The notes: generated from the letters alone by a model not told the origin. A stretch of DNA of 64,000 bases from Bdellovibrio sp. GT3 (GCF_037996765.1 NZ_JBBNAD010000004.1:992001-1056000); one strand, 5' to 3'; shown: positions 1 through 64,000, numbered from the stretch's first letter. Numbers and translations are program-made.

Positions 1-1
1 A

Positions 2-937
2 TTGAACTATTCTAATATCCTCAGAAAGCGTCTAATTTGGGTAAGTTCGATTGTAGGAATTGGGGGAGTGTTGCTCTTTTACTTTGGCAAGCAGCCGTTG
101 TTCTGGCTCACCTTGTCTTTGTTGTTTGTAATCGTTGTCCCATTGATAAGTTATCAAGGGCTTGTTCCTCCTTCATTTTCGTTAAAGCGGTTTCGTAATC
201 GGACTGCTGGCGTTTTTATTAGTTTATTGATTGCGATTGGATGTTACGGACTTTGGATGATTTACATTTCGCCTGTGAATAAATATAGTGAATTGGTCTT
301 GGGGATGATGGGAGATTTACGCGTTCCAATTTCGGAGCCAAGAGCGTTGGAGTTACTTAAACACCCGAGTGTGGGTGAATCCAAATATTCACTTTATCTG
401 AATGAAAGTTTCGGATCTGGGCTAACACTTGTTGATGTTAAAGCAAAGGCAGAAAAGTGTAACCATGCGGATTGTTTTGCTCTAGCTACAGTGATGTCGC
501 GTTCTTTCAAGGAAGGAGATAGACTTGAAATTTTTGCGGCTATTCTAGGACGATGTGGACTTAAACAAAGCCCATCAACATATGTTTACTGTAATACTAA
601 AATCGAAGAGAAATACGTTGATGAGTTGTTTAATGTACTTGCCAAATCATCTGCCATAGAGGCCTGGTTGCAATCGGACAACGTTAATAAAAGGTTCGCG
701 GCACTTCGATGTCTGGAGTCCATTGGTGCCAGCATAATTCAAATGAAAGAGATCGATTCGATCATTGAAAAATATAATGATATTTCCTCTTTTGAAGCAA
801 ATAGACTGATTTCCTTTCATCAACCACGGAAGTTAATTTTTCAAGCTAAGTGCAAAATCGATAAAACAGATCTCCTTTGTGCAGAAAAGGCCGATTTTTG
901 GATATCAACAAAAGATTCAAAAGACCATCGCGACTAG
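2..937 (+). CDS. Membrane protein of unknown function, possibly 5'-truncated
   Basis: I do not recognise the family. The 311-residue reading frame opens at a TTG one base from the window edge, so the true start may lie upstream. The N-terminal third holds about three hydrophobic segments (roughly residues 10-30, 33-50 and 70-90). The rest is a soluble, probably periplasmic, domain of about 220 residues with scattered cysteines, including a CNHADCFA stretch near residue 153 and a CGLKQ segment near residue 186. It stands alone on the plus strand; the next gene is on the opposite strand. No catalytic motif is evident. Confidence 0.7.
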   Translation: MNYSNILRKRLIWVSSIVGIGGVLLFYFGKQPLFWLTLSLLFVIVVPLISYQGLVPPSFSLKRFRNRTAGVFISLLIAIGCYGLWMIYISPVNKYSELVLGMMGDLRVPISEPRALELLKHPSVGESKYSLYLNESFGSGLTLVDVKAKAEKCNHADCFALATVMSRSFKEGDRLEIFAAILGRCGLKQSPSTYVYCNTKIEEKYVDELFNVLAKSSAIEAWLQSDNVNKRFAALRCLESIGASIIQMKEIDSIIEKYNDISSFEANRLISFHQPRKLIFQAKCKIDKTDLLCAEKADFWISTKDSKDHRD

Positions 938-1047
938 ATATTTGTTTGTAAACTGCCCAATTCATTGCAGATACATCATTTCTGCACCCGCTACGGGTGC
1001 GGCAGCGCGCATTGTTTGTGCACCGCAAATATTCAGAAAATGCTTCC

Positions 1048-1317
1048 CTATTTCATTTTACAGTCTTCAACGTCTTTCGCGCTGACAGTAACTCCCTCGA
1101 CTGATTTACCTGCCATCAACGGATCCACACAGTCTTTCCAGAGTTTCTTTTTGGCGTTACGATCGCCGCCGACGAAGCCCGCAGCTTCGCAAGCTGATTT
1201 TACTTTCTGACAAGGTCCGGTTTTGCCACCGTGTCCTTGGCCGCCACCAAATCCTCCGGGATTTGCGTTCGCAGTCACAGTTCCAAACAATGCAAGAGTG
1301 ATGAGTAGTGTTTTCAT
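1048..1317 (-). CDS. Small secreted glycine-rich protein with four cysteines
   Basis: An 89-residue protein with a clear Sec signal peptide (MKTLLITLALFGTVTANA, cleavage about residue 18-19). A short Gly/His-rich linker follows (GGFGGGQGHGG). The C-terminal 55 residues carry four cysteines (C36, C43, C62, C87 approximately), consistent with a small disulphide-bonded periplasmic or exported protein. An AGAGGA ribosome-binding site precedes the ATG. The gene lies downstream of yebC but is separated from it by a strong terminator, so it has its own promoter. A short GCACCCG/CGGGTGC hairpin lies past its stop (984-1000) without a T-run. Function unknown. Confidence 0.65.
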   Translation of the reverse strand: MKTLLITLALFGTVTANANPGGFGGGQGHGGKTGPCQKVKSACEAAGFVGGDRNAKKKLWKDCVDPLMAGKSVEGVTVSAKDVEDCKMK

Positions 1318-1332
1318 ATTTCCTCTGAAATT

Positions 1333-1363
1333 AAAAAGGCAATCCGAAGTGGATTGCCTTTTT
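1333..1363 (-). terminator. Rho-independent terminator downstream of yebC
   Basis: A perfect 13-bp stem (AAAAAGGCAATCC paired with GGATTGCCTTTTT) around a 5-nt loop, with a T-run on either strand. It lies 38 bp past the yebC stop and just upstream of the next minus-strand gene, so it should end yebC transcription. Confidence 0.9.
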
Positions 1364-1400
1364 GTTGATTGCTAGACAGTCGAACCAAAGGTTCGCCCCA

Positions 1401-2105
1401 CTATACAGTAGCGTGAACTCTGTGAGTGTCGTCCATGTCGTCAAGGTAGTTCAGGAATTCTTCAACGTCTTTTCTTTGGGCGTCGTTAAGTTCCGTGATG
1501 TTTTTAGCTTTGTAAGACAATTCTGATTTAGTGACTTTCCAACCGCGCTTGATCAAAGCATCACGAACAGAATCAAGATCTGTAGAGCCCGTGTAGAACT
1601 CGTAAGAGCCTTCGTCTTCGCCAGGGCCTACTTCGTTGGCGCCTGCTTCGATAGCTTCTTCATCTGGATCGAATGTTCCAGGTTTAGTGCCTTCCAAAAG
1701 ACCCACGTGTTCAAACATCCAAGCAACGGAACCAGTCTCACCCATATTGCCTTCATGAGATTTGAAAGCGTGGCGCATGTCTGGAGCTGTTCTGTGTTTG
1801 TTGTCTGTTTGGCATTCTACGATCACGCCGACGCCATGAGGGCCGTAGCCTTCGTACATCAACTCTTCGATGATCTTGCCGTCATCAAGAAGGCCTGCGC
1901 CTTTTTTGATCGCACGATCGATTGTATCATTCGGGCAGGATACTTTTTTAGCAGCATCGATTGCCAGACGAAGACGAGCGTTGGCTGCCGGATCTGGGCC
2001 TCCAACTTTGGCTGCGACTTGAATCTCACGCGCCAATTTTGTGAATATTTGACCCTTTTGTTGGGCTTTCTCTACTTTACCTGCGGTTTTCCATGATTTT
2101 CCCAT
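1401..2105 (-). CDS. yebC: YebC/PmpR family regulator
   Basis: The 234-residue protein has the full YebC/TACO1 layout. It starts MGKSWKTAGKVEKAQQKGQIF and runs through the N-terminal helical domain (KLAREI, DPAANARLRLAID) and the conserved YEGYGPHGVGVIVE and TDNKHRTAPDMRHAF segments to GSVAWMFEHVG. Length is near the family's usual 240-250. Members act as DNA-binding regulators in some bacteria and as translation factors for proline-rich stalling in others; which applies here cannot be told. Its start codon sits back to back with the divergent DUF455 reading frame. A strong terminator follows it. Confidence 0.92.
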   Translation of the reverse strand: MGKSWKTAGKVEKAQQKGQIFTKLAREIQVAAKVGGPDPAANARLRLAIDAAKKVSCPNDTIDRAIKKGAGLLDDGKIIEELMYEGYGPHGVGVIVECQTDNKHRTAPDMRHAFKSHEGNMGETGSVAWMFEHVGLLEGTKPGTFDPDEEAIEAGANEVGPGEDEGSYEFYTGSTDLDSVRDALIKRGWKVTKSELSYKAKNITELNDAQRKDVEEFLNYLDDMDDTHRVHATV

Positions 2106-2169
2106 GGTTGAATTTCACCAAATCACGAAGTATTTGGCAAGCGAGGGAGCTGCATGTAAAACGCTTCCT

Positions 2170-2967
2170 ATGTTGACCTTTGATATTGCCGATGTTTGGA
2201 CCAAAATTAATCAGATTGAGCAGTCATGTGAGGAGGCCTTTAAGCTAAAGACCCCTTATTTGGCGCCCAGGGATCCAAATCGCGATATTGACTTGCTGCA
2301 TCCAAAATACCACCCTCCCAAAAAGGGATTTTCGACCATCGAAGGCCAGGCTCGTATGCTTCATGACCTGGCCAGTATCGAGCTTCAAGCCATGGAGTTG
2401 GGGGTGCGCACACTTTCCGAATTCCCTGACGCCCCTGAGGGTTTTAAAGAAGAGCTGATTGCGGTGACGGTTTCCGAAGCCCAGCATTTGCGCATGTGCC
2501 TTGAAGGCATCGAAGCCCTGGGGTTTAAGTGGGGAGACTGGCCAGTGCATGCAGCTCTTTGGTATGCCGTAGCGCCCGAGGATACTCTGTTGGATCGAAT
2601 CTTGATCGTACATCGTTATCTGGAAGGCAGTGGTCTGGATGCAGGTGACACCTTGATTCGTCGCCTGGAAGGAACTTCCGGCAAAGAGAGTATTCAAAAA
2701 ATCGTGAAGCAAATCAATTTTGAAGAGATCGGTCACGTGGACTTCGGTTCGCGTTGGTATCGCGAGATTTGCCGTCTAAATAAAATCGACTCAACTGTGG
2801 ATTTTCCAAAGCGTATGGATGATCTTCGTCATCGTCTGCCTAAGCGTGTGGAGCCGATCAACCGCATTCTGCGCGGAAAAGCGGGTTTCACTGATGAAGA
2901 AATTCAGTATTACGAAAATCTGCGGTTGGATTTTATCAATCCCCTGGCTGTATCTACACAACGTTAA
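2170..2967 (+). CDS. DUF455 ferritin-like protein
   Basis: Matches the DUF455 family of ferritin-like helical-bundle proteins. The likely di-iron ligands are visible in order: an E in ASIELQAMELG, an ExxH in VSEAQHLRM and an ExxH in FEEIGHVDFG. GQARMLHDLASIELQA, KWGDWPVHAALW and LEGSGLDAGDTL are family-typical. An upstream in-frame ATG at 2104 would overlap the yebC start codon head to head and leave no promoter room, so I chose the ATG at 2170 (265 aa); neither start has a good Shine-Dalgarno. The enzymatic role of DUF455 is not established; oxidation or hydroxylation chemistry is an inference from the fold. Confidence 0.85.
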   Translation: MLTFDIADVWTKINQIEQSCEEAFKLKTPYLAPRDPNRDIDLLHPKYHPPKKGFSTIEGQARMLHDLASIELQAMELGVRTLSEFPDAPEGFKEELIAVTVSEAQHLRMCLEGIEALGFKWGDWPVHAALWYAVAPEDTLLDRILIVHRYLEGSGLDAGDTLIRRLEGTSGKESIQKIVKQINFEEIGHVDFGSRWYREICRLNKIDSTVDFPKRMDDLRHRLPKRVEPINRILRGKAGFTDEEIQYYENLRLDFINPLAVSTQR

Positions 2968-3045
2968 CATGAATTCAGAATGCATTTCGATGGTCTTTGT
3001 TGATTGAAACAATGACTTTCACTTCGAGGACGGTACACTTTAGAA

Positions 3046-3858
3046 ATGAAAAGTGTGTTCATCCTTGTTTGCTGCATTCTTCTGACATCGGTTTTCTCAA
3101 TACCGACCCGAGCAGCTCCGGCTCGTACCACGCAGGTGTCTCAAGCTTGTGAGAGAAACTATACTTTTGGTTTGATCACCGTTCCACCAATTTACTTTGT
3201 GCAGTCCGGAAAGAAAAGTGGCCTGGGTTATGAGTTTTCAATTGAGGCCATGCGCAGGCTGGAATGTCGATTCACGGAAAAAGTGGGGGTTGTTTCGGCT
3301 TTGATGAATTCATTTACCAATAACAGATTGGACTTTCTAGGGCCTCTGACTGACAAAGTTGCATTTAAGAATTCGGAATTCATCGGACTCTGGAATGCAC
3401 CAAGAATATTGGTAATAAAAAAAGCAAATATAGATGTGAAGGCGAAAAATCTTGAGGCCTATATTTTTGATTCGAAGCTGGTCTTTGGTACTCTTATCGG
3501 CGGGAACATTTATTACCATGAAGAAGAAATCAATACTCTAAGGAAAAGCAATCGCGTACGTCCCTATGCAGGTGGAGAAGATATCGTTAGAGCTTTGCGG
3601 GCGGGAAAAGTCCAAGCCCTTATTGCGGGTCCTTACATTCTTGGACACTACTTTGATAAAAAAGAGCTCGCTGAAGATTATGTTCAAATCCAAGGGAACG
3701 GAAATCCATTGGAATGGGGATTTCATCTTTCAACGACACGACTGAATAGCGACGAGCGGGGTCGGTTGAGAAATGCTTTCTTGAAAATGAAGGAAGATGG
3801 AACAGCTGAGCGGATTCAAAGTAAATACAAGCAATTTGAATTTCAGGATCGGGAATAG
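3046..3858 (+). CDS. Periplasmic solute-binding protein, family 3, copy 1 of tandem pair
   Basis: A 270-residue protein with a signal peptide (residues 1 to about 24, ending TRAAPA) and the bilobal layout of bacterial family 3 extracellular solute-binding proteins. Seen are an FGLITVPPIYF first strand, SGLGYEFSIEAMRRL, and a C-terminal LRNAFLKMKEDGTAERIQSKY, the family's usual end. A cysteine pair (about C35 and C65) is shared in position with the next gene, its paralogue. No permease or ATPase gene is adjacent, so the partner is unknown; it may be a sensor or scavenging protein. Ligand cannot be predicted. Confidence 0.85.
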   Translation: MKSVFILVCCILLTSVFSIPTRAAPARTTQVSQACERNYTFGLITVPPIYFVQSGKKSGLGYEFSIEAMRRLECRFTEKVGVVSALMNSFTNNRLDFLGPLTDKVAFKNSEFIGLWNAPRILVIKKANIDVKAKNLEAYIFDSKLVFGTLIGGNIYYHEEEINTLRKSNRVRPYAGGEDIVRALRAGKVQALIAGPYILGHYFDKKELAEDYVQIQGNGNPLEWGFHLSTTRLNSDERGRLRNAFLKMKEDGTAERIQSKYKQFEFQDRE

Positions 3859-3911
3859 CCGGAATAACTGTGGATGTTTGACATTCAGCAAAATACATCT
3901 ACCATACAGGT

Positions 3912-4730
3912 ATGACCGGTATTTTAATGAACGTGTTTTCACTTCTATTCACCGTGAATGTGTCGCTGGCGCAGGATTCTCTGCCGCAGAAAAGCACTTG
4001 CGAAAAGCGTTACGTTATTTCATTTCAAGATGATGCCCCGGGTTTCTTTATTGATAAGAATAATAAGAAGAACGGAACTGCTTACGAACTTTTGTTGGAA
4101 ATTGTTCGTCGTCTTGGTTGTAAATCCACGGAACAGGTAAATTCCTATCTGATCGCTCGCGAAAATATGGTCAGAAATAAAATTGATATCTATGCACTGG
4201 GAACACCTGACGATAGATTCGCGAAATCCGCCGAGTTTGTGGAGATGTACCGAATTCCCAGATATTTGGTGGTGAATAAGAGATATGTAAGTGGCGAAGC
4301 CACTATTGAAAGTGTTCTTGCGAATCCCAAGGTTAGCTTTGGAAATGTGCTCGAGGGGCGACTGTTTATTAAGGAATTGGAAATGAAAGCCCTGGTCGCT
4401 AAGCATCGTTTGCGGGAGTATCCGGGGCCGGGCTTGGTGTTTAAGGCGCTTTTGGATGGGCGCATTCAGGCAACGTTCAGTTCCCCGGCATTTAATTATT
4501 ATTATCTGACGACGGAGAATCGAATGCAGGACTTTTACTCCATTGAGGACGTTAAAGGCGAGCCGATTATTTCTGGATTTCATCTTTCGAAGAAAAGACT
4601 GTCAGAAAAGGAAAGAGCTGAGATCCGTAAAATTATCACGGATATTCGTCAGGACGGCACACTTGCAAAGATCGTGAAGAAATATGTGAACTCTGAGGAT
4701 TTAAAGCACTATCAGCCGCTGACTCAGTAA
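3912..4730 (+). CDS. Periplasmic solute-binding protein, family 3, copy 2 of tandem pair
   Basis: A 272-residue paralogue of the preceding gene: same KSTCEKRYVISF opening, NGTAYELLLEIVRRLGC alpha/beta element and IRKIITDIRQDGTLAKIVKKY end. The signal peptide is short and lacks the usual basic residue near the start (MTGILMNVFSLLF, cleavage near SLAQ), so the start (ATG 3912 or ATG 3927) is uncertain. A consensus TTGACA hexamer lies at 3878-3883, about 30 bp upstream, suggesting its own promoter. The 3' end overlaps the convergent next gene by 7 bp. Confidence 0.83.
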   Translation: MTGILMNVFSLLFTVNVSLAQDSLPQKSTCEKRYVISFQDDAPGFFIDKNNKKNGTAYELLLEIVRRLGCKSTEQVNSYLIARENMVRNKIDIYALGTPDDRFAKSAEFVEMYRIPRYLVVNKRYVSGEATIESVLANPKVSFGNVLEGRLFIKELEMKALVAKHRLREYPGPGLVFKALLDGRIQATFSSPAFNYYYLTTENRMQDFYSIEDVKGEPIISGFHLSKKRLSEKERAEIRKIITDIRQDGTLAKIVKKYVNSEDLKHYQPLTQ

Positions 4731-6457
4731 CCGTAGATATCACGGTTAGAACAATTCCAGATATTCTTCATCTGGTTGCCGCGGATCTTGAAAGTTTCAG
4801 CCAATAAGAAACACTCAGGACGGGAGTTCAGCAGGCGCTGTTTGTTGTCGCTCCAGCAATACCATCTCATATCGTCAGCATTTTCCGGATCGGGATTGCG
4901 GTCGGCAAAATAGTCACAAATGTCCGGAGACAGGACCGTCTTGTTTTGAGTGAGGCAGCTCCACTCCTGACCCAATTGATATTGGCTGCTGGTTTCCGCT
5001 TTCAATATGCAAGAAGGCAGTCCTGGCGTGATTAACAGTGAGTATTTGTATTGATTTAATACTTCACGGGCACTCATGAAGACGCGTGCCTTCAGAAGCG
5101 GATCTGCTGTTTTTAAAACCATTTCCAGAAAGTCCATGTCCTCAAGGCGCCAGAAAGGTTTCATGACCTGCAACGCAATCGTGCGTTCATACTCCTTGTC
5201 GGGGGAGGCGATTTTGGTAAATAGAAACGTCCTGGTGTCCTCGTTGAGCTCTGAATAACAACCCAATGTCAGCATGAAATAAGGGGACCTCGCAGACAGT
5301 TCACGCAGGCGCAGGAAAGACATGTTTTGAAAGCCCGGCTCGTCGCGGATGATGCCGCAAATCTGGCGAACTTTGGCGTAGTTCATAGTTTGACCATAGG
5401 CTTTATCCAAAAGCATACGAACTTGCATGTCGCGGGAAAAAGGATCTACAAGGCCCAGGCTTGCAGAGACTTGCATGACATCATGCTGGATGGTGACAAG
5501 CTCTGTGTTGTTGGCTTTAATTTTTGCCAGGGATTTTTTAATAATGTCTTTGCTGACGGAGTCAATTTGCCCGGCAATGGTGTCACCGTAAGAAAGCTGG
5601 CTCGCAAGAGAGTCAAAGAAAGTGGTGACTTTGTTTTCCTGGGCAATTTGAACGACGGCTTTGCTTTGTGTTGCTTTGTCGTCCGAGCGAAGTGCGCAGT
5701 ATAATCCACGGTCTTCGGGAGTTACCGCTTTCCAGGGAGTGGTCTCACGGAAAGACTGTCCCTTGAAGGCCGCCGCCAATTTTGCATTTGGAGCAGACGA
5801 GAGGTTGTCCAGGTGAGAGTTGTAGTTGCCAACGCTTTTTAAATATCGATTCAAAATAGGTGCTGCATATTTACCCAAAGGACCGGTGCTGTAGAATCCA
5901 TAGAGTTTTGTCGTGTCAGGGAATATTGAAGCAAATCTCTTTTCAAGACTGAATCCCTGTTGGGCATAGCGCGATGCCACGACTTGCTCTGCAAAGTCCA
6001 AGGGAATGCCGTCGTTCAACAGAACATTCAGGTATTGATCAATAGTGCGGTGATCTCTTTTTTGAGACGCCAATGTGTTGCACCCCATCAGGAAGACTTC
6101 CTTGGGATTTTTCAGGATCCCCGGGCAGGAGTTGTCGCAACTGGATTTTTCCATTTGTGCTATGTCGATGGTTTGCGAAGTTCCTTCGCCAAAAAACAAT
6201 CCACCAAAATGACCCGAGATCAAAAGGACATCGCATTGGATGCCACTTCTGCAGGCCTGCTGAAACCAGCGGGGGTCTTTGTTGTCAGGTACAAGTTCTA
6301 CGAATTTGAAACCCTGCTTGGTTAGAGCTGCTGCAAAGGTGGCGATTTCATCGTTGGAATTAAGAGTCATGCTGCAAAATGTTTTCGCAGCATGAGCCGT
6401 TGAGCTCACGAGTAAAGCAGTCAATATCAACGTTTTTACCAGTGAATTGAGTTTCAT
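4724..6457 (-). CDS. Secreted protein of unknown function with possible His/Cys clan CD-like motif
   Basis: The 577-residue protein starts at the ATG at 6457, five bases past the stop of the upstream gene, and has a signal peptide (residues 1 to about 24, ending AHAA). Residues 70-130 contain LLISGHFGGL (H83) and EVFLMGCNTLA (C126): a hydrophobic strand ending in His-x-Gly and a second strand ending in Gly-Cys, spaced as in caspase/gingipain/CHAT-type folds. A long helical region follows, possibly HEAT-like (about 250-480), then a cysteine-rich C-terminus. I do not recognise the family; the peptidase-like reading is an inference from two motifs. It forms a two-gene unit with the small secreted protein upstream. 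Confidence 0.75.
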   Translation of the reverse strand: MKLNSLVKTLILTALLVSSTAHAAKTFCSMTLNSNDEIATFAAALTKQGFKFVELVPDNKDPRWFQQACRSGIQCDVLLISGHFGGLFFGEGTSQTIDIAQMEKSSCDNSCPGILKNPKEVFLMGCNTLASQKRDHRTIDQYLNVLLNDGIPLDFAEQVVASRYAQQGFSLEKRFASIFPDTTKLYGFYSTGPLGKYAAPILNRYLKSVGNYNSHLDNLSSAPNAKLAAAFKGQSFRETTPWKAVTPEDRGLYCALRSDDKATQSKAVVQIAQENKVTTFFDSLASQLSYGDTIAGQIDSVSKDIIKKSLAKIKANNTELVTIQHDVMQVSASLGLVDPFSRDMQVRMLLDKAYGQTMNYAKVRQICGIIRDEPGFQNMSFLRLRELSARSPYFMLTLGCYSELNEDTRTFLFTKIASPDKEYERTIALQVMKPFWRLEDMDFLEMVLKTADPLLKARVFMSAREVLNQYKYSLLITPGLPSCILKAETSSQYQLGQEWSCLTQNKTVLSPDICDYFADRNPDPENADDMRWYCWSDNKQRLLNSRPECFLLAETFKIRGNQMKNIWNCSNRDIYGY

Positions 6458-6462
6458 ATTGA

Positions 6463-6747
6463 TTATTTGGAAGCGGTTTTGATGGTGCACGTATAGTTAG
6501 TGGGTGTGCCGCCAAATTGCAGTTTTCTGCATTCAATCGTTGAGTTTGTGGCATCAACTGATGTGACTTTGATAGCAGGGTAATCAGACTGATCGATTGA
6601 GATGCTGGAATTGCCTTGGGAAGATGCTAAAAGGGATTCTGTCAATATGGCTGCATTGCTGTTGCTGTAGCCTTCAAGTGTCACCTCTGCGCCGAAAGCT
6701 GATGAAGCGAGAAATGAAATGGTTAAAGCCAATGCGATTGTTTTCAT
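6463..6747 (-). CDS. Small secreted protein, co-transcribed with the His/Cys motif protein
   Basis: A 94-residue protein with a good signal peptide (MKTIALALTISFLASSAFGA) and a strong AAGGAG ribosome-binding site. The mature part is about 74 residues with two cysteines, IECRKLQFGG and NYTCTIKTASK, which could form one disulphide. Its stop is 5 bp before the next start, so the two are translated together. Upstream (about 6808-6827) is a tandem GTGCTGGAAT repeat, and the minus strand shows CAGCAC-N5-TTGCA (6796-6811), loosely like a sigma-54 site but lacking the GG. Function unknown. Confidence 0.7.
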   Translation of the reverse strand: MKTIALALTISFLASSAFGAEVTLEGYSNSNAAILTESLLASSQGNSSISIDQSDYPAIKVTSVDATNSTIECRKLQFGGTPTNYTCTIKTASK

Positions 6748-6889
6748 ATTACGAACTCCTTAATTTTAAGTCTAAAAAGGGGGCTCTTTATCACTTGCAA
6801 TTAAGGTGCTGGAATGTGCTGGAATAGGCTTGATTTGATAGCTTTTGTACTGTCAAAGATGCCCAGAAAGGGCACCCTGTTTTTGGATC

Positions 6890-7630
6890 CTAATCCAGAC
6901 TCTCGTCTTCCTCAAGGAAGCGCCATTTACCCTCTGGAAGCTTACCCAGGCGGATATTCCCGATACGCACACGTTTTAGCCCCGTGACCTTAAGGCCCAC
7001 AGCCTCACACATACGGCGAATCTGGCGTTTCTTACCTTCCTTAAGAACAAAGCGCAGCTGATCGGCATTGATCCACTCTACGATGGCAGGTTTTAACTCT
7101 TTGCCATCCAGGGAGAGGCCGTGCCGAAGAAGTTTTAATCTATCCTCAGGCAATTGTCCTTGAACGCGAACGATGTACTCTTTTTCAAGCTTCGTTTCTT
7201 CGTTGATGATCTTTTTGGCGATACGACCATCCTGCGTGAATAGCAAGAGCCCCTGGGAGTCGATATCAAGGCGGCCTGCGACCGCAATCCCTTTAAGGTG
7301 TTCGGGCTTCAGGCGTTGTTTTGATTCGCCAAATTGGTTCTCCTGAGTGATCAGGCGGATCGCAGGAATGTATTGTGGTTCAGGCTGAGCGGAAACGTAA
7401 CCTACGGGCTTGTTTAAAAGAATCGTGGCCAGGCGTTTTTGTTGTTTTAGCGCCTCGGCTTCCAGAGTGATTTTCGCATCAGGATCCACCTTGGTGCCCA
7501 ATTGATCAATCTTTTGGCCATTTACCATAACCAGGCCCCGGGAAATATAATCATCCGCTTCGCGACGGGAGCAGATGCCTCTTTCAGCCATCAGTTTCGA
7601 AAGGCGTACTTTTTCTTTTTCTTCACTCAT
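6890..7630 (-). CDS. Pseudouridine synthase, RsuA/RluB/RluF family
   Basis: A 246-residue rRNA pseudouridine synthase. An N-terminal S4 RNA-binding domain (about 8-60: [27 protein letters not shown]) precedes the RsuA-type catalytic domain with the [17 protein letters not shown] motif holding the catalytic aspartate. C-terminal [15 protein letters not shown] is diagnostic of the family. It isomerises a uridine in rRNA; which site cannot be decided here. The ATG at 7630 overlaps the stop of the upstream gene (ATGA), making it the third gene of an SDR-PTPS-pseudouridine synthase operon. Confidence 0.9.
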
Positions 7631-8016
7631 GGCTGGATCTCCGTCCAAATGTCACTGGTTTCATAGAGTCGAATATGGCTGATCAGGCTCACTGGCAAAT
7701 GCTCTTTCAGCTTTTCCAGAAAATACAGGGCAATGTTCTCTGTTGTTGGGATCGTGGTTTTAAACTCAGGAATCACAAAGTTCAAGTGTTCATGATCCAA
7801 AACAGATGTCAGGCTTTTTAAGAGTCTTTTATACTCTTCAAGCTTCACTTGAATCTCGCCATCGGTCAGATAGAAACCCACTTCAAGTGTGTAGTTGTGG
7901 CCATGCCCGTGTTCAGTAAAACATCTGCCGAAGTTCTTAAGGTTTTCCTCAGAACTCCATAGGGGCTGGTGATAAAGATGGGCAGCGGAAAATCCGCTCT
8001 TTAAAGTTAAAATCAT
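7627..8016 (-). CDS. 6-pyruvoyl-tetrahydropterin synthase / 6-carboxytetrahydropterin synthase homologue
   Basis: A 129-residue PTPS/QueD-fold enzyme. Zinc ligands H13, H38 and H40 are present ([15 protein letters not shown]), with a cysteine at C32 (FGRCF), D74-H75 in VLDHEHLN and E119 in LYETSDIW. The [12 protein letters not shown] insertion and [10 protein letters not shown] segment recall animal-type PTPS more than the shorter E. coli QueD as I remember them. It acts on dihydroneopterin triphosphate: PTPS gives 6-pyruvoyl-tetrahydropterin, QueD gives the queuosine intermediate. No other queuosine gene is nearby. It overlaps both neighbours by ATGA. Confidence 0.85.
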
Positions 8017-8759
8017 GTCAGTGTGATGCCGCCATCAATTGTCAGGGTTGCACCCGTGGTCCAGCTGGATTCCTGGCTTCCCAGGAAGTAAATGGCTTTG
8101 GCGATTTCTTCCACAGTGCCGATGCGACCCAGTGGCTGCATCGGGTTCATTTTGGAGACGGCCTCTTTTTTTTCAGACTCACCCAGGGCGTTGAATGGAT
8201 GTATTGGTGTGTCCACGATTCCCGGTGCGACGGCATTAACACGAATATTAAACGGTCCACCTTCAAGTGCGTTGCTTTGAGTGTAATTGATCATGGCAGC
8301 CTTCATGGCAGAGTAAGCTGATGTGGCTGCTGTGGGTTTTAAGCCCAAAGAAGAGGAGACGTTGACGATGGAGCCACCACCGTGCTGTTTGAAGTAGGGG
8401 AAGAAGGCTCTGGTTAAACGCACAGCACTCATCAGATTCACATCGAACTCTTTTTGCCACAATTCATCGGTGCCTTGCTCTGTCGAGTGCACATCAAAGA
8501 TGCCGGCGTTGTTTACTAAAACTTCCACGCGGTGAATATTGGTGGAAAGGATTTCGCCAATGCGTTTATTAAGGGCAGGGACATCTGTCAGGTCACAACT
8601 CATTAAAGAGGCCCCTGAGCGACATTGCACAGCGACTTCAGCCAGGCGGTCCTTGTTGCGACCCATGAGGTAAACGAAGTAGCCGTTCTTGCCAAAGTGA
8701 ATGGCGGTGGCTGCTCCGATTCCGCTGGAAGCCCCGGTGATAACGACTGCTTTTTTCAT
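8013..8759 (-). CDS. Short-chain dehydrogenase/reductase (SDR)
   Basis: A 248-residue classical SDR. The NAD(P)-binding TGASSGIG motif is near the N-terminus, NNAG at about 87, catalytic Ser in NVSSSLG, YSAMK (Tyr-x3-Lys) and the VAPGIVDTP segment. The C-terminus ends TTGATLTIDGG, as in FabG-like reductases. Substrate unknown. Its stop overlaps the start of the PTPS-like gene, so a pterin reductase role, as for sepiapterin reductase in animals, is a reasonable but unproven idea. A GTG at 8768 is an alternative start; ATG 8759 has a better-spaced GGGGTGG. Confidence 0.88.
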   Translation of the reverse strand: MKKAVVITGASSGIGAATAIHFGKNGYFVYLMGRNKDRLAEVAVQCRSGASLMSCDLTDVPALNKRIGEILSTNIHRVEVLVNNAGIFDVHSTEQGTDELWQKEFDVNLMSAVRLTRAFFPYFKQHGGGSIVNVSSSLGLKPTAATSAYSAMKAAMINYTQSNALEGGPFNIRVNAVAPGIVDTPIHPFNALGESEKKEAVSKMNPMQPLGRIGTVEEIAKAIYFLGSQESSWTTGATLTIDGGITLT

Positions 8760-8881
8760 GTTTTCCACCCCTGTCTCAAAGTAAGACTTATGCTAGCAAA
8801 AGACTTCGCCGATAGGAAGTCATGTCATTGCGCGAAGCCGCTTCTATTGGATTAAAATACTTCATTTTTGGGACTGCTATC

Positions 8882-10078
8882 CTAGTGGCCTTTTACGGGC
8901 ATTTTTAGCATCACCCCTGGATCTGCTTCCGAATAGGTGATTCCTTTTGCAAACGTGCGGAAATAATCATCATACATGTGATAATAGCCATCGTCGCCCG
9001 AGGACGTGCCCCAGCTGTTTTTGATTTTCCATTTTAAAATTTTACCCGTTCGTGGGTCGCGCTCATATCCGATTATTTGCACGGCATGGCCGCCATCATT
9101 TTTATTGAATTGTTCACGCAATTCGCGAGTTAAAGGCTTTGCATAGGTGGGCGTATAAAAAGCGCGTATCGACATAATGCCTGTGGACTTGTCGACGTAC
9201 TCTGCATGGTGTTCGTAAGCCAGATAGACCATTTGACCGCGATCAATCAGTTGGGTCGCTGCCGACTCCACTGACGCCAAATCTGTATTGATCTTTGTGT
9301 CGCCTTTTACTTGCTCCGCATAGGTCATGCCTTTTCGATTTGCCATAATCACCATTTGTGTTTGTGGTGCCTTCAGGAAAGCGAAGTATTCTTTGGCAAA
9401 GGAGTGGGGGGTCCACAGTGTTCCTTGGAATGAAAATTCAGTTGGCAGTTCTCCGACGAAGTCATTAAACAATGATTTTAGCTGGGCTTCGCCATGCGCC
9501 AGGATTTTGCTTTTCTGTTCTGGTGTTTCCGCTTTGGCCGTCGCAGCTTTGGTGCGCGCAATAATGTTTTCCAGATACTCTTTCATTTTTTGAGCAGTGG
9601 GATTTTTATAGTATTCAGTTTTTGGTGTCCAAACCCCTTCAGGGATCAGCCCGAATTCCAGAATGCTGTCTTTTGAGTTAAGGGAGCCGGCACCCAGTTC
9701 AATTCCTGCTTTATTGTCTTGAACGCGCATTTGCATCAGCGAGCGGCTCAAGAGCTGCTTCGCCCCCAGGTAGTGATTGGAAAGGGGTAATACATCGCCA
9801 GTGCGGCGGGTGTAGTTCTTTTCAAGGGAAGCCAGCCAAGAATGCAGATGGCAAGTGCCGAGGTTGCATTGGTTTTTGATGTCCACTTCTTGCGAAATCT
9901 CTTTAGTGTATTGAGTATTATGTTTGAAGTCGGGGCGCATATTTCCCCAGGGAATCCCGGAAAAGATATGAGCGCAAACCGGGGGTTGCGCATTTACGGC
10001 AGAGAGTTGTCCATATGTTAAACATAGGAATAATCCAAAGACCTTCATAAAATGACTTACGCCGAATTTCCATTTCAT
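8882..10078 (-). CDS. Secreted papain-like cysteine peptidase (C1 family)
   Basis: A 398-residue protein with a signal peptide (alternative ATG at 10048 gives a cleaner one). The papain catalytic set is visible: oxyanion Gln70 and nucleophile Cys76 in NQCNLGTCHLHSW, spaced exactly as Q19/C25 of papain, then His in DGGHAVQIIGY and Asn in WKIKNSWGTSSGDDGYYHM. No separate pro-domain is obvious between signal peptide and catalytic domain. A large insertion of about 200 residues separates Cys and His, longer than in papain. It probably degrades protein outside the cytoplasm, plausibly prey protein, but that role is inference. Confidence 0.85.
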   Translation of the reverse strand: MKWKFGVSHFMKVFGLFLCLTYGQLSAVNAQPPVCAHIFSGIPWGNMRPDFKHNTQYTKEISQEVDIKNQCNLGTCHLHSWLASLEKNYTRRTGDVLPLSNHYLGAKQLLSRSLMQMRVQDNKAGIELGAGSLNSKDSILEFGLIPEGVWTPKTEYYKNPTAQKMKEYLENIIARTKAATAKAETPEQKSKILAHGEAQLKSLFNDFVGELPTEFSFQGTLWTPHSFAKEYFAFLKAPQTQMVIMANRKGMTYAEQVKGDTKINTDLASVESAATQLIDRGQMVYLAYEHHAEYVDKSTGIMSIRAFYTPTYAKPLTRELREQFNKNDGGHAVQIIGYERDPRTGKILKWKIKNSWGTSSGDDGYYHMYDDYFRTFAKGITYSEADPGVMLKMPVKGH

Positions 10079-10150
10079 GCTTTTTTAAAGGAGCAAGGCG
10101 GGGGCCATGAGGCTGTATCAAAGTGAGACGGCCCGTGTGCGTGGCAGAAA

Positions 10151-10182
10151 TAAAAAAAGCCAGGATGGGAGTCCTGGCTTTT
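10151..10182 (-). terminator. Rho-independent terminator after the small Cys-rich protein
   Basis: An 11-bp perfect stem (AAAAGCCAGGA with TCCTGGCTTTT) and 6-nt loop, followed on the minus strand by seven T's. It lies 32 bp past the stop of the gene at 10215-10433. Confidence 0.9.
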
Positions 10183-10214
10183 AACGGATTGGATTTTGAA
10201 ATGCGAACGGTGAA

Positions 10215-10433
10215 TTAACCGGCTTTGCGCGCCGTGAAGTGATAGAACTTCTTATCGAAGTCTGCCGCTCTAGCGCCTTCTTTCGTCAGCAAACCCTCTT
10301 TGAACCACGTGAAGTGTTCTGCGCAGAAGCTGGCTTTTTCAGCTTTCTTTTTGCAGCCTTCGCCACAGCATTTTGATGATTCAAGGGAAATAACGTTATT
10401 TGGAATTTGCTTTTCGAATTTTTTGTCAGCCAT
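10215..10433 (-). CDS. Small cysteine/histidine-rich protein of unknown function
   Basis: A 72-residue protein without a signal peptide. Residues 21-41 contain SSKCCGEGCKKKA and ASFCAEHF, giving Cys/His spacing that could bind one zinc. A basic C-terminus (HFTARKAG) follows. A GGAGG ribosome-binding site lies 7 bp upstream of the ATG, and its own strong terminator follows, so it is a monocistronic, probably well-expressed gene. Not recognised beyond that. Confidence 0.75.
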   Translation of the reverse strand: MADKKFEKQIPNNVISLESSKCCGEGCKKKAEKASFCAEHFTWFKEGLLTKEGARAADFDKKFYHFTARKAG

Positions 10434-10595
10434 CTTGTGACCTCCAGTTGTAAATCTTAAGCTGGTTAAATGTCTTAAGACATAGATCTTATCGGCGTTG
10501 GTCTAACCGACTTGAGTCTGTCTGGAGAAAGATTCGAATAACTGGACCATGGTATTACATGGTCTCAGGTTGATACGCTAATGGCGATTTTACGA

Positions 10596-11801
10596 CTAGA
10601 TAAGTTGCATGAACGCAAAGTGATCGACGGGTTTGGAAAACAAATATCCCTGTCCATACTGTGCACCCAAAGTTTCCAGCACCAGGGCTTCGTCCTGATG
10701 TTCGATCCCTTCGGCGATGATTTCAAAATCCATTTCGCGAGCCAGGTAGATAATGCCACTGACCACGGCTTTGGATTTAGGATCACTTAAAACCTTCATC
10801 ACAAACGAGCGATCAATTTTCAGGTAAGTGATCGGCATTTGAGTCAGGTACTGCAAGCTTGAAAAGCCTGTACCGAAATCATCGATGGAAATTGCATAGC
10901 CATGTTGGCGACATTTATGCAAAGTCTCCAGGGCCAGAACACCATCCATCATCACGCGCTCGGTGACTTCCAGTTTGATATTCTTGGCATCCAAACCCTG
11001 CTTTTCACGAAGATCTTCCAGATTCTCCAAGAAGTCAGAATGCGTAAATTGCCGGCCCGAGATGTTGATACTCATCATGAACTCGTCGGCTTCCTTCTTT
11101 TTGCCTTTTTGTAGTAAATGTTCCTGAATAATTTTTAGCTCTTTCAAAGCGGCGCTGATGATCCAATGACCGATCGGAATTACCATGGAGGAGTTTTCAA
11201 TGACATCGATGAATACATTTGGCGAGATCAAACCACGTGTTGGGCTTTTCCAGCGCAGCAAAGCTTCGCAACCGATAATTTTACGGCTTTTTAAAGCCAC
11301 GATCGGTTGAAAAAACAGTTCAAATTCTTTGTTTTGAAATGCTTGGAAAATATCATTTTCCAGTTTAATTTTTTGTAACGCCTCGGCGGCGCCATCATCT
11401 CCAGCCACCATGCTTTCGATTTGCAAGTCGGCGACCTTAAGGCCATTGCCCATATTGGTGTTGGTGCTGCGACGAAGCCTTTTAAGTAAAACACGCATTA
11501 ATAATTGAACAACCGTATCCGCCATTGAGATGCGCTCTAAAAGCTGCTGTTTAGTGACGATGGAAAGGCGCACGTCTTCAAGGGCCCGTACCGAGGCCGA
11601 GCGGTCCTGGGAGTCGATCAAGGACATTTCGCCAAAGATTTCACCTTCGCCCAAAATGGAAATTGGAATTTCTTCCTGATCTTTGGTGATGAAAATAAGC
11701 ACTCGGCCTTTTTCGATAATATAGGCGCAATCGCCAGCATCACCTTCAGTAAAAACGATCTGCTCTTTTAGGATATCCACGGATTGAGGTAACATTGTCA
11801 T
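10596..11801 (-). CDS. Cyclic-nucleotide-binding domain fused to EAL c-di-GMP phosphodiesterase
   Basis: A 401-residue cytoplasmic signalling protein. Residues about 10-110 form a cNMP-binding domain with the phosphate-binding cassette GEMSLIDSQDRSAS. Residues about 147-395 are an EAL domain with residues needed for activity intact: E179 in EALLRW, NISGRQF, EVTERVMMD, IDDFGTGFSSL, YLKIDRSF, AEGIE and YGQGYLFSKP. It should hydrolyse c-di-GMP to pGpG, with the cNMP domain sensing a nucleotide. There is no GGDEF domain. It is the second of two c-di-GMP-related genes in the window, with the PilZ protein at 39.6-40.3 kb. Confidence 0.93.
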   Translation of the reverse strand: MTMLPQSVDILKEQIVFTEGDAGDCAYIIEKGRVLIFITKDQEEIPISILGEGEIFGEMSLIDSQDRSASVRALEDVRLSIVTKQQLLERISMADTVVQLLMRVLLKRLRRSTNTNMGNGLKVADLQIESMVAGDDGAAEALQKIKLENDIFQAFQNKEFELFFQPIVALKSRKIIGCEALLRWKSPTRGLISPNVFIDVIENSSMVIPIGHWIISAALKELKIIQEHLLQKGKKKEADEFMMSINISGRQFTHSDFLENLEDLREKQGLDAKNIKLEVTERVMMDGVLALETLHKCRQHGYAISIDDFGTGFSSLQYLTQMPITYLKIDRSFVMKVLSDPKSKAVVSGIIYLAREMDFEIIAEGIEHQDEALVLETLGAQYGQGYLFSKPVDHFAFMQLI

Positions 11802-11812
11802 ATGGACTTAGT

Positions 11813-13291
11813 TTAAGGTCGTGGATGTAGTTGCGACAAGTCCAGCTGATTCATTTGGTTCAATTTCCACCCGATGAAATCCGGTTTGATCAACATTGCG
11901 AAATCAAAGGCTCCCATGGGGATAATCAGATGCTGATCCATCAAATATTTCACCCCTGTGAGACATAATTTTTTCTGTTCGGGGATTTTCTCTGTATTTC
12001 CCAGTTGCGTGAGTATTTGATCGTATTTTGGATCCTTCAGCTGAATGTAATTTTCAGAACTCTGGGTGCCGAAAGTCTCCAATGCGGCTAGACAAGTGGG
12101 GCGATCCAGGGAGACACCTTTGCGAAACACCGCTGGGGGGGCTGAATGCAGTTGATTGATGAAGACTTTATTTTCTTTGCTTTCAAGGTGCAGGCTGATT
12201 CCCGCGTTTTTCAGCCACTGCGCCTGCATCCATTCGGTGGCGCGCTTGTGGTCCTCGCCTCCCAGGGAGGAAAATAACAAAGTGTAGGTTTTACTAGTTT
12301 TAACTTTTGGAACTTTCTTTAAATCAAAATCAAAGCAAGGAGCTTTTTCCGGGAACCAGGAGTCGGGCAGGCCTGCGCATCCGGGGCGGCCCTTGGCGGA
12401 GAAAAGTTTTTGCAGTTCCGGATAGTTAAGGGAATAAGTCAAAGCTTTGCGGAGGTCCTCGTTTTGGCGCAGCTCCGGCCCGAAACCAAGATAATCAAAA
12501 CGAATCACCGGGATCCAATGAAAGTCAGAACGTGTTTTGGATTTTGGAATGAAAAGTGTCGGAAGTCGGCGCAGCAGGTGGAGTTGATTTTTTTCGTATA
12601 ATTGCAGGGCGACGGTGTCTTCTTCAATGAATAAAAACTCGACCAGGGGACGTTGTGGATGACCGCCGCTATATTTGAAGTTTGGTTCAAGAACGATTTT
12701 CTGTCCTTGCAGCCACTCTTTGATTTTGTAGGGGCCCGAGTAGACTTTCAAATCCTCTTTGGTTGGAGCCAGGAGAAAACTTGCCAAATTATATTCAAAA
12801 TCAGGGGCTTGGCCCTGGAACTCAAAGCGAATAGTAAGTGGGTCAGGAGTGCTGACTCCGAGCGTGTCGGGCTCTTTCAGGTCTTTGTAAATGTCTTCGG
12901 CATTTTTGATTTTAAACAAAAGGTCCGCACGAGGTGCGGCAACTTTTGGGTTGAGCATTTTTTTGTATGCTCTCAGAAAGTCTGCGGAAGTCAGCGGGCT
13001 TCCATCGCTCCATTGAAGATTTTTGTTCAGCTTGCAGACCAGGGCTCTGGATTTTTCCCGGGAGCATTTGCCCAGATCCGGAACCAGTCCTTTTTGGTTG
13101 TCATAGGTGTAGATGTTGCGAAACAGATTTGAAAGCAAGTAAGACGATGCTGAAGTTTTCTGACGGTTGGGGTCCGTCTGGGTCGGCTCGCCAGATAGAT
13201 GCAGGCGAAAAACAAAGGGCGCTGACTTTGAATCAGCACCCTGGGTTTGTAGAGAAACTAAAAGTAAAAATGCCGAAAGAAAGAGTTTCAT
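11813..13291 (-). CDS. ABC-type peptide-binding protein, family 5
   Basis: A 492-residue periplasmic binding protein with a signal peptide (MKLFLSAFLLLVSLQTQGA). The family 5 (OppA/DppA) fold is shown by LSGEPTQTDPNR, the SYLLSNLFRNIYTYD opening, NLQWSDGSPLTSADFLRAYKK and LRKALTYSLNYPELQKLF. Ligands are typically peptides or other small molecules handed to an ABC permease, but no permease genes are adjacent. Its ATG is 24 bp past the stop of the acyl-CoA dehydrogenase upstream on the same strand, so the two may be co-transcribed. Confidence 0.87.
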   Translation of the reverse strand: MKLFLSAFLLLVSLQTQGADSKSAPFVFRLHLSGEPTQTDPNRQKTSASSYLLSNLFRNIYTYDNQKGLVPDLGKCSREKSRALVCKLNKNLQWSDGSPLTSADFLRAYKKMLNPKVAAPRADLLFKIKNAEDIYKDLKEPDTLGVSTPDPLTIRFEFQGQAPDFEYNLASFLLAPTKEDLKVYSGPYKIKEWLQGQKIVLEPNFKYSGGHPQRPLVEFLFIEEDTVALQLYEKNQLHLLRRLPTLFIPKSKTRSDFHWIPVIRFDYLGFGPELRQNEDLRKALTYSLNYPELQKLFSAKGRPGCAGLPDSWFPEKAPCFDFDLKKVPKVKTSKTYTLLFSSLGGEDHKRATEWMQAQWLKNAGISLHLESKENKVFINQLHSAPPAVFRKGVSLDRPTCLAALETFGTQSSENYIQLKDPKYDQILTQLGNTEKIPEQKKLCLTGVKYLMDQHLIIPMGAFDFAMLIKPDFIGWKLNQMNQLDLSQLHPRP

Positions 13292-13315
13292 CCGGATATT
13301 TTGCGATTGAACTGA

Positions 13316-14482
13316 CTATTTGTCCAATTCCATTTTAGCGATCGTTTGAAGTTGCATATTAGTCGTACCTTCGTAGATTTGACCAATTTTTGCATCTCTC
13401 CAGAACTTTTCAACTGGGTATTCTTTTGTGAATCCGTTACCGCCGAACAAATCGATCGCTTTCGAAGTGATCTTTTCAGCTGCACGTGAAGAGTAAAGTT
13501 TTGCCATCGCTGCTGATTCGATGAAATCAAGACCCGCGTCTTTCAAACGAGCGGCATTGTAAACCATCAAACGAGCTGCTTCCAATTCAGTACGCATTTC
13601 TGCCAATTGGAATTGAACGCCTTGGAAGTGAGCGATAGGTTTGCCGAATTGCTCGCGACCTTTAACATAGTTCAAAGCTGCCTCGTAAGCACCTTGAGCG
13701 ATACCGATCATTTGAGCGCCGATACCGATACGACCTTCATTCAATGTTTCGATAGCGATTTTGTAGCCTTTGCCAACTTCGCCAAGTACGTTTTCTTTTG
13801 GTACTTCGCAGTTTTCAAACAACAATTCACAAGTGGAAGAAGCACGGATACCCAATTTGTCTTCTTTTTTGCCGACTTTGAAGCCTTTGAAAGATTTCTC
13901 AACGATGAACGCTGTGATGCCTTTGTAGCCTTTAGCCATGTCGATGTTTGCGAAACAGATGAATACGTCTGCTTCGTTACCGTTTGTGATCCAAAGTTTT
14001 GAGCCGTTCAAAACCCATTTATCACCTTTATCTTCTGCTTTAAGTTTCAATGCGAATGCATCAGAACCAGATGAAGATTCAGACAACGCGTAAGCACCAA
14101 CCCATTTGGAAGCCATTGCGCCCAAGTATTTTTCTTTTTGCGCTTCTGTGCCCCATTTAAGGAATGCGTTTGTAGTTAGAGTGTTTTGTACGTCAACAAG
14201 TACAGAGACTGAACCGTCTACGCGACCGATTTCCTCAACAGCCAAGCAAGCCATTGTGAAAGTGGAGCCTGCGCCGCCGTATTTTTCAGGAGTTTCGATC
14301 CCCATCAAGCCCATTTCAAAAAGCTTTTTCAGGATGTCTTTATTCATCTCTGCTTTTTCGTCCATGTGTGTCACATGGGGTTTGATTTCAGATTCAGCGA
14401 AAGAGCGAACCGCATCGCGGAAAGCCGTTTCGTCTTCAGATAGTACTGTCAAAGCTGGACGTGCGTTTGTTACGTCAGACAT
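13316..14482 (-). CDS. Acyl-CoA dehydrogenase
   Basis: A 388-residue FAD-dependent acyl-CoA dehydrogenase of the short/branched-chain subgroup. Seen are the N-terminal helical domain, YALSESSSGSDAFALK and WVLNGSKLWITNG in the beta domain, GRIGIGAQMIGIAQGAYEAA and REQFGKPIAHFQG in the C-terminal domain, FGGNGFTKEYPVEKFWRDA and the catalytic glutamate in QIYEGTTNMQ. It introduces the alpha-beta double bond in fatty or branched acyl-CoA degradation. I use the ATG at 14482, preceded by an AGGAG site, not the upstream in-frame start at 14533. Confidence 0.93.
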   Translation of the reverse strand: MSDVTNARPALTVLSEDETAFRDAVRSFAESEIKPHVTHMDEKAEMNKDILKKLFEMGLMGIETPEKYGGAGSTFTMACLAVEEIGRVDGSVSVLVDVQNTLTTNAFLKWGTEAQKEKYLGAMASKWVGAYALSESSSGSDAFALKLKAEDKGDKWVLNGSKLWITNGNEADVFICFANIDMAKGYKGITAFIVEKSFKGFKVGKKEDKLGIRASSTCELLFENCEVPKENVLGEVGKGYKIAIETLNEGRIGIGAQMIGIAQGAYEAALNYVKGREQFGKPIAHFQGVQFQLAEMRTELEAARLMVYNAARLKDAGLDFIESAAMAKLYSSRAAEKITSKAIDLFGGNGFTKEYPVEKFWRDAKIGQIYEGTTNMQLQTIAKMELDK

Positions 14483-14673
14483 GTTTTCTCCTGGTTCGTT
14501 AATTAACAAGTCCGAAGACCATACTGATTTCACGATTTTTATTCAAGGACTGGGTCGGACAAGAGCATTTCTCTTAACGAGCTGTGTTATGATGATTGCA
14601 CTTATTATGTGCATTTGACGTCTCACACTAGACAAGGGTCTAGGTTTGCCGTCTAATCTTTGAAGGTAAATAT

Positions 14674-15339
14674 ATGGATATTGCAGAAATTGGCGCCAAG
14701 ATTGGCATTTATTTTATCCCGTTCCTCTTTGCATTGTGCTTTCACGAGTATGCGCATGGATGGGTCGCACGCCTTCGTGGTGACAACACGGCGGAGCAAA
14801 TGGGTCGCCTTTCCATGAACCCGTTGGTTCATATGGATATGGTCGGCACGCTTATTCTGCCATTGGTATCTATAGTATTGGCAACACCGATTTTCTTTGG
14901 GTGGGCCAAGCCTGTTCCTGTTAATACGCGTAATTTGAAAAATCCCCGTGTGGATATGTTTTGGATTGCATTGGCGGGGCCGCTTTCCAACATTCTGCTT
15001 GCGATTGTGGGCGCAGTGTTGATCGGTGTGGTCGCCAAGTATTTTGGTGGCGTGGTTTATGCCAAAGGAATGATTGAGATCCTAAAAGCATTTTTGCTGA
15101 CAAATTTGTTTTTGGCGTTCTTCAATATGATCCCGCTTCATCCATTGGATGGCGGTAAAGTGCTCGCAAGATTTTTGCCGGCACAGATTAATTATAAATT
15201 AGAACAGAACGAACACATCACCAGCATGGTATTGATGGGATTGGTATTGACGGGTGCTTTGCGCATTCTGGCAGTTCCGGTTTTTTGGAGTGCACAAAGT
15301 TTACTTACGTTGGCGTTGGGTGGTTTCGGAATTTCCTAA
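14674..15339 (+). CDS. Site-2 protease family (M50) integral membrane metalloprotease
   Basis: A 221-residue polytopic membrane protein with the M50 metalloprotease motifs: HEYAH in a membrane segment (ALCFHEYAHGWVA) for zinc binding, and LHPLDGGKVL in a later helix supplying the third ligand. Four to five hydrophobic segments are visible. It is of the short YwhC/FtsH-independent type without a PDZ domain. The substrate is unknown. It begins a plus-strand run of genes with scpA 48 bp downstream; this rip-scpA-scpB order occurs in other bacteria. Confidence 0.88.
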   Translation: MDIAEIGAKIGIYFIPFLFALCFHEYAHGWVARLRGDNTAEQMGRLSMNPLVHMDMVGTLILPLVSIVLATPIFFGWAKPVPVNTRNLKNPRVDMFWIALAGPLSNILLAIVGAVLIGVVAKYFGGVVYAKGMIEILKAFLLTNLFLAFFNMIPLHPLDGGKVLARFLPAQINYKLEQNEHITSMVLMGLVLTGALRILAVPVFWSAQSLLTLALGGFGIS

Positions 15340-15387
15340 TAAGGATTTTCGTACATTCAGCACGTTTTGGTAGAGGGGACCATCTTC

Positions 15388-16665
15388 ATGAGTATTACAG
15401 TTCAATTGCCCAAGTTTGAGGGACCTCTGGGCTTGTTGCTTTATCTCATCCGCAAGGAAGAGATGGATATTATGGATATCAAAATCCATGAGATCACAAA
15501 GCAGTACCTTGATTATATCCGTTTGATGAAGGAACTGGATTTGGAAGTTGCCGGTGAGTTTATCGCCATGGCTTCCACATTGATTCAAATCAAATCTCGC
15601 ATGCTTTTGCCACAATACGATGAAAATGGCGAAGTGATCGAACAGGAAGATCCACGCAAAGAGTTGGTTCAAAAACTTCTTGAATATCAAAAGTATCAGG
15701 AAGCGGCGAAATTGCTTTATGACCGTCCTTTGGTGGGGCGTGATGTTTGGTTGCGTGGTTCCCGCGAAAGACTCGACGAAAAAGAAGACGAAATCATTCT
15801 TGAGGACAATGCCTTGTTCTCGTTGATTTCCTCGTATCGCAAAGTTTTGCGTTCTGTGAAAAAGAAAGTCCATCAGGTTGCAGCGAAAGCGCAATCCATT
15901 TCCAGCCGTGTGTTGGAGTTGAAAGACCGTCTTTTTGTGGGTCAAAGAGTGACCATGATGGAATTGGTGAATGCCACTGAAGACCGTGCTCGTCAGGCGT
16001 TGATCACATTCCTGTCATTGCTTGAGCTGGGTAAAATGGGTTTCGTCGGTCTTTATCAGACTGAAGTTTACTCTGACATTTGGGTCGATACTAAAAAACC
16101 AATCGAAACAGACGTTTTGTCCCGCGTAGAGGAATACGACTCTATGGGTTCAGACAGAATTGCTGAGCAAATGATGGCAGATGCTAAAAAAGCAGATCCA
16201 ACAGAAGATCTTTTGGATGACAGCCTTGATGAAGCTCAAGTTGAGCAATCAGCGCAAATGAGTTTCGGTGAGACACCAGTTGATTTCACTACGGGCATGT
16301 CTGACCTGACAGCAGAAATTGCTGGTATGGATGCGGAGTTGGATTTCTTGGAGGCCGCTGAGGGTGAAACTTCAGAAGCGGTAGAGCTTGCCTCTGATGA
16401 AGAAATCCTGGCAGCTGAAGGGGAGTTGTTCGCTGATACGACTGCTGAGGAAATGGTCGCTGAATCTGAAGTGATTGTTGATTTGGCCGAAGAAGCTGTA
16501 GCAGAGCTTGAAGAGCAGCTGGAAGTTGTTACTTTTGAACCGTCAGAAGAAGTGGCTGTAGTGGCTGCTGAAATGGTTGCGACGACTGATGATGTTGTTG
16601 CTGAATCTGAATTAGTTTTTGAAGAATTTATTGATACTGATCCTAAGACTGAAGCTGAGGCGTAG
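15388..16665 (+). CDS. scpA: Segregation and condensation protein A, with acidic C-terminal extension
   Basis: The first 245 residues or so are ScpA, the kleisin of the SMC-ScpAB condensin complex. Typical motifs are KFEGPLGLLLYLIRKEE, IHEITKQYLDYIR and EFIAMASTLIQIKSRMLLP, with the C-terminal winged helix near residues 180-220. The usual family length is about 250; this copy is 425 residues because of a roughly 170-residue tail dominated by Glu, Asp, Ala and Val. The start is the ATG at 15388 after a GAGGGG site, not the upstream TTG. It is followed after 2 bp by scpB. Confidence 0.92.
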   Translation: MSITVQLPKFEGPLGLLLYLIRKEEMDIMDIKIHEITKQYLDYIRLMKELDLEVAGEFIAMASTLIQIKSRMLLPQYDENGEVIEQEDPRKELVQKLLEYQKYQEAAKLLYDRPLVGRDVWLRGSRERLDEKEDEIILEDNALFSLISSYRKVLRSVKKKVHQVAAKAQSISSRVLELKDRLFVGQRVTMMELVNATEDRARQALITFLSLLELGKMGFVGLYQTEVYSDIWVDTKKPIETDVLSRVEEYDSMGSDRIAEQMMADAKKADPTEDLLDDSLDEAQVEQSAQMSFGETPVDFTTGMSDLTAEIAGMDAELDFLEAAEGETSEAVELASDEEILAAEGELFADTTAEEMVAESEVIVDLAEEAVAELEEQLEVVTFEPSEEVAVVAAEMVATTDDVVAESELVFEEFIDTDPKTEAEA

Positions 16666-16667
16666 AA

Positions 16668-18212
16668 ATGTCTAAGAAGAAAAATAACTCCAAAAAGAAC
16701 AAAGAAGTTTTAGACACAGAAGTGATGGACAATGAGCTGACTGTGGCAACTGAAGTTGCAGCAGACGAAACAGCTCCGGAAATGATTGCAGATGAAGCTG
16801 ATGCTTCTGAAGAACTGAACGAGCTTGATGGTATCGAGTCCGATGCATCCATTTTTCTTCAAGAAGAAGAGGAGTCTGAGGGTTTCTTGCCAGAGGCTTC
16901 TGATGAAGAAACTGCCGAAATGGAAGCTTCTGAAGAAACTTCAGATGATGTTTCTGTTGAAGGTACAGAGCTTGATGGCTTTGAGTCAGCGGATATCGAA
17001 GAAGTTGAATTCGTAGATGAAGACCGTCTGGAAAGTATCGTTGAGAGCGTCTTGTTTGCTTCTGATCGCCCGGTTTCTTTGGCCTCTTTGAAATTGCTTT
17101 TTAAAGGTACAAACATCAAAGGTGATAAACTTCGCCGCGTGCTGGATCAATTGGCAGTTGAATATGCTGGTGGCCGCCGTGGGGTGACTTTGGAAGAAGT
17201 TCCAGGTGGTTATCAGTTGCGTACCAAAGTCGACAACATGGACTTCCTAAAGCGCACTTTGAAAGCTCGTCAATTCAAGCTTTCCGGTCCGGCTTTGGAG
17301 ACTTTGTCCATCGTTGCTTACAAACAACCGTGCGTGAAGTTCGATGTGGATGAAATTCGCGGGGTGGAATCAGGTCACTTGTTGCGCGCTTTGATGGAAA
17401 AGAATCTGGTTAGCTTTGAAGGTAAATCAGATCTTCCAGGTCGTCCTATGCAATACGGAACTACTCGTAAGTTCCTTGAAATCTTCGGTCTAAGATCTTT
17501 GAAAGAGCTTCCAACGCTTTCTCAAATCGATGAGTTGTTGCCGGAGGGTATGGATGAGCAAATGGCGGAAGAAAAACCGACATTGGCTTCCATCACAGAT
17601 TCATTGGTGGCAACGGGTGTGGATACGGTTAGCTATTCTTCTGGTGAAGAGGAATTGATGAAGATCTCCTCTCAACTTGAGGAAATCTCGACGTCTTCTG
17701 ACTTCTTTGCAGAAGAAAAGCGTCGTCAGGCTGAAAAGCGTGACCTTGAGCGTGCACAAAATATCCGTGATGCTTTGGCGATGGATGAACCCGTTCCAAC
17801 TCGCGATGTGAATTGGTTGAAAAAATACGACGAGGCTTTGGCGGCAGGAACGACTTTGGTGCAAATCAAAGCTGAAGAATCAGCGGCAAAAATGGCGGCC
17901 TTCAAAAATGGTTCTGCTGGTTCTGCTGAAGTTGATGGTCAGGAAGCCACTACTGGAGACAGCCAAGAATCCACCGTTGGTGGATATGCTGCTGACAATA
18001 CAGAGGCATCTGAGGAATTGTCCGCTGACGCTGAGTTAGAAAATGAATTGACTGAAGCCGAAGAAGCTTTCGACAATGATAGTGATATCGAGATGGCTTC
18101 TGACGATCAAATGTACGCTGATGGTGAGGACGAGGAGTCATCTGAGGAAGATGAACTACCGTTCTACGGAGAGGCGGACGAGATCGATGGCGAAGGTGAA
18201 GCCGTTACTTAA
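16668..18212 (+). CDS. scpB: Segregation and condensation protein B, with acidic extensions at both ends
   Basis: The ScpB core (tandem winged helices, roughly residues 120-300) is clear: RLESIVESVLFASDRPVSL, EVPGGYQLRTK, LSGPALETLSIVAYKQP, VDEIRG and GRPMQYGTTRKFLEIFGL. It dimerises and binds ScpA to regulate SMC in chromosome compaction. Normal ScpB is about 200 residues; this one is 514, with a roughly 115-residue acidic N-terminal arm and a roughly 210-residue acidic C-terminal arm containing a short basic coiled stretch (EEKRRQAEKRDLERA). The 3' end overlaps the next gene by 26 bp. Confidence 0.93.
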   Translation: MSKKKNNSKKNKEVLDTEVMDNELTVATEVAADETAPEMIADEADASEELNELDGIESDASIFLQEEEESEGFLPEASDEETAEMEASEETSDDVSVEGTELDGFESADIEEVEFVDEDRLESIVESVLFASDRPVSLASLKLLFKGTNIKGDKLRRVLDQLAVEYAGGRRGVTLEEVPGGYQLRTKVDNMDFLKRTLKARQFKLSGPALETLSIVAYKQPCVKFDVDEIRGVESGHLLRALMEKNLVSFEGKSDLPGRPMQYGTTRKFLEIFGLRSLKELPTLSQIDELLPEGMDEQMAEEKPTLASITDSLVATGVDTVSYSSGEEELMKISSQLEEISTSSDFFAEEKRRQAEKRDLERAQNIRDALAMDEPVPTRDVNWLKKYDEALAAGTTLVQIKAEESAAKMAAFKNGSAGSAEVDGQEATTGDSQESTVGGYAADNTEASEELSADAELENELTEAEEAFDNDSDIEMASDDQMYADGEDEESSEEDELPFYGEADEIDGEGEAVT

Positions 18213-18747
18213 GATCCTGGCAAGTGTCTGGATCGTTTATAATATCGCAGCATTAATGGTGATGCCCAACGTAAGTTCTTACTTTGGGCGTGTAGCCTCC
18301 AAATATGTCGGGCCCTACGCGAATCTTGTAGGGCTTAATGCCGGATGGAATTTCTTTTCTCCGGACCCGGCTCATCCCATGTATCTTAAAGTCAGTGTAA
18401 ATTATCCGGCGAATGAAGATGGTTCTTATCGTGATCCTTTGTTCACGACCTATCCGCCACCTGACGAGGAAAATAAAGTCGCAGGACTGACCAGAAAACG
18501 CGAGTGGGCGGTGATGCGCTTTATGGTGATGGATCCACGCCGCTTGCGCCAGATTTTTGGACCGTGGTTGTGTCGCCAGTATCCAGGTGCTGAAAGCATT
18601 GATATGGAGCATGTGGTGGAGACTTTGCCATTGCTGGATGAGGCGGCCTTCAATAAAGACGTCAATCTGCTTGATATGTCCCAGGAGCGTCGTTACGCCA
18701 GAGCAGCCGTGCGCTGTGATGGTACGGGTGACGAGGAGAGCTTATGA
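18187..18747 (+). CDS. Membrane-anchored protein encoded just before an HTTM protein
   Basis: A 186-residue protein whose ATG lies inside the end of scpB. It has one N-terminal membrane segment (about residues 6-26, LASVWIVYNIAALMVMP), then a periplasmic-type domain with GWNFFSPDPAHP and YPPPDEENK. The NFFSPDP motif is typical of small proteins paired with HTTM-domain proteins. Its stop overlaps the HTTM gene start (ATGA), so they are translationally coupled. Exact function unknown. Confidence 0.78.
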   Translation: MAKVKPLLKILASVWIVYNIAALMVMPNVSSYFGRVASKYVGPYANLVGLNAGWNFFSPDPAHPMYLKVSVNYPANEDGSYRDPLFTTYPPPDEENKVAGLTRKREWAVMRFMVMDPRRLRQIFGPWLCRQYPGAESIDMEHVVETLPLLDEAAFNKDVNLLDMSQERRYARAAVRCDGTGDEESL

Positions 18748-19661
18748 TGAATCTTAAAGCTAATCTGAAAAAAGCCTGGTCCTTATGGGATAACTTTTGG
18801 TTTGCTCCGCAAAATCTTCTGGGCCTTGCATTCATGCGTATCGTTTTGTGTGCAACGTTGCTCTATATGAGTGCGATGCGCTTTTACAATATGCAGTTTT
18901 TCACTGACGAAAGCTGGGTTTCCAAAGCCAATGCTTTGTTGATATTGCCAGAGTTGGGGAGACCGGGTTTCAGCTGGAATTTCTGGCCGGATTCAGCGAA
19001 TTCCCCGATGCTGACTGTGTCGGTGGTTTTGTTTGCGCTGCTAATATTGGGAATTGGTGGTCGGATTTTGATGGCTTTGGCCTGGGTGATAAATGCAGGA
19101 TTTATCTATCGCAATTATCCGGTGAACTTTGGTGCTGATGTGATCGGCGCCTTGTTTTTGTTTTACATGATTTTCACCAACTCCTGCGAGCGCTTGAGTG
19201 TTTTGAATCTATTCCGCGAAAAAAGAACCTTCAAATCGTCAGATGCTATTTCAAGTATGATGATCCGCATGATGCAAGTGCAGATCATGGCGATCTATGC
19301 CTATACGGGATGGGAAAAACTTAAAGGGGCCAGCTGGTGGGATGGAACCGCACTTTGGAGTGTGCTTGCAAACCCTCAGATGACCACTATGGATTTCAGT
19401 TTTCTAAGGGAAATCCCCTGGGTTATTCCGGTGTTGGGATATACGACCATTCTTTTTGAAGTCTATTTCCCACCGATGGTGATCTGGCATAAAAGCCGCC
19501 ACCTATGGCTGTTTATGGGATTGATGATGCATTTGGGGATAGGGATCTTCATGGGGTTGATGCCATTTGCGACTGTAATGCTTTCCACCTACTTCTTATT
19601 CCTAAGCCCTATCATGTTGCAGGAAAAAATCGTCTCAAAACTGGACTTCTCCAGAAATTGA
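18744..19661 (+). CDS. HTTM domain (vitamin K-dependent gamma-carboxylase-like) membrane protein
   Basis: A 305-residue polytopic protein with about seven hydrophobic segments and HTTM hallmarks: LGLAFMRIVLCATLLYMS near the start, a central QVQIMAIYAYTGWEKLKG with WWDGTALW right after it, and VIPVLGYTTILFEVYFP. The HTTM domain is shared with eukaryotic gamma-glutamyl carboxylase and with bacterial proteins of mostly unknown role; whether this one carboxylates anything cannot be told. Start codon ATGATG overlaps the stop of the partner gene. Confidence 0.85.
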   Translation: MMNLKANLKKAWSLWDNFWFAPQNLLGLAFMRIVLCATLLYMSAMRFYNMQFFTDESWVSKANALLILPELGRPGFSWNFWPDSANSPMLTVSVVLFALLILGIGGRILMALAWVINAGFIYRNYPVNFGADVIGALFLFYMIFTNSCERLSVLNLFREKRTFKSSDAISSMMIRMMQVQIMAIYAYTGWEKLKGASWWDGTALWSVLANPQMTTMDFSFLREIPWVIPVLGYTTILFEVYFPPMVIWHKSRHLWLFMGLMMHLGIGIFMGLMPFATVMLSTYFLFLSPIMLQEKIVSKLDFSRN

Positions 19662-19711
19662 TACAGTTTTAGGCGCTCCCTCATTTATCCTAAAGGTACG
19701 GGGGAGTTTCT

Positions 19712-20203
19712 ATGAAAACCGATTTTAACAAATTCGCGACGTGTTTCGCGTTGATGTCGTTACTGGCGTCTTGTGCACCGGTTTCGGAAAACTCCCTTTT
19801 GTCTTCTGATGCTTCCAATCCTGATTCTCACAGTTTGAATTCCACGCCGCTTTCAACAGAACTTCAGCTTGTGGCGGATGTCTACAATCTTGGTGCGGCA
19901 ACGTCGACCAAGGCTGTGGAGTTAAGTGGTGCGTGCTACACGTCCACTTATCCCACACATAGAATCACGGCGACTGTGAATGGTGCGAACGTCGCTGCTG
20001 CAAATATCTTTGATATGTCCAGTTCAACAGCCACAGGGTACGGAACCTGCCGCAATGGTCGATTTAATATCGTCCTTCGCGGCAATGGGCTTGCAAGTGG
20101 TGCAAACAATATCGTTCTGTTGTTAACGGGCTATGATGCGCAAAGTGTGGCAGCAACGAGCGGCAATAGTTATGCTCGTTACTACGTTATAAGAACAGAT
20201 TAA
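19712..20203 (+). CDS. Lipoprotein of unknown function
   Basis: A 163-residue protein with a lipoprotein signal peptide; the lipobox is LLASC with the acylated Cys near residue 21. The mature part begins with a Ser/Asn-rich linker, then a roughly 100-residue beta-rich domain with two cysteines (GACYTSTY, GTCRNGRF). Ribosome-binding site GGGGAG. The 3' end overlaps the convergent gene by 17 bp. No family recognised. Confidence 0.75.
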   Translation: MKTDFNKFATCFALMSLLASCAPVSENSLLSSDASNPDSHSLNSTPLSTELQLVADVYNLGAATSTKAVELSGACYTSTYPTHRITATVNGANVAAANIFDMSSSTATGYGTCRNGRFNIVLRGNGLASGANNIVLLLTGYDAQSVAATSGNSYARYYVIRTD

Positions 20204-21155
20204 AATCATCCCGTAGTTTCTTCGGGGCTTCTAGATTTTTAGAATCAATTAAAATTGTGCCTTTGAGTTTCAACTCTCGAATGTGGGAGGCGCGTCTTTG
20301 TGGCGGCAGTCCTGGGGAAGTCAATTCCTGCAGGGTGCTGTTAAAAGGTGTCTTTAAAAGGTTCTGCTCTTGCAATGAGTTTTCTGTCATTGCCAGCAGA
20401 ATTTCCATGGCAAGATCCTGTTTGTCAGAAGCTTGCGGGATTGAAGCTCCCCATACCAGCAAGGCACTTAAATCATCCTGAATGGTCAAATCAGGGGTGG
20501 CCTCATTCAGTGGCATCTCGGCAGCACCATCGCGTTTTTCATTCGTGATAAGTTGATCCAAAGGCAGTGTCAGAATCTTTTTCTGTTGCAGCAAAGAGAG
20601 CCAGCCTTTGTCCTGCCAGATCGAGAAATGCTTGAGTAGCAAGTCCTCGTCGTTAAGCAGGAATAGGGTTGTGGCTTTTTTGTCTTTAAGGAATTCCTCG
20701 AAAGACACATTATTGGTGGTTCTAAATCCCGTCTTCATCCAGTAAAGAGGGTAAAAATAAATATTCCGGATGGTGCTGACTGGAGGAAGAAAGTCCGCAG
20801 CAATTTTAGCAGTCAGCGGGTTTTCCAGGCTGGAAGCCAGTAGATTTTGCTTATTCAAAGTATTGGCCCAGTAATAGGGTAAAAGCAAAATGTCCTGAGC
20901 AGGTGATGCAATCACTTTCGCCTGAATGGAATTCCAGTCGCGAGTGACGGTCACTTCAAATTTTATGCGTAAATTGTTTTCGAGTTGAGCCTGTACACTT
21001 TTGGGGAAGAGAGACTCATCTGTAATCAGGATGCGCACCTTGGTGGGACGCAGGATGTAGTCTTTGGAAATGCCTTGGGGCAGGTATCCGTGTAGGAAAC
21101 CCACCCCCATGCATACTAAAAATAAAAATATCCAAAGAAAATTAGAACGCCTCAT
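20187..21155 (-). CDS. Periplasmic extracellular-binding-like protein downstream of nrdB
   Basis: A 322-residue protein with an N-terminal signal or anchor segment (WIFLFLVCMGVGFLHGYLP). After it, KVRILITDESLFPKSVQAQLE and DILLLPYYWANTLNKQNLLA resemble the first lobe of polyamine-type extracellular solute-binding proteins, and AMEILLAMTENSLQEQNLLK fits the C-terminal lobe. The match is by general pattern only. Its start overlaps the end of nrdB by 14 bp, so it appears to be the last gene of the nrdAB operon, an unexpected partner. Confidence 0.7.
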   Translation of the reverse strand: MRRSNFLWIFLFLVCMGVGFLHGYLPQGISKDYILRPTKVRILITDESLFPKSVQAQLENNLRIKFEVTVTRDWNSIQAKVIASPAQDILLLPYYWANTLNKQNLLASSLENPLTAKIAADFLPPVSTIRNIYFYPLYWMKTGFRTTNNVSFEEFLKDKKATTLFLLNDEDLLLKHFSIWQDKGWLSLLQQKKILTLPLDQLITNEKRDGAAEMPLNEATPDLTIQDDLSALLVWGASIPQASDKQDLAMEILLAMTENSLQEQNLLKTPFNSTLQELTSPGLPPQRRASHIRELKLKGTILIDSKNLEAPKKLRDDFNLFL

Positions 21156-22140
21156 CGAAGGCTACCGAGCCGCTGATACCAGTTTGGTATGCAGAAACAC
21201 GTCTTTCAAAGAAGTTTGCAAGTTCTTGCATGTCTTGAAGCTCCATGAAGTCGAACGGGTTTTTCACGTTGTAACGAGGAGCAATGCTCAAGCTTTCAAG
21301 GCGTTGGTCTGCGCAGTATTCAAGATACTGACGCATGTCTTTTGGAGAAAGACCAGCCACACCCAATTGCAAAACGTCATTCGCAAATTCCATTTCGCAT
21401 TCGATAGCGTCTTCAAGCATTTGCACAACCATGTCTTCCATTTGAGAATTGAAAAGATCTGGTTCTTCTTGGCGAGCTGTTTTGATAACTTCGATCGCGA
21501 ATGCCATGTGCATAGACTCATCACGGAATACCCAGTTTGTGCCAGATGCAAGACCTTGCAACAAACCTTTAGAGCGCAAGAAGTATACGTATGCGAAAGC
21601 TGCATAGAAGAACAAACCTTCAACGCAAGTTGCGAAGCAGATCAAGTTCATCAAGAAGCGACGACGGTCTTCTTTTGTTCTAAGTTCGTTCAACTCATTG
21701 ATAGAGTCGATCCATTTAAAGCAGAAATCTGCTTTCTTTTTGATAGAAGGGATGTTTTCGATCGCAGCAAATGCTTCCGCGCGTTCATCTGGATTTGGAA
21801 TATATGAATCCAAAAGCGTCAGATAGAACTGAACGTGCAAAGCCTCTTCGTATAGTTGACGAGACAAATACATGCGACCCTCTGGAGAGTTCACGTGTTT
21901 GTACAAGTTCAAAACTAGATTGTTACCAACGATAGAATCACCCGTCGCAAAGAATGCCACCAGGCGAGAGATCAAATGTCTTTCTGCCGGAGTCATTTTT
22001 GAGTGAAGGTCTACAAGGTCTGTAGAGAAATCGATTTCGTCTACAGTCCAAGTGTTCTTGATACCGTTTTTGTACATTTCATACATAGTTGGGTATTTCA
22101 TTGGACGAAGAGTTAAGTTAAAGCCTGGATCTAAAATCAT
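21142..22140 (-). CDS. nrdB: Class Ia ribonucleoside-diphosphate reductase, beta subunit
   Basis: The 332-residue small subunit holds the di-iron tyrosyl radical cofactor. Ligands and radical site are visible: D68 (FFATGDSIV), E99 and H102 with Tyr106 four residues later (EEALHVQFY, matching E115/H118/Y122 of E. coli NrdB), Glu in TCVEGLFFYAAFAY, and Glu/His in FRDESMHMAF. With the radical tyrosine present it should be a standard aerobic class Ia enzyme reducing ribonucleotides to deoxyribonucleotides with NrdA. It lies 99 bp downstream of nrdA on the same strand. Confidence 0.95.
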   Translation of the reverse strand: MILDPGFNLTLRPMKYPTMYEMYKNGIKNTWTVDEIDFSTDLVDLHSKMTPAERHLISRLVAFFATGDSIVGNNLVLNLYKHVNSPEGRMYLSRQLYEEALHVQFYLTLLDSYIPNPDERAEAFAAIENIPSIKKKADFCFKWIDSINELNELRTKEDRRRFLMNLICFATCVEGLFFYAAFAYVYFLRSKGLLQGLASGTNWVFRDESMHMAFAIEVIKTARQEEPDLFNSQMEDMVVQMLEDAIECEMEFANDVLQLGVAGLSPKDMRQYLEYCADQRLESLSIAPRYNVKNPFDFMELQDMQELANFFERRVSAYQTGISGSVAFDEAF

Positions 22141-22189
22141 AAAAAGTCCCTAAAAGTTTTTCCGGCGAATGGCACCGGCGCTCTTTTTC

Positions 22190-22220
22190 GAGCTGAAAGC
22201 CCCCCTCGGACTTTCAGCTC
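22190..22220. other. Hairpin in the nrdA-nrdB intergenic gap
   Basis: A perfect 10-bp inverted repeat (GAGCTGAAAG and CTTTCAGCTC) around 11 nt, placed between the nrdA stop and nrdB start. There is no T-run on the minus strand, so it is more likely an RNA stability or processing element than a terminator. Confidence 0.5.
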
Positions 22221-22239
22221 TGCTCAGCTTTCGCCGAGT

Positions 22240-24675
22240 TTACTGACAAGCTTCGCAAGCCTCTGGATTTTCCAAAGAACAAGCGATCACTTCTGAGTCA
22301 GTGTATGTTTTCTTCGCTTCAGCCACAGTTGCCTGTGCTTCGGCTTGGATCGCTGTTGCTGCATTCATAGTGTTTGCAGTTTCAGCGGACATACCCATAC
22401 CGTTGTTGGAAGACTTCACAGTAGTCTTGGCGATTTTAGTCGCCGGACGAGAGCGAAGGTAATAAGTCGTTTTCACACCTTGTTTCCATGCATACATATA
22501 CATAGAAGAAACTTTACCGATTGTTGGGCTTTCCATGAACAAGTTCAAAGATTGAGCTTGGTCGATGTAAGCGCCACGAGCTGCAGCCATTTCAATCAAT
22601 GACTTCATCGGAACTTCCCAAACAGTGCGGTACAATTCTTTCAATTGTGGCGGGATCGCCGCGATTTCATCAATTGAACCATCGTTCAATTTGATTTCGT
22701 TGCGAAGATCTTCAGACCAAAGACCCATCGCTTTAAGATCTTGCACCAGGTATTTATTGATCTGCATGAACTCACCAGAAAGTGTTTCACGTTTGAACAA
22801 GTTGGATACTTGAGGCTCGATCGCTTCGTAGCAACCTACGATAGAAGCGATAGTTGCTGTTGGAGCAATAGCGATCAACAAAGAGTTGCGCAAACCGTGT
22901 TGTTTGATCTTCGCTTTCAAAGCGTTGAAACGCTCTGGTTGAGAAGGCGTCACACCCCAAAGGTCGAATTGCAACAAACCTTTAGCTGCACGAGTTTGCT
23001 CGTAAGCACCATGGGCACCGTGTTTTTCAGCCAGTTCGCAAGAAGTCAAAAGAGCATTGTAGTAGATCTCTTCTTGGATTTTCGCTGACAATTCACGAGC
23101 CGCTTGAGAGTCAAAAGGCAACTTCAACAAGAAGAATGCATCTTGAAGACCCATCACACCCAAACCAACTGGACGCCATTTGTGGTTGGAGTCTTTAGCA
23201 GTATCGATAGGGTAGAAGTTGATATCAACAACGCGGTCCAAGTACTTCACAGCTGTACGAACAGATTTCGCCAGTTTTTCGAAGTTGAACTGACCATTTT
23301 CAACGTGTCTGCCAAGGTTTACAGAACCCAAGTTACAAACTGCTGTTTCAGAGTTTGAAGTTACTTCCAGGATCTCTGTGCACAAGTTGGAAAGATGGAT
23401 CACATTGCCAGCTTCACCGGTTTGGTTGGCTTTCATGTTGGAAGCATCTTTAAATGTCATCCAGCCGTTACCAGTCTGCGCAAGAGTTTTCATCATGCGA
23501 GAGTACAGGTCGCGAGCTTTGATTTGTTTTGTGTATAGTTTTTCCGACTCTGCTTTTTCAAATGCAGCTTCGAATTCTGGACCGTAAGTATCAACAAAAT
23601 GAGGAACTACGCGTGGGTCAAACAAAGACCACATGCCATCAGTTTCAACACGTTTCATGAACAAATCTGGTACCCAGTTTGCCAGGTTCAGGTTGTGAGT
23701 ACGTTTAGCTTCGTCACCTGTGTTGTCGCGAAGTTCAAGGAATTCTTCAATGTCTGCATGCCAAGTTTCCAAGTACACACAAGCAGCACCTTTACGTTTA
23801 CCACCTTGATTAACTGCAGACACCGAAGAGTCCATAGTTTTCAACCAAGGAATGATACCGTTGGAGTGACCATTTGTACCTTTGATCAAGGAACCACGAG
23901 AGCGGATACGAGAGTAAGCTACACCAATGCCGCCTGCGAATTTGGAAAGCAAAGCGATGTCAGTGTACTTTTTGTAGATAGCTTCCAAGTCATCAGTTGG
24001 AGAATCCAAAAGATAGCAAGAAGACATCTGAGGGCGCAAAGTACCAGAGTTGAACAATGTTGGCGTGGAAGCCATGTAGTCATGAGAAGAGATCAAACGG
24101 TAGAACTCGATAGCTTCATCAACTGTTTGAGCCAAACCACAAGCCACACGCATAAAGAAGTATTGAGGTGTTTCAAACACCTGGCGTGATGTTGGGTTTT
24201 TCAACAAATAGCGATCGTAAACAGTTCTAAGACCGAAGTATTCAAAACGGTCTGTGCGGTAAGGCTCGATAGCCGCGCAAAGAGCTGCTTTGTTGTTATC
24301 CACGAAGTTTTTAGTGTCTTCAGACAACAAACCAGCTTGGTAGCCGAAGTTAACAGAGTCTGCAAAAGATTGAATTTTTTGAGAGCGAACTTCTTCGTCT
24401 ACATACGTGCTCAAAAGGCGAGCCGCAAGGCGAGAGTATTCTGGCTCTTCACCGATCAACAAAGAGGCGGTGGAAATACAAAGATTATCCAACTCATTTG
24501 TTGTCGCGCCATCATATAGACCACTGATAGCTTTAGTAGCTACGCGAAGTGGGTCTACTTGAGTTAGACCTTGGCAATTACGAGTCACACGTTCAACGAT
24601 CTTCGTTACGTCGACTGGTTCAAGAGTTCCGTCTCTCTTTTTGACTCTCATGATGTGAGCTGTTGTTTCCAACAT
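22240..24675 (-). CDS. nrdA: Class Ia ribonucleoside-diphosphate reductase, alpha subunit
   Basis: The 811-residue catalytic subunit. Residues about 8-100 are an ATP-cone allosteric domain (MRVKKRDGTLEPVDVTKIV). The barrel shows SSCYLLDSP (redox Cys), IHLSNLCTEI (Asn, thiyl-radical Cys and Glu), ETAVCNLGSVNL (second redox Cys) and IAPTATIASIVGCYEAIEP. The C-terminus ends ENPEACEACQ, the mobile redox cysteine pair. It reduces NDPs, taking the radical from NrdB. A GAGGGG site precedes the ATG, with a small GCCCA/TGGGC hairpin just upstream; a long leader contains a possible NrdR box. Confidence 0.96.
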   Translation of the reverse strand: MLETTAHIMRVKKRDGTLEPVDVTKIVERVTRNCQGLTQVDPLRVATKAISGLYDGATTNELDNLCISTASLLIGEEPEYSRLAARLLSTYVDEEVRSQKIQSFADSVNFGYQAGLLSEDTKNFVDNNKAALCAAIEPYRTDRFEYFGLRTVYDRYLLKNPTSRQVFETPQYFFMRVACGLAQTVDEAIEFYRLISSHDYMASTPTLFNSGTLRPQMSSCYLLDSPTDDLEAIYKKYTDIALLSKFAGGIGVAYSRIRSRGSLIKGTNGHSNGIIPWLKTMDSSVSAVNQGGKRKGAACVYLETWHADIEEFLELRDNTGDEAKRTHNLNLANWVPDLFMKRVETDGMWSLFDPRVVPHFVDTYGPEFEAAFEKAESEKLYTKQIKARDLYSRMMKTLAQTGNGWMTFKDASNMKANQTGEAGNVIHLSNLCTEILEVTSNSETAVCNLGSVNLGRHVENGQFNFEKLAKSVRTAVKYLDRVVDINFYPIDTAKDSNHKWRPVGLGVMGLQDAFFLLKLPFDSQAARELSAKIQEEIYYNALLTSCELAEKHGAHGAYEQTRAAKGLLQFDLWGVTPSQPERFNALKAKIKQHGLRNSLLIAIAPTATIASIVGCYEAIEPQVSNLFKRETLSGEFMQINKYLVQDLKAMGLWSEDLRNEIKLNDGSIDEIAAIPPQLKELYRTVWEVPMKSLIEMAAARGAYIDQAQSLNLFMESPTIGKVSSMYMYAWKQGVKTTYYLRSRPATKIAKTTVKSSNNGMGMSAETANTMNAATAIQAEAQATVAEAKKTYTDSEVIACSLENPEACEACQ

Positions 24676-25207
24676 GATGCTATCCCCTCTGCCCAGTTCC
24701 TTTTGGGCAAAAAAATCCCCCGTCGCACATTGCCCCTCGCAAATGTCCGTCGTTGGTTCTATATAATGATGTAGATTGGTTGAGACTGAGTTGCTAATCC
24801 TTAGCTGAGTCTGTTTTAAGTCGCTGAAACATAATGTTTGGCTTTGCAGCCTTCACATAATTTGCTTCAGAAAAACGTCTACTACCTCCCTGTTGTACCC
24901 CTATATCTAGGGGTTGGTCCCGGGTGCCTCATCAATAAGGCGGGTATCGATCTCAATTCAACTTTGTAATTCTTTCTGGGAAGTTGCAAGAGTATTTTTT
25001 AAAATAACGCCAATTTTTTTGTGACGTTGCTCATCATTTAAGCAGATTTATTCTTAGTATTGACTCGTCTGTCCTGCGAAAAAGAGTGGCAAATCTCACG
25101 GTTTCTCGAGGGTAAAACCAAGGTCTAGGTGTTTTAAGCGGATTTTAGGGCCTCTCGCCTGAAATTTACCTGTCGTGATCTTACAGAAACTTAAATTGTG
25201 CAGAAAC
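24676..25207. promoter_or_regulatory. Long gene-free nrdA leader with inverted repeats
   Basis: About 530 bp with no convincing gene. Near nrdA is a hairpin GCCCAAAAGGAACTGGGC. At 24783-24812 lies a nested hairpin (AGACT/AGTCT outside, GCTAA/TTAGC inside). At 24898-24913 is the palindrome CCCCTATATCTAGGGG. The G+C-poor stretch at 25000-25060 holds nothing clear. The region separates nrdA from the end of the radical SAM gene and probably carries the nrdAB promoter. Confidence 0.45.
24898..24913. promoter_or_regulatory. Possible NrdR-box-like palindrome upstream of nrdA
   Basis: CCCCTATATCTAGGGG fits the central CwATATnTwG of the NrdR-box consensus as I recall it, with weaker flanks. A partial second match (CTATATAATG, 24759-24768) lies closer to nrdA, but the spacing of about 140 bp is not the usual three helical turns. 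No nrdR gene is in the window. Confidence 0.3.
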
Positions 25208-26215
25208 TCAGCACGGAGTTGCGTCCACGCGGCGAGATTTTTTTAGCAAAACTGCCTGCGCGCTTAAATCTAAATCCGTCGCGGCTTTGAAAAACTGCGA
25301 TTGATAAGAGCCTTGTGCTCTAAGGTGATCGATAATCGCCTGATGCGTGCCCATTTTATTTTTCGTCCAATCCGGAGCCACCAACTCATCCCAACGAGAC
25401 GAATAAGCAGCCAGACGGTGCAAGGCAAAGCGCGGGGAGAGATGTTGCAGGAACAGCTCCACACGGCGTGTGTAGGTCTCCTGATCAATCGGTGCAAACT
25501 CACCACGGTGGTAGATTTCCTCCAGCGGTGTGTTCTTTAATACATGCAGATTGTGAAGTTTAACATTGGTAATAGGCAGAGTGTTTACGATCTCCGCCGT
25601 TTTCACAATTCGTTCATCAGTTTCGCCCGGGCTGCCAAAGATAAGATGAATTCCCAGATCCACCTTGGTGTTGTCAGCAATCTTGTGAATTGCCTCAATA
25701 GCCGCTTCAGCCGTGTGTCCGCGGCGCATGAATTCCAGCTCATCGTTGAAAAAACTCTGAACACCCATTTCGACGGCGACAAAGGATTTTTCATTGTACT
25801 CGTTCCATAAATCCAAAACCGCCTTGGACAGGCAATCCGGGCGAGTCCCCAGAGTGAAGCCTTTGACCCATGGATAAGAAAGAGCAATATCAAAGTTATT
25901 ACGAAGTGCTGAAACTTTCGTGAATGTGTTGGTGTAGGCCTGGAAATAGATCAGGAAGGCTTTGGCTTTGTATTTGTGCGCAATGTGCTCGTGGTACTTC
26001 TCGATTTGTGCGCGCAACTCCATGGTCATGGCTTCAGCGTTGGCAGCGGATCCCCAAACATCGCAAAACACGCAGGTTTGCATGCCTTTAAGACCCATGC
26101 GATTGGGACAATTATCCACCACGGTGACAGGGATCTTGTAGACCTTCTCACCAAAGAGATGATTGTAGTGTTCACTGATAGTGTGATAGGGAAGTCCCAA
26201 CCAGCCTTTTTCCAT
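25208..26215 (-). CDS. Radical SAM protein, TIGR01212/YhcC family
   Basis: A 335-residue radical SAM enzyme. The cluster-binding cysteines C36, C48 and C51 (DNCPNRMGLKGMQTCVFCD) show the long-spaced CX11CX2C typical of the YhcC/TIGR01212 group. Following are YFQAYTNTF, GTRPDCL, VEMGVQSFF and GIHLIFGSPGET, all family features. Substrate not established for the family; a tRNA or nucleoside role has been suggested. I use the ATG at 26215; the longer frame from 26308 would run into the divergent MnmD-like gene. Confidence 0.88.
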   Translation of the reverse strand: MEKGWLGLPYHTISEHYNHLFGEKVYKIPVTVVDNCPNRMGLKGMQTCVFCDVWGSAANAEAMTMELRAQIEKYHEHIAHKYKAKAFLIYFQAYTNTFTKVSALRNNFDIALSYPWVKGFTLGTRPDCLSKAVLDLWNEYNEKSFVAVEMGVQSFFNDELEFMRRGHTAEAAIEAIHKIADNTKVDLGIHLIFGSPGETDERIVKTAEIVNTLPITNVKLHNLHVLKNTPLEEIYHRGEFAPIDQETYTRRVELFLQHLSPRFALHRLAAYSSRWDELVAPDWTKNKMGTHQAIIDHLRAQGSYQSQFFKAATDLDLSAQAVLLKKSRRVDATPC

Positions 26216-26267
26216 AGAAGGTTTATGGGTGTTATTTTGCAGGAAGTCAATGTTTGAGGGTAAACCA

Positions 26268-27011
26268 ATGAAATCATGGCAGGATTTGGGCTTTGAGATC
26301 GAAATCACAAAGGATCTGAGCCCTACTTTGCGTTTACTGCAGTCCCTGGATCCCGAGAAGCCCTATGGGGAATCCATGCACCATTCTGGCGGCGCCAGTA
26401 TCGAGACAACTCACTTGTATGGCAGTGTGGCTCGGGATGTCCTGCAAAAGACTGACAATCCTCATTTTATGGTGGTGGGTTTGGGGCTTGGCTATATTGA
26501 AATGAATATTGCGCGCGAAGCTCTGCTTGCCGGGAAGACGGTGGGTTTGATTACCAGTTACGAAGCTATTTCTGAATTGCGGGAATTCTTTTTTGATTGG
26601 CTTCATGGCAAAGTTGAAAACCTGCTTCCGGAAGTTGCGTCTATTTACGATCAAGCCTTGAAGCATGTTTTGAAGGGAACCGAGATTCCTGAGAATGAGT
26701 TAAAGTCTTTCTTGAGGAAACACTTCCAGTCGGCATCTGACATTCACGGTGCGATGACTGCAGAGATGACATTTCTTTCTCGTTATCATGGCTTTTTTTA
26801 CGATGCCTACAGTTCAAAAACCCATCCCCACCTGTGGGAGGAGAATTTCCTGAACAGACTCCTTCTGGAATCAGCGGAGTCGCAGTGTTCACTATCAACT
26901 TATGCAGTTAAAGGAACACTTAAGCGGGCGCTCAAAGCGAACGGTTTCGCGGTCATCGAACGTGAAGGTTTCTTTACAAAACGTGGCTCGACCTTAGGTG
27001 TGAGATCTTGA
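26268..27011 (+). CDS. MnmC methyltransferase-domain (MnmD-like, DUF752) protein
   Basis: A 247-residue protein. The SAM-binding strand is likely MVVGLGLGYIEMNIA, YDAYSSKTHPHLWEENFL corresponds to the DAFSPxxNPxLW motif of MnmC/MnmD methyltransferases, and the C-terminus YAVKGTLKRALKANGFAVI...GFFTKRGSTLGV matches the family's end. MnmD completes mnm5U34 of tRNA from nm5U. The fused oxidase half of MnmC is absent. It is divergent from the radical SAM gene with 52 bp between starts. GAGGGT ribosome-binding site. Confidence 0.8.
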   Translation: MKSWQDLGFEIEITKDLSPTLRLLQSLDPEKPYGESMHHSGGASIETTHLYGSVARDVLQKTDNPHFMVVGLGLGYIEMNIAREALLAGKTVGLITSYEAISELREFFFDWLHGKVENLLPEVASIYDQALKHVLKGTEIPENELKSFLRKHFQSASDIHGAMTAEMTFLSRYHGFFYDAYSSKTHPHLWEENFLNRLLLESAESQCSLSTYAVKGTLKRALKANGFAVIEREGFFTKRGSTLGVRS

Positions 27012-27076
27012 TATTTAATTAATAAACATAATTTGTTTGCGCGAGAGCGGCAGTTGCTGGTTAATAAATATTAGCA

Positions 27077-27802
27077 ATGAAAACTCTTTTTCTGGTTCCA
27101 TTCTTAATTGGTATTTTATCTGTCGCTCAAGGCAAAGAAGCCCGCTTGGTGACCTTTCCAATTCCTTTGATGGTGGAGGGTGAGCAGGAAGGGTTGTTTG
27201 TTAATTTGACCAGGGAGATTGCACAAAGAGTCCCGGTGAAATTCAAAGTGGATATCGTCAAGTCCAACCGGGCAAAGCTGGAGTTTTTCAACGGACTTGC
27301 AGCAGGTTATTTTCCAGGGATGGACAACTCCACTCCCAAAGATGCGCTTAAGACTGTGCCCTTTTATGTGCGCACAAATTATATTTTCTATCGCGAGAAT
27401 AAACCATTTCAAAATCTGAAAGACCTGCGCGGCAAGAAAGTGGGACTGACATTTCGCTACCACTATCCCCCGCAAATTCAAAGTGACACAAAAATCGACT
27501 TCACCTACGCCGATGACGATGTGACGAATATGCGTCGCCTGAGTGAATCCATCATAGATGCTTTTATCGTTGAGGAAAAATCGGGATTAAGAGCGTTGGA
27601 ATTGAGTCGCGCCAAGGGAATCAGCTACAATAAGGACAACCCTGTTTCCAGTCAGGATTGCTATTTTGCATTTCGTGATAATGAAGAGGGGCGTGTGCTG
27701 GTTAAGGAATTCAATTCTGCTTTGCTCAAGATGAAGGAAGATGGAAGTCTGCAGAAGATTCTGAAGCTTTCAGAATCCTCTGCCGTTAAAAAGACCAATT
27801 AG
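27077..27802 (+). CDS. Periplasmic solute-binding protein, family 3
   Basis: A 241-residue binding protein with a short signal peptide (MKTLFLVPFLIGILSVAQG). Family 3 features are EGLFVNLTREIAQRVPVKF, YVRTNYIFYRENKPFQNLKDLRGKKVGL, and the end LLKMKEDGSLQKILKLSES. It is the third stand-alone family 3 gene in the window and again has no transporter genes alongside. Its stop overlaps the convergent vWA lipoprotein gene by 4 bp. Confidence 0.85.
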   Translation: MKTLFLVPFLIGILSVAQGKEARLVTFPIPLMVEGEQEGLFVNLTREIAQRVPVKFKVDIVKSNRAKLEFFNGLAAGYFPGMDNSTPKDALKTVPFYVRTNYIFYRENKPFQNLKDLRGKKVGLTFRYHYPPQIQSDTKIDFTYADDDVTNMRRLSESIIDAFIVEEKSGLRALELSRAKGISYNKDNPVSSQDCYFAFRDNEEGRVLVKEFNSALLKMKEDGSLQKILKLSESSAVKKTN

Positions 27803-29058
27803 TTAGCCAGGGGAATTGGAACCAGGTCCACCGCGAAGCGAGCGCCTTCTTTGTAATCGTATTTGATATCACCAGAAAGCTTCACAGAGTTTGAGCTGTT
27901 GTCATATGTCCAGCCGCCGTTGATTCTATTCGCAATCAACTGACCTTTGCCTTGAGCCAACAACTCCGCAGTGCCGTAACGTACACGAAGCATCAATTTA
28001 CCAGACTCGTCCACACGAGGGATTTGAGAAAGGTAGATTTGTTTGGCCAAAGTCTTCACTGTGATTGAGTCACCCATGCTGCCCAATTCCGTACCGAAAT
28101 TAGGGGAGATAATGCTCATGATAAATTTCTTGCGAATTTCCTTTTCAGTGCCGTTGCCTTGATTCGCCAGGACGATGGCTTTTTCAATGTTCGCTGGACC
28201 AAATGGTCCGCAACCAGAAATTCTTTTCTTTTTATCCGGAGTAAAACACTCAGGGTGGTAGTCAGGGCGAACGCGCAAACCGAAGTCTTTGTTTGTGTCA
28301 GCGTCGTTTTTGTCCACAAGCACGCCGTAAACAGAAACCTTGTCTTTATTGCCACCTTTGAAGTCGATCAAAGTTTGTGCGATTTGCTCTGAAGTGATGT
28401 TGGATGAATCATCTGCATCCGTCATAAAGATCACAACCAATTGAGCGTCATCACGGAAGAAATCCTCATTCGCTGCGCCACGACCATTTTTTTGCAAAGC
28501 CGCAGTTAAGGGAGAAAAGAATTCTTCAACTTCAGGACCACCTTCAGCATATGGTGCGATACCGATTTTCAAAGTATTCGCCAATACAGCTGCAGAGTCC
28601 TTTTTAGTTACGAAGCGCTCTTGAGTGTCTGTGCCTGCAACGGTTTTTGTGAAACGCAGATCACCCATTTGGTAAGTGTCTTTCTTGGCTTTGGCAAAGC
28701 GCTCAGAACTATCCCAAGTCGAAATAACGCCGATATGGTAATCGATCATTTTATTGCTTGTGATACCGTTCGTGAAACGGTTTAAGTTCTTGATCAAATT
28801 CGCTTGCGCCGTTTTCATGGAATCAGAGTTGTCAGTTACAAACAAGATGTCAACGCGAGGGTTGAAATCAAGCTGACTTTGACCACCGTCTTCAGTAATC
28901 CAGGAAAATTGCTGAGCAGGTACATCAGGATAAACCGGAATTTCAGTTTTCTCCTGCACAAGTTCTTTTTGCGCCAGGATCGTTCCCGATTCCTGTGCGC
29001 ACGCGGAAAGAAGCATGAAAGCCGACAGATAAATACAAAGAACTAAAAGTGGTTTCAC
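27799..29058 (-). CDS. vWA-domain lipoprotein with MIDAS motif, CglB-like gliding adhesin candidate
   Basis: A 419-residue protein with a lipobox (LLSAC, acylated C20) and a von Willebrand A domain from about residue 66. The metal-binding MIDAS sequence DNSDSM supplies D76, S78 and S80; a second acidic loop, MTDADDSSN, comes later. Two cysteines flank a basic stretch (PECFTPDKKK, SGCGPFG). It is the last gene of the ten-gene Agl/Glt-like operon and overlaps the TPR gene by ATGA. In Myxococcus the vWA lipoprotein CglB, of similar size, is the surface adhesin of the gliding complex; assigning that job here is inference from domain, lipidation and context. Confidence 0.88.
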   Translation of the reverse strand: MKPLLVLCIYLSAFMLLSACAQESGTILAQKELVQEKTEIPVYPDVPAQQFSWITEDGGQSQLDFNPRVDILFVTDNSDSMKTAQANLIKNLNRFTNGITSNKMIDYHIGVISTWDSSERFAKAKKDTYQMGDLRFTKTVAGTDTQERFVTKKDSAAVLANTLKIGIAPYAEGGPEVEEFFSPLTAALQKNGRGAANEDFFRDDAQLVVIFMTDADDSSNITSEQIAQTLIDFKGGNKDKVSVYGVLVDKNDADTNKDFGLRVRPDYHPECFTPDKKKRISGCGPFGPANIEKAIVLANQGNGTEKEIRKKFIMSIISPNFGTELGSMGDSITVKTLAKQIYLSQIPRVDESGKLMLRVRYGTAELLAQGKGQLIANRINGGWTYDNSSNSVKLSGDIKYDYKEGARFAVDLVPIPLAN

Positions 29059-30122
29059 ATTTTTCTCCTAACGTTTTGTGCGCAGGACTTGGTCACAACG
29101 TCATATTTATCAAGTTCATCAACCCAAGGACGTCCATCGTCTTTGAAAACAAGAAGGTCCGCATTGGTTTTTTTGAATTCATTTTCCGTGAACATGGATT
29201 CAGCCATTTGCTGATCCGTATGCACGCGTTGAATGGCTTCAACTTCAACCAGGTTCAGCTTGCCGATGATGCGTTTGTTTTCAGCCGTCTCATCCGCCGC
29301 CAGTTGCTGAAGGCGTACTTTCATTTTTGCGAAAGCTTCTTTGTTCACCTGATCAAGCTCTGTTTGCAAAGTTCTTTGCGTGTTGTTTTTCGCAAGAACT
29401 TCCATGCCTTTTTGGCTTACTTTGAAGCGCAACATCTGTTTTTGCAGTTCCATGTCCTTATAGTAAAGAACCGGAAGCTTCAGCAAGGACTCGCCAACTT
29501 CATTGGCTTGAAGAGGGAATTTATCAACTTTCTTAAGGACGTTCAGGAAGGAGTCATTGAAACCGTTCTTGGAAAGATCCTGAACAGAGGCAACGCGGTC
29601 TCTTTGTTTTTCCTTAAACGCCTGAGTCGTTTTGAAAACAGATTTGTAATCACAGATTTTTAGGTTAGCCAGGGATTGCAGGAAGTAAGCTTCCGCATTC
29701 ACAACTTCACCAAATTGGGGGCTGATCAAAGTTTTGGATTGTGCCAAAGCTTTTTCAGAATCATTCATTCTGAAGTAAGCCCAACCTTTTTCCTCAACAA
29801 CCTGGAACCAGTAGTCAGAACCACGAGGGATCTGATTGTAAAGGTTCATGGCTTGTGAGTATTGACCTTTGGCGAACTGCTCACGAGCTTGTTTGATTTT
29901 CGCTTTGATTTTTTCATCTGCAGAGGAATTCAAAGTCTTGGATTCAAGATTTTTGAAGTTCAACAGATTCAAAGTCGTTTTACCGCTTTTTTCAGATAAG
30001 GATTTTTCCAGGGAAGTTCCCCAGTCATTAACTGAAAAACGCTCAGCAGCCAGTGCGTTGTGACCAACACCCAGGACTGTGACCATCATTAGTTTGGAGA
30101 CAAAGGATTTTCCGGAAATCAT
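29055..30122 (-). CDS. TPR-type secreted protein of the gliding operon
   Basis: A 355-residue protein with a signal peptide (cleavage near NALAAE). TPR-like helical repeats span about 75-200: QAREQFAKGQYSQAMNLYNQ, VVEEKGWAYFRMNDSEKAL, AEAYFLQSLANLKICDY. The second half is predicted mostly helical and charged, with a likely coiled coil near 270-300. I chose ATG 30122 because it overlaps the upstream stop (ATGA); an ATG at 30131 is also possible. Periplasmic TPR proteins such as GltC-type factors link outer-membrane and inner parts in myxobacterial gliding; equivalence is inference. Confidence 0.82.
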   Translation of the reverse strand: MISGKSFVSKLMMVTVLGVGHNALAAERFSVNDWGTSLEKSLSEKSGKTTLNLLNFKNLESKTLNSSADEKIKAKIKQAREQFAKGQYSQAMNLYNQIPRGSDYWFQVVEEKGWAYFRMNDSEKALAQSKTLISPQFGEVVNAEAYFLQSLANLKICDYKSVFKTTQAFKEKQRDRVASVQDLSKNGFNDSFLNVLKKVDKFPLQANEVGESLLKLPVLYYKDMELQKQMLRFKVSQKGMEVLAKNNTQRTLQTELDQVNKEAFAKMKVRLQQLAADETAENKRIIGKLNLVEVEAIQRVHTDQQMAESMFTENEFKKTNADLLVFKDDGRPWVDELDKYDVVTKSCAQNVRRKM

Positions 30123-30901
30123 AACATCCATCCAAAGCCAAGGTTGCCTGTGACAACGTTCAAGTTACGGTCGCCAGTAACTGGTTTGTCAGTGTAGTTC
30201 AAATAACGGATTTCAGCTCTTGCTGTCAGGCTTTTTGTGATCCAGGCACCAACACCCAAACCCGCCGTGTAAACAGCAGTGGATCCGCTGGACAATGTGA
30301 TTTGTCCGCCACCACCAAGAAGGTAAAGGTCGAACTGAGTCACGCCCACATCCATAAAGCTGGTTTTACCGTAGATGGGGTACCAGTTCAAAACAGCCAT
30401 GACTGCGTTTTCTGGATAGTCGATATCAACGGCGTACGCGCGGCCACCAGCCTGGTAATTGGCTTTAGCCTGATCGAAGATGCGCTGACCTTCTGGCGAC
30501 AAAGAGTTGCCGAAGTCATAGTATCTTGCCCCGATAGACCAGCGTGGAGTGATGTGGAAATCCGCCGCTACTCCCAAAGCCTGAGTTTTAGTGTAAGCAT
30601 CGCCACCGAAATTCATTCCGTAGTTAACACCAACCTCAAGACGGTTTCTTCTGTCAACAATGCGCTCCTGAACGATGCGAGAGCGGCTTTCAGACTTGAT
30701 ATTTTGCGCCATGTTCATCAATTGCTCGTTGCCGCCCAATGAATCGATGTCGTTTCTGACATCGGAATTGTCGTTTGCACGCGCCTGTTGAGAAACCGGG
30801 GCTGCAGATTTTTTAGCAGTCTTTTTGGAAGCTGCTGCGAAGGAGTTTTGCGCGCAAAGTGCAAGAACCAATGTTAGTGAAAGAAGTTTGAAGTTTTTCA
30901 T
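30119..30901 (-). CDS. Outer-membrane beta-barrel protein of the gliding operon
   Basis: A 260-residue protein with a signal peptide ending SFAAA and a short periplasmic N-terminal region (about 25-80). Alternating amphipathic strands follow (RLEVGVNYGMNFGGDAYT, WSIGARYYDFGN, VMAVLNWYPIYGKTSFMDVG, SLTARAEIRYLNYTDK) to a C-terminal aromatic-hydrophobic strand, as expected for an 8-stranded barrel. It is placed like the GltA/GltB outer-membrane proteins of myxobacterial gliding clusters. It overlaps the downstream TPR gene by 4 bp and lies 2 bp past the upstream lipoprotein gene. Confidence 0.85.
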   Translation of the reverse strand: MKNFKLLSLTLVLALCAQNSFAAASKKTAKKSAAPVSQQARANDNSDVRNDIDSLGGNEQLMNMAQNIKSESRSRIVQERIVDRRNRLEVGVNYGMNFGGDAYTKTQALGVAADFHITPRWSIGARYYDFGNSLSPEGQRIFDQAKANYQAGGRAYAVDIDYPENAVMAVLNWYPIYGKTSFMDVGVTQFDLYLLGGGGQITLSSGSTAVYTAGLGVGAWITKSLTARAEIRYLNYTDKPVTGDRNLNVVTGNLGFGWML

Positions 30902-30903
30902 AA

Positions 30904-32283
30904 CTATTTCGCCTCCGCAGTTTTAACAGCTGTTTGAGCTGGAGCCGCACATAGACCTTTGTCTTTGGCAGCTTTAACCGTTTTCAAAGAGTAGTCTGTC
31001 ACATCACTGATACGACCATTCAATGTGCTGGTCGCAGCCATTGGGATGGAACCCTTCAGAGTTTTTGAAGTCGCATCACAAGGAACTTCCCAAGTCAGCG
31101 TGCAATCCTGTTTGGAAGCACCCACTGAAGAGGTTACGCATGCAGCTTGTGGATTGCCGGGAAGAGTTGAAGATTTTGTTTCCACGTTAACAGCAGCATT
31201 TCTGTTGTTGGAAGAAGCTGAGAACTGAAGAACGATTTTTTCGCCAGGGGAAACTTCCAGGCCTTGTTTGCCCAAACCAGAAACGTCAAAGCGGGGAGCT
31301 GTGATAGTTTTTGTGTAAAGGATTTTAGCCTGAACAAGAGTTTCTGGAGCTGAACGGCCGTTAGCGCCGTAAGCTTTTACGCTGAAGCGAATGCGAGTGC
31401 CATCGGCTTGCAACATAATAGTGCCGTCTTTGTTAAGCTGTGGTTGAACTGCGATATTTTTAGTATCGAAGATATAGCTTACTTTCCATTTTGAATCGCC
31501 AAGGTATTCCGCATCTTTTTTGTTGATGTCTGCGATCACATAGCGAGAGCCATCAAGTTCCTGATAGTCTTTGCCAGTTTGGATAGCTGCGCCATCGTAA
31601 CTGATAACGACTCGTGGTTTTTGAGTTGATTTACCATCGATACCTGGAACTTTTACGATCACATTGAATGGTGTTAATTGGTCCTCAGACACTTCAGCGC
31701 CGATTCCAGTTACTGACAATTCAGTGGGAGCCAACTCAGTTTGAGAAACCAGGATGTTTTGATTCAGCTCTTTGGTCATGCCTTTAAGTGCTGCTGCGTT
31801 CTTAGCTTGGCCGCCATTGGTAATAGTCACTGTGAATTTCACAGGGATTTTTACCAAAGTGCCTTCTTGCACCAGGCTTGGTGTCCAAGTCAGGTTATAA
31901 ATGTCTTTGGCATTTGAAGGGTTTAAAGTAGCGCCTTCAGGAAGGTTTGAAGCGGTCAAAGTAACTGCCGCACCAGGAACCGGCAGGGAAGCGCGGATTT
32001 TTACTGTCTTCGCTTTGCCAGCTTCCCACATAAGGTCGTCTTCGATGTTTAACATGATCATTGATTGAGTAACGTCAGTTTCTTTGATGTAGACAGGTAC
32101 TTTCTCAATGACAACGGTTTCAGTATTGATGGTAGTCGGTTTGTCCGGACCCATCTGAGTGATTACTTTCGCTTGCGCGCGCATTTCCTCTAAGTCCGAA
32201 GACGGACTTTTTTGCCAGCCATCACATGCGGTGAGGGCCATAGCTGCCGGAATTACGATCATCAAACTTTTTACCGTCTTCAT
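30904..32283 (-). CDS. Ig-like lipoprotein of the gliding operon
   Basis: A 459-residue protein from the ATG at 32283 (AAGAGG ribosome-binding site). The lipobox is MALTAC, with C at about 20. The mature protein is beta-rich with repeated Ig/cadherin-like segments, for example KTVKIRASLPVPGAAVTLTA, TLNPSNAKDIYNLTWTP and EVSPGEKIVLQFSASSNN. The WTP and LTWEVPCD pieces recall Ig-fold repeats in surface lipoproteins. C-terminal cysteines may form disulphides. Function within the operon unknown; an outer-membrane-associated structural part is likely. Confidence 0.8.
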   Translation of the reverse strand: MKTVKSLMIVIPAAMALTACDGWQKSPSSDLEEMRAQAKVITQMGPDKPTTINTETVVIEKVPVYIKETDVTQSMIMLNIEDDLMWEAGKAKTVKIRASLPVPGAAVTLTASNLPEGATLNPSNAKDIYNLTWTPSLVQEGTLVKIPVKFTVTITNGGQAKNAAALKGMTKELNQNILVSQTELAPTELSVTGIGAEVSEDQLTPFNVIVKVPGIDGKSTQKPRVVISYDGAAIQTGKDYQELDGSRYVIADINKKDAEYLGDSKWKVSYIFDTKNIAVQPQLNKDGTIMLQADGTRIRFSVKAYGANGRSAPETLVQAKILYTKTITAPRFDVSGLGKQGLEVSPGEKIVLQFSASSNNRNAAVNVETKSSTLPGNPQAACVTSSVGASKQDCTLTWEVPCDATSKTLKGSIPMAATSTLNGRISDVTDYSLKTVKAAKDKGLCAAPAQTAVKTAEAK

Positions 32284-32311
32284 ATAAACCTCTTTAACAC
32301 CGTAGTTCAAA

Positions 32312-33541
32312 TTAACGAGCGGATACGCGCATCAATTCGAATGGGTAATTAACATCAACGTTTACTTTTCCTACCGGCTTAGGGAACTGCCAGTTTTTCA
32401 TTTTAGCAATCATGCAATCTTCAACCAGGCGTGAGTTCAAAGATGTCTGAGAAACACGCGCTGTCGAGATACGACCATTTGGCCCGATCACGAAGTCAAC
32501 TGCAACACGGCCACCGATGGCTGGCTGAGCTTGCAAGCCTTTCTCGTAGCAATAAAGAATTTGACCTTTGTTACGGTTGATCACCGCAATGATCTGATCA
32601 AGATCCAAACCACCTTCAACAGTTGCTTCTGCATCAAGTGGCAAGCTGGAAGCAGACGTTCCGCCCACCATATTCATTTTGCCATAACCTGCACGACCGC
32701 CGCCGACACCACGTGTGCCGTAGCCACCAGCAGATTGCGCACGACCACCTTCACCCGCAGAACCGGCGATCAAGCCGTTGCCAGGAAGGAAGCCTTTTAC
32801 ACCACCACGACCTGCAGAACCGACACCGCCACCACCATTGCCGATACCCGCAGAGCGGATGGCTTTCATGGAGTTGTTATCAAGACCCTCGTAACCACGA
32901 GTGCCTTTTGGAGTTCCGCCCAATGCAGCCAAGGCACCAACGCGTTGTACGTTGCGGGCTTTCGCTGTGTTGGTTGTGTATTTCTTAACTTTCAGAGGTT
33001 GTTTTTTAACCACTGGTTTATAGACCTTGTTGGAAGGTTTGATTTTCTTTTCAGAAACCTTCACGTGGGGTGCTTTTTGTTGAACGACTTTCTGAGTTTC
33101 TTGTTTAGGCAATACGATCGTCACCAAAGGAGCTTCGTCCTTTTTAGTGAAGTAAGTCGCCATAACCCAAGCGCCCATCATGATAAGACCCACTAAAACC
33201 AAGTGACCGACAGTTGTGCGAGTCAGGATGGTCTTAAGTTGTTCTTCGTCGTTTTCTTCCTGCAAAGTATGAACAGGGCTGTTGATGTCTTCAAAAGTTG
33301 CCAGTCTTACGCGACCCAATCCTTGCAGAATTTCACCTTGTTCATTCATTTTGCCAAGGTTGATTTTCTTAATAAGGCTGTATTCGATATCGTTGTTTTT
33401 AAGAACACTTAAATCAGCAAGTGCTTCCACGCGGCGAGTGTCCTTCAAATACACGATATTCAAGGACTCTGAATCCACGGCAAATGTGCGGACCTTTTGG
33501 CCTGCGATATTTTCCAGAATGATGAGTTTTGCTGCGTTCAT
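32312..33541 (-). CDS. AgmX/PglI-type TonB-like protein of the gliding operon
   Basis: A 409-residue single-pass inner-membrane protein. Residues 1-105 are cytoplasmic (no signal peptide), the membrane span is about 110-131 (VGHLVLVGLIMMGAWVMATYF), then a Lys/Pro-rich stretch (about 145-200), a Gly-rich low-complexity region (about 205-300), and a C-terminal AgmX/PglI TonB-like domain (GGLDLDQIIAVINRNKGQI, GRVAVDFVIGPNGRI, WQFPKPVG). In Myxococcus, GltG/GltJ-type proteins of this design carry energy from the AglRQS channel across the periplasm. It sits 9 bp downstream of the small secreted gene. Confidence 0.9.
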   Translation of the reverse strand: MNAAKLIILENIAGQKVRTFAVDSESLNIVYLKDTRRVEALADLSVLKNNDIEYSLIKKINLGKMNEQGEILQGLGRVRLATFEDINSPVHTLQEENDEEQLKTILTRTTVGHLVLVGLIMMGAWVMATYFTKKDEAPLVTIVLPKQETQKVVQQKAPHVKVSEKKIKPSNKVYKPVVKKQPLKVKKYTTNTAKARNVQRVGALAALGGTPKGTRGYEGLDNNSMKAIRSAGIGNGGGGVGSAGRGGVKGFLPGNGLIAGSAGEGGRAQSAGGYGTRGVGGGRAGYGKMNMVGGTSASSLPLDAEATVEGGLDLDQIIAVINRNKGQILYCYEKGLQAQPAIGGRVAVDFVIGPNGRISTARVSQTSLNSRLVEDCMIAKMKNWQFPKPVGKVNVDVNYPFELMRVSAR

Positions 33542-33550
33542 GTTTACGTC

Positions 33551-33817
33551 CTAGTTTCTTTTTTGATCGTCTTGGATCCGGTCATTAAATTCTTTTCTGC
33601 CGGTCAGGAGATCATCTAACAATTTATCGTTTTCAACCGTGGCTTTCGTATTCAGAGAGCTTTGGTATTTCCCGCGCAGTGTGCTTCCGTTAAGTTTAAA
33701 GGAGGTACCCAGTTGCGGTTTCATGCCTTCAGCTTTCTTTGCCTTGTTTGCAGCGAAGGAGCTTTGGGCACCCAGCATACAAAGCAAGAAAGGGGCCAAT
33801 AGAATTAGCTTTTTCAT
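33551..33817 (-). CDS. Small secreted protein of the gliding operon
   Basis: An 88-residue protein with a signal peptide (MKKLILLAPFLLCMLGAQSSFA). The mature part is about 66 residues, very hydrophilic, lysine-rich with no cysteine and a helical charged C-terminus (LLDDLLTGRKEFNDRIQDD). The start overlaps the stop of the large TPR gene (ATGA) and it is followed by the TonB-like gene. Function unknown; it is in the operon by overlap, not chance. Confidence 0.78.
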   Translation of the reverse strand: MKKLILLAPFLLCMLGAQSSFAANKAKKAEGMKPQLGTSFKLNGSTLRGKYQSSLNTKATVENDKLLDDLLTGRKEFNDRIQDDQKRN

Positions 33818-36774
33818 AGGCTTTTTCCTCTCTGTAATTGATTTAAACGGCCTTCCAGATACGAAGCCATTAGCGGATGGCCCATTTTTGTCTCCAGAGT
33901 TTTAAGTTTTACAATCTCACTGGCGTTGTTAGGCTCAGCTGCCACTGATTTGCGAGCGGAGGCCAAATCAGAAGCACTTGCCGGTGACGAATTTAGCGCA
34001 CTGGCGATTTCGGACTTCATTTTGCCGCCTTCCTCAAGCTGAGTGATGAGGGTCATCTCGCGTTTAAGGATGTTTTGAACCTCAGGGCGGGCATTGCGGT
34101 AGTCAGCAGCCATTTGCGCCAGGGCTGGGGAGCTGTTTAAGAGCTCTGTCTCACGTTGTTCCGCAAAACGGGCCTTCATCAAATAAGGCTTGGATTGAGA
34201 TTTAAGGATCCCAATGTACTGAGCCTGCTCTTGGGCAGTCAGACCCTTCGGCATAGGAAGATTCGACAAATCGCGAACCATTCTATCGTTTTCACGAGCC
34301 ACGATCTCAAGGGACATCAATTGAGCTGTGATATCACGAGTGCGGTTGGCTTCTGCCAACAGGCTATCAGCACGGCTCAGAAGCTTAATACGCTCTTTGA
34401 TGCCGGCTTGCATGCTACGGTCGTTTTTCGCATTGATGCCGTGGGAAGAGATCTGTTTATTGAAGCTGAGCGCCTTGTTGTAGAAAGGCTGTTTTTCAAT
34501 AAATTGCGCCGCTGAACGGTTGCGAATCTCTTTCATCGCCAAAACGGACTTCAAGTTTCCAGTCATACCCTGGCGTGCGTAAACCAAAAGGGCTGTCTCA
34601 TTCAACAAAGCTGGTTTACGGCGAAGTTCGCCGGCCTGAGCTTTTAGCTCAGCTGCGGGATTGGAGGCCAATAGCACTAGGCGAGTGCGCACCACAAGGG
34701 AGCGGTCACCTTTAAGACCCAATTTAAGGGCTGCACGGTAGTGACGTTGTGGATTGGTGTTAGCCAGGTCCGCCAAAGTACCCAAGCGGAACTCTCTGTC
34801 TCGTTCTGAGACTTTTGGCATTTTCAAGCGAACAGCCGTTTTATAAGCGCTGACGAAATCCAATTTGGTCTCGTAGTAGCCAGTCAGTTGTTCAAGCAAG
34901 GATTCTTTGCGCGGAGCCGGGATGTCAGATGCGATCAGCTTTTGTAATGCAGCCACATAGATAGCATCTTCACCCAGTTTTTGCGCCAGGATGCTTTCGT
35001 TGGTGTAAAACAAAACTTTTTCCTCTGCGGATGCTGTCGCCAGATTCGCAGATGTGATGCGCTTCAAAACAGTGCGCATGTCAGATTTGCTGGAATTTGG
35101 ATTGTTTGCCAAAGCCGCTGCCTGATTCATCAAAGCTTTGCGTGCCGTCAAATCATATTCAGCTTTGTGAGCAGGGAAGAGGCTCGCGTAGTTTGCTGCC
35201 AGATCCTGAATCTGCTCGTCGTTCTTTAGTTGCGCCAAGCTGTCCAGCGCCAGGTCCGCGGATTTTTTGCGAAGCTCTGTTTTGCCGGATTTATCTTCGG
35301 CCAGGTCGTTAAACGCAACCGCGGATTCTTTCAATTGTTTTTGCTGGTAGCTCAAGTACGCCAATTGGTAGCGAACTTCAAAAGTCTTGCCTTCGTCTTT
35401 TCCTTTCTTAAGGAAGTTCACGTAAGCCGCTTTTTGAATTTCAATGTCATTGGATTTTTCACCAGCCGCAACTTCGTTAAGAAGAGCATTTTGGCGGTCT
35501 TTTTCGGAAAGATCAGAGTTGTCACTGATCGCACGGTACAACTGGGCAGCAATAGCGGGTTTACCCATATCCATTGCCACTTGCGCACCACGAGTGGTCA
35601 TCTCTGTATCTTGCGGGAAAGTATTGGAATAGATCACATACGCGTTCAAAAGATCCTGGTCAGGTTTCAATTTTTTTGAACGGTGAAGCTCCGTCACATA
35701 GCGCTTCATGGTTTTTTTAAGCTCTTCGCATTTGGAAGCTTCTTTGCAATCTGTGCTTTTGAAAGCTTTAGCCGCTTTGGCGAAGTCCTGAGTGGATTTT
35801 CCTGCCTGACCACGGTCGTAATTGATTTGTGCCATACGCACAAAGGCTTCCAATGTTTCAGTTTCAGTCAGACCTTCCTGATCCATGTAGCGGCTTAGGA
35901 TGTCATGAGCGGCTTGTTTTTGACCGACACGGTCTGCTTCTTTGGCAAAATCCAAAAGAAGTTCTTTGCGTTTTTCTTTAGGGGAAAGCACTTCAAAACG
36001 CGCGATCTCTTTAGTTGAAATATTACGGCGCGCATAGAAAGTGCCCAGGTCGCGTACGATATCTGCGTGGAACACAGGATCGTATGAAGTTCCTTTTTCC
36101 GTATCACGAGTGATTTGTTCTGGTTTGGAAAGAAGAGATTCCAAAGTTTTGATGGCAGAAGCCAGTTTCTCTTCGTTGAAATCACTCCATGCCATATTGT
36201 AAGTGATCAACGCACGGTTTTGCAGGTTCTTATCCTGGAGTGCGATCACGTAGTGGTTTTTCGCCTCTTTGAATTTGGCTTTTTGGAATAAAAGATCGCC
36301 CAGTTCCGCATGAGAACGGGAGACGATGTCTTTGGCGATATTTTTCTTTTTAGCGTCTTTAACTATGCTTTGGAAAAGATCGATAGCCTTGTCGATTTGA
36401 CCGGCCATTTGATAAAGATGTCCCAATTGGAACAGGATGGGACCGTGTTCGTTCAATTGAACCTGGGAAAGCAGGTTCTCATAGATCTCAACCGCTTTTT
36501 GGCGGTCCGCTTTGGATCCTTTGCAACCATCACAATTGGACTCCATCTCCTGCATAAAGCGCGTGCGCGCTCTTTCAGCCAGAGTGTCAGCCAGACGTTG
36601 CTGAGTCGGGACCCACGATGGATCTTTTTTATCCATCGCCGATAAAACGCGCTCCATCTTGCCGACGACAAGATCCTGCGTGTCGGAGTTCATCTTTTCC
36701 GCGCGGGCGATCTGAGTGAACAGGGTACCCGCAAGAATTGGACTGATAATGAGGAGGCGTTTTAAGTTTTTCAT
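33814..36774 (-). CDS. Large TPR protein of the gliding operon
   Basis: A 986-residue protein with a signal peptide (cleavage near IARAE, about residue 25) followed by many helical tetratricopeptide-type repeats over most of its length, such as ILFQLGHLYQMAGQIDKAID, HAELGDLLFQKAKFKEAKNH and YQLAYLSYQQKQLKESAVA. The N-terminal part carries a CDGCKGSK cysteine pair. It is probably periplasmic scaffold, like the large TPR proteins of gliding clusters in myxobacteria. Start and stop both overlap neighbours by ATGA, so its translation is coupled to ExbD and to the small protein. Confidence 0.88.
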   Translation of the reverse strand: MKNLKRLLIISPILAGTLFTQIARAEKMNSDTQDLVVGKMERVLSAMDKKDPSWVPTQQRLADTLAERARTRFMQEMESNCDGCKGSKADRQKAVEIYENLLSQVQLNEHGPILFQLGHLYQMAGQIDKAIDLFQSIVKDAKKKNIAKDIVSRSHAELGDLLFQKAKFKEAKNHYVIALQDKNLQNRALITYNMAWSDFNEEKLASAIKTLESLLSKPEQITRDTEKGTSYDPVFHADIVRDLGTFYARRNISTKEIARFEVLSPKEKRKELLLDFAKEADRVGQKQAAHDILSRYMDQEGLTETETLEAFVRMAQINYDRGQAGKSTQDFAKAAKAFKSTDCKEASKCEELKKTMKRYVTELHRSKKLKPDQDLLNAYVIYSNTFPQDTEMTTRGAQVAMDMGKPAIAAQLYRAISDNSDLSEKDRQNALLNEVAAGEKSNDIEIQKAAYVNFLKKGKDEGKTFEVRYQLAYLSYQQKQLKESAVAFNDLAEDKSGKTELRKKSADLALDSLAQLKNDEQIQDLAANYASLFPAHKAEYDLTARKALMNQAAALANNPNSSKSDMRTVLKRITSANLATASAEEKVLFYTNESILAQKLGEDAIYVAALQKLIASDIPAPRKESLLEQLTGYYETKLDFVSAYKTAVRLKMPKVSERDREFRLGTLADLANTNPQRHYRAALKLGLKGDRSLVVRTRLVLLASNPAAELKAQAGELRRKPALLNETALLVYARQGMTGNLKSVLAMKEIRNRSAAQFIEKQPFYNKALSFNKQISSHGINAKNDRSMQAGIKERIKLLSRADSLLAEANRTRDITAQLMSLEIVARENDRMVRDLSNLPMPKGLTAQEQAQYIGILKSQSKPYLMKARFAEQRETELLNSSPALAQMAADYRNARPEVQNILKREMTLITQLEEGGKMKSEIASALNSSPASASDLASARKSVAAEPNNASEIVKLKTLETKMGHPLMASYLEGRLNQLQRGKSL

Positions 36775-37256
36775 TGTTTTGGTACCACCGCGAATTTAAG
36801 TTTTTCGATACCTGCCAGTGATCCAGCTTTGATGATTGGATCCAGGTCCGCGTATTTCATTTCGGTGTCAGCTTGGATCATAAGCTCGATCTCTTGTTTG
36901 GCGTCTTTCTTCAAAGATTCCAATTTGGATCCCAACTGGCTGTCTGCAACCCGTACGTCATTGATAAAGTAGTTGCCCTTTTCAATTCTTAAAATCGGCA
37001 TCTCTTTTTCAACACTGGTCGCCTGATCTGCCAAAGGCAGATTGATGTTGCCGGATTTCACTTCGATACCGGTCGACTGAGTACCGATCAAAAGGTAAAT
37101 CACGATAATTGAAAAAGCGTCGATCAAAGATGTCAAAGGCAGAGCCAATGCAAGATTACCTTTGCCACCAGATTTCTTGCGCGAGCCTGGTTTCAGGCTT
37201 TGCGCTTCTGCCAGCAAGGAGCGTTTTTGATTGGTGTTTAAGAATGAAGTTCTCAT
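36771..37256 (-). CDS. ExbD/TolR-family proton-channel subunit, copy 2
   Basis: A 161-residue protein with a basic cytoplasmic N-terminus (about 1-35), one membrane helix with the conserved proton-carrying aspartate D46 (LPLTSLIDAFSIIVIYLLIG), and a periplasmic ExbD/TolR domain (DQATSVEKEMPILRIEKGNYF, LMIQADTEMKYADLDPIIKA). In Myxococcus the AglRQS motor likewise uses one TolQ-like and two TolR-like proteins. It follows the other ExbD gene by 4 bp. Confidence 0.93.
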   Translation of the reverse strand: MRTSFLNTNQKRSLLAEAQSLKPGSRKKSGGKGNLALALPLTSLIDAFSIIVIYLLIGTQSTGIEVKSGNINLPLADQATSVEKEMPILRIEKGNYFINDVRVADSQLGSKLESLKKDAKQEIELMIQADTEMKYADLDPIIKAGSLAGIEKLKFAVVPKQ

Positions 37257-37260
37257 AATA

Positions 37261-37722
37261 TTACCCTAGTGGGGACAAGCCCACGCCTTCGAATGAGTTT
37301 TGCTTCAATTTATCCATCACACGGATCACATCACCGTAATTGGTTTGTGCTCCAGGACGAACAACACTTGTTTTTAGCTCAGGCCATTTTGCTTTGTAAG
37401 CCTGCAATCGTGACTCGAGAGTCGCCAAATCCAAACCTTTTGATGACTTCGCAATACGCTCTTCCAAAGTTTTAGCCTTGGGGATATCGCGCAAAGAAAG
37501 TTGCACGCTGCCGTCCGCTTCCATTGTTACCCAAAGGGACGGTGGATTTGTCGCGCCAGCTGTGGAGTTGTCTCCGATGGCCTGTTTTGTATCAATTGTA
37601 CCGACCTGCAACCACACTGCAGTCAAAAGCAAAAAGCAGATGAGTACAGAAAGGATATCCAGGATCGGCAGGATATTGAGCTCGAAATTTAATTTGTCGT
37701 TACCGTTACCTGATGCGCTCAT
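37261..37722 (-). CDS. ExbD/TolR-family proton-channel subunit, copy 1
   Basis: A 153-residue protein with one membrane helix containing the functional aspartate D22 (NILPILDILSVLICFLLL) and a periplasmic domain (SLWVTMEADGSVQLSLRD, RPGAQTNYGDVIRVMDKL). It differs from copy 2 in lacking the long basic N-terminus, so the two are paralogues with distinct roles. It lies 29 bp past the TolQ-like gene. Confidence 0.93.
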   Translation of the reverse strand: MSASGNGNDKLNFELNILPILDILSVLICFLLLTAVWLQVGTIDTKQAIGDNSTAGATNPPSLWVTMEADGSVQLSLRDIPKAKTLEERIAKSSKGLDLATLESRLQAYKAKWPELKTSVVRPGAQTNYGDVIRVMDKLKQNSFEGVGLSPLG

Positions 37723-37751
37723 AAAGCCCTCTCAGTTATGCGTTTTTATTA

Positions 37752-38432
37752 CTACTTAAGTGCTTTTTCTTTTTTGTCAGAAACTGGAGCGTAGTGGTAA
37801 CCAAGCTGGATGAACAAATTCAAAGCGCCTTTGTTCAGGTCTTCTGTCAAACGAGTCGCTCTGTTTTGAAGAACCGCATACATGATCAAAGCTGGAACCG
37901 CTACGATCAAACCGTAAGCTGTCGTATTCATCGCCAAAGAGATACCTTGTGACAAGATCGCCGCTTTTTCTGCAGGGTTTGCGTTAGAGATACCGGCAAA
38001 TGAGTGGATCAAACCTGTGATCGTACCCAAAAGACCCAGCAATGTAGCTACGTTGGCAAACATCGCTAAGAAACCAATGCGTTTTTCCACGCGAGTTGAT
38101 TCTTCAAGAAGAACTTCGTCCATTTTAAGTTGGATTTCCTCTTTACCACCCATATCGATAGCCGCTTGGATACCGGCAGAAGCCACAACACCCAATGGTT
38201 GAGTCATACCCAATTGCATTGAACGGCGTAGAGCCTTATCCAGGTTTCCAGCCTTGATATCTTCAGCTAGAGTTTTAGAGATATCCTTTTGATTTACTTT
38301 GCGATTCATGAAAAGCGCAACAGAGCGCTCAGCAATAATAGCCACAGAAACGATCTGAGCAGCTAGAATAGTCCACATCCAGATAGCATCTCCTGAAGTA
38401 AAACCGCGACCAAGTGACATTAAAAATTCCAT
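37752..38432 (-). CDS. MotA/TolQ/ExbB proton-channel protein, first gene of the gliding operon
   Basis: A 226-residue inner-membrane protein with three hydrophobic segments (about 15-35, 125-150, 165-190) and the TolQ/ExbB core, e.g. FANVATLLGLLGTITGLIHSF and ISLAMNTTAYGLIVAVPALI. With the two ExbD/TolR proteins it should form a proton-driven motor. A strong GGAGGA ribosome-binding site lies 5 bp before the ATG. The 234-bp gap upstream should hold the operon promoter, but no clear sigma-70 boxes are seen. Confidence 0.94.
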   Translation of the reverse strand: MEFLMSLGRGFTSGDAIWMWTILAAQIVSVAIIAERSVALFMNRKVNQKDISKTLAEDIKAGNLDKALRRSMQLGMTQPLGVVASAGIQAAIDMGGKEEIQLKMDEVLLEESTRVEKRIGFLAMFANVATLLGLLGTITGLIHSFAGISNANPAEKAAILSQGISLAMNTTAYGLIVAVPALIMYAVLQNRATRLTEDLNKGALNLFIQLGYHYAPVSDKKEKALK

Positions 38433-38620
38433 GTAATTCCTCCGGGTTAAAAGTTTTCCCGCAAGACTACGAGCAAGGCCTGAGCCACATAAAAAGCGAC
38501 TGTGTTGGCTTTGACAGGATTTTAGCGACTAATTTTGGCACAGGTGACGTTTTGTGGCGGCCCTTAGGGAACGCTAGACATATTCATTTTGTCGGAATGG
38601 AGTCGTTGAAAATATAAAAA

Positions 38621-38645
38621 AAAGGCCAGCTTAAAGCCGGCCTTT
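38621..38645 (-). terminator. Rho-independent terminator after the carboxypeptidase gene
   Basis: A 10-bp stem with one mismatch (AAAGGCCAGC with GCCGGCCTTT) around a 5-nt loop, followed on the minus strand by a T-run. It lies 21 bp past the stop of the gene at 38667-39533 and isolates it from the gliding operon. Confidence 0.8.
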
Positions 38646-38666
38646 GCAATAACAATGGAATTCAGA

Positions 38667-39533
38667 CTATTCCAAGTGAGTTCTTTGCATGATGCTGCGA
38701 TCGCATTTGCCAGTGAAGGCATGATCTTTAGCGCGCTCTTTTGGAGCATTCTCAAAGAAGCGGCGAAGGCCTGGAACATTCACGGAAACCATTTGGGCCA
38801 TTTGTGCTTCAGACGGGTTGTGAGTGGTGCCCATTTCAAACAACAAAGACCAGATGCCATGCTTCCAGTAAGCATAGTCTTCAAATGCACCATCAGCTGC
38901 ATAAAGCATGTCTTTGGAGTTCCCAACATCATAACCGCTTTCCACAACCGCATCTTTGGAAAGTTGAATGAATGTGGCGTCATCTTTGGTCATCACGTCA
39001 CGAGTTGAAAAGCCCCAAGGATACAATACTGCGGGCCAGTGAGTGTGCAAAGTTGCAGAGCTGATGATGTTTTTGGCATCGATAAAGTCCGCCAATGCCT
39101 TAGTGGCTTTGGATTTAAAAGGTTTTCCTGTGATACAAGGTCCTGGATAGTCGCGGTTTTGGTCCACTGAATTGTAACCAACGCGCTCATAGCGGGAGCG
39201 ACTGTTGAAGCCTGGGATATTCAAAACCGGAATGATGTAAACGGTGTGACCTTGGATTGGGTTTTTTGCAAATGCATCTGCAGCACCCATTGCCACAGCT
39301 GTCGAACCGTATTCGTTGCCGTGATGAGTACCCACGATCAGGTTGGCTCTTTCGCCATTGCCGATTTTAATGGCGATGATGTTTTGACCGGAATCAGAAG
39401 GGCCCAGATCAATAAGTTCAGTGGTTGAAGGGTTGGCTTGTTGAATCTGCTGCAAAGTCTGAACAACGGTTGCATAGTTGGTAACAGGCGCATTGGATGG
39501 TGATACTAATAGAGAGAATAAAAGTTCTAGCAT
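38667..39533 (-). CDS. Zinc carboxypeptidase, M14 family
   Basis: A 288-residue exported peptidase; its N-terminus (MLELLFSLLVSPSNA) may be a short signal sequence. Zinc ligands H71 and E74 (THHGNEYGS), the third His in TLHTHWP (163/165), substrate-binding NRDYPG (126-131) and the catalytic glutamate E233 (LLFEMGTT) are all in M14 order. Members of this small bacterial group cleave peptidoglycan peptides or C-terminal residues of peptides. Specificity unknown. It stands alone, with a terminator after it. Confidence 0.9.
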   Translation of the reverse strand: MLELLFSLLVSPSNAPVTNYATVVQTLQQIQQANPSTTELIDLGPSDSGQNIIAIKIGNGERANLIVGTHHGNEYGSTAVAMGAADAFAKNPIQGHTVYIIPVLNIPGFNSRSRYERVGYNSVDQNRDYPGPCITGKPFKSKATKALADFIDAKNIISSATLHTHWPAVLYPWGFSTRDVMTKDDATFIQLSKDAVVESGYDVGNSKDMLYAADGAFEDYAYWKHGIWSLLFEMGTTHNPSEAQMAQMVSVNVPGLRRFFENAPKERAKDHAFTGKCDRSIMQRTHLE

Positions 39534-39633
39534 GAATATTACGATGCGGACTCGCTCCTGGCCTTGTCAAAAGACTAAGGCGGTCCCAAAGTAGAACTGG
39601 ACTAAAAGCTTGCGGGTAGTTTGTGAGGCGAAA

Positions 39634-40323
39634 CTACGAAATCGTCGCAAACTTTCTGACGTATTCAATGACTGAAGATTTAAATTCTTCCGGTAAGCCC
39701 ACAAAGCGCAGACCCGCATAACCATCATTACCTATATAGACAACTTCGCAAGTGGTGGTGATCGTCTGATACAGATTCGGACTGGAGAGTGTGGCAAAGA
39801 ATTTCTGACCTATTTGCAGGCCATCGGCATCGTTGATACCCAAACCACCTTCGCTGATGGAGATCACGCGGCATTTGATGGAAGCGGAAGTTTCAGAAGG
39901 TTCAAATTCCAACGTGCCCACAATCGGTACGCGAGGGTGGGATCTGCGGCTGATGCCAAGATCGTCAACGACCTGTTGAAGTGCGTATACTTCCTTCCAG
40001 GTTCTGCCGCCATCGGTGGAGATATCCACCTGCGAGAGATCGGTCATTTTTTTAAGTTGTGCGATCATGTCTGAATACACCACAGGTGTCTTGGAAGGTT
40101 TGCCTTCGATGCGTGTCAGCCAGGTTTTGCTTTGATCGCTGGCAGCAGTTACGGGTGGCAGGCTTTTGATTTTGGCGCGCCATTTGGACGGGGTTTCCCA
40201 TTCACCTTGACCGCGTCCCCAAATAGAAACTTCTTTCATGGATGCGATTTGTGATTCAATTTCCTCTGGTTCAAACGGCCCTGTCACTTGTCCTTCATTG
40301 AGGATAAACCAAATTTTCGACAT
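39634..40323 (-). CDS. GYF_2-like plus PilZ c-di-GMP-binding protein
   Basis: A 229-residue cytoplasmic protein. Residues about 1-55 look like a GYF_2/DUF4339 domain (WFILNEGQVTGPFEPEEIE, WETPSKW). The C-terminal domain (about 125-225) is PilZ: the RRSHPR motif (RxxxR) and SISEGGLG (D/NxSxxG variant) match the c-di-GMP-binding residues. The ATG at 40323 is preceded by an AAGGG site; the frame's first codon at 40329 is a TTG and less likely. It could couple c-di-GMP to gliding or predation, but that is inference. Confidence 0.87.
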   Translation of the reverse strand: MSKIWFILNEGQVTGPFEPEEIESQIASMKEVSIWGRGQGEWETPSKWRAKIKSLPPVTAASDQSKTWLTRIEGKPSKTPVVYSDMIAQLKKMTDLSQVDISTDGGRTWKEVYALQQVVDDLGISRRSHPRVPIVGTLEFEPSETSASIKCRVISISEGGLGINDADGLQIGQKFFATLSSPNLYQTITTTCEVVYIGNDGYAGLRFVGLPEEFKSSVIEYVRKFATIS

Positions 40324-40400
40324 TCCCAAGTCACCCTTCTGAAATCTGTATTGCCTTTATTACAGCGAAAGGTATATCACTTTGTCTAGGAGATTTACGA

Positions 40401-40979
40401 ATGAAATACATTATCGCAGGCACCGATCGCCCGGACTCTAAAACGCTGAAGTTGGCCCATTATGTTCAAGGGATTTATGAAGCTCAGGGTGAGCATGTCG
40501 AGATTATTGATCTGGTGGAGGTTAAGGAACACCTTCATACCGGACCTCATTATGGAAAAACCCATTCTGGATTGCAGCCTTATTTGGATAAATTGGTGGC
40601 TTCCGAAGGATTGATCGTTATTTGTCCTGAGTACAACGGTTCCATGCCAGGAGCTTTGAAGTACTTCATCGATCACATGAAGTTTCCTGAAACGTTTGAG
40701 TATCGCCCGGTGTGTTTCATTGGCTTGGGTTGGATGTTTGGTGGACTTCGTCCGATTGAACATCTGCAACAGGTCTTTGGCTACCGCAATGCCTTCATTT
40801 ACCCAGAACGTATCTTCATCATGAATGCTCCCAAGGTTTTGAATGACGAAGGTGAGCCACAAGATGAAACCATCAAGCAGTTGTTGGTGAAGCAGGCGAC
40901 AGGATTCAGAAACTTTGTTTCTGCCTTGTCAGCTTTCAAAATCGACGCAAATTCTATTATTGCGTCAAAGAAGTCGTAG
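40401..40979 (+). CDS. NAD(P)H-dependent FMN reductase
   Basis: A 192-residue flavodoxin-like reductase. The FMN/phosphate-binding start (IIAGTDRPDSKTLKLAHYV), PEYNGSMPGALKYFIDHM, and FIGLGWMFGGLRPIEHLQQV are typical of the NADPH-dependent FMN reductase family (chromate/azo-reductase type). It would reduce FMN or quinones with NAD(P)H. The ribosome-binding site is AGGAG. Its 3' end overlaps the small minus-strand gene by 23 bp. Confidence 0.92.
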   Translation: MKYIIAGTDRPDSKTLKLAHYVQGIYEAQGEHVEIIDLVEVKEHLHTGPHYGKTHSGLQPYLDKLVASEGLIVICPEYNGSMPGALKYFIDHMKFPETFEYRPVCFIGLGWMFGGLRPIEHLQQVFGYRNAFIYPERIFIMNAPKVLNDEGEPQDETIKQLLVKQATGFRNFVSALSAFKIDANSIIASKKS

Positions 40980-41130
40980 TAGCTGATGCTGGGTGGCTGT
41001 TGTCAGCCAGCGTCTTATCAGTCAGACGACCTTCAAAATAGATCAGCCCGATTAAAATCAATGCTGCCAGAGCCCACTTGGAGTGGGCGATGGTCCGCAG
41101 AACCAGGTTTTTATGATCAGATCGAAACAT
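40957..41130 (-). CDS. Small single-pass membrane protein
   Basis: A 57-residue open frame with one hydrophobic segment (SKWALAALILIGLIYF, about residues 16-32) flanked by a basic N-terminus and a polar Ser/Thr-rich C-terminus. I start it at the ATG at 41130, where a GGAG lies 8 bp upstream; the longer frame back to 41238 lacks such support. It overlaps the end of the FMN reductase gene tail to tail. Unknown function and only moderately certain to be real. Confidence 0.45.
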   Translation of the reverse strand: MFRSDHKNLVLRTIAHSKWALAALILIGLIYFEGRLTDKTLADNSHPASATTTSLTQ

Positions 41131-41331
41131 AAGTTTACTCCCTGAACCTCTATTTTCCCTCAACGCACAAAAATAAGGCAACTGAAGAAGGCGTAATGTG
41201 AAGTGCTGCGTTACAAACATATGTCCAGCTACTGACAAGAGCTTCGTGATTCCCTACACTTAACTTTTAAAACTTAAGGGAGTTGCGCTATCGAACACCA
41301 AGACCATGGTCATAAAAACGCCAATCTCGCG

Positions 41332-43203
41332 ATGCTTTCACTCGCGGCTTTGGGAATTGTATTCGGTGATATCGGAACCAGCCCGTTGTACGCCTTGCGC
41401 GAATGTTTCGGTGGTGAGTACGGTTTGAATGTCACTCCCGAGAACATCATCGGAATTCTCTCGTTGATTTTCTGGACACTGATTACTGTTATCTGCGTGA
41501 AGTACATGGCGTTCGTTATGCGTGCCGATAATAAAGGTGAAGGTGGAATTCTTTCCTTAATGGCTTTGGCGGTGCGCAGTCAGCACACGAAAGACATCAC
41601 TCATCGTCGCTGGATTATGACCATCCTCGGTCTTTTTGGTGCGGCACTTCTTTATGGAGACGGTGTTATTACTCCGGCCATCTCTGTTTTGTCTGCGATG
41701 GAAGGTTTGAAAGTCGTCACTGATAAGTTCGATCCCTACATTATTCCAACCACGATTTTCATCATCAATGCCTTGTTTCTGATGCAAAGATACGGGACCG
41801 GAAAAATCGGTGTGATCTTTGGGCCCATCTTGATGTTGTGGTTTACGACACTGGGAACCTTGGGCACCATCGGCTTGTTTAACAACCCGCAAATCCTTGA
41901 AGCCTTGTGGCCTCATCATGCGATTGAATTTTTCTTCCGAAATGGTGTTCATGCCTTTTTGGTATTGGGCTCTGTCGTCCTGGTTGTGACTGGTGGAGAG
42001 GCACTCTATGCCGACATGGGGCACTTCGGTAAAACGCCGATTCGCATGGCGTGGTTCTTTGTGGCGTTGCCGGCTTTGGTATTGAATTATTTCGGGCAAG
42101 GTGCACTTTTACTTTCAGATCCTACAGCAATTGAAAATCCATTTTACTTGCTGGCTCCCAAGTGGGCGATCATTCCCATGGTTTGTCTAAGTACTTCCGC
42201 CGCGGTAATTGCCTCCCAGGCATTGATTTCCGGCGTGTTCTCAATTACTCGTCAGGCGATCCAGCTGGGGTTCTGTCCGCGTATTAATATCGTGCACACT
42301 TCCTCCCAGGAGATCGGTCAGATTTATATTCCGGCCATCAACTGGTCTTTGTTCATCGGCGTAGTCTGGTTGGTATTGACGTTTAAAACCTCCAGTAATC
42401 TGGCTGCGGCCTACGGTATTGCGGTGACGGGGACGATGGTTATCACCACTATCCTAGCCTATGAAGTTGCCCGCCAAAAATGGAACTGGAGCTTCTTTAA
42501 GGCATTCAGTATTTTTGGTGTGTTCTTTATTATCGATGCTGCTTTCTTTGCGGCAAATATCCATAAAATCCCGCATGGCGGTTGGGTGCCATTGGTGATT
42601 GGTGCGTTGATTTATCTTTTGATGACAACATGGCAGAAGGGCCGCCAGGTTCTTTTCCGTCGATTGAAAGAGCGCTCCATGCCGACAGAAGATTTCATGC
42701 TGAAGCTTCTGCGTGAGCCGCCGATTCGTGTTCCAGGTACGGCCATCTATATGTCGGGAGATCCATGGGGTGTGCCAGCGCCGTTGTTACATAATTTAAA
42801 ACACAACAAAGTTCTGCATCAGCGAGTGGCGATTTTGACCATTCAAACGCGCGAGGTTCCGTTCGTTTCCAAAAAAGACAATATTTCCATTCAGGAGATT
42901 GTTCCGAACTTTTACCGCATTCTTGCGTATTACGGATTCATGGAAACTCCGAAGATGAAACACATCCTTGAGGCTTGCCGCAACAAGGACATCAACTTCA
43001 ACGTCAACGAGACCACTTTTGTTTTGGGCCGTGAGACTATTATCGCCACCAAGGGCGGCCCACCACGACCGGATGAGCCTCATATGTCGCACTGGCGTGA
43101 GCGTCTGTTCGCAGTGATGTCCAAGAATGCGCAAAGACCCACGGCCTTCTTCCGAATTCCACCGAATCAGGTGATCGAAGTGGGGATTCAGGTCGAGATT
43201 TAA
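41332..43203 (+). CDS. kup: Kup-family potassium uptake protein
   Basis: At least 623 residues with about 12 membrane helices. FGDIGTSPLYALRECFGGEYG, GDGVITPAISVLSAMEGL and GGEALYADMGHFGK are Kup/HAK/KUP hallmarks; the C-terminal cytoplasmic tail (from about 450) ends FFRIPPNQVIEVGIQVEI. It imports K+ with protons. The listed ATG at 41332 is the only standard start in frame after an upstream stop (41275-41277), but it has no Shine-Dalgarno. An AAGGGAG site sits 7 nt before an ATC at 41290, which would add 14 residues (IEHQDHGHKNANLA); see findings. Confidence 0.94.
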   Translation: MLSLAALGIVFGDIGTSPLYALRECFGGEYGLNVTPENIIGILSLIFWTLITVICVKYMAFVMRADNKGEGGILSLMALAVRSQHTKDITHRRWIMTILGLFGAALLYGDGVITPAISVLSAMEGLKVVTDKFDPYIIPTTIFIINALFLMQRYGTGKIGVIFGPILMLWFTTLGTLGTIGLFNNPQILEALWPHHAIEFFFRNGVHAFLVLGSVVLVVTGGEALYADMGHFGKTPIRMAWFFVALPALVLNYFGQGALLLSDPTAIENPFYLLAPKWAIIPMVCLSTSAAVIASQALISGVFSITRQAIQLGFCPRINIVHTSSQEIGQIYIPAINWSLFIGVVWLVLTFKTSSNLAAAYGIAVTGTMVITTILAYEVARQKWNWSFFKAFSIFGVFFIIDAAFFAANIHKIPHGGWVPLVIGALIYLLMTTWQKGRQVLFRRLKERSMPTEDFMLKLLREPPIRVPGTAIYMSGDPWGVPAPLLHNLKHNKVLHQRVAILTIQTREVPFVSKKDNISIQEIVPNFYRILAYYGFMETPKMKHILEACRNKDINFNVNETTFVLGRETIIATKGGPPRPDEPHMSHWRERLFAVMSKNAQRPTAFFRIPPNQVIEVGIQVEI

Positions 43204-43210
43204 ACTCGGC

Positions 43211-44377
43211 CTATAAGGCGGGAGCTGCTGAGGATTCAATATGTCTATTGGTGCCCAGCAGCTTTTCAATTTTATCCTGCTCAGTCATGCCATCCTGATA
43301 TCCGATCTCCAGTAAAGTTTGAATGTACTGCTTTTCAAACAGAAGAAAGCTCGCCAGCTCAGCGGATTCCTCCAGACTGCCCAAGCCCTTCAGAAGATAG
43401 CGAATCATTCGGGGAAGTTCGTGCGCATGCTCTGCCGCGATTTTCGAAAAGTCCTGTGAAGGTGATACCCAGACGACGTCCACTGGTTTCACTGTCAGGT
43501 TTTTACGCGCGCTCGAGGCAATCTTGCTTAAAGCCAGATTGATGCGCTCAATTCTTTCAATATCAAACTCAAGTCCATCGCTCATGATGGCATGAAGTAA
43601 GACACTCGCGACACGTGCCACACTGGGCTCCTGAGCAGGTGCTGTTTCGTGTGTAGTATAACAGACCTCCTGCTGGCGCCGGACTCCGATCGCCAGTATG
43701 CGATCCGCACCCATGTAGATGGCGGGAGCGCAGGGGCTGAAGTTCCGAATCGACCCATCCCCGAAGTACCTGGAACCCACTGCAGTCGGTGGGAATAAAA
43801 CCGGAATGGCCGATGAAGCCATCACGTGATCGACGGTGAGCAGGGATCTTACGGCCTGTCTTCGTACTCTTTCCCATAATTCTATCTCCTGGGCCCCTTG
43901 AATAAAGGTGACCGTTGATGAGGTGTGGAAATCCAAAGCGGAAATTCCCACGCCATGAATTTTTCCTGATTCGATTTTCTTTTGAATGTTTTCAAACTTG
44001 CAGTTTTTCTGAATGAGCTCCCGCAGAGGTGCCGTGCTTAGCAAGGACTTTCCCGGGGTGCGCTTCATGCCTCCGCTGGATAAGTCCATCAACCAATGAA
44101 GAGCACCGCGAGTCAGGGAGATTGGATCAGAGATAAAAACATCGTGGCTTTGTAAACTCCCCCAGACATTTTCCAGAGCCGCGCAAGCTTCCTGAAAATT
44201 CCCCGGATGTGATATGAGCCCACAAGTGTTGATCGCACCTGCACTCACTCCCGTATAGACTTTAAAAGGATTGTCGATTGAAAGTTTTTTGCAAATTTCC
44301 GCCACCGCCAATAGCACGCCGACCTGATAAGCTCCTCGTGCGCCGCCACCTGAAAGTACCAGGCCTAGGTTTGACAT
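43211..44377 (-). CDS. Patatin-like phospholipase
   Basis: A 388-residue serine lipase. Patatin elements are complete: oxyanion-hole GGGARG (10-15), nucleophile S45 in GVSAG, and the aspartate of the dyad D207 in YFGDGSIRNF. No signal peptide is evident, so it is cytoplasmic or delivered by a non-Sec route. Enzymes of this type hydrolyse phospholipids or neutral lipids. Its end is 7 bp from the kup stop (convergent). Confidence 0.92.
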   Translation of the reverse strand: MSNLGLVLSGGGARGAYQVGVLLAVAEICKKLSIDNPFKVYTGVSAGAINTCGLISHPGNFQEACAALENVWGSLQSHDVFISDPISLTRGALHWLMDLSSGGMKRTPGKSLLSTAPLRELIQKNCKFENIQKKIESGKIHGVGISALDFHTSSTVTFIQGAQEIELWERVRRQAVRSLLTVDHVMASSAIPVLFPPTAVGSRYFGDGSIRNFSPCAPAIYMGADRILAIGVRRQQEVCYTTHETAPAQEPSVARVASVLLHAIMSDGLEFDIERIERINLALSKIASSARKNLTVKPVDVVWVSPSQDFSKIAAEHAHELPRMIRYLLKGLGSLEESAELASFLLFEKQYIQTLLEIGYQDGMTEQDKIEKLLGTNRHIESSAAPAL

Positions 44378-44437
44378 AGATACGGACTCCTTTTGGACTT
44401 GCGAGCGGGGGAGGATAGAGAGAAACTATGTACAAGA

Positions 44438-44530
44438 CGAGGTTGTGATAGTGACTTCAAATTTGCTATCCCACTCTATTTGAAAGAGCGTTGACCTCGC
44501 TAAGGGAGCCTACGGCTCCCTTCTTTTTTT
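44438..44530 (+). ncRNA. Candidate small RNA: three-way junction plus terminator
   Basis: On the plus strand between two minus-strand genes, CGAGGT (44438-44443) pairs with ACCTCG (44494-44499), extendable by two G-U pairs. Inside it are two hairpins, GATAG/CTATC (44447-44470) and CTCT/AGAG (44474-44488). Right after comes a 9-bp terminator stem AAGGGAGCC-TAC-GGCTCCCTT (44502-44522) and seven T's. No plus-strand gene precedes it, so the terminator has no other client. A promoter is not clear (a weak TTGGAC lies at 44393). Confidence 0.5.
44502..44530 (+). terminator. Plus-strand rho-independent terminator without an upstream gene
   Basis: A 9-bp perfect stem with a TAC loop, then C and seven T's. 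On the minus strand there is no T-run, so it does not end the adjacent minus-strand gene well. It is best explained as the end of the candidate small RNA. Confidence 0.8.
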
Positions 44531-44813
44531 ACTGCATGTTTCTTGAGCTTTTAAATGCCTCGCGCTCGGCTCTTCTTTCTGCCTCTAATATTTCAGACAA
44601 GTTCGTGCGCCGCTCTTTAACGGTGCGATCAATTTTATTCAGATAGGACGCCAGATGATGAAACAGCTTTTCTGTTTCTGAGTCTGTTTCCAGGCGACCT
44701 TCTTCACCTTTAATTTCCTCAATCAATCGATCGATAATAAAAAGTGCGGCATTCAGGTTGGTGCCCACTTCATGCAGAAACTCGGTCTCTTTATATAGTT
44801 CGCGATCCACCAT
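44529..44813 (-). CDS. Small helical cytoplasmic protein of unknown function
   Basis: A 94-residue charged, mostly helical protein with no signal peptide. LHEVGTNLNAALFIIDRLIEEIKG and LASYLNKIDRTVKERRTNL are likely amphipathic helices, and the end (EAERRAEREAFKSS) may be a coiled coil. It resembles a two-helix dimer such as four-helix-bundle signalling or chaperone proteins in general shape only. No family recognised; standing alone between the candidate small RNA and an intergenic region. Confidence 0.65.
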   Translation of the reverse strand: MVDRELYKETEFLHEVGTNLNAALFIIDRLIEEIKGEEGRLETDSETEKLFHHLASYLNKIDRTVKERRTNLSEILEAERRAEREAFKSSRNMQ

Positions 44814-45227
44814 GATTCCCCCTGAAGGAATTATGCGAACTCGTTCCCGGGCTCACAACATGTAGCATTACAGTCCCTTATGACGCCTTGCGTGGAAAAT
44901 TTATAAACCAATCCTGGAGCCAAAATGAGCTTCCCTTGGGTCATTTAACTCAAATCAAATCTGCTTAGTTTTTAAGCTGAAACGCGTCTTCTTAGCGGAA
45001 ATATTAGGTTATTGTTAAGAAATGGTATTGAAATGGGACCAAAGTGCTGGCACTTTCATTGCTTATATTCAAGTTGGCTCCATTTTGGGACCAGTTGATT
45101 GCTCCAGATGAAATCGTAGTGAATGTGAAACGACAACTATCTGAAAAGCAGCAGCGTTGAATAAATGAAGTTAGAAATTTAACGGTTAACAACGATTAAC
45201 AAAAGAAAACGAAAAGGGGATCAACAG
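44814..45227. promoter_or_regulatory. Gene-free region upstream of the outer-membrane protein
   Basis: About 414 bp between a minus-strand and a plus-strand gene. It holds a short hairpin AAAGTG/CACTTT (45041-45056) and a 9-bp inverted repeat TGGAGCCAA/TTGGCTCCA with arms about 150 bp apart (44923-44931 and 45074-45082), plus a repeated AACGGTTAACAACGATTAAC near the gene. A long leader for the outer-membrane gene is possible. A 62-residue minus-strand frame inside lacks support. Confidence 0.35.
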
Positions 45228-46208
45228 GTGAAAAAACAAATTCTTTCATCACTGATTTTGGCGGGAACTTTGGTAGTAGCAACTGCTCAAGCTGAAGAAA
45301 ACCAAAATGCAAACACAAGCACAGTTAAAGTAACTGACGTTCAAAAAAAGGACGAGCAAAACAAAGGTGATCTGGATCAAGAGATCACAAATGCAAAAAT
45401 GCGTGCGGAGTCTGGTTCTAAATCCAAACTTTCTATCGCAATGGATTTGACGTACAACGGTGGTAACTTGGAAGAACCATTTGGACCAGTTCGTCCAAAC
45501 TACGCTGGTGTATCTGGCGCGGATTCCAATACTTCTCTTTCTGCTGATATCGCGGTTGCATACCGTTTGTCTGCACGTGATTCACTTCGTTTTGGTGCTG
45601 GTGCAAACATCGATACTCCACTTCAAAACAACACTTCTGAATCTACAAACCAAGATGGCTACAGAAAAGCTTCTGTTTCCACTCCGTACGTTTCATGGGG
45701 TCGTTCATTCCGTGCGATGAACTTGCAACAATCCGTATCTGTTGGTGGTTACTACTACACAACTCCGTACATGACTGAAATTTACAAAGCGAACTCTTCA
45801 TTGTCTGCAAGCTGGACTGTATTGGGTGAAATCCCGAACACAAACTGGCAACCAGGTTTGAGCTTGTCTCTAAGCTATGTATTCTTTGATGACAGCGCGA
45901 ATGCTGGTGACACTGCTTCCAGTGGTGGTGCGGGTCGTTCTGATTACTCTATCGGTTTGTTCCCATTCATCGAATACGCTTTCAACGACATGTTCTCTTT
46001 CAGAACTGTATTCCGTCCATCAAGCTTCGATCACTACCGTAACGATGATGCAACGACTTTTGACCACAACATGTGGACTCAATCTGTTGGTTTGGGTATC
46101 GCAATGACTCGTGACGTATACTTGTATCCGAACCTTCAGTTCGCTCCAGAATACGCTCAAGCAGACACTACAAACGTAGGTATCTCTGCAACTATCAACA
46201 TGTTCTAA
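45228..46208 (+). CDS. Outer-membrane beta-barrel protein
   Basis: A 326-residue protein starting at a GTG, preceded by an AAAGGGGA ribosome-binding site. Signal peptide ends TAQAE. After a polar stretch with many Lys, Asn and Asp, amphipathic strands follow (SKLSIAMDLTYNGGN, LSADIAVAYRLSARDSLRFG, QSVSVGGYYYTT, WQPGLSLSLSYVFF, YSIGLFPFIEYAFND) to the end strand VGISATINMF with terminal Phe, the typical BAM signal. Codon use is strongly biased (highly expressed). Probably a porin-like or major outer-membrane protein; a bidirectional terminator follows. Confidence 0.85.
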   Translation: MKKQILSSLILAGTLVVATAQAEENQNANTSTVKVTDVQKKDEQNKGDLDQEITNAKMRAESGSKSKLSIAMDLTYNGGNLEEPFGPVRPNYAGVSGADSNTSLSADIAVAYRLSARDSLRFGAGANIDTPLQNNTSESTNQDGYRKASVSTPYVSWGRSFRAMNLQQSVSVGGYYYTTPYMTEIYKANSSLSASWTVLGEIPNTNWQPGLSLSLSYVFFDDSANAGDTASSGGAGRSDYSIGLFPFIEYAFNDMFSFRTVFRPSSFDHYRNDDATTFDHNMWTQSVGLGIAMTRDVYLYPNLQFAPEYAQADTTNVGISATINMF

Positions 46209-46230
46209 TCATTTAGAAAATGAAGATGCA

Positions 46231-46264
46231 AAAAAGGCAGCCAGTAAAGAGGCTGCCTTTTTTT
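46231..46264. terminator. Bidirectional terminator between the outer-membrane protein and GH15 genes
   Basis: A 12-bp stem AAAAAGGCAGCC/GGCTGCCTTTTT around an 8-nt loop, T-runs on both strands. The GH15 stop codon lies at its right edge, so it serves both convergent genes. Confidence 0.88.
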
Positions 46265-48071
46265 ATTCGTGAATAAAGAAAGCCGGGGAATTCAAAGCCC
46301 GGTCGATCGCAAAAGCACAGTTGATCAATCCGACGTGACTGTATGTCTGCGGGAAGTTTCCCCACTGACTGTTCATCTCGACATCGTAGTCCTCGCTCAT
46401 AAGTCCCACGTGATTCTGTGTCGTGATCACACGCTTGAGCAGCTTCTCGGCCTCACTCGCGTGCCCTAAGTTTGCCAAGGCTTCGATATACCAAAAACTG
46501 CAAACCAAAAACGCTGACTTTTGCACGCCGAAATCATCCGCGTGCTTGTAGCGCAGGAAGAAGCCTGGAGACAGCTCCAGTTCCTTGCGAATCGCTTCCA
46601 GGTGATCCATGGCCGCTTCGGGTGATTTGTTCTTAAAGTAGCCCAGCGTGATCAATTGAAGCATGCAGGCGTCCATCTCGTCAGTGCCCAGCGCCTGCGC
46701 ATATGCTTTTTTGGCAGGGGAGTAAGATTTTTCAATCAATTGGGCAGCATGCTGAACAGCTTTTTCCGCACGGACTAACATATCCTGATCTTCGATGGAT
46801 TTTGCGATCGACTTTGCAGCCAGCGCCCCTGCCCAATGAAACATCAGTGTATAAGTATGAACTGATTGTTTGCCGCGGAATTCCCATACTCCGTTATCGG
46901 GTGCCTCCATGTAACGTTCAATGTGTTTCAGGATCGATTTGATAATTTGCGGTGAGGATTTTTTAACATTCAGTCGTTCATCAGTGTAAAGTTTAAAGAA
47001 AGTCAGCAGGACCTGGCCATAAACATCGTGCTGAATCTGACTGCCAGCCTGATTTCCCACGCGAACTGGCTTATTACCCATATATCCATTGAGATCCTCA
47101 ACGATCTCGGTCATCTCTTTGGTGCCATCAATGCGATAGCACGGTTGCAGATTTTCAAGATTGTCGATATCCAGATTTTCGATGAAGGAAGTATATTTCT
47201 TCATCTCTTCAAACTGACCCAAAGAGTTCAATGCCGATAAAGTATAATAAGTATCTCGCACCCAGCAAAAGCGATAGTCCCAGTTGCGACCTTCTTGATC
47301 AATCTCAGGCAGGCTGGTGGTTGTGGCCGCAGTAATGGCTCCAGTGTCTTCATACTGATGAAGCTTTAATGCCAGTGCAGAGCGAATCACTTCTTTTTGA
47401 AACACACTTGGTAAATGACAGTGTTCCACCCAGGTGTTCCAGTATTTTTCTGTGCGTTTTAAGAAATCTTCAAATGTTGTTTCAAGTGGAGCTTCGAAGG
47501 GAACACCCCAGCTTAAAACAAAATAGAGATCATCATTCACCACAAATGATTTTTCCTCATTGATATAGCTGATTGATGCATTTGTTGTAAGGCGAACAGG
47601 TTGTTCTAGTCCTTCGTAGCGAATGTGATTGCTGCCCATGAGACGTTGCGGAATTTTTTTTCCGTAATCTCCAACTGGGTGGCATTTCACGTTTATGCGC
47701 GGTTGTCCCGAGAGCTTTTTTACTTTGCGAAACAGCATTAAGGGTTTATGATATCTTTCATAGAGATTAAATCTCGGTGCGAAATCTATCACCTCAAATG
47801 CACCATCCTTTGTCTCAAAACGAGTGCAAAGAATATTTGTGTTCTTGATATACTCCTGTGTTGATTTGAAATCCTTTGTCGCAGGCTTGATCGAAAATTC
47901 TCCGCCTTTTTCATCATCTATCAAGGACCCAAAAATAAAACTTGAATCGAATCGCGGCCAGCATAACCAGCGGATGTTGGCGTCTTGATCTACCAGGCCT
48001 GAATAAGCGCAATTGCCTATGAGGCCCAAATTATAACGGTGTGAATTTAATGGATTGGTTTTTACAGACAT
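46263..48071 (-). CDS. Glycoside hydrolase family 15 (glucoamylase/trehalase type)
   Basis: A 602-residue GH15 protein without a signal peptide. N-terminal beta domain: RYNLGLIGNCAYSGLVDQDANI and WLCWPRFDSSFIFG. The catalytic (alpha/alpha)6 barrel shows GRNWDYRFCWVRDTYYTLSAL, with the catalytic general acid expected in the NWDYRFCWVRD region. The last third holds WYIEALANLG and WGNFPQTYSHVGLINCA. GH15 enzymes include glucoamylase, glucodextranase and the trehalase of mycobacteria. Placed opposite otsA-otsB with 48 bp between starts, a trehalase role is plausible. ATG 48071 has an AAAGGA site. Confidence 0.9.
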   Translation of the reverse strand: MSVKTNPLNSHRYNLGLIGNCAYSGLVDQDANIRWLCWPRFDSSFIFGSLIDDEKGGEFSIKPATKDFKSTQEYIKNTNILCTRFETKDGAFEVIDFAPRFNLYERYHKPLMLFRKVKKLSGQPRINVKCHPVGDYGKKIPQRLMGSNHIRYEGLEQPVRLTTNASISYINEEKSFVVNDDLYFVLSWGVPFEAPLETTFEDFLKRTEKYWNTWVEHCHLPSVFQKEVIRSALALKLHQYEDTGAITAATTTSLPEIDQEGRNWDYRFCWVRDTYYTLSALNSLGQFEEMKKYTSFIENLDIDNLENLQPCYRIDGTKEMTEIVEDLNGYMGNKPVRVGNQAGSQIQHDVYGQVLLTFFKLYTDERLNVKKSSPQIIKSILKHIERYMEAPDNGVWEFRGKQSVHTYTLMFHWAGALAAKSIAKSIEDQDMLVRAEKAVQHAAQLIEKSYSPAKKAYAQALGTDEMDACMLQLITLGYFKNKSPEAAMDHLEAIRKELELSPGFFLRYKHADDFGVQKSAFLVCSFWYIEALANLGHASEAEKLLKRVITTQNHVGLMSEDYDVEMNSQWGNFPQTYSHVGLINCAFAIDRALNSPAFFIHE

Positions 48072-48119
48072 GTTCAATCCTTTCTTTGTTCTCTGCCATT
48101 TATCCTAAAGGAGGAATTG

Positions 48120-50336
48120 ATGATATCAAAGTCCAAAAGAATCTTCGTCAGTAATCGTTTGCCATTCAGTATAAATAGCAAAGGTGATTTGAAAAGAGGA
48201 AGTGGGGGACTGGTATCAGCATTGATGGGTGTTTGTCAGAATGAACCCTTTGCGTGGTTTGGATTTGAAACAGATGCTTCGCATGCCGCAAAAATTCCTG
48301 AGGCTGCTAAAAAGATTCTTCCGGATTTGGATTGCTATCCTGTGGTGCTAAGTAAAGACAAGTATGACAAGTACTACAACGGATTTGCGAATGATATTAT
48401 CTGGCCACTTTTTCACTATGAAAGTCATCTCGCCAACTTCAATCGCAAAAATTGGGAGCAGTATAAAGAAGCCAATAAACTGATGGCCCAGGAGATAGCG
48501 AAAGTTGCAACTCCTGGAGTCACTGTTTGGATTCATGATTTTCATTTTATGACCTTGCCTGAGTATTTGCGCGAGCTTGTGCCCGATATTAAAATTGGAT
48601 TTTTTCTACATATACCATTTCCCAGTGCCGAATTGTTCAGACAGCTTCCGGTGCGCGAGGAAATTTTGCGCGGACTTTTGAACTGTGATCTGGTGGGATT
48701 TCATGAACACTCGTATTTACGACAGTTTGTTGTAAGTCTGAAAGCCTGTCTTGGTGTGGATTCATCCTTTTTCCGCGCAGAGTACAATGGGCGCACCACT
48801 CACTTCGGTGTTTATCCCATCAGTATTGAAGGCGATGAAATTAAGGAAAAATCCTGTTCAGAAGCGGTTCTGCAGAAAGTGGAGTCTTATAAAAGCAACG
48901 GCAATGCGCCGTTTATGATTTTGGGTATTGATCGCCTTGATTACACCAAAGGATTGGAACTTAAACTCAGGGGGCTGCAAGCGGCTCTTAGAAAGTACCC
49001 GGAGTTGGTCGGTCAGGTTTCCCTTATGCAGGTGGCGATTCCTACGCGGGAAAAAGTTCCAGCCTACATGAAAATAAAAAAAGAAGTCGACCAGCTTGTG
49101 GGCAACATCAACGGAGAATTTGGTTCGCCGGACTACAATCCGGTTCACTACGTTTTTAATTCTGTTTCTGAAACCGAGCTTTTAGCGTTGTATCGCAGAG
49201 CCAGTTCCGTGCTGGTCACAAGCAAGCGTGATGGTATGAATCTGGTGGCTATGGAGTACGTGATGTCCCAGGATTTGCAGGATCCGGGTGTCTTGATATT
49301 AAGTGAGTTTGCCGGTGCGGCGTCATTGTTAAGTGATGCATTGATTGTGAATCCCTGGGATGTTGACGCAATCGCAGACGCGATTTATCAAGCCTATCAG
49401 ATGGATCTGGAGGAGCGGACAAATCGCATGGAGCATCTGCAGGCGATTTTATCCCGTTACTCATCAAGCAAATGGGCCCGTGGTTTTTTAAAAGAACTGG
49501 AAAGTGTTCATCAATCTGTGGCAATCACTCCCAAGAATCTGAAACCCCAGAAAAGTGCATGGTCAGATGAATTTAATCAGAACCTGATTCAAGGCCGGTT
49601 AAAGGTTTTGATCGACTATGATGGAACTATAGTGCCGATTGCCAAAAGACCTGAACAAGTTGTGCTGATGGAGGAGACTCGGGATTTATTGCGGGAGCTT
49701 GGACAGAATGCCGATGTTTATGTGATCAGTGGTCGCACCCGGGAGTTTTTGGATGCACAGCTAAAAGGACTTGATCTGGGATTGATTGCCGAACATGGGG
49801 CTTTCTATCGTGAGCCCCATGGTCCCTGGGAAAGTCGTATCTCCACAGACGTTCAATCCTGGTATCCCCATGTGGAGAGAATCATGAACGACTACTCTGA
49901 AAGAGTCCCATTGTCGTTTGTTGAAAAAAAGAAGGCCTGTCTGGTTTGGCACTTTCGATTGTCTCCGACCGACTTTGCAGCGTTTCAGTCCAAAAAACTG
50001 GATGATGAATTGCAAGTTGGTATGGCAAATGAACCTGTTTCGATCAGCCTGGGTAATAAGATTGTTGAAGCCAAAGCGGTCGAGTGCAACAAAGGGAACT
50101 TTGTCCGTTGGTTGATGAAGGAAAAAGGAAATGCCAGCAAGATCCTATGTCTGGGGGATGATCGCACGGACGAGGATATGTTTATTGCTCTTGGTAAGGC
50201 TGGCATCTCGATCAAGGTGGGAGATGGCAAAACAGCAGCAAGATACCGCTTGAAACATCAAAACGAAGTAGCGCCCTTTTTACGGGAATTGATTCAGTTT
50301 GTAAGTGAAAACCAGGAAGCCGAAGTTAGGGCATAA
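48120..50336 (+). CDS. otsAB: Fused trehalose-6-phosphate synthase / trehalose-6-phosphate phosphatase
   Basis: A 738-residue fusion. The N-terminal GT20 domain (about 1-465) shows FVSNRLPFSINSKG, WIHDFHFMTLPEYLR, GFFLHIPFPSAELFRQLPVR, GIDRLDYTKGL and SKRDGMNLVAMEYV, and transfers glucose from UDP-glucose to glucose-6-phosphate. The HAD phosphatase domain (from about 490) shows LIDYDGTIVPIA, VYVISGRTREFL, IAEHGAFYR and CLGDDRTDEDMF, releasing trehalose. The ATG at 48120 has a perfect AAGGAGG site; a TTG just before is ignored. Divergent from GH15; trehalose here is likely an osmoprotectant or storage sugar. Confidence 0.95.
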   Translation: MISKSKRIFVSNRLPFSINSKGDLKRGSGGLVSALMGVCQNEPFAWFGFETDASHAAKIPEAAKKILPDLDCYPVVLSKDKYDKYYNGFANDIIWPLFHYESHLANFNRKNWEQYKEANKLMAQEIAKVATPGVTVWIHDFHFMTLPEYLRELVPDIKIGFFLHIPFPSAELFRQLPVREEILRGLLNCDLVGFHEHSYLRQFVVSLKACLGVDSSFFRAEYNGRTTHFGVYPISIEGDEIKEKSCSEAVLQKVESYKSNGNAPFMILGIDRLDYTKGLELKLRGLQAALRKYPELVGQVSLMQVAIPTREKVPAYMKIKKEVDQLVGNINGEFGSPDYNPVHYVFNSVSETELLALYRRASSVLVTSKRDGMNLVAMEYVMSQDLQDPGVLILSEFAGAASLLSDALIVNPWDVDAIADAIYQAYQMDLEERTNRMEHLQAILSRYSSSKWARGFLKELESVHQSVAITPKNLKPQKSAWSDEFNQNLIQGRLKVLIDYDGTIVPIAKRPEQVVLMEETRDLLRELGQNADVYVISGRTREFLDAQLKGLDLGLIAEHGAFYREPHGPWESRISTDVQSWYPHVERIMNDYSERVPLSFVEKKKACLVWHFRLSPTDFAAFQSKKLDDELQVGMANEPVSISLGNKIVEAKAVECNKGNFVRWLMKEKGNASKILCLGDDRTDEDMFIALGKAGISIKVGDGKTAARYRLKHQNEVAPFLRELIQFVSENQEAEVRA

Positions 50337-50361
50337 AAAAGGAGGGGTGACCCTCCTTTTT
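50336..50361. terminator. Bidirectional terminator between otsAB and the M23 gene
   Basis: An 11-bp perfect stem AAAAAGGAGGG/CCCTCCTTTTT around a GTGA loop. T-runs exist on both sides. It lies directly between two convergent stops. Confidence 0.92.
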
Positions 50362-50366
50362 GTTTT

Positions 50367-50942
50367 TTACAGCTGTGCTGTCGCGGTAGCTGAAGTTGTC
50401 GGTAAAAGTGGCAGTGGATCAATGGGGCCACGGTTTTTGCGAATTTCAAAGTGCAAGTGAACACCGGTTGCGCGTCCTGTGCGTCCCATCGCTCCGACGA
50501 CCTCGCCTTTGCGAACCTTTTGTCCTTCGGAAACCAATATCTTGTCGAAGTGAGCATACAATGTGGCCCAGCCGTCGCCAGACTCGATCAGAACCATTTT
50601 TCCATAACCTCTGAACTCACGGCCGGCATAGATCACGGTTCCGCCCTGGGCTGCCAATATTGGCGTCCCTTTAGGGGCTGCCAAATCAATACCCAAATGA
50701 GGTCTGCGTTTGTTTGGTAAAAAGCCACGGGTCATGCGCGCGCTATCCACAGGCCAATCAAAAGAGCGTTCCTCGTTATGAATTGTCAGTGGTTGGTCTG
50801 AAGCTGTTTCGCGACCGGCAGAGTATGAACCTGTTGAGAGTTCACGTGATAATGGAGTGTGATAGGTCGAGCAAGACCCTAAAAGTCCTGTGACGAAAAT
50901 GCATCCTGCAAAGTTAACTAGTTGTTTCCATCCTGGTGTCAT
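50367..50942 (-). CDS. M23-family peptidoglycan endopeptidase lipoprotein
   Basis: A 191-residue lipoprotein; lipobox LLGSC with acylated C24. The C-terminal half is an M23 (LytM/NlpD type) domain: zinc ligands in RPHLGIDLAAPKG (HxxxD) and HLHFEI (HxH), with GYGKMVLIES and LYAHFDKILVSEGQ between. All ligands are there, so it may be active, cutting cross-bridges in peptidoglycan, or a regulator of amidase. The ATG at 50942 is preferred over the longer frame from 50963. Confidence 0.9.
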   Translation of the reverse strand: MTPGWKQLVNFAGCIFVTGLLGSCSTYHTPLSRELSTGSYSAGRETASDQPLTIHNEERSFDWPVDSARMTRGFLPNKRRPHLGIDLAAPKGTPILAAQGGTVIYAGREFRGYGKMVLIESGDGWATLYAHFDKILVSEGQKVRKGEVVGAMGRTGRATGVHLHFEIRKNRGPIDPLPLLPTTSATATAQL

Positions 50943-51061
50943 GTCCTCAACTATAGCCCACAAGGGCTCGTATCCAAAGGATTTTTTGACTTTAAATGGT
51001 ATAAAAAACGACGCAAAAGCTAGGGTGAAAAATGCCTATTTTTGAGTCATTCAGCAGGGTT

Positions 51062-51098
51062 GGCAAAGCTCATTCTCTGACAGGAATAGAGCTTTGCC
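51062..51098. other. Inverted repeat downstream of glyA
   Basis: A 10-bp perfect inverted repeat GGCAAAGCTC/GAGCTTTGCC with a 17-nt loop, lying 18 bp past the glyA stop. No T-run follows, so it may stabilise the mRNA end and not end transcription by itself. Confidence 0.45.
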
Positions 51099-51115
51099 TC
51101 GACCAAAAGACAGTA

Positions 51116-52363
51116 TTAGTAGATCGGGAAGTGTTTGCACATCTCTTTTACTTCGCTGTGCACTTTGTTTTTTAGGTCTGCATTGTCTGCGCTGTTCAAA
51201 ACCTGCGCAATCCACTTTCCAATTTGCTTCATTTCTGAAGTTCCCATTCCACGCGTTGTAAGAGCTGGCGTTCCAACTCGAATACCACTTGTGACAAACG
51301 GAGAGCGTTTTTCATTTGGCACCGTGTTTTTATTCACAGTGATACCAGCTTCATCCAAGGCGATTTCTGCAACCTTGCCCGTGATTTCACGATCGGAAAG
51401 ATCAATCAACATCAAGTGATTGTCAGTTCCGCCAGTAACCAGTTTAAATCCTTGAGACAAAAGCTCCTCAGACAAAGCCTTCGCATTGTCGATGACTTTT
51501 TGGCTGTACGCTTTGAATTCAGGCTTCAAGGCTTCACCGAAGGCAACAGCTTTTCCAGCGATCACATGCTCAAGGGGGCCGCCCTGAATTCCCGGGAATA
51601 TGCGTGAGTTCATGATCTTCGCTTTTTCCTCAGAGTTCGTTAGAATCATCCCGCCACGAGGACCGCGCAAAGTTTTGTGAGTCGTCGTAGTCACATAATC
51701 CGCATATTCAGCCGGAGACGGGTGGTGGCCTGTAGCCACAAGACCTGCAAAGTGAGCCATGTCGACCAAAAGGTCTGCGCCCACTTCGACGGCGATCTCT
51801 TTGAATTTAGCGAAATCCAGAACGCGCGGATACGCGGAGTAACCAGCGATGATCAATCTTGGTTTGGTTTCTTTGGCTACACTTCGAATGGTGTCGTAAT
51901 TAATACGACCTGTTTCTGGATCCAGTTTGTAAGAGGCTGCTTTGAATAGCATCCCGGAGAAATTCACCGGAGAACCGTGAGTCAAATGTCCACCGTGGGA
52001 CAGATCCATGCCCAAGATAGTGTCGCCAGCTTTGCAAGCGGCCAAGTAAACACCCATATTGGCCTGGGATCCAGAGTGCGGCTGAACGTTCGCGAAATTC
52101 ATTCCGAAAAGTTTTTTGGCGCGTTCAATCGCCAGGGTTTCAACAGTATCCACGTTAACACAACCACCGTAGTAGCGTTTGCCTGGATAGCCTTCAGCAT
52201 ACTTGTTGGTCAAGATGGAGCCCTGAGCTTCCATCACGGCTTTCGACGTATAGTTTTCAGAAGCGATCATCTCAAGGCCATATTGCTGGCGCTCGGATTC
52301 CTTTTGAATCACAGCGAATACTTCAGAATCAACTTGAGATAGTGGTAAAGACGTCGAATGCAT
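51116..52363 (-). CDS. glyA: Serine hydroxymethyltransferase
   Basis: A 415-residue PLP enzyme interconverting serine and glycine with tetrahydrofolate. Motifs: [41 protein letters not shown]-region replaced by [35 protein letters not shown] with the PLP lysine in THKTLRG, and [15 protein letters not shown] site upstream of ATG. It lies 83 bp after rpiB on the same strand. Confidence 0.96.
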
Positions 52364-52446
52364 GATGAAACTCCAAATAGAAGAAAGCGCCGGTAAAATG
52401 GCCGACGCTTAAAAATTATCACTTGAATAGGGGAAATTTAAAAGCC

Positions 52447-52923
52447 TCAACAACCAGTGTCGGTAGCCAATTTATCCACGCGGGTCTGGTGACGTCCGCC
52501 TTGGAACTTGGTGCTTAAAAAGATCTTAATCATCTTCACGGCAAGATCTGGTGAAATAAAGCGTTCACTTAATGCAATGATGTTTGCATTATTATGTTCA
52601 CGTGAAAGACGAGCAATGTCTTCATTCCAGCAAAGGGCTGCGCGAATTTGTGGAAAGCGGTTTGCTCGGATCGCCATGCCTTGTCCTGATCCGCAGATCA
52701 ATACACCCATCGCAGGGCCTTCCAAGGGATCGATAGTTCCGGATTTTTGATTTAGGATTTCGACCTTTGTCAGTTCTTTGCAAACTTTGTCGGCATAGTC
52801 CGGATAATCAACAGAGTCTGCAGTTAATGTGCCCTGATCTTTCCATTCAATGTCCGGCATTGCAGACATCACTTTAAGTTTTAAATCCAACCCAGCATGG
52901 TCGCTGCCGATATAAATAATCAT
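52447..52923 (-). CDS. rpiB: Ribose-5-phosphate isomerase B
   Basis: A 158-residue RpiB/LacAB-family isomerase: YIGSDHAGLDLKLK start, VLICGSGQGMAIRANRFP, AALCWNEDIARLSREHNNANI. The Cys in LICGSG is the base of the family. It interconverts ribulose-5-P and ribose-5-P. The ATG at 52923 has an AAGGA site; the longer frame to 52947 lies in the fabF terminator side. A terminator separates it from fabF. Confidence 0.93.
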   Translation of the reverse strand: MIIYIGSDHAGLDLKLKVMSAMPDIEWKDQGTLTADSVDYPDYADKVCKELTKVEILNQKSGTIDPLEGPAMGVLICGSGQGMAIRANRFPQIRAALCWNEDIARLSREHNNANIIALSERFISPDLAVKMIKIFLSTKFQGGRHQTRVDKLATDTGC

Positions 52924-52950
52924 GATAAATTCCTTGAGGTCGTACAAAGT

Positions 52951-52978
52951 AAAAAGCCCCTGTTTGAAAGGGGCTTTT
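52951..52978 (-). terminator. Terminator after fabF
   Basis: A 9-bp stem AAAAGCCCC/GGGGCTTTT with a 9-nt loop and five T's on the minus strand, 3 bp past the fabF stop. It marks the end of the fab operon and makes rpiB-glyA a separate unit. Confidence 0.85.
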
Positions 52979-52980
52979 CG

Positions 52981-54252
52981 TTAGTTTTTAAATTTAGAGA
53001 AGATCATGCAAGCATTTGTTCCGCCAAAGCCGAAGCTGTTGTTCAGAACGTTGTCGATCTTCGCCTCACGTGCTTTGTGAGGAACATAGTCCAGGTCGCA
53101 GTCTTCACTTGGGTTATCCAAGTTCAAAGTTGGCGGAGCAATCTGATCGCGAATTGCCATCACACAGAAAGCGGATTCAATCGCACCAGCCGCACCCAAC
53201 GCGTGCCCGGTCATGGATTTAGTACTGGAGACCATCACGTTTTTCGCGTGATCACCCAAAAGGTTTTTGATCGCCGCAGTTTCCAAACCATCGCCCACTG
53301 GAGTACTGGTTCCGTGTGCATTGATGTATTGGATATCAGTGGCTTTAAGACCGGAGTCTTTCAAAGCCATGGACATCGCCGCATAACCACCGGCACCTTC
53401 AGGCGCTGGGGAAGTCATGTGGTACGCATCCGAAGAAACGCCGTAACCTGTGATTTCGCAAAGAATCTTAGCGCCACGTTTTTCCGCATGCTCCAAAGAT
53501 TCAATAACCAACATCGCAGCACCTTCGCCCAGAACAAAACCATCGCGGTCTTTATCCCAAGGTCGGCTGGCTTTTTCAGGGGCATCATTGCGAGTGGAGA
53601 GAGCTCTCATCGCAGCGAAGCCGCCAACGGCCAAACGGCAGATAGTCGCTTCTGCGCCACCAGCCAACATCACATCAGCAACACCATCACGGATGTAGCG
53701 AACTGCATCTCCGATAGAGTGAACGCCAGATGCGCAAGCGGATGTAACAGAATAATTTGGACCTTTAAGGCCCAAGGAAATTGAAACCTGACCCGCAGCC
53801 AGGTTTGTGATCACGCTTGGGATAAAGAACGGACTTACACGTCCAGGTCCTTTTTCTTTCATCTTGATGGAGGTCTCTTCAAGGTTTTGCAACCCGCCGA
53901 TACCCACACCAATGATAACTCCCGTTGTCGCTTTCTCTTTTTCAGAAAGCTCCAATTTCGCCATTTCAACCGCCATTTTTGAAGCGGCGATTGAATAGTG
54001 AATGAACTCATCCATTTTCTTCTGTTCTTTTTTCTCGATGTACTGATCAGCATTAAAGCCTTTCACTTCACCGGCAAAAGTCACATCGAAGCCTGTCGTA
54101 TCAAATTTGGTGATCGGGGCAATGCCAGTCACACCTTTTTTTGCATTGGACCAGCTCTCCTCAATGGTATTACCAAGGGGAGTAACGGCGCCAACACCAG
54201 TTACGACGACTCTTCTTTGTGGAATGGATGGACGTTCAAATCGGGATGTCAT
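52981..54252 (-). CDS. fabF: 3-oxoacyl-[acyl-carrier-protein] synthase II
   Basis: A 423-residue condensing enzyme elongating acyl chains with malonyl-ACP. The catalytic triad is in place: nucleophile Cys in VTSACASGVHSIGDA, His in NAHGTSTPVGD, and His in STKSMTGHALGAAGAIE. N-terminus RRVVVTGVGAVTPLG is classical. Its ATG lies 5 bp past the acpP stop. Confidence 0.96.
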   Translation of the reverse strand: MTSRFERPSIPQRRVVVTGVGAVTPLGNTIEESWSNAKKGVTGIAPITKFDTTGFDVTFAGEVKGFNADQYIEKKEQKKMDEFIHYSIAASKMAVEMAKLELSEKEKATTGVIIGVGIGGLQNLEETSIKMKEKGPGRVSPFFIPSVITNLAAGQVSISLGLKGPNYSVTSACASGVHSIGDAVRYIRDGVADVMLAGGAEATICRLAVGGFAAMRALSTRNDAPEKASRPWDKDRDGFVLGEGAAMLVIESLEHAEKRGAKILCEITGYGVSSDAYHMTSPAPEGAGGYAAMSMALKDSGLKATDIQYINAHGTSTPVGDGLETAAIKNLLGDHAKNVMVSSTKSMTGHALGAAGAIESAFCVMAIRDQIAPPTLNLDNPSEDCDLDYVPHKAREAKIDNVLNNSFGFGGTNACMIFSKFKN

Positions 54253-54257
54253 AAAGA

Positions 54258-54494
54258 CTACGCTTTACCTTTTTTTTCCAGGTAAGAAGCAACGTCTTGA
54301 ACAGTCTTAAGCTTTTCAGCGTCTTCGTCTGGGATTTCAAGATCGAATTCTTCTTCCATAGCCATTACTAGCTCAACGATATCCAAGCTGTCTGCACCAA
54401 GATCGTCGATGAAAGAAGCTTCAGGCTTAACTTTATCTGGATCTACGCCAAGTTGTTCTACGATGATGTCTTTTACTTTTGGATGCAATGCCAT
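54258..54494 (-). CDS. acpP: Acyl carrier protein
   Basis: A 78-residue acidic acyl carrier protein. The phosphopantetheine site is the Ser in the [18 protein letters not shown] motif, with [14 protein letters not shown] after it. It shuttles acyl chains for the fatty-acid enzymes encoded around it. Good AGGAGG ribosome-binding site. It follows fabG after 124 bp. Confidence 0.96.
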
Positions 54495-54599
54495 TTAATC
54501 CTCCTGGGTAACATGCAAATTTATTTTTAAACTCTAATAACTAAAATAATTTTATTAACTGGAACCCGCCTTCGCTTTTTGGCTTCGGCGTGGTCATGG

Positions 54600-54622
54600 G
54601 TGATTTGCCTTGGGCAAATCAC
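54600..54622. other. Hairpin at the fabG stop
   Basis: A perfect 10-bp inverted repeat GTGATTTGCC/GGCAAATCAC with a 3-nt loop, covering the fabG stop codon. No T-run on the minus strand. It may separate fabG from acpP mRNA by processing. Confidence 0.5.
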
Positions 54623-55368
54623 TCCATGAACATCCCGCCATTCACGCTTAGTGTTTGGCCGGTGATGTACTTGGATTCATCACTTAGCAGGAATCTGACT
54701 GCTTGAGCGACGTCGGTGCCTTCTCCGATTTTGTTCAATGGCACTTTTTCCAAGATTTTATTTTTCACTTCTTCTGGCAAAACATCCGTCATTTCAGTCG
54801 CGATGTAACCAGGCGCCACGTTGTTCACGCGCACGTTTCTTGATGCCAATTCTAGTGCAACAGATTTAGCAAATGCAACTGTACCAGCTTTGGAAGCTGC
54901 ATAGTTGGCTTGTCCGGCGTTGCCAGTTTGGCCAATGACAGAAGTGATGTTAACGATCGAGCCCTTGCGAGCCTTCATCATGGATTTTGTAAATGCTTTT
55001 GTTACCAGGAAAGTTCCACGAAGATTTGTGGAAACGACAGAGTCAAAATCCTCTGCTTTCATGCGCAACAACAATTGATCCTTGGTGATTCCGGCATTGT
55101 TCACAACGCCGTCAACGTCAGACCATTTTTCAAGGATGTGATCAACAGCCTCATTCACGGACTGTTCGTTTGCCACGTCCATTTTGATATAGAAGTGACC
55201 TTCGCCTTTTAGAGTGTGAGCAACTTGTTGTGCAGCTTCTTCACGAGAAGAGTATGTGAAGGCAATTTGCGCGCCTTCATCAGCAAGAAGTTTAACAATA
55301 GCGGCGCCGATACCACGGCTGCCACCGGTTACTACGATTTTCTTACCTTGAAGTGAATTTCCGCTCAT
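54619..55368 (-). CDS. fabG: 3-oxoacyl-[acyl-carrier-protein] reductase
   Basis: A 249-residue SDR starting at ATG 55368 (AAGGAA site). VTGGSRGIGAAIVKLLADEG binds NADPH; NNAGITKDQLLLRM, ITSVIGQTGNAGQANYAASK (catalytic Ser, Tyr and Lys) and VNNVAPGYIATEMTD are FabG features. It reduces 3-oxoacyl-ACP. The longer frame from 55422 adds residues without support. Confidence 0.95.
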   Translation of the reverse strand: MSGNSLQGKKIVVTGGSRGIGAAIVKLLADEGAQIAFTYSSREEAAQQVAHTLKGEGHFYIKMDVANEQSVNEAVDHILEKWSDVDGVVNNAGITKDQLLLRMKAEDFDSVVSTNLRGTFLVTKAFTKSMMKARKGSIVNITSVIGQTGNAGQANYAASKAGTVAFAKSVALELASRNVRVNNVAPGYIATEMTDVLPEEVKNKILEKVPLNKIGEGTDVAQAVRFLLSDESKYITGQTLSVNGGMFME

Positions 55369-55496
55369 TACTTTTTCCTTAAGTTCCAACGCCGACGCAT
55401 CGGCGTGCCAGCTGCACGACAATAAAACTAAAGCAAAAGCTCATTGTTTTTATGCGAGTCCACTCTGGCCGAACTCCAAATAAAGCTCAAGAAATT

Positions 55497-56471
55497 TCAA
55501 TGACTCGTAGCTTTCAAAAAATCCTCAATAGTTTTGAGGTCTTCCATGCTAGTTGTGGTCATTACTTTAAAGAAGTCGCCATCAATTTTCTTTAGCAACC
55601 CTTGGATAACTTTTCCAGCGCCACATTCGATAACTTGAGAGTGTCCAGAAGCTTTTAAAGTCTCCATGGATTGTGTCCAGCGCACCGGTGCTGAAACTTG
55701 ACGGATCAAATTTTCGCGAAGGTTTGCGCCCTCAGTTTCAAATTTAGCATTGAAGTTTTGTACGATAGGGAATGCCGCTGTTTTGAATTCCATCGCGGTC
55801 AAAACCAAACGCATAGTGTCTTCTGCAGGTTTCATCATTTCACAGTGGAAAGGAGCAGACACTTGTAGGGGAATCAGCTTCGCACGCTTTGGTGCCTCGG
55901 CCCAGATAGCTTCTGGTTTAAAATTATCTTTCAACCAGTTGATTGCCTTCATAGAGCCAGAAATTACGATCTGCCCTGGGGAGTTGAAGTTTGCTGCTGA
56001 CAGCGGACCAAAACCAGAATTTTTCACTGTCCATTGGCAAAGTGTTTCAACTTGATCAGGTTCAAGACCCAAAACAGCCACCATGCCACCTTGACCAACT
56101 GGTACTGCAGATTGCATCGCTTGTCCGCGAGTGCGCACCGCTTGCATCGCCTGATCAAAGCGAATCACATCGGCTGCAACCAAAGCTGCATATTCACCAA
56201 TGGAGTGACCTGCTGCGGAGTGAACCTTTACGCCAAACTCAGAGCGCAAAACTTTTTGAGTCGCGGTCGAGACCAGCAACAAAGCGGGTTGAGTGTTTTC
56301 AGTCAAAGCTAGATCTGCTTCAGAACCTTCGAAGCACAGTTTTTTCATGTCTTGTTTCAGAGCTTCAGAGCCCTCTTCGAAAACATGTTGAGCGATTTTG
56401 AAGTTATCGGATAAAAAACGGCCCATGCCAGGTTGTTGGCTGCCTTGTCCGGGAAATACCAGAGTGAACAT
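55497..56471 (-). CDS. fabD: Malonyl-CoA:ACP transacylase
   Basis: A 324-residue FabD: FTLVFPGQGSQQPGMG, nucleophile Ser in AAGHSIGEYAALVAADV, catalytic His in VSAPFHCEMMKPAE and the oxyanion-type Gln in NTQPALLLVS. It loads malonyl onto ACP. Its ATG is 4 bp past the fabH stop. Confidence 0.96.
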   Translation of the reverse strand: MFTLVFPGQGSQQPGMGRFLSDNFKIAQHVFEEGSEALKQDMKKLCFEGSEADLALTENTQPALLLVSTATQKVLRSEFGVKVHSAAGHSIGEYAALVAADVIRFDQAMQAVRTRGQAMQSAVPVGQGGMVAVLGLEPDQVETLCQWTVKNSGFGPLSAANFNSPGQIVISGSMKAINWLKDNFKPEAIWAEAPKRAKLIPLQVSAPFHCEMMKPAEDTMRLVLTAMEFKTAAFPIVQNFNAKFETEGANLRENLIRQVSAPVRWTQSMETLKASGHSQVIECGAGKVIQGLLKKIDGDFFKVMTTTSMEDLKTIEDFLKATSH

Positions 56472-56475
56472 AATT

Positions 56476-57471
56476 TTAGTACCTCAATAGAACGGATCCA
56501 GACGTCAAGCCTGCACCAAATGCAGTAAGCAAGATCGTTTGACCACGTTTGATTTTTCCATTTTGAACGGCCCAGTCAAAGGCCAACGGGATTGAAGCTG
56601 AAGATGTATTACCTGTTTCATGAAGGTAAAGAATCACACGCTCCATTGGGAATTTAAATTGATCAGCAACAGCTTCCACGATGCGCTTGTTGGCTTGGTG
56701 AGGAACAATCCAGTCTACATCATCAGCAGACATGTTGTTCGCTTCCAACGCTTCTTTGCAGCATAGAGCCATTGTGCGAACTGCGTTCTTGAAGATCTCG
56801 CGACCTTTCATGGAAACGTAGTGCAAATTGTTGTCGAGAACGTATTGGGATTGAGGCATCAAACTGCCGCCACCTGGAAGTGTCAGAAGCTCGGCCAAAT
56901 CACCATCCGCGTGAAGGTGAGAGGAGGCGATAACATTTTTATCACCCTCTTCGGCGCGTTGAAGCACCCAAGCGCCCGCACCATCACCAAACAGGATGCA
57001 TGTTTCACGGTCTTTGAAATTCACAAAGCGAGAAAGAACCTCGGCCCCAAGAACCAAAACGTTTTTGTACATGCCTGTACGGATAAATTGATCAGCAATA
57101 GAAACAGAATAAAGGAAACCCGAGCAGGCCGCATTCAAATCAAAAGCCACGATATTGCGGCAACCCAGTTTACTTTGTACGTAACAGGCTGTGGAAGGCA
57201 TCTGACGATCACCAGTAACAGTGCCGACGATGATCATATCAATATCTTGTGCTGTGAGATTCGCGTCTGCGATAGCTTTTTGAGCGGCACGAAGGCAAAG
57301 ATCAGATGTGCCTTCACCTTCGGCTGCGATATGGCGGCGTTCGATCCCAGTGCGTTCTACGATCCATTGATTGGACGTCTCCACCATCTTCTCCAAATCG
57401 AAATTTGAAAGAATCTTTTCAGGTAGATAAGAGCCTATCCCTGCTACACGAGATCGATACATTCCTGCCAT
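56476..57471 (-). CDS. fabH: 3-oxoacyl-[acyl-carrier-protein] synthase III
   Basis: A 331-residue FabH that starts fatty-acid synthesis from acetyl-CoA and malonyl-ACP. Catalytic Cys in FDLNAACSGFLYS, His in VPHQANKRIVEAV, and Asn in LHETGNTSSASIPLAF. RVAGIGSYLPEKILSN is the family's N-terminus. ATG 57471 was chosen; ATG 57462 (MYRSRVAG) is an alternative, and the TTG at 57480 is unlikely. It follows rpmF by 24 bp, where plsX usually lies. Confidence 0.95.
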   Translation of the reverse strand: MAGMYRSRVAGIGSYLPEKILSNFDLEKMVETSNQWIVERTGIERRHIAAEGEGTSDLCLRAAQKAIADANLTAQDIDMIIVGTVTGDRQMPSTACYVQSKLGCRNIVAFDLNAACSGFLYSVSIADQFIRTGMYKNVLVLGAEVLSRFVNFKDRETCILFGDGAGAWVLQRAEEGDKNVIASSHLHADGDLAELLTLPGGGSLMPQSQYVLDNNLHYVSMKGREIFKNAVRTMALCCKEALEANNMSADDVDWIVPHQANKRIVEAVADQFKFPMERVILYLHETGNTSSASIPLAFDWAVQNGKIKRGQTILLTAFGAGLTSGSVLLRY

Positions 57472-57495
57472 GGATGTCAACCTAACTCTAAGTTA

Positions 57496-57681
57496 TTACT
57501 TAGCTGCGCTGATTTGTTTGCCTTTGTAGTACAAAGCGCCGTCAGCACCTTTAGTTGCGCGGTGTGGACGAACTAGTTCGCCAGTTTTTTTGTTCAAAGC
57601 TACTGCTGGAGCAGACAAACCGTCATGAGAACGGCGCATATCGCGTTTAGAACGGGATGTTTTTTTCTTAGGAGTTGGCAT
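57496..57681 (-). CDS. rpmF: 50S ribosomal protein L32
   Basis: A 61-residue basic protein with the bL32 start [19 protein letters not shown]. No zinc-binding cysteines, so this is the cysteine-free form. It sits after a YceD/DUF177 gene, the usual neighbour, with 76 bp between. Confidence 0.95.
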
Positions 57682-57757
57682 TTCAGACCTCTTTTAAATC
57701 TAACAATATGAATCAGAAGTACGGTAATTTATATAATGTACACTAAAAATCAAGTCT

Positions 57758-58318
57758 TTAATTAAGCTTTAAGTTCTTTAAAGCTGCAAAAGGACTTTCT
57801 GGCTTCTCGGCCGGCATTTCCTCGTTATAGATAAAACCCTGTTCTGGCTCAGGATTTGTGTAAATTGAGCAGTTCGGGTTATCTTGTTTAGGACATACGG
57901 GATTATACGGGGTCGCTAGCGCAATAACCTCGTGTAAATATTCCGCCATATCGAAATTTTGCCCTTCATATTCGCAGAAATCAGTCTCATCACCGGAAAG
58001 ATCGCTGATGTGATTTACTTTCGAATATTTGGAATTGCGCGGCTGATCTTGCTTAGGGATCAGGATTTCACGGTATTTTTCGGTAATTGGGAACTGAATA
58101 TCAGTGCCGCAGCGAGAACATTGATCTGGGATCTTCGTGCTGATTACTCCAGACATTTCAAAGTCTTTGGAGTTTAAAGGGCGAATCGTAAACTCAGCTG
58201 AATAGGTGTTTTTGCCAATTAAATCGGCTAATACAGCGTTGGCCTCGCCAGATTGTGTATCCCACAAATAGGTGCGGCCTTCTTCAGGAATTTCAGCAAG
58301 ATTGATGGTTAATTTCAT
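57758..58318 (-). CDS. YceD/DUF177 family protein
   Basis: A 186-residue DUF177 protein preceding rpmF, as in many bacteria. A CSRCG motif (about residue 73) and a C-terminal CPKQDNPNC are likely metal sites. Family members affect 23S rRNA levels and L32 but the mechanism is unclear. GGAG ribosome-binding site. Confidence 0.87.
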   Translation of the reverse strand: MKLTINLAEIPEEGRTYLWDTQSGEANAVLADLIGKNTYSAEFTIRPLNSKDFEMSGVISTKIPDQCSRCGTDIQFPITEKYREILIPKQDQPRNSKYSKVNHISDLSGDETDFCEYEGQNFDMAEYLHEVIALATPYNPVCPKQDNPNCSIYTNPEPEQGFIYNEEMPAEKPESPFAALKNLKLN

Positions 58319-58333
58319 ATAATAAACTCCGAC

Positions 58334-58365
58334 AAGCGCTCCTTTCTAAAAGGTATGAAGCGCTT
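58334..58365. other. Hairpin in the yceD leader
   Basis: A nested stem AAGCGCT/AGCGCTT with an inner CCTTT/AAAGG, between the stop of the ABC binding-protein gene and the yceD start. No T-run on the minus strand. Could attenuate readthrough or regulate yceD. Confidence 0.45.
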
Positions 58366-58398
58366 CGTCAAGTTGAGAATGGCTACCTTGGAGACCTT

Positions 58399-59346
58399 TT
58401 AGGGTCTGAACAGATCCTGAGCGTTCGGGGACGACTTGATCTGTTTTAGCTCTTTTAGTTGTTTTATCAGGGTTTCCCAGCGTTCAATACTCATTTTCCC
58501 CAATTCCTGGCCTTTGGCTTCGATCAGGGGCTTTTGAATCTGAGCTCCCTCATTAAAAGTCGCCAGATCCAGAGATTTGTTCAATTTTGCCATGTGCTCA
58601 TTGGTCTTCGTGGGATCCTTAAGATATCCCTGCCAGCCTTGGCGTGTGGCTTCGACCACGTTTTTTACCAGCTCCGGGTTTTTCTTTAATGTCTCTTCGC
58701 GGGCGGCAAGTACAACCACATAGGGGTTGAAGCCTTCATCCGAAATCAAGAAGCTCTGAACCTTGGCGCCGCCTTTTTGTGCTGCCAACGGCTCAATAGT
58801 GATGAAACCTTGTTGTGAGAACTTCTTGTCATTCAGGAAATTTGAAACACCACCAAGATAGGGCACCACCTGCACTTTGGGTTTCCCAAATTTCTGCAGC
58901 AAATACTGATGATAGGGAAGTCCGGCCTGAACTGAAAGAGTGCCTTCACTCAGATAAACATCCCGCAAGTTTTTAAAGCCGCGCTCCGCATGGGTCATGA
59001 TGATGTAGGGAGCTGTCTGGTAGACCGCGAACAAAGCGATGACTTTGTTTTTTGGATTACGGTCCTGGGAAATCACAACTTCATCAGCACTGACGATCGC
59101 GAAATCCACTTTGCCATTCGCCAGCATTTGCACTGTGGGAGTGCCAGAACCGCCCTCTTGAACTTTCGCATCGATGCCATGTTTTGCATAAATGCCGCCA
59201 ATGGAAGCTTCATAAAAGCCACCGAACTCGGGCTCGGCCTTCCAGTTTAAAGCAATGGTCACAGGAGTGGGTTTGGTGTTTTTTGCTTCTACCGCAACAG
59301 CAACAGAACTTCCAAGTGTCAAAGCCAGGATCAAAAGTGATTTCAT
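58399..59346 (-). CDS. ABC transporter substrate-binding protein, NMT1/SsuA type
   Basis: A 315-residue periplasmic protein with a signal peptide ending VAVA. NMT1/THI5-like features: VTIALNWKAEPEFGGFYEAS, GIYAKHGIDAKVQEGG, TVQMLANGKVDFAIVSADE. Ligands of the class are sulphonates, nitrate, or thiamine pyrimidine precursors; the sequence does not decide. It overlaps the permease gene by 4 bp. Confidence 0.88.
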   Translation of the reverse strand: MKSLLILALTLGSSVAVAVEAKNTKPTPVTIALNWKAEPEFGGFYEASIGGIYAKHGIDAKVQEGGSGTPTVQMLANGKVDFAIVSADEVVISQDRNPKNKVIALFAVYQTAPYIIMTHAERGFKNLRDVYLSEGTLSVQAGLPYHQYLLQKFGKPKVQVVPYLGGVSNFLNDKKFSQQGFITIEPLAAQKGGAKVQSFLISDEGFNPYVVVLAAREETLKKNPELVKNVVEATRQGWQGYLKDPTKTNEHMAKLNKSLDLATFNEGAQIQKPLIEAKGQELGKMSIERWETLIKQLKELKQIKSSPNAQDLFRP

Positions 59347-60095
59347 AAGTCTCCCGTAAAATAAGGACGGCGTTTTTGAATCAGGCGATGAGCCAATGTC
59401 AGGGCTCCGATTATCAAAAGACCCATCACAGAAAGTAAAATCAAGGCACCAAACACGATATCAACCCGCTGTTGTGTGCGGGCAGAGTCAATCATGGAGC
59501 CCAATCCGCCACCAGCCACAAACTCCCCGGCAATGGCGCCAATGATCGACAAACCGGCTGATATTTTCAGGCCGGAATAGATATAGGAATACGCAGCGGG
59601 GAGTTTCAGTTTCCACAAAATCTGCCAGGCATTCGCGTGATAAATCTTAAACAGGTCCAGTTGATTTGCCTGAACGCTTTCAAGACCCATCAAGGTGTTT
59701 GCGATGATCGGAAAAATCGAAACAATGAAACTTGAAGCAATCACTGTGGGCGCACCAAAGCCGAAATAGATCACCAGTAATGGAGCCACTGCAATGATAG
59801 GGACTGTTTGAAAAAACACCGCAAATGGCAAAACAGCGCGCTTTAAAAGGTCGGATAAAGAAAAGACCACAGCCAGGATCGTTCCAAACAAAATACTTAA
59901 GAACCAACCCATAAGGGTGTTCCAAAGAGTTTGCGAAAACGATGTAACATAATCAGATTTCAACTCAATCAAAGTTTTTACGACAGTTTCCGGTGCTGGA
60001 ACCAAGGATTCTGCAATAATATTTTGCTTCACCAAAATCTGTAAAACACTGGTAACTAAAAGAAAAAATCCAAGGGCTGGGATGAAGCGCTTCAT
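59343..60095 (-). CDS. ABC transporter permease, SsuC/TauC type
   Basis: A 250-residue inner-membrane permease with about six hydrophobic segments. The EAA-loop region is in DLFKIYHANAWQILWKLKLP (compare EAAxxxGAxxxxxFxxVxLP), with AISA-like ISAGLSIIGAIAGEFVAGGG after it. Start and stop overlap both neighbours by ATGA, so the three importer genes are tightly coupled. Confidence 0.92.
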   Translation of the reverse strand: MKRFIPALGFFLLVTSVLQILVKQNIIAESLVPAPETVVKTLIELKSDYVTSFSQTLWNTLMGWFLSILFGTILAVVFSLSDLLKRAVLPFAVFFQTVPIIAVAPLLVIYFGFGAPTVIASSFIVSIFPIIANTLMGLESVQANQLDLFKIYHANAWQILWKLKLPAAYSYIYSGLKISAGLSIIGAIAGEFVAGGGLGSMIDSARTQQRVDIVFGALILLSVMGLLIIGALTLAHRLIQKRRPYFTGDL

Positions 60096-60835
60096 CGTTT
60101 TAACCCTTCTGAAAGTTCTTTGATGATGCGGTTGAATTCCGGTGATGTTCTAAGTTCTTCCTGGCGTTCTTTGGGTAAGGTCAGATTTTGATCCAAAACA
60201 ATGCCTCCGCCGGATTTAGCCATCAAAACCACACGTTCAGAAATAAAGACCGCTTCTGATAATGAGTGAGTCACAAATAAAACAGTCAGACCTTCACTTT
60301 GCCACAGATCACGCATTTGTAATTGCATTTGATAGCGCGTGAATTCATCCAAGGCAGCGAATGGTTCATCCATTAGCAGCAGTTTTGGCTTTGTTACCAG
60401 GGCACGGGCAATGGAGACACGCATCTTCATGCCGCCTGAAAGTTGGTGGGGAAACAGGTCCGCGCTGTCTTGCAGGTTTACTTTATTAAGAGCGTCCAAA
60501 GCTCTGGATTTGATTTCATTTTTGGAAGTTCCTTTAAGTTCTGGACTGATTTCAAAGGGCAACAGCACATTTTCCAAAACTGTTTTCCAAGGCAGTAAAT
60601 TTGCATCTTGAAATACAAAGCCGAAATGATTCTTCTGGGAGTTTTTAAGTTCTCCCGCTGTGGCGCTTTCCAATCCGGCGATCAATCTTAAAACCGTGGA
60701 TTTTCCACAGCCCGAGGGCCCGACTAAAGATGTAAATGAACCTTCAGGAATCTGCAGGGAAAAATCCTTTAGAACTGTTTTTGTTCCAAAGTCTTTCTTA
60801 AGATTTTTAATCTGAATACCTGAAAGGTCCGACAT
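60092..60835 (-). CDS. ABC transporter ATP-binding protein, SsuB/TauB type
   Basis: A 247-residue ATPase. Walker A GPSGCGKST (39-47), Q-loop FVFQDANLLPW, signature LSGGMKMRVSIARAL, Walker B LLLMDEPFAALD and H-loop VTHSLSEA are complete. It energises the adjacent permease. It lies 2 bp past the oxygenase-like gene. Confidence 0.95.
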   Translation of the reverse strand: MSDLSGIQIKNLKKDFGTKTVLKDFSLQIPEGSFTSLVGPSGCGKSTVLRLIAGLESATAGELKNSQKNHFGFVFQDANLLPWKTVLENVLLPFEISPELKGTSKNEIKSRALDALNKVNLQDSADLFPHQLSGGMKMRVSIARALVTKPKLLLMDEPFAALDEFTRYQMQLQMRDLWQSEGLTVLFVTHSLSEAVFISERVVLMAKSGGGIVLDQNLTLPKERQEELRTSPEFNRIIKELSEGLKR

Positions 60836-60837
60836 TT

Positions 60838-61455
60838 TTAAACCCAGTCGTAGTTAAAGCTGATGCTGATACGCTCTTTATCAGAACTGTTTGCTGGGAC
60901 TTCGTGACGCAGCCAGCTTTCAAACAACACAACATGGCCTTCTTGCGGTTCAATGGAGTGGTAGCGCTGATTGTGCACCTTTGCATTGTGTTTGCGTGGT
61001 GGCGAAGCCATGAATGAATCCATGCGCGGATCTTCAAATTTGATGGCCGAGCAATTCTTGGGTGTTTGCAAATAGTAAGTCCCGCTAATAACTGAAAGCG
61101 GGTGCAGATGCATGGTGTGAATCACATCGGATGGCATGATGTTCACCCAACAAGAGCTCATGCGAAGTTCTTTGGGATTGATGTCCATTTCCAGGTGCTT
61201 TACGAATTTGCGCACGTGTTTATCGATCTGTTTTTCCAAATCGTTAAAGGTGCTGGAAAACTGATGAAGTTGGGCCATGGAGCCATAGGAAGTAAAACCA
61301 CCCTTATAGTTCTTCTTGGACCAAGCCTGCCCCTCCTCATCGATTTCGGCAATTTTAAGTGATTCCATTTTCAGATCCTTGTTTAGAACCTTGGTTTTTG
61401 CCGCCTCCTGAAGAGGGCTATAATAAACGAATGTTGGAAAGAGGGTTTTGATCAT
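60838..61455 (-). CDS. 2OG-Fe(II) oxygenase-like protein, TIGR02466 type
   Basis: A 205-residue protein from ATG 61455 (AGGTAA site). Motifs typical of the TIGR02466 putative 2-oxoglutarate/Fe(II) oxygenases: SSCWVNIMPSD, MHLHPLSVISGTYYL with H116/H118, FEDPRMDSFM, and SWLRHEVPANSSDKERISIS with H184 and R195 (Fe and 2OG binding). It is the first gene of the importer operon, suggesting that it acts on the imported compound. Substrate unknown. Confidence 0.82.
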   Translation of the reverse strand: MIKTLFPTFVYYSPLQEAAKTKVLNKDLKMESLKIAEIDEEGQAWSKKNYKGGFTSYGSMAQLHQFSSTFNDLEKQIDKHVRKFVKHLEMDINPKELRMSSCWVNIMPSDVIHTMHLHPLSVISGTYYLQTPKNCSAIKFEDPRMDSFMASPPRKHNAKVHNQRYHSIEPQEGHVVLFESWLRHEVPANSSDKERISISFNYDWV

Positions 61456-61667
61456 CAATTACCTGTCCGAACTGTGCTCTTTTGAGACGAAATTCCTGTC
61501 TAATATTGAGACTTTAGGCTGAAATAACCTTCAACGCAAGTGGCGATGTTCATTTCCTTTACAGGAGCGGAGCGTGGAAAGTCACAGCCCTGTGCCAGCT
61601 CAAATATATGCATGCCAGCCTTGGCACCACCGATGCAATAGGTAGTGGTATAACCAAGGAGTGAATT

Positions 61668-61988
61668 ATGAAGAAGCAAGTTTTGATCGCAATGATGACT
61701 TTGATCCCAATGACCTCTTTCGCTAAAGTTGCTGATTTCGGCTCCATGATTTCTGAAAACGCAGCAGCTCAAAAAGAACTTCACCACGCAGTTCGTGAAA
61801 ACCTGCACGACTCTCGCGAAGTTGCTAAAAAAGAGAAGATCGTTATCGTTGAAGCATCTGGTTCTTCTTATAGTTCACCAACTAACAAAGACTTCTTGCG
61901 CTTTGCTAAAGAAAAAACAGCAGCTCAGCCTGATAAAGATATGCAATTTGACCGTCTTGCGAACGAAATTCGCAACATGGATCAATAA
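61668..61988 (+). CDS. Small secreted protein of unknown function
   Basis: A 106-residue protein with a signal peptide (MKKQVLIAMMTLIPMTSFA) and an AAGGAG ribosome-binding site. The mature part is charged and helical (KELHHAVRENLHDSREVAKKE), with no cysteines. Strong terminator downstream. Codon use looks biased, as in well-expressed genes. Not recognised. Confidence 0.75.
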   Translation: MKKQVLIAMMTLIPMTSFAKVADFGSMISENAAAQKELHHAVRENLHDSREVAKKEKIVIVEASGSSYSSPTNKDFLRFAKEKTAAQPDKDMQFDRLANEIRNMDQ

Positions 61989-62027
61989 CATTTAAATAAT
62001 TCCCCAACCCCCAAATGTGCACTCCTT

Positions 62028-62064
62028 AAAGACGCTGGTTTCCCCCGACCGGCGTCTTTTTTTT
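62028..62064 (+). terminator. Rho-independent terminator after the small secreted protein
   Basis: An 8-bp stem AAAGACGC/GCGTCTTT, extended by a wobble pair and GGT/ACC, followed by a long T-run on the plus strand. About 40 bp past the stop at 61988. Confidence 0.85.
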
Positions 62065-62077
62065 GTTTTTGGGGTAT

Positions 62078-62623
62078 CTATAGAATGAGCTTGCGCAGCT
62101 CAGTTTGAGAGTAAACGTAGTCGGCATAAACCATCGTATTGGCGATATTTCTGTGCCCCAAAGCGACCTGCACTAGGCGCAAATCCTTGGTTTTTCGGTA
62201 GAGTTCAATCGCAAAAGTATGCCTTAAAGAATGGAATTTCTTAGGGACGGGGCGATACATCTCCCAGATTTGATAAAGTCGGGGATAGCTGATCGGAAAA
62301 ACCAGGTTGCCTGTTTGTTCTTTGGCCTGCTGTTCTGCAAAGCGATGAAGTCGGGCAAAGATATCTGAGTGAATAGGAATTTCCCGGTCATTTGAGTTCT
62401 TTAAACCCCGGATAAAGATGCTTTCATCGTAGGGATTAAGATCCGACCTTTGAATGTTAAGGACCTCTTGGGCTCGGGCTCCAGTCTTTAAAGCCACCCA
62501 AAACATCAAACAATTGCGCGGATCTTTGAGTTCAAAATCTGTGAGGATTTTTCGCAAACGGTCAACCTCGGGTTCGAGGAGATATTTGTTCTTATTAAGC
62601 TGATACCGGGATGCCGTGGACAT
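62078..62623 (-). CDS. Minimal tyrosine recombinase (catalytic domain only)
   Basis: A 181-residue integrase-type protein with the full catalytic set: R50 (TGARAQEV), K75 (RGLKNSND), H131 and R134 (HSLRHTF), H157 (ALGHRNI), Y166 (MVYADYV). The N-terminal SAM-like core-binding domain of XerC/D and phage integrases is missing, so it is about 120 residues shorter than those. It may be a small accessory integrase or a decayed element; no phage genes adjoin. The intergenic region upstream has two inverted repeats. Confidence 0.9.
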   Translation of the reverse strand: MSTASRYQLNKNKYLLEPEVDRLRKILTDFELKDPRNCLMFWVALKTGARAQEVLNIQRSDLNPYDESIFIRGLKNSNDREIPIHSDIFARLHRFAEQQAKEQTGNLVFPISYPRLYQIWEMYRPVPKKFHSLRHTFAIELYRKTKDLRLVQVALGHRNIANTMVYADYVYSQTELRKLIL

Positions 62624-62693
62624 GATTCATCATTGAAACTTAAAAGAGGTCTGGCAATCAGTATCTCATAACGCATTGCATCCAAAGTGGTGA

Positions 62694-62723
62694 TAGGTAA
62701 ATAATTTTTGTTTATATTACCTA
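62694..62723. repeat. Inverted repeat 1, TAGGTAA/TTACCTA
   Basis: A perfect 7-bp inverted repeat with a 16-bp A+T-rich centre, 70 bp upstream of the recombinase start. Size and spacing suit a regulator-binding or recombination core site. Confidence 0.5.
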
Positions 62724-62793
62724 GACTAGACGCGTTAGCATTAAAACCCCAAAAGAACCTTCAAATTAAACCCTGTATTTACATATACATAGC

Positions 62794-62821
62794 ACTATAG
62801 CTTATGGCTATAAGCTATAGT
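62794..62821. repeat. Inverted repeat 2, ACTATAGCTTAT/ATAAGCTATAGT
   Basis: A perfect 12-bp inverted repeat with a 4-bp centre (GGCT). Too perfect for chance in a region of this size; candidate operator or recombination site. Confidence 0.65.
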
Positions 62822-62993
62822 TAAATTTGAAAAAGGGGTCTATAGGGGTACCCAGGACGGATTCTTTTGTGGTTTCAAAGACTTAGCTTGACTCCCTGTC
62901 GGGACCTTTTAAAGTATACATGTATTTCACAACGCTTTTCAATGCGCATAACAACACTAATATTGTGAAGTACAACAGTCTGGGAGGCTTTGA

Positions 62994-63626
62994 ATGGATA
63001 TGGAGACCCAGGGTCTAGGTGTGGACCCCCATGAAAAGGACGTTTCAAACGAGGGGTATATTGAGGGTTCTTTAAGCCCTTCATCTGAAATGGAGGCAGG
63101 GGAGGGCTCAGCTGACTCTCCCCGCTCAAAGACCTCTTTAAGGATGCATTATGAGGCTCAGATCTCGGTTCTTCGTCGTCAGATGGGGGATTTGGAATCG
63201 ATTCGATTGGGTCTTGGGCTTTCACAACGCAAAATGAGTCAGCTTTTGATGGTCGATCCAAGCAGTTGGACTCGATGGACAAAGCAAGGCGATGAAGCTC
63301 CTCCGCATATTTGGAGAGCCCTTCAGTGGTATTCAATTTTGAACGAGAAAATTCCCGGTTTAACTCCGCAATATTTCATGAATCAAAGCCCGCAGGTCTT
63401 GCATCAGAAGGCTTTGCAGGAATTGGAATCAGAAAAAGCCGAAAGACAGGCAGAAATGTCGGTTTTATCGCGCAAATTGGATGGTTTTTCGGCTGAAAAG
63501 CACGCTTTGAACGCAGAAGTCGCAAAGCTTAAAAAAGACCTTAAATTTCACCGAAAAATCAGTATATTCATTCTTTCTATGTCGCTCGTTTGGGCTGCCG
63601 TCTTCTTAGTTTGGAAATTTATATGA
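62994..63626 (+). CDS. HTH-like protein with C-terminal membrane anchor
   Basis: A 210-residue protein. Residues 1-50 are a low-complexity acidic/Ser segment. Residues 65-110 contain a helix-turn-helix-like LGLGLSQRKMSQLLMVD and SSWTRWTKQGDEAPPHIW, similar to phage Cro/C1-type or XRE DNA-binding segments. Then comes a coiled coil (about 130-180) and a C-terminal hydrophobic segment (ISIFILSMSLVWAAVFLVW). A tail-anchored transcription factor is the simplest reading. Its stop overlaps the argS start (ATGA). Confidence 0.8.
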   Translation: MDMETQGLGVDPHEKDVSNEGYIEGSLSPSSEMEAGEGSADSPRSKTSLRMHYEAQISVLRRQMGDLESIRLGLGLSQRKMSQLLMVDPSSWTRWTKQGDEAPPHIWRALQWYSILNEKIPGLTPQYFMNQSPQVLHQKALQELESEKAERQAEMSVLSRKLDGFSAEKHALNAEVAKLKKDLKFHRKISIFILSMSLVWAAVFLVWKFI

Positions 63627-64000
63627 TTAAACACGATTCAATCCGCCTTTTAGCCACTGAAAAAATCGCAGCCGCGATTCAAAAGATGGGTCACGACCTT
63701 TCTGCAGATGAGATCTATAAAGCCCTGGTTGAGCCACCAAATTCCGAATTGGGTGATTTGGCATACGGTTGTTTCATTTTGGCGAAATCTTTGAAAAAAG
63801 GACCTCCGCAAATTTCTGGGGAATTGGCTGCGAATATGGAACTTGATTCCAACCTGATCAAAGCTCAGGCGGCTGGACCCTATTTGAATCTGACTTTTGC
63901 TCCGCAAGCTTTCGGTGAAAAAGTTTTGAATCCTATTTTGACAGGCGAGCATTTCAAAAAAGCCCTGGTCGAAAAAGCACCGAAAACAATGATCGAATAC
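63623..64000 (+). CDS. argS: Arginyl-tRNA synthetase, 5' end only
   Basis: A frame open to the window end, 126 codons. It starts ATG at 63623, within the previous stop (ATGA). The translated N-terminus fits the ArgS Add1 domain: a PPNSELGDLAYGCF motif, LAKSLKKGPPQIS, AGPYLNL and a PKTMIEY at the end, just before the usual SSPN motif. It charges tRNA-Arg with arginine. The rest lies beyond the window. Confidence 0.9.
   Translation, partial: MIKHDSIRLLATEKIAAAIQKMGHDLSADEIYKALVEPPNSELGDLAYGCFILAKSLKKGPPQISGELAANMELDSNLIKAQAAGPYLNLTFAPQAFGEKVLNPILTGEHFKKALVEKAPKTMIEY

Follow-up and report, generated by a model that had tools for sequence, protein, structure and literature searches.

A ten-gene Agl/Glt-type operon of Bdellovibrio sp. 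GT3 as a candidate stage-specific engine in the prey periplasm

The window analysed here, a stretch of 64,000 nucleotides from Bdellovibrio sp. GT3, carries a ten-gene operon that, judged by its sequence, encodes a machine of Agl/Glt type, yet not the Myxococcus machine packed into one operon. On balance, we lean towards reading it as a stage-specific, trans-envelope engine, driven by the proton motive force, that would serve for grip and movement or seating in the prey periplasm at an early stage. The system is of a known kind, its counterpart in B. bacteriovorus HD100 has already been published, and the function proposed for the operon would follow from orthology and published expression. 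Gene content, the relationship of the motor, orthology, gene order and the paralogues in the same genome were computed here and the timing in HD100 was taken from the literature; from these we infer the force path, the adhesion role and the site of action.

All ten open reading frames were confirmed on the minus strand with overlaps or very short gaps, as a sequence-only reading of the window had claimed, and domain and profile searches matched its list of components (a channel, two ExbD subunits, TPR proteins, a bridge, a barrel, lipoproteins and a small protein). The genes are listed below in 5' to 3' order, after the operon itself and the terminator that precedes it.

27799-38432, minus strand: operon of ten genes (ORF calls)
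38621..38645, minus strand: intrinsic terminator, strong, with an 11-bp stem and a T-run
37752..38432, minus strand: TolQ/ExbB-like proton channel of AglR type, first gene, 226 aa (PF01618, MotA_ExbB, 8.4e-30)
37261..37722, minus strand: ExbD/TolR-like subunit 1 of AglQ type, 153 aa, membrane Asp in ILPILDILS (PF02472, 2.7e-21)
36771..37256, minus strand: ExbD/TolR-like subunit 2 of AglS type, 161 aa, membrane Asp in TSLIDAFS (PF02472, 3.6e-19)
33814..36774, minus strand: long periplasmic TPR protein, GltD-like, 986 aa, signal peptide (TPR families)
33551..33817, minus strand: small secreted protein, GltF-like, 88 aa, signal peptide (position and profile comparison)
32312..33541, minus strand: GltG/TonB-like transmembrane bridge, 409 aa, AgmX/PglI C-terminal tail (NF033760, NF033768, TonB_C)
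30904..32283, minus strand: Ig-like lipoprotein, lipobox LTAC (He_PIG, 1.8e-6)
30119..30901, minus strand: outer-membrane beta-barrel of GltA/GltB type, 260 aa (TIGR04565, OMP_myx_plus, 100.8 bits, cut-off 60)
29055..30131, minus strand: short TPR protein, GltC-like, 358 aa (NF033756, GltC, 2.9e-13)
27799..29058, minus strand: MIDAS/VWA lipoprotein, candidate surface adhesin, 419 aa, lipobox LSAC, GTG start (weak VWA match)

Neighbouring genes overlap by 4 bp at 29055-29058, 33814-33817 and 36771-36774 and by 13 bp at 30119-30131, and the remaining intergenic gaps are 1-29 bp. At the upstream border of the operon, the terminator (38645-38621) closes the M14 peptidase gene and separates it from the operon's first gene; at the 3' end, a convergent gene overlaps the operon. 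For the Ig-like lipoprotein, a start at 32283 (MKTVKS...LTAC lipobox) is more plausible than the TTG at 32310. A search for a promoter of the operon gave no convincing candidate, and there are no Rfam matches in the 64-kb window. Since the ten genes keep the identical order in 13/13 related loci inspected in full, the operon is not a product of chance.

In a 38-row tree, the channel falls into an Agl clade with those of Myxococcus, Anaeromyxobacter and Sorangium and with all Bdellovibrio cluster channels (support 100/100); the same split excludes E. coli TolQ and ExbB together with other MotA/ExbB proteins of these genomes, and profile scores are at least 106 bits within the clade and at most 62 bits outside it. 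Beyond Bdellovibrio, subunit 1 scores best, at 57 bits, with the first ExbD adjoining the Myxococcus channel; its score with E. coli TolR is 28.5 bits. Compared with second ExbDs, subunit 2 scores 39 bits with that of another cluster in the same genome (C1, L044 below) and 34 bits with that of Myxococcus, against 17 bits for E. coli ExbD. The two subunits, pairing one-to-one with the first and second Myxococcus ExbD, are non-interchangeable. In both, the membrane aspartate that had been described as intact lines up with the Asp that is conserved in E. coli TolR and ExbD. With the channel placed among Agl and not Tol/ExbB proteins (100/100), and with both ExbDs paired to Myxococcus ExbDs and holding the membrane Asp, the grouping with Tol-Pal or TonB systems that would have refuted the sequence-only reading is not seen. 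Membership of such a system was dropped as a candidate, the motor lying outside the Tol/Exb clade and the operon lacking TolB, Pal and a receptor gene. The assignment to the Agl/Glt type is thus upheld by the channel, by the ExbD pairing and by the relatives of GltG, GltC, GltF, GltA/B and GltD among the remaining proteins.

The family HMM of the long TPR protein gives 64 bits with long TPR proteins in Myxococcus clusters and a weak match of 20 bits with those in Anaeromyxobacter clusters; a scan of genome contigs with the protein as query gave no match. The gene for the small GltF-like protein always lies immediately before the GltG gene, as do those of GltF-position proteins elsewhere. Direct profile comparison between the two groups is weak (P=1.7e-4; shuffled controls 0.3-0.5), and the Bd2368-type paralogue bridges them at 5e-11 and 5e-9; the motif they have in common is short and ends near an R..F segment. 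The bridge protein scores 98.1 bits with the AgmX/PglI tail model NF033768 (cut-off 40) and 1e-5 with TonB_C. It matches the GltG model NF033760 at 3.5e-37 over its C-terminal part only, with 128 bits against an equivalog cut-off of 650. It has no Pfam FHA match and no profile similarity to FHA, a domain that the GltG proteins of L044 and Myxococcus do have. A single-sequence AlphaFold model of its N-terminus was too poor to use (mean pLDDT 42). The short TPR protein reaches 49 bits with the GltC model, under the equivalog cut-off of 450, and is also matched in its own genome and in HD100. It is a distant GltC, the relationships of GltC and GltD type both being distant.

At the outer membrane, the family HMM of the barrel matches both barrels adjoining Myxococcus GltC; the operon has one barrel of the GltA/GltB family, over the family cut-off, compared with two in Myxococcus. 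For the Ig-like lipoprotein, the sole counterpart lies in the Bd2368-type paralogue (24 bits with the family HMM). The MIDAS lipoprotein carries both features of CglB-type adhesins that were tested, namely a lipobox and a DxSxS metal site; the motif (D76, S78, S80) does not vary among 15 relatives, and 15/15 of the relatives match the NCBIfam models for the Bdellovibrio MIDAS adhesin and CglD. Its identification as a CglB orthologue was dropped, the Myxococcus VWA matches being at domain level only. Its single-sequence AlphaFold model was too poor to use (mean pLDDT 32). A search by sequence for relatives of solved structure found none.

From this inventory, a path of force can be proposed. 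Proton flow through the channel and the two ExbD-like subunits would move the periplasmic ExbD domains, and the TonB-like tail of the GltG-like protein would pass the force across the periplasm. Linkage within the periplasm may fall to the GltC-, GltD- and GltF-like proteins, and the adhesion end at the outer membrane may consist of the barrel and the two lipoproteins, one of them bearing a MIDAS metal site.

The earlier description of the operon as complete is not supported. Of the core complex of Luciano et al. 2011, the operon has the AglR-type channel, the two ExbD-like subunits, the GltG-like bridge and the GltC- and GltD-type TPR proteins but not GltE, the GltD-like gene being directly followed by the GltF-like gene. 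Compared with the Myxococcus-type gliding machine proper, it lacks the FHA domain of GltG, stays below the equivalog cut-offs for GltG and GltC, and has one barrel instead of two. None of the ten genes is of GltH/I/J/K type, and HD100 is reported to lack GltH, GltI, GltJ and GltK (PMC3169522). On the other hand, the operon adds two lipoproteins, the Ig-like one and the MIDAS one, to the Myxococcus-type set. MglA is encoded elsewhere in the genome (C5:378741-379322) and is 65% identical to a Myxococcus MglA; the Myxococcus genome was reached with a Myxococcus MglA query that served as a probe only (best match 100%).

A relative genome of 3,782,950 bp, which we take to be that of B. bacteriovorus HD100, has four clusters of Agl/Glt type, located near 0.39, 0.78, 1.40 and 2.28 Mb. 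We infer its gene numbers (Bd0411-Bd0420 and so on) from cluster position and order. The clusters would correspond to Bd0412-0420, Bd0828-0838, Bd1473-1483 and Bd2368-2377, with order and spacing as expected. The literature gives HD100 four such operons (PMC2797640), and both the identification of Bd1483 as a MIDAS lipoprotein (PMC11003981) and that of bd1480 as a surface-induced aglQ (PMC9140294) fit the third cluster. GT3 itself has three clusters, namely the operon, L044 (Bd0828 type, C1) and L043 (Bd1473 type). The operon matches the presumed HD100 cluster at 388.2-398.5 kb gene for gene, all ten in the same order, with identities of 86% for the channel, 64% for the long TPR protein, 69% for the GltG-like protein and 57% for the MIDAS lipoprotein.

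Published work places this counterpart early in predation. After 30 min of predation, expression of the agl/tonB-like genes Bd0412-0420 is raised 4-7 fold, an induction that host-independent growth does not show (PMC2797640). The Bd0411-Bd0421 proteins reach their maximum between 45 min and 1 h, and the authors of that study speculated about movement inside the bdelloplast (PMC12546842). The proteins of Bd2368-2377 rise at exit (PMC12546842). By orthology with Bd0411-Bd0420, the operon would be made early after prey entry, and because of this timing we read it as a probable stage-specific intraperiplasmic engine rather than a general surface-gliding motor. The literature searched yielded no mutant of the Bd0411-Bd0420 cluster. 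Against this reading, it counts that the role is assigned by orthology and that genes switched on early could be needed for building or transport and not for movement.

Channels at least 72% identical to that of the operon occur in 28 of the 325 genomes sampled from the phylum, of which 22 are among the 24 of the genus, five more belong to the family and one to the order. Channels in the identity range of the Bd2368 type (about 45-60%) are more widespread within the order. Within the genus (n=24), 12 genomes have both types, 10 the type of the operon only and 2 the Bd2368 type only. Two genomes that we take to be those of Pseudobdellovibrio exovorus JSS and Ca. Bdellovibrio qaytius have neither motor type, and both encode MglA. 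These two species are epibiotic predators (PMC11656739). The Bd2368-type range is nonetheless present in 5/14 genomes of the genus of presumed epibiotic predators, and some other family members, whose lifestyle is not known, lack both types. Most other Bdellovibrionota sampled lack the motor type, and many Bdellovibrionales of unknown lifestyle have it; on this distribution, having the motor type does not suffice for life in prey, nor is it generally required. Its absence from the presumed epibiotic genomes is a hint about lifestyle, not a test, and concerns two related genomes. We put forward only tentatively the stronger idea that an Agl/Glt branch lacking FHA control and having its own MIDAS adhesin forms a dedicated prey-periplasm engine that epibiotic relatives lack.

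The same distribution bears on a variant that is compatible with the stage-specific engine: in GT3 the operon could conceivably serve both entry and exit, the Bd2368-2377-type cluster being missing. Two protein queries did not find this exit cluster in the genome, which has three clusters and not four, and 24/24 genomes of the genus have the type of the operon, the Bd2368 type or both. Against this stand the facts that the evidence is a presence pattern and that two of the genomes without the operon's type are fragmented; we regard the variant as possible but doubtful.

A function in energised transport or assembly at the envelope (TonB/Tol-like, or surface-polymer handling of the sort suggested for the duplicated clusters of Myxococcus) instead of motility seems unlikely. 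It would suit the TonB-like tail and the ExbB/ExbD logic, energised uptake or secretion has been offered as an alternative (PMC2797640), and Luciano et al. found duplicated Myxococcus clusters to be dispensable for gliding and so to have other functions (PMC3169522). However, the operon has no TonB-dependent receptor, TolB or Pal, its motor lies outside the Tol/Exb clade, and the terminal MIDAS lipoprotein suits adhesion better.

Less likely still is the organism's main surface-gliding motor, the role implied when the sequence-only reading called this a gliding operon: Bdellovibrio does glide, by machinery called unidentified in a 2026 review (PMC13104615), and Agl/Glt-type content with a barrel and a MIDAS lipoprotein is gathered in this single operon, but L044 in the same genome, with its FHA GltG, GltE and two barrels, has a channel that groups with three myxobacterial rows including the Myxococcus AglR type (93/98 in the 38-row tree) and is nearer to the Myxococcus gliding motor, the best gliding candidate named is Bd0828-0838 (PMC3169522), the surface-induced bd1480 of HD100 lies in another cluster (PMC9140294), and the HD100 orthologue of the operon is induced early in prey.

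The operon takes its place among paralogous Agl/Glt clusters that are now sorted by motor type, by the presence of FHA, GltE and a MIDAS gene, and by the number of barrels. With this sorting, and with a species, GT3, in which the exit cluster of Bd2368 type is naturally absent, it becomes directly testable how the clusters share out their work.

Compared with known systems, the operon shares with Tol-Pal and TonB-ExbBD the proton-driven principle of the channel and ExbD and a TonB-like tail, but has a separate motor clade and no TolB, Pal or receptor gene. With the Agl-Glt machinery of Myxococcus it shares the motor clade and the relatives of GltA/B, C, D, F and G, whereas the Myxococcus genes are split over several loci and include an FHA GltG, GltE and GltH-K. 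L044 (Bd0828-Bd0838 type) resembles it in its Agl channel, two ExbDs and GltG, GltF, GltD and GltC-like proteins; it differs in its FHA GltG, GltE-like TPR lipoprotein, two barrels and gene order, and, unlike the operon, no MIDAS gene was found in it. An aglS (Bd0838) transposon mutant of this type fails in prey attachment (PMC6561027). Bd2368-Bd2377 of HD100 has the sister motor type (100/95) and the same order, including the Ig-position and MIDAS lipoproteins and without FHA, but its channel is 52% identical, its GltC-like protein is larger and it has no counterpart in GT3. Bd0411-Bd0420 of HD100, finally, differs in belonging to another species and in its upstream neighbour.

No counterpart of the HD100 exit-phase cluster Bd2368-2377 was found in the GT3 genome (G000) with two protein queries. 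This cluster type is absent from 10 of the 24 Bdellovibrio genomes, GT3 among them, and all 10 retain the type of the window operon.

That operon is flanked by an M14 zinc carboxypeptidase gene, which has a terminator of its own, and by a convergent solute-binding-protein-like gene:

38667-39533, -, M14 zinc carboxypeptidase
27077-27802, +, solute-binding-protein-like (PF00497 slightly below cut-off)

Two adjoining window genes encode secreted proteins that, judged by eye, look like additional solute-binding proteins:

3046-3858, +, secreted protein
3912-4730, +, secreted protein

Outside the Agl/Glt clusters, further MIDAS/VWA proteins, possibly adhesins, are encoded at five places in GT3:

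G000:C4:625373-626110
G000:C4:371414-372109
G000:C1:91724-92275
G000:C5:1073370-1073954
G000:C4:1138-1635

The genome's third Agl/Glt cluster (L043, G000:C6:262000-280000) is of the Bd1473-1483 type, of which we take the HD100 copy to lie in L219; in L043, a MIDAS lipoprotein gene lies upstream of the channel gene. The second (L044, G000:C1:155000-172500), containing an FHA GltG, a GltE-like lipoprotein and two barrels, is nearer to Myxococcus AglR than the window operon is.
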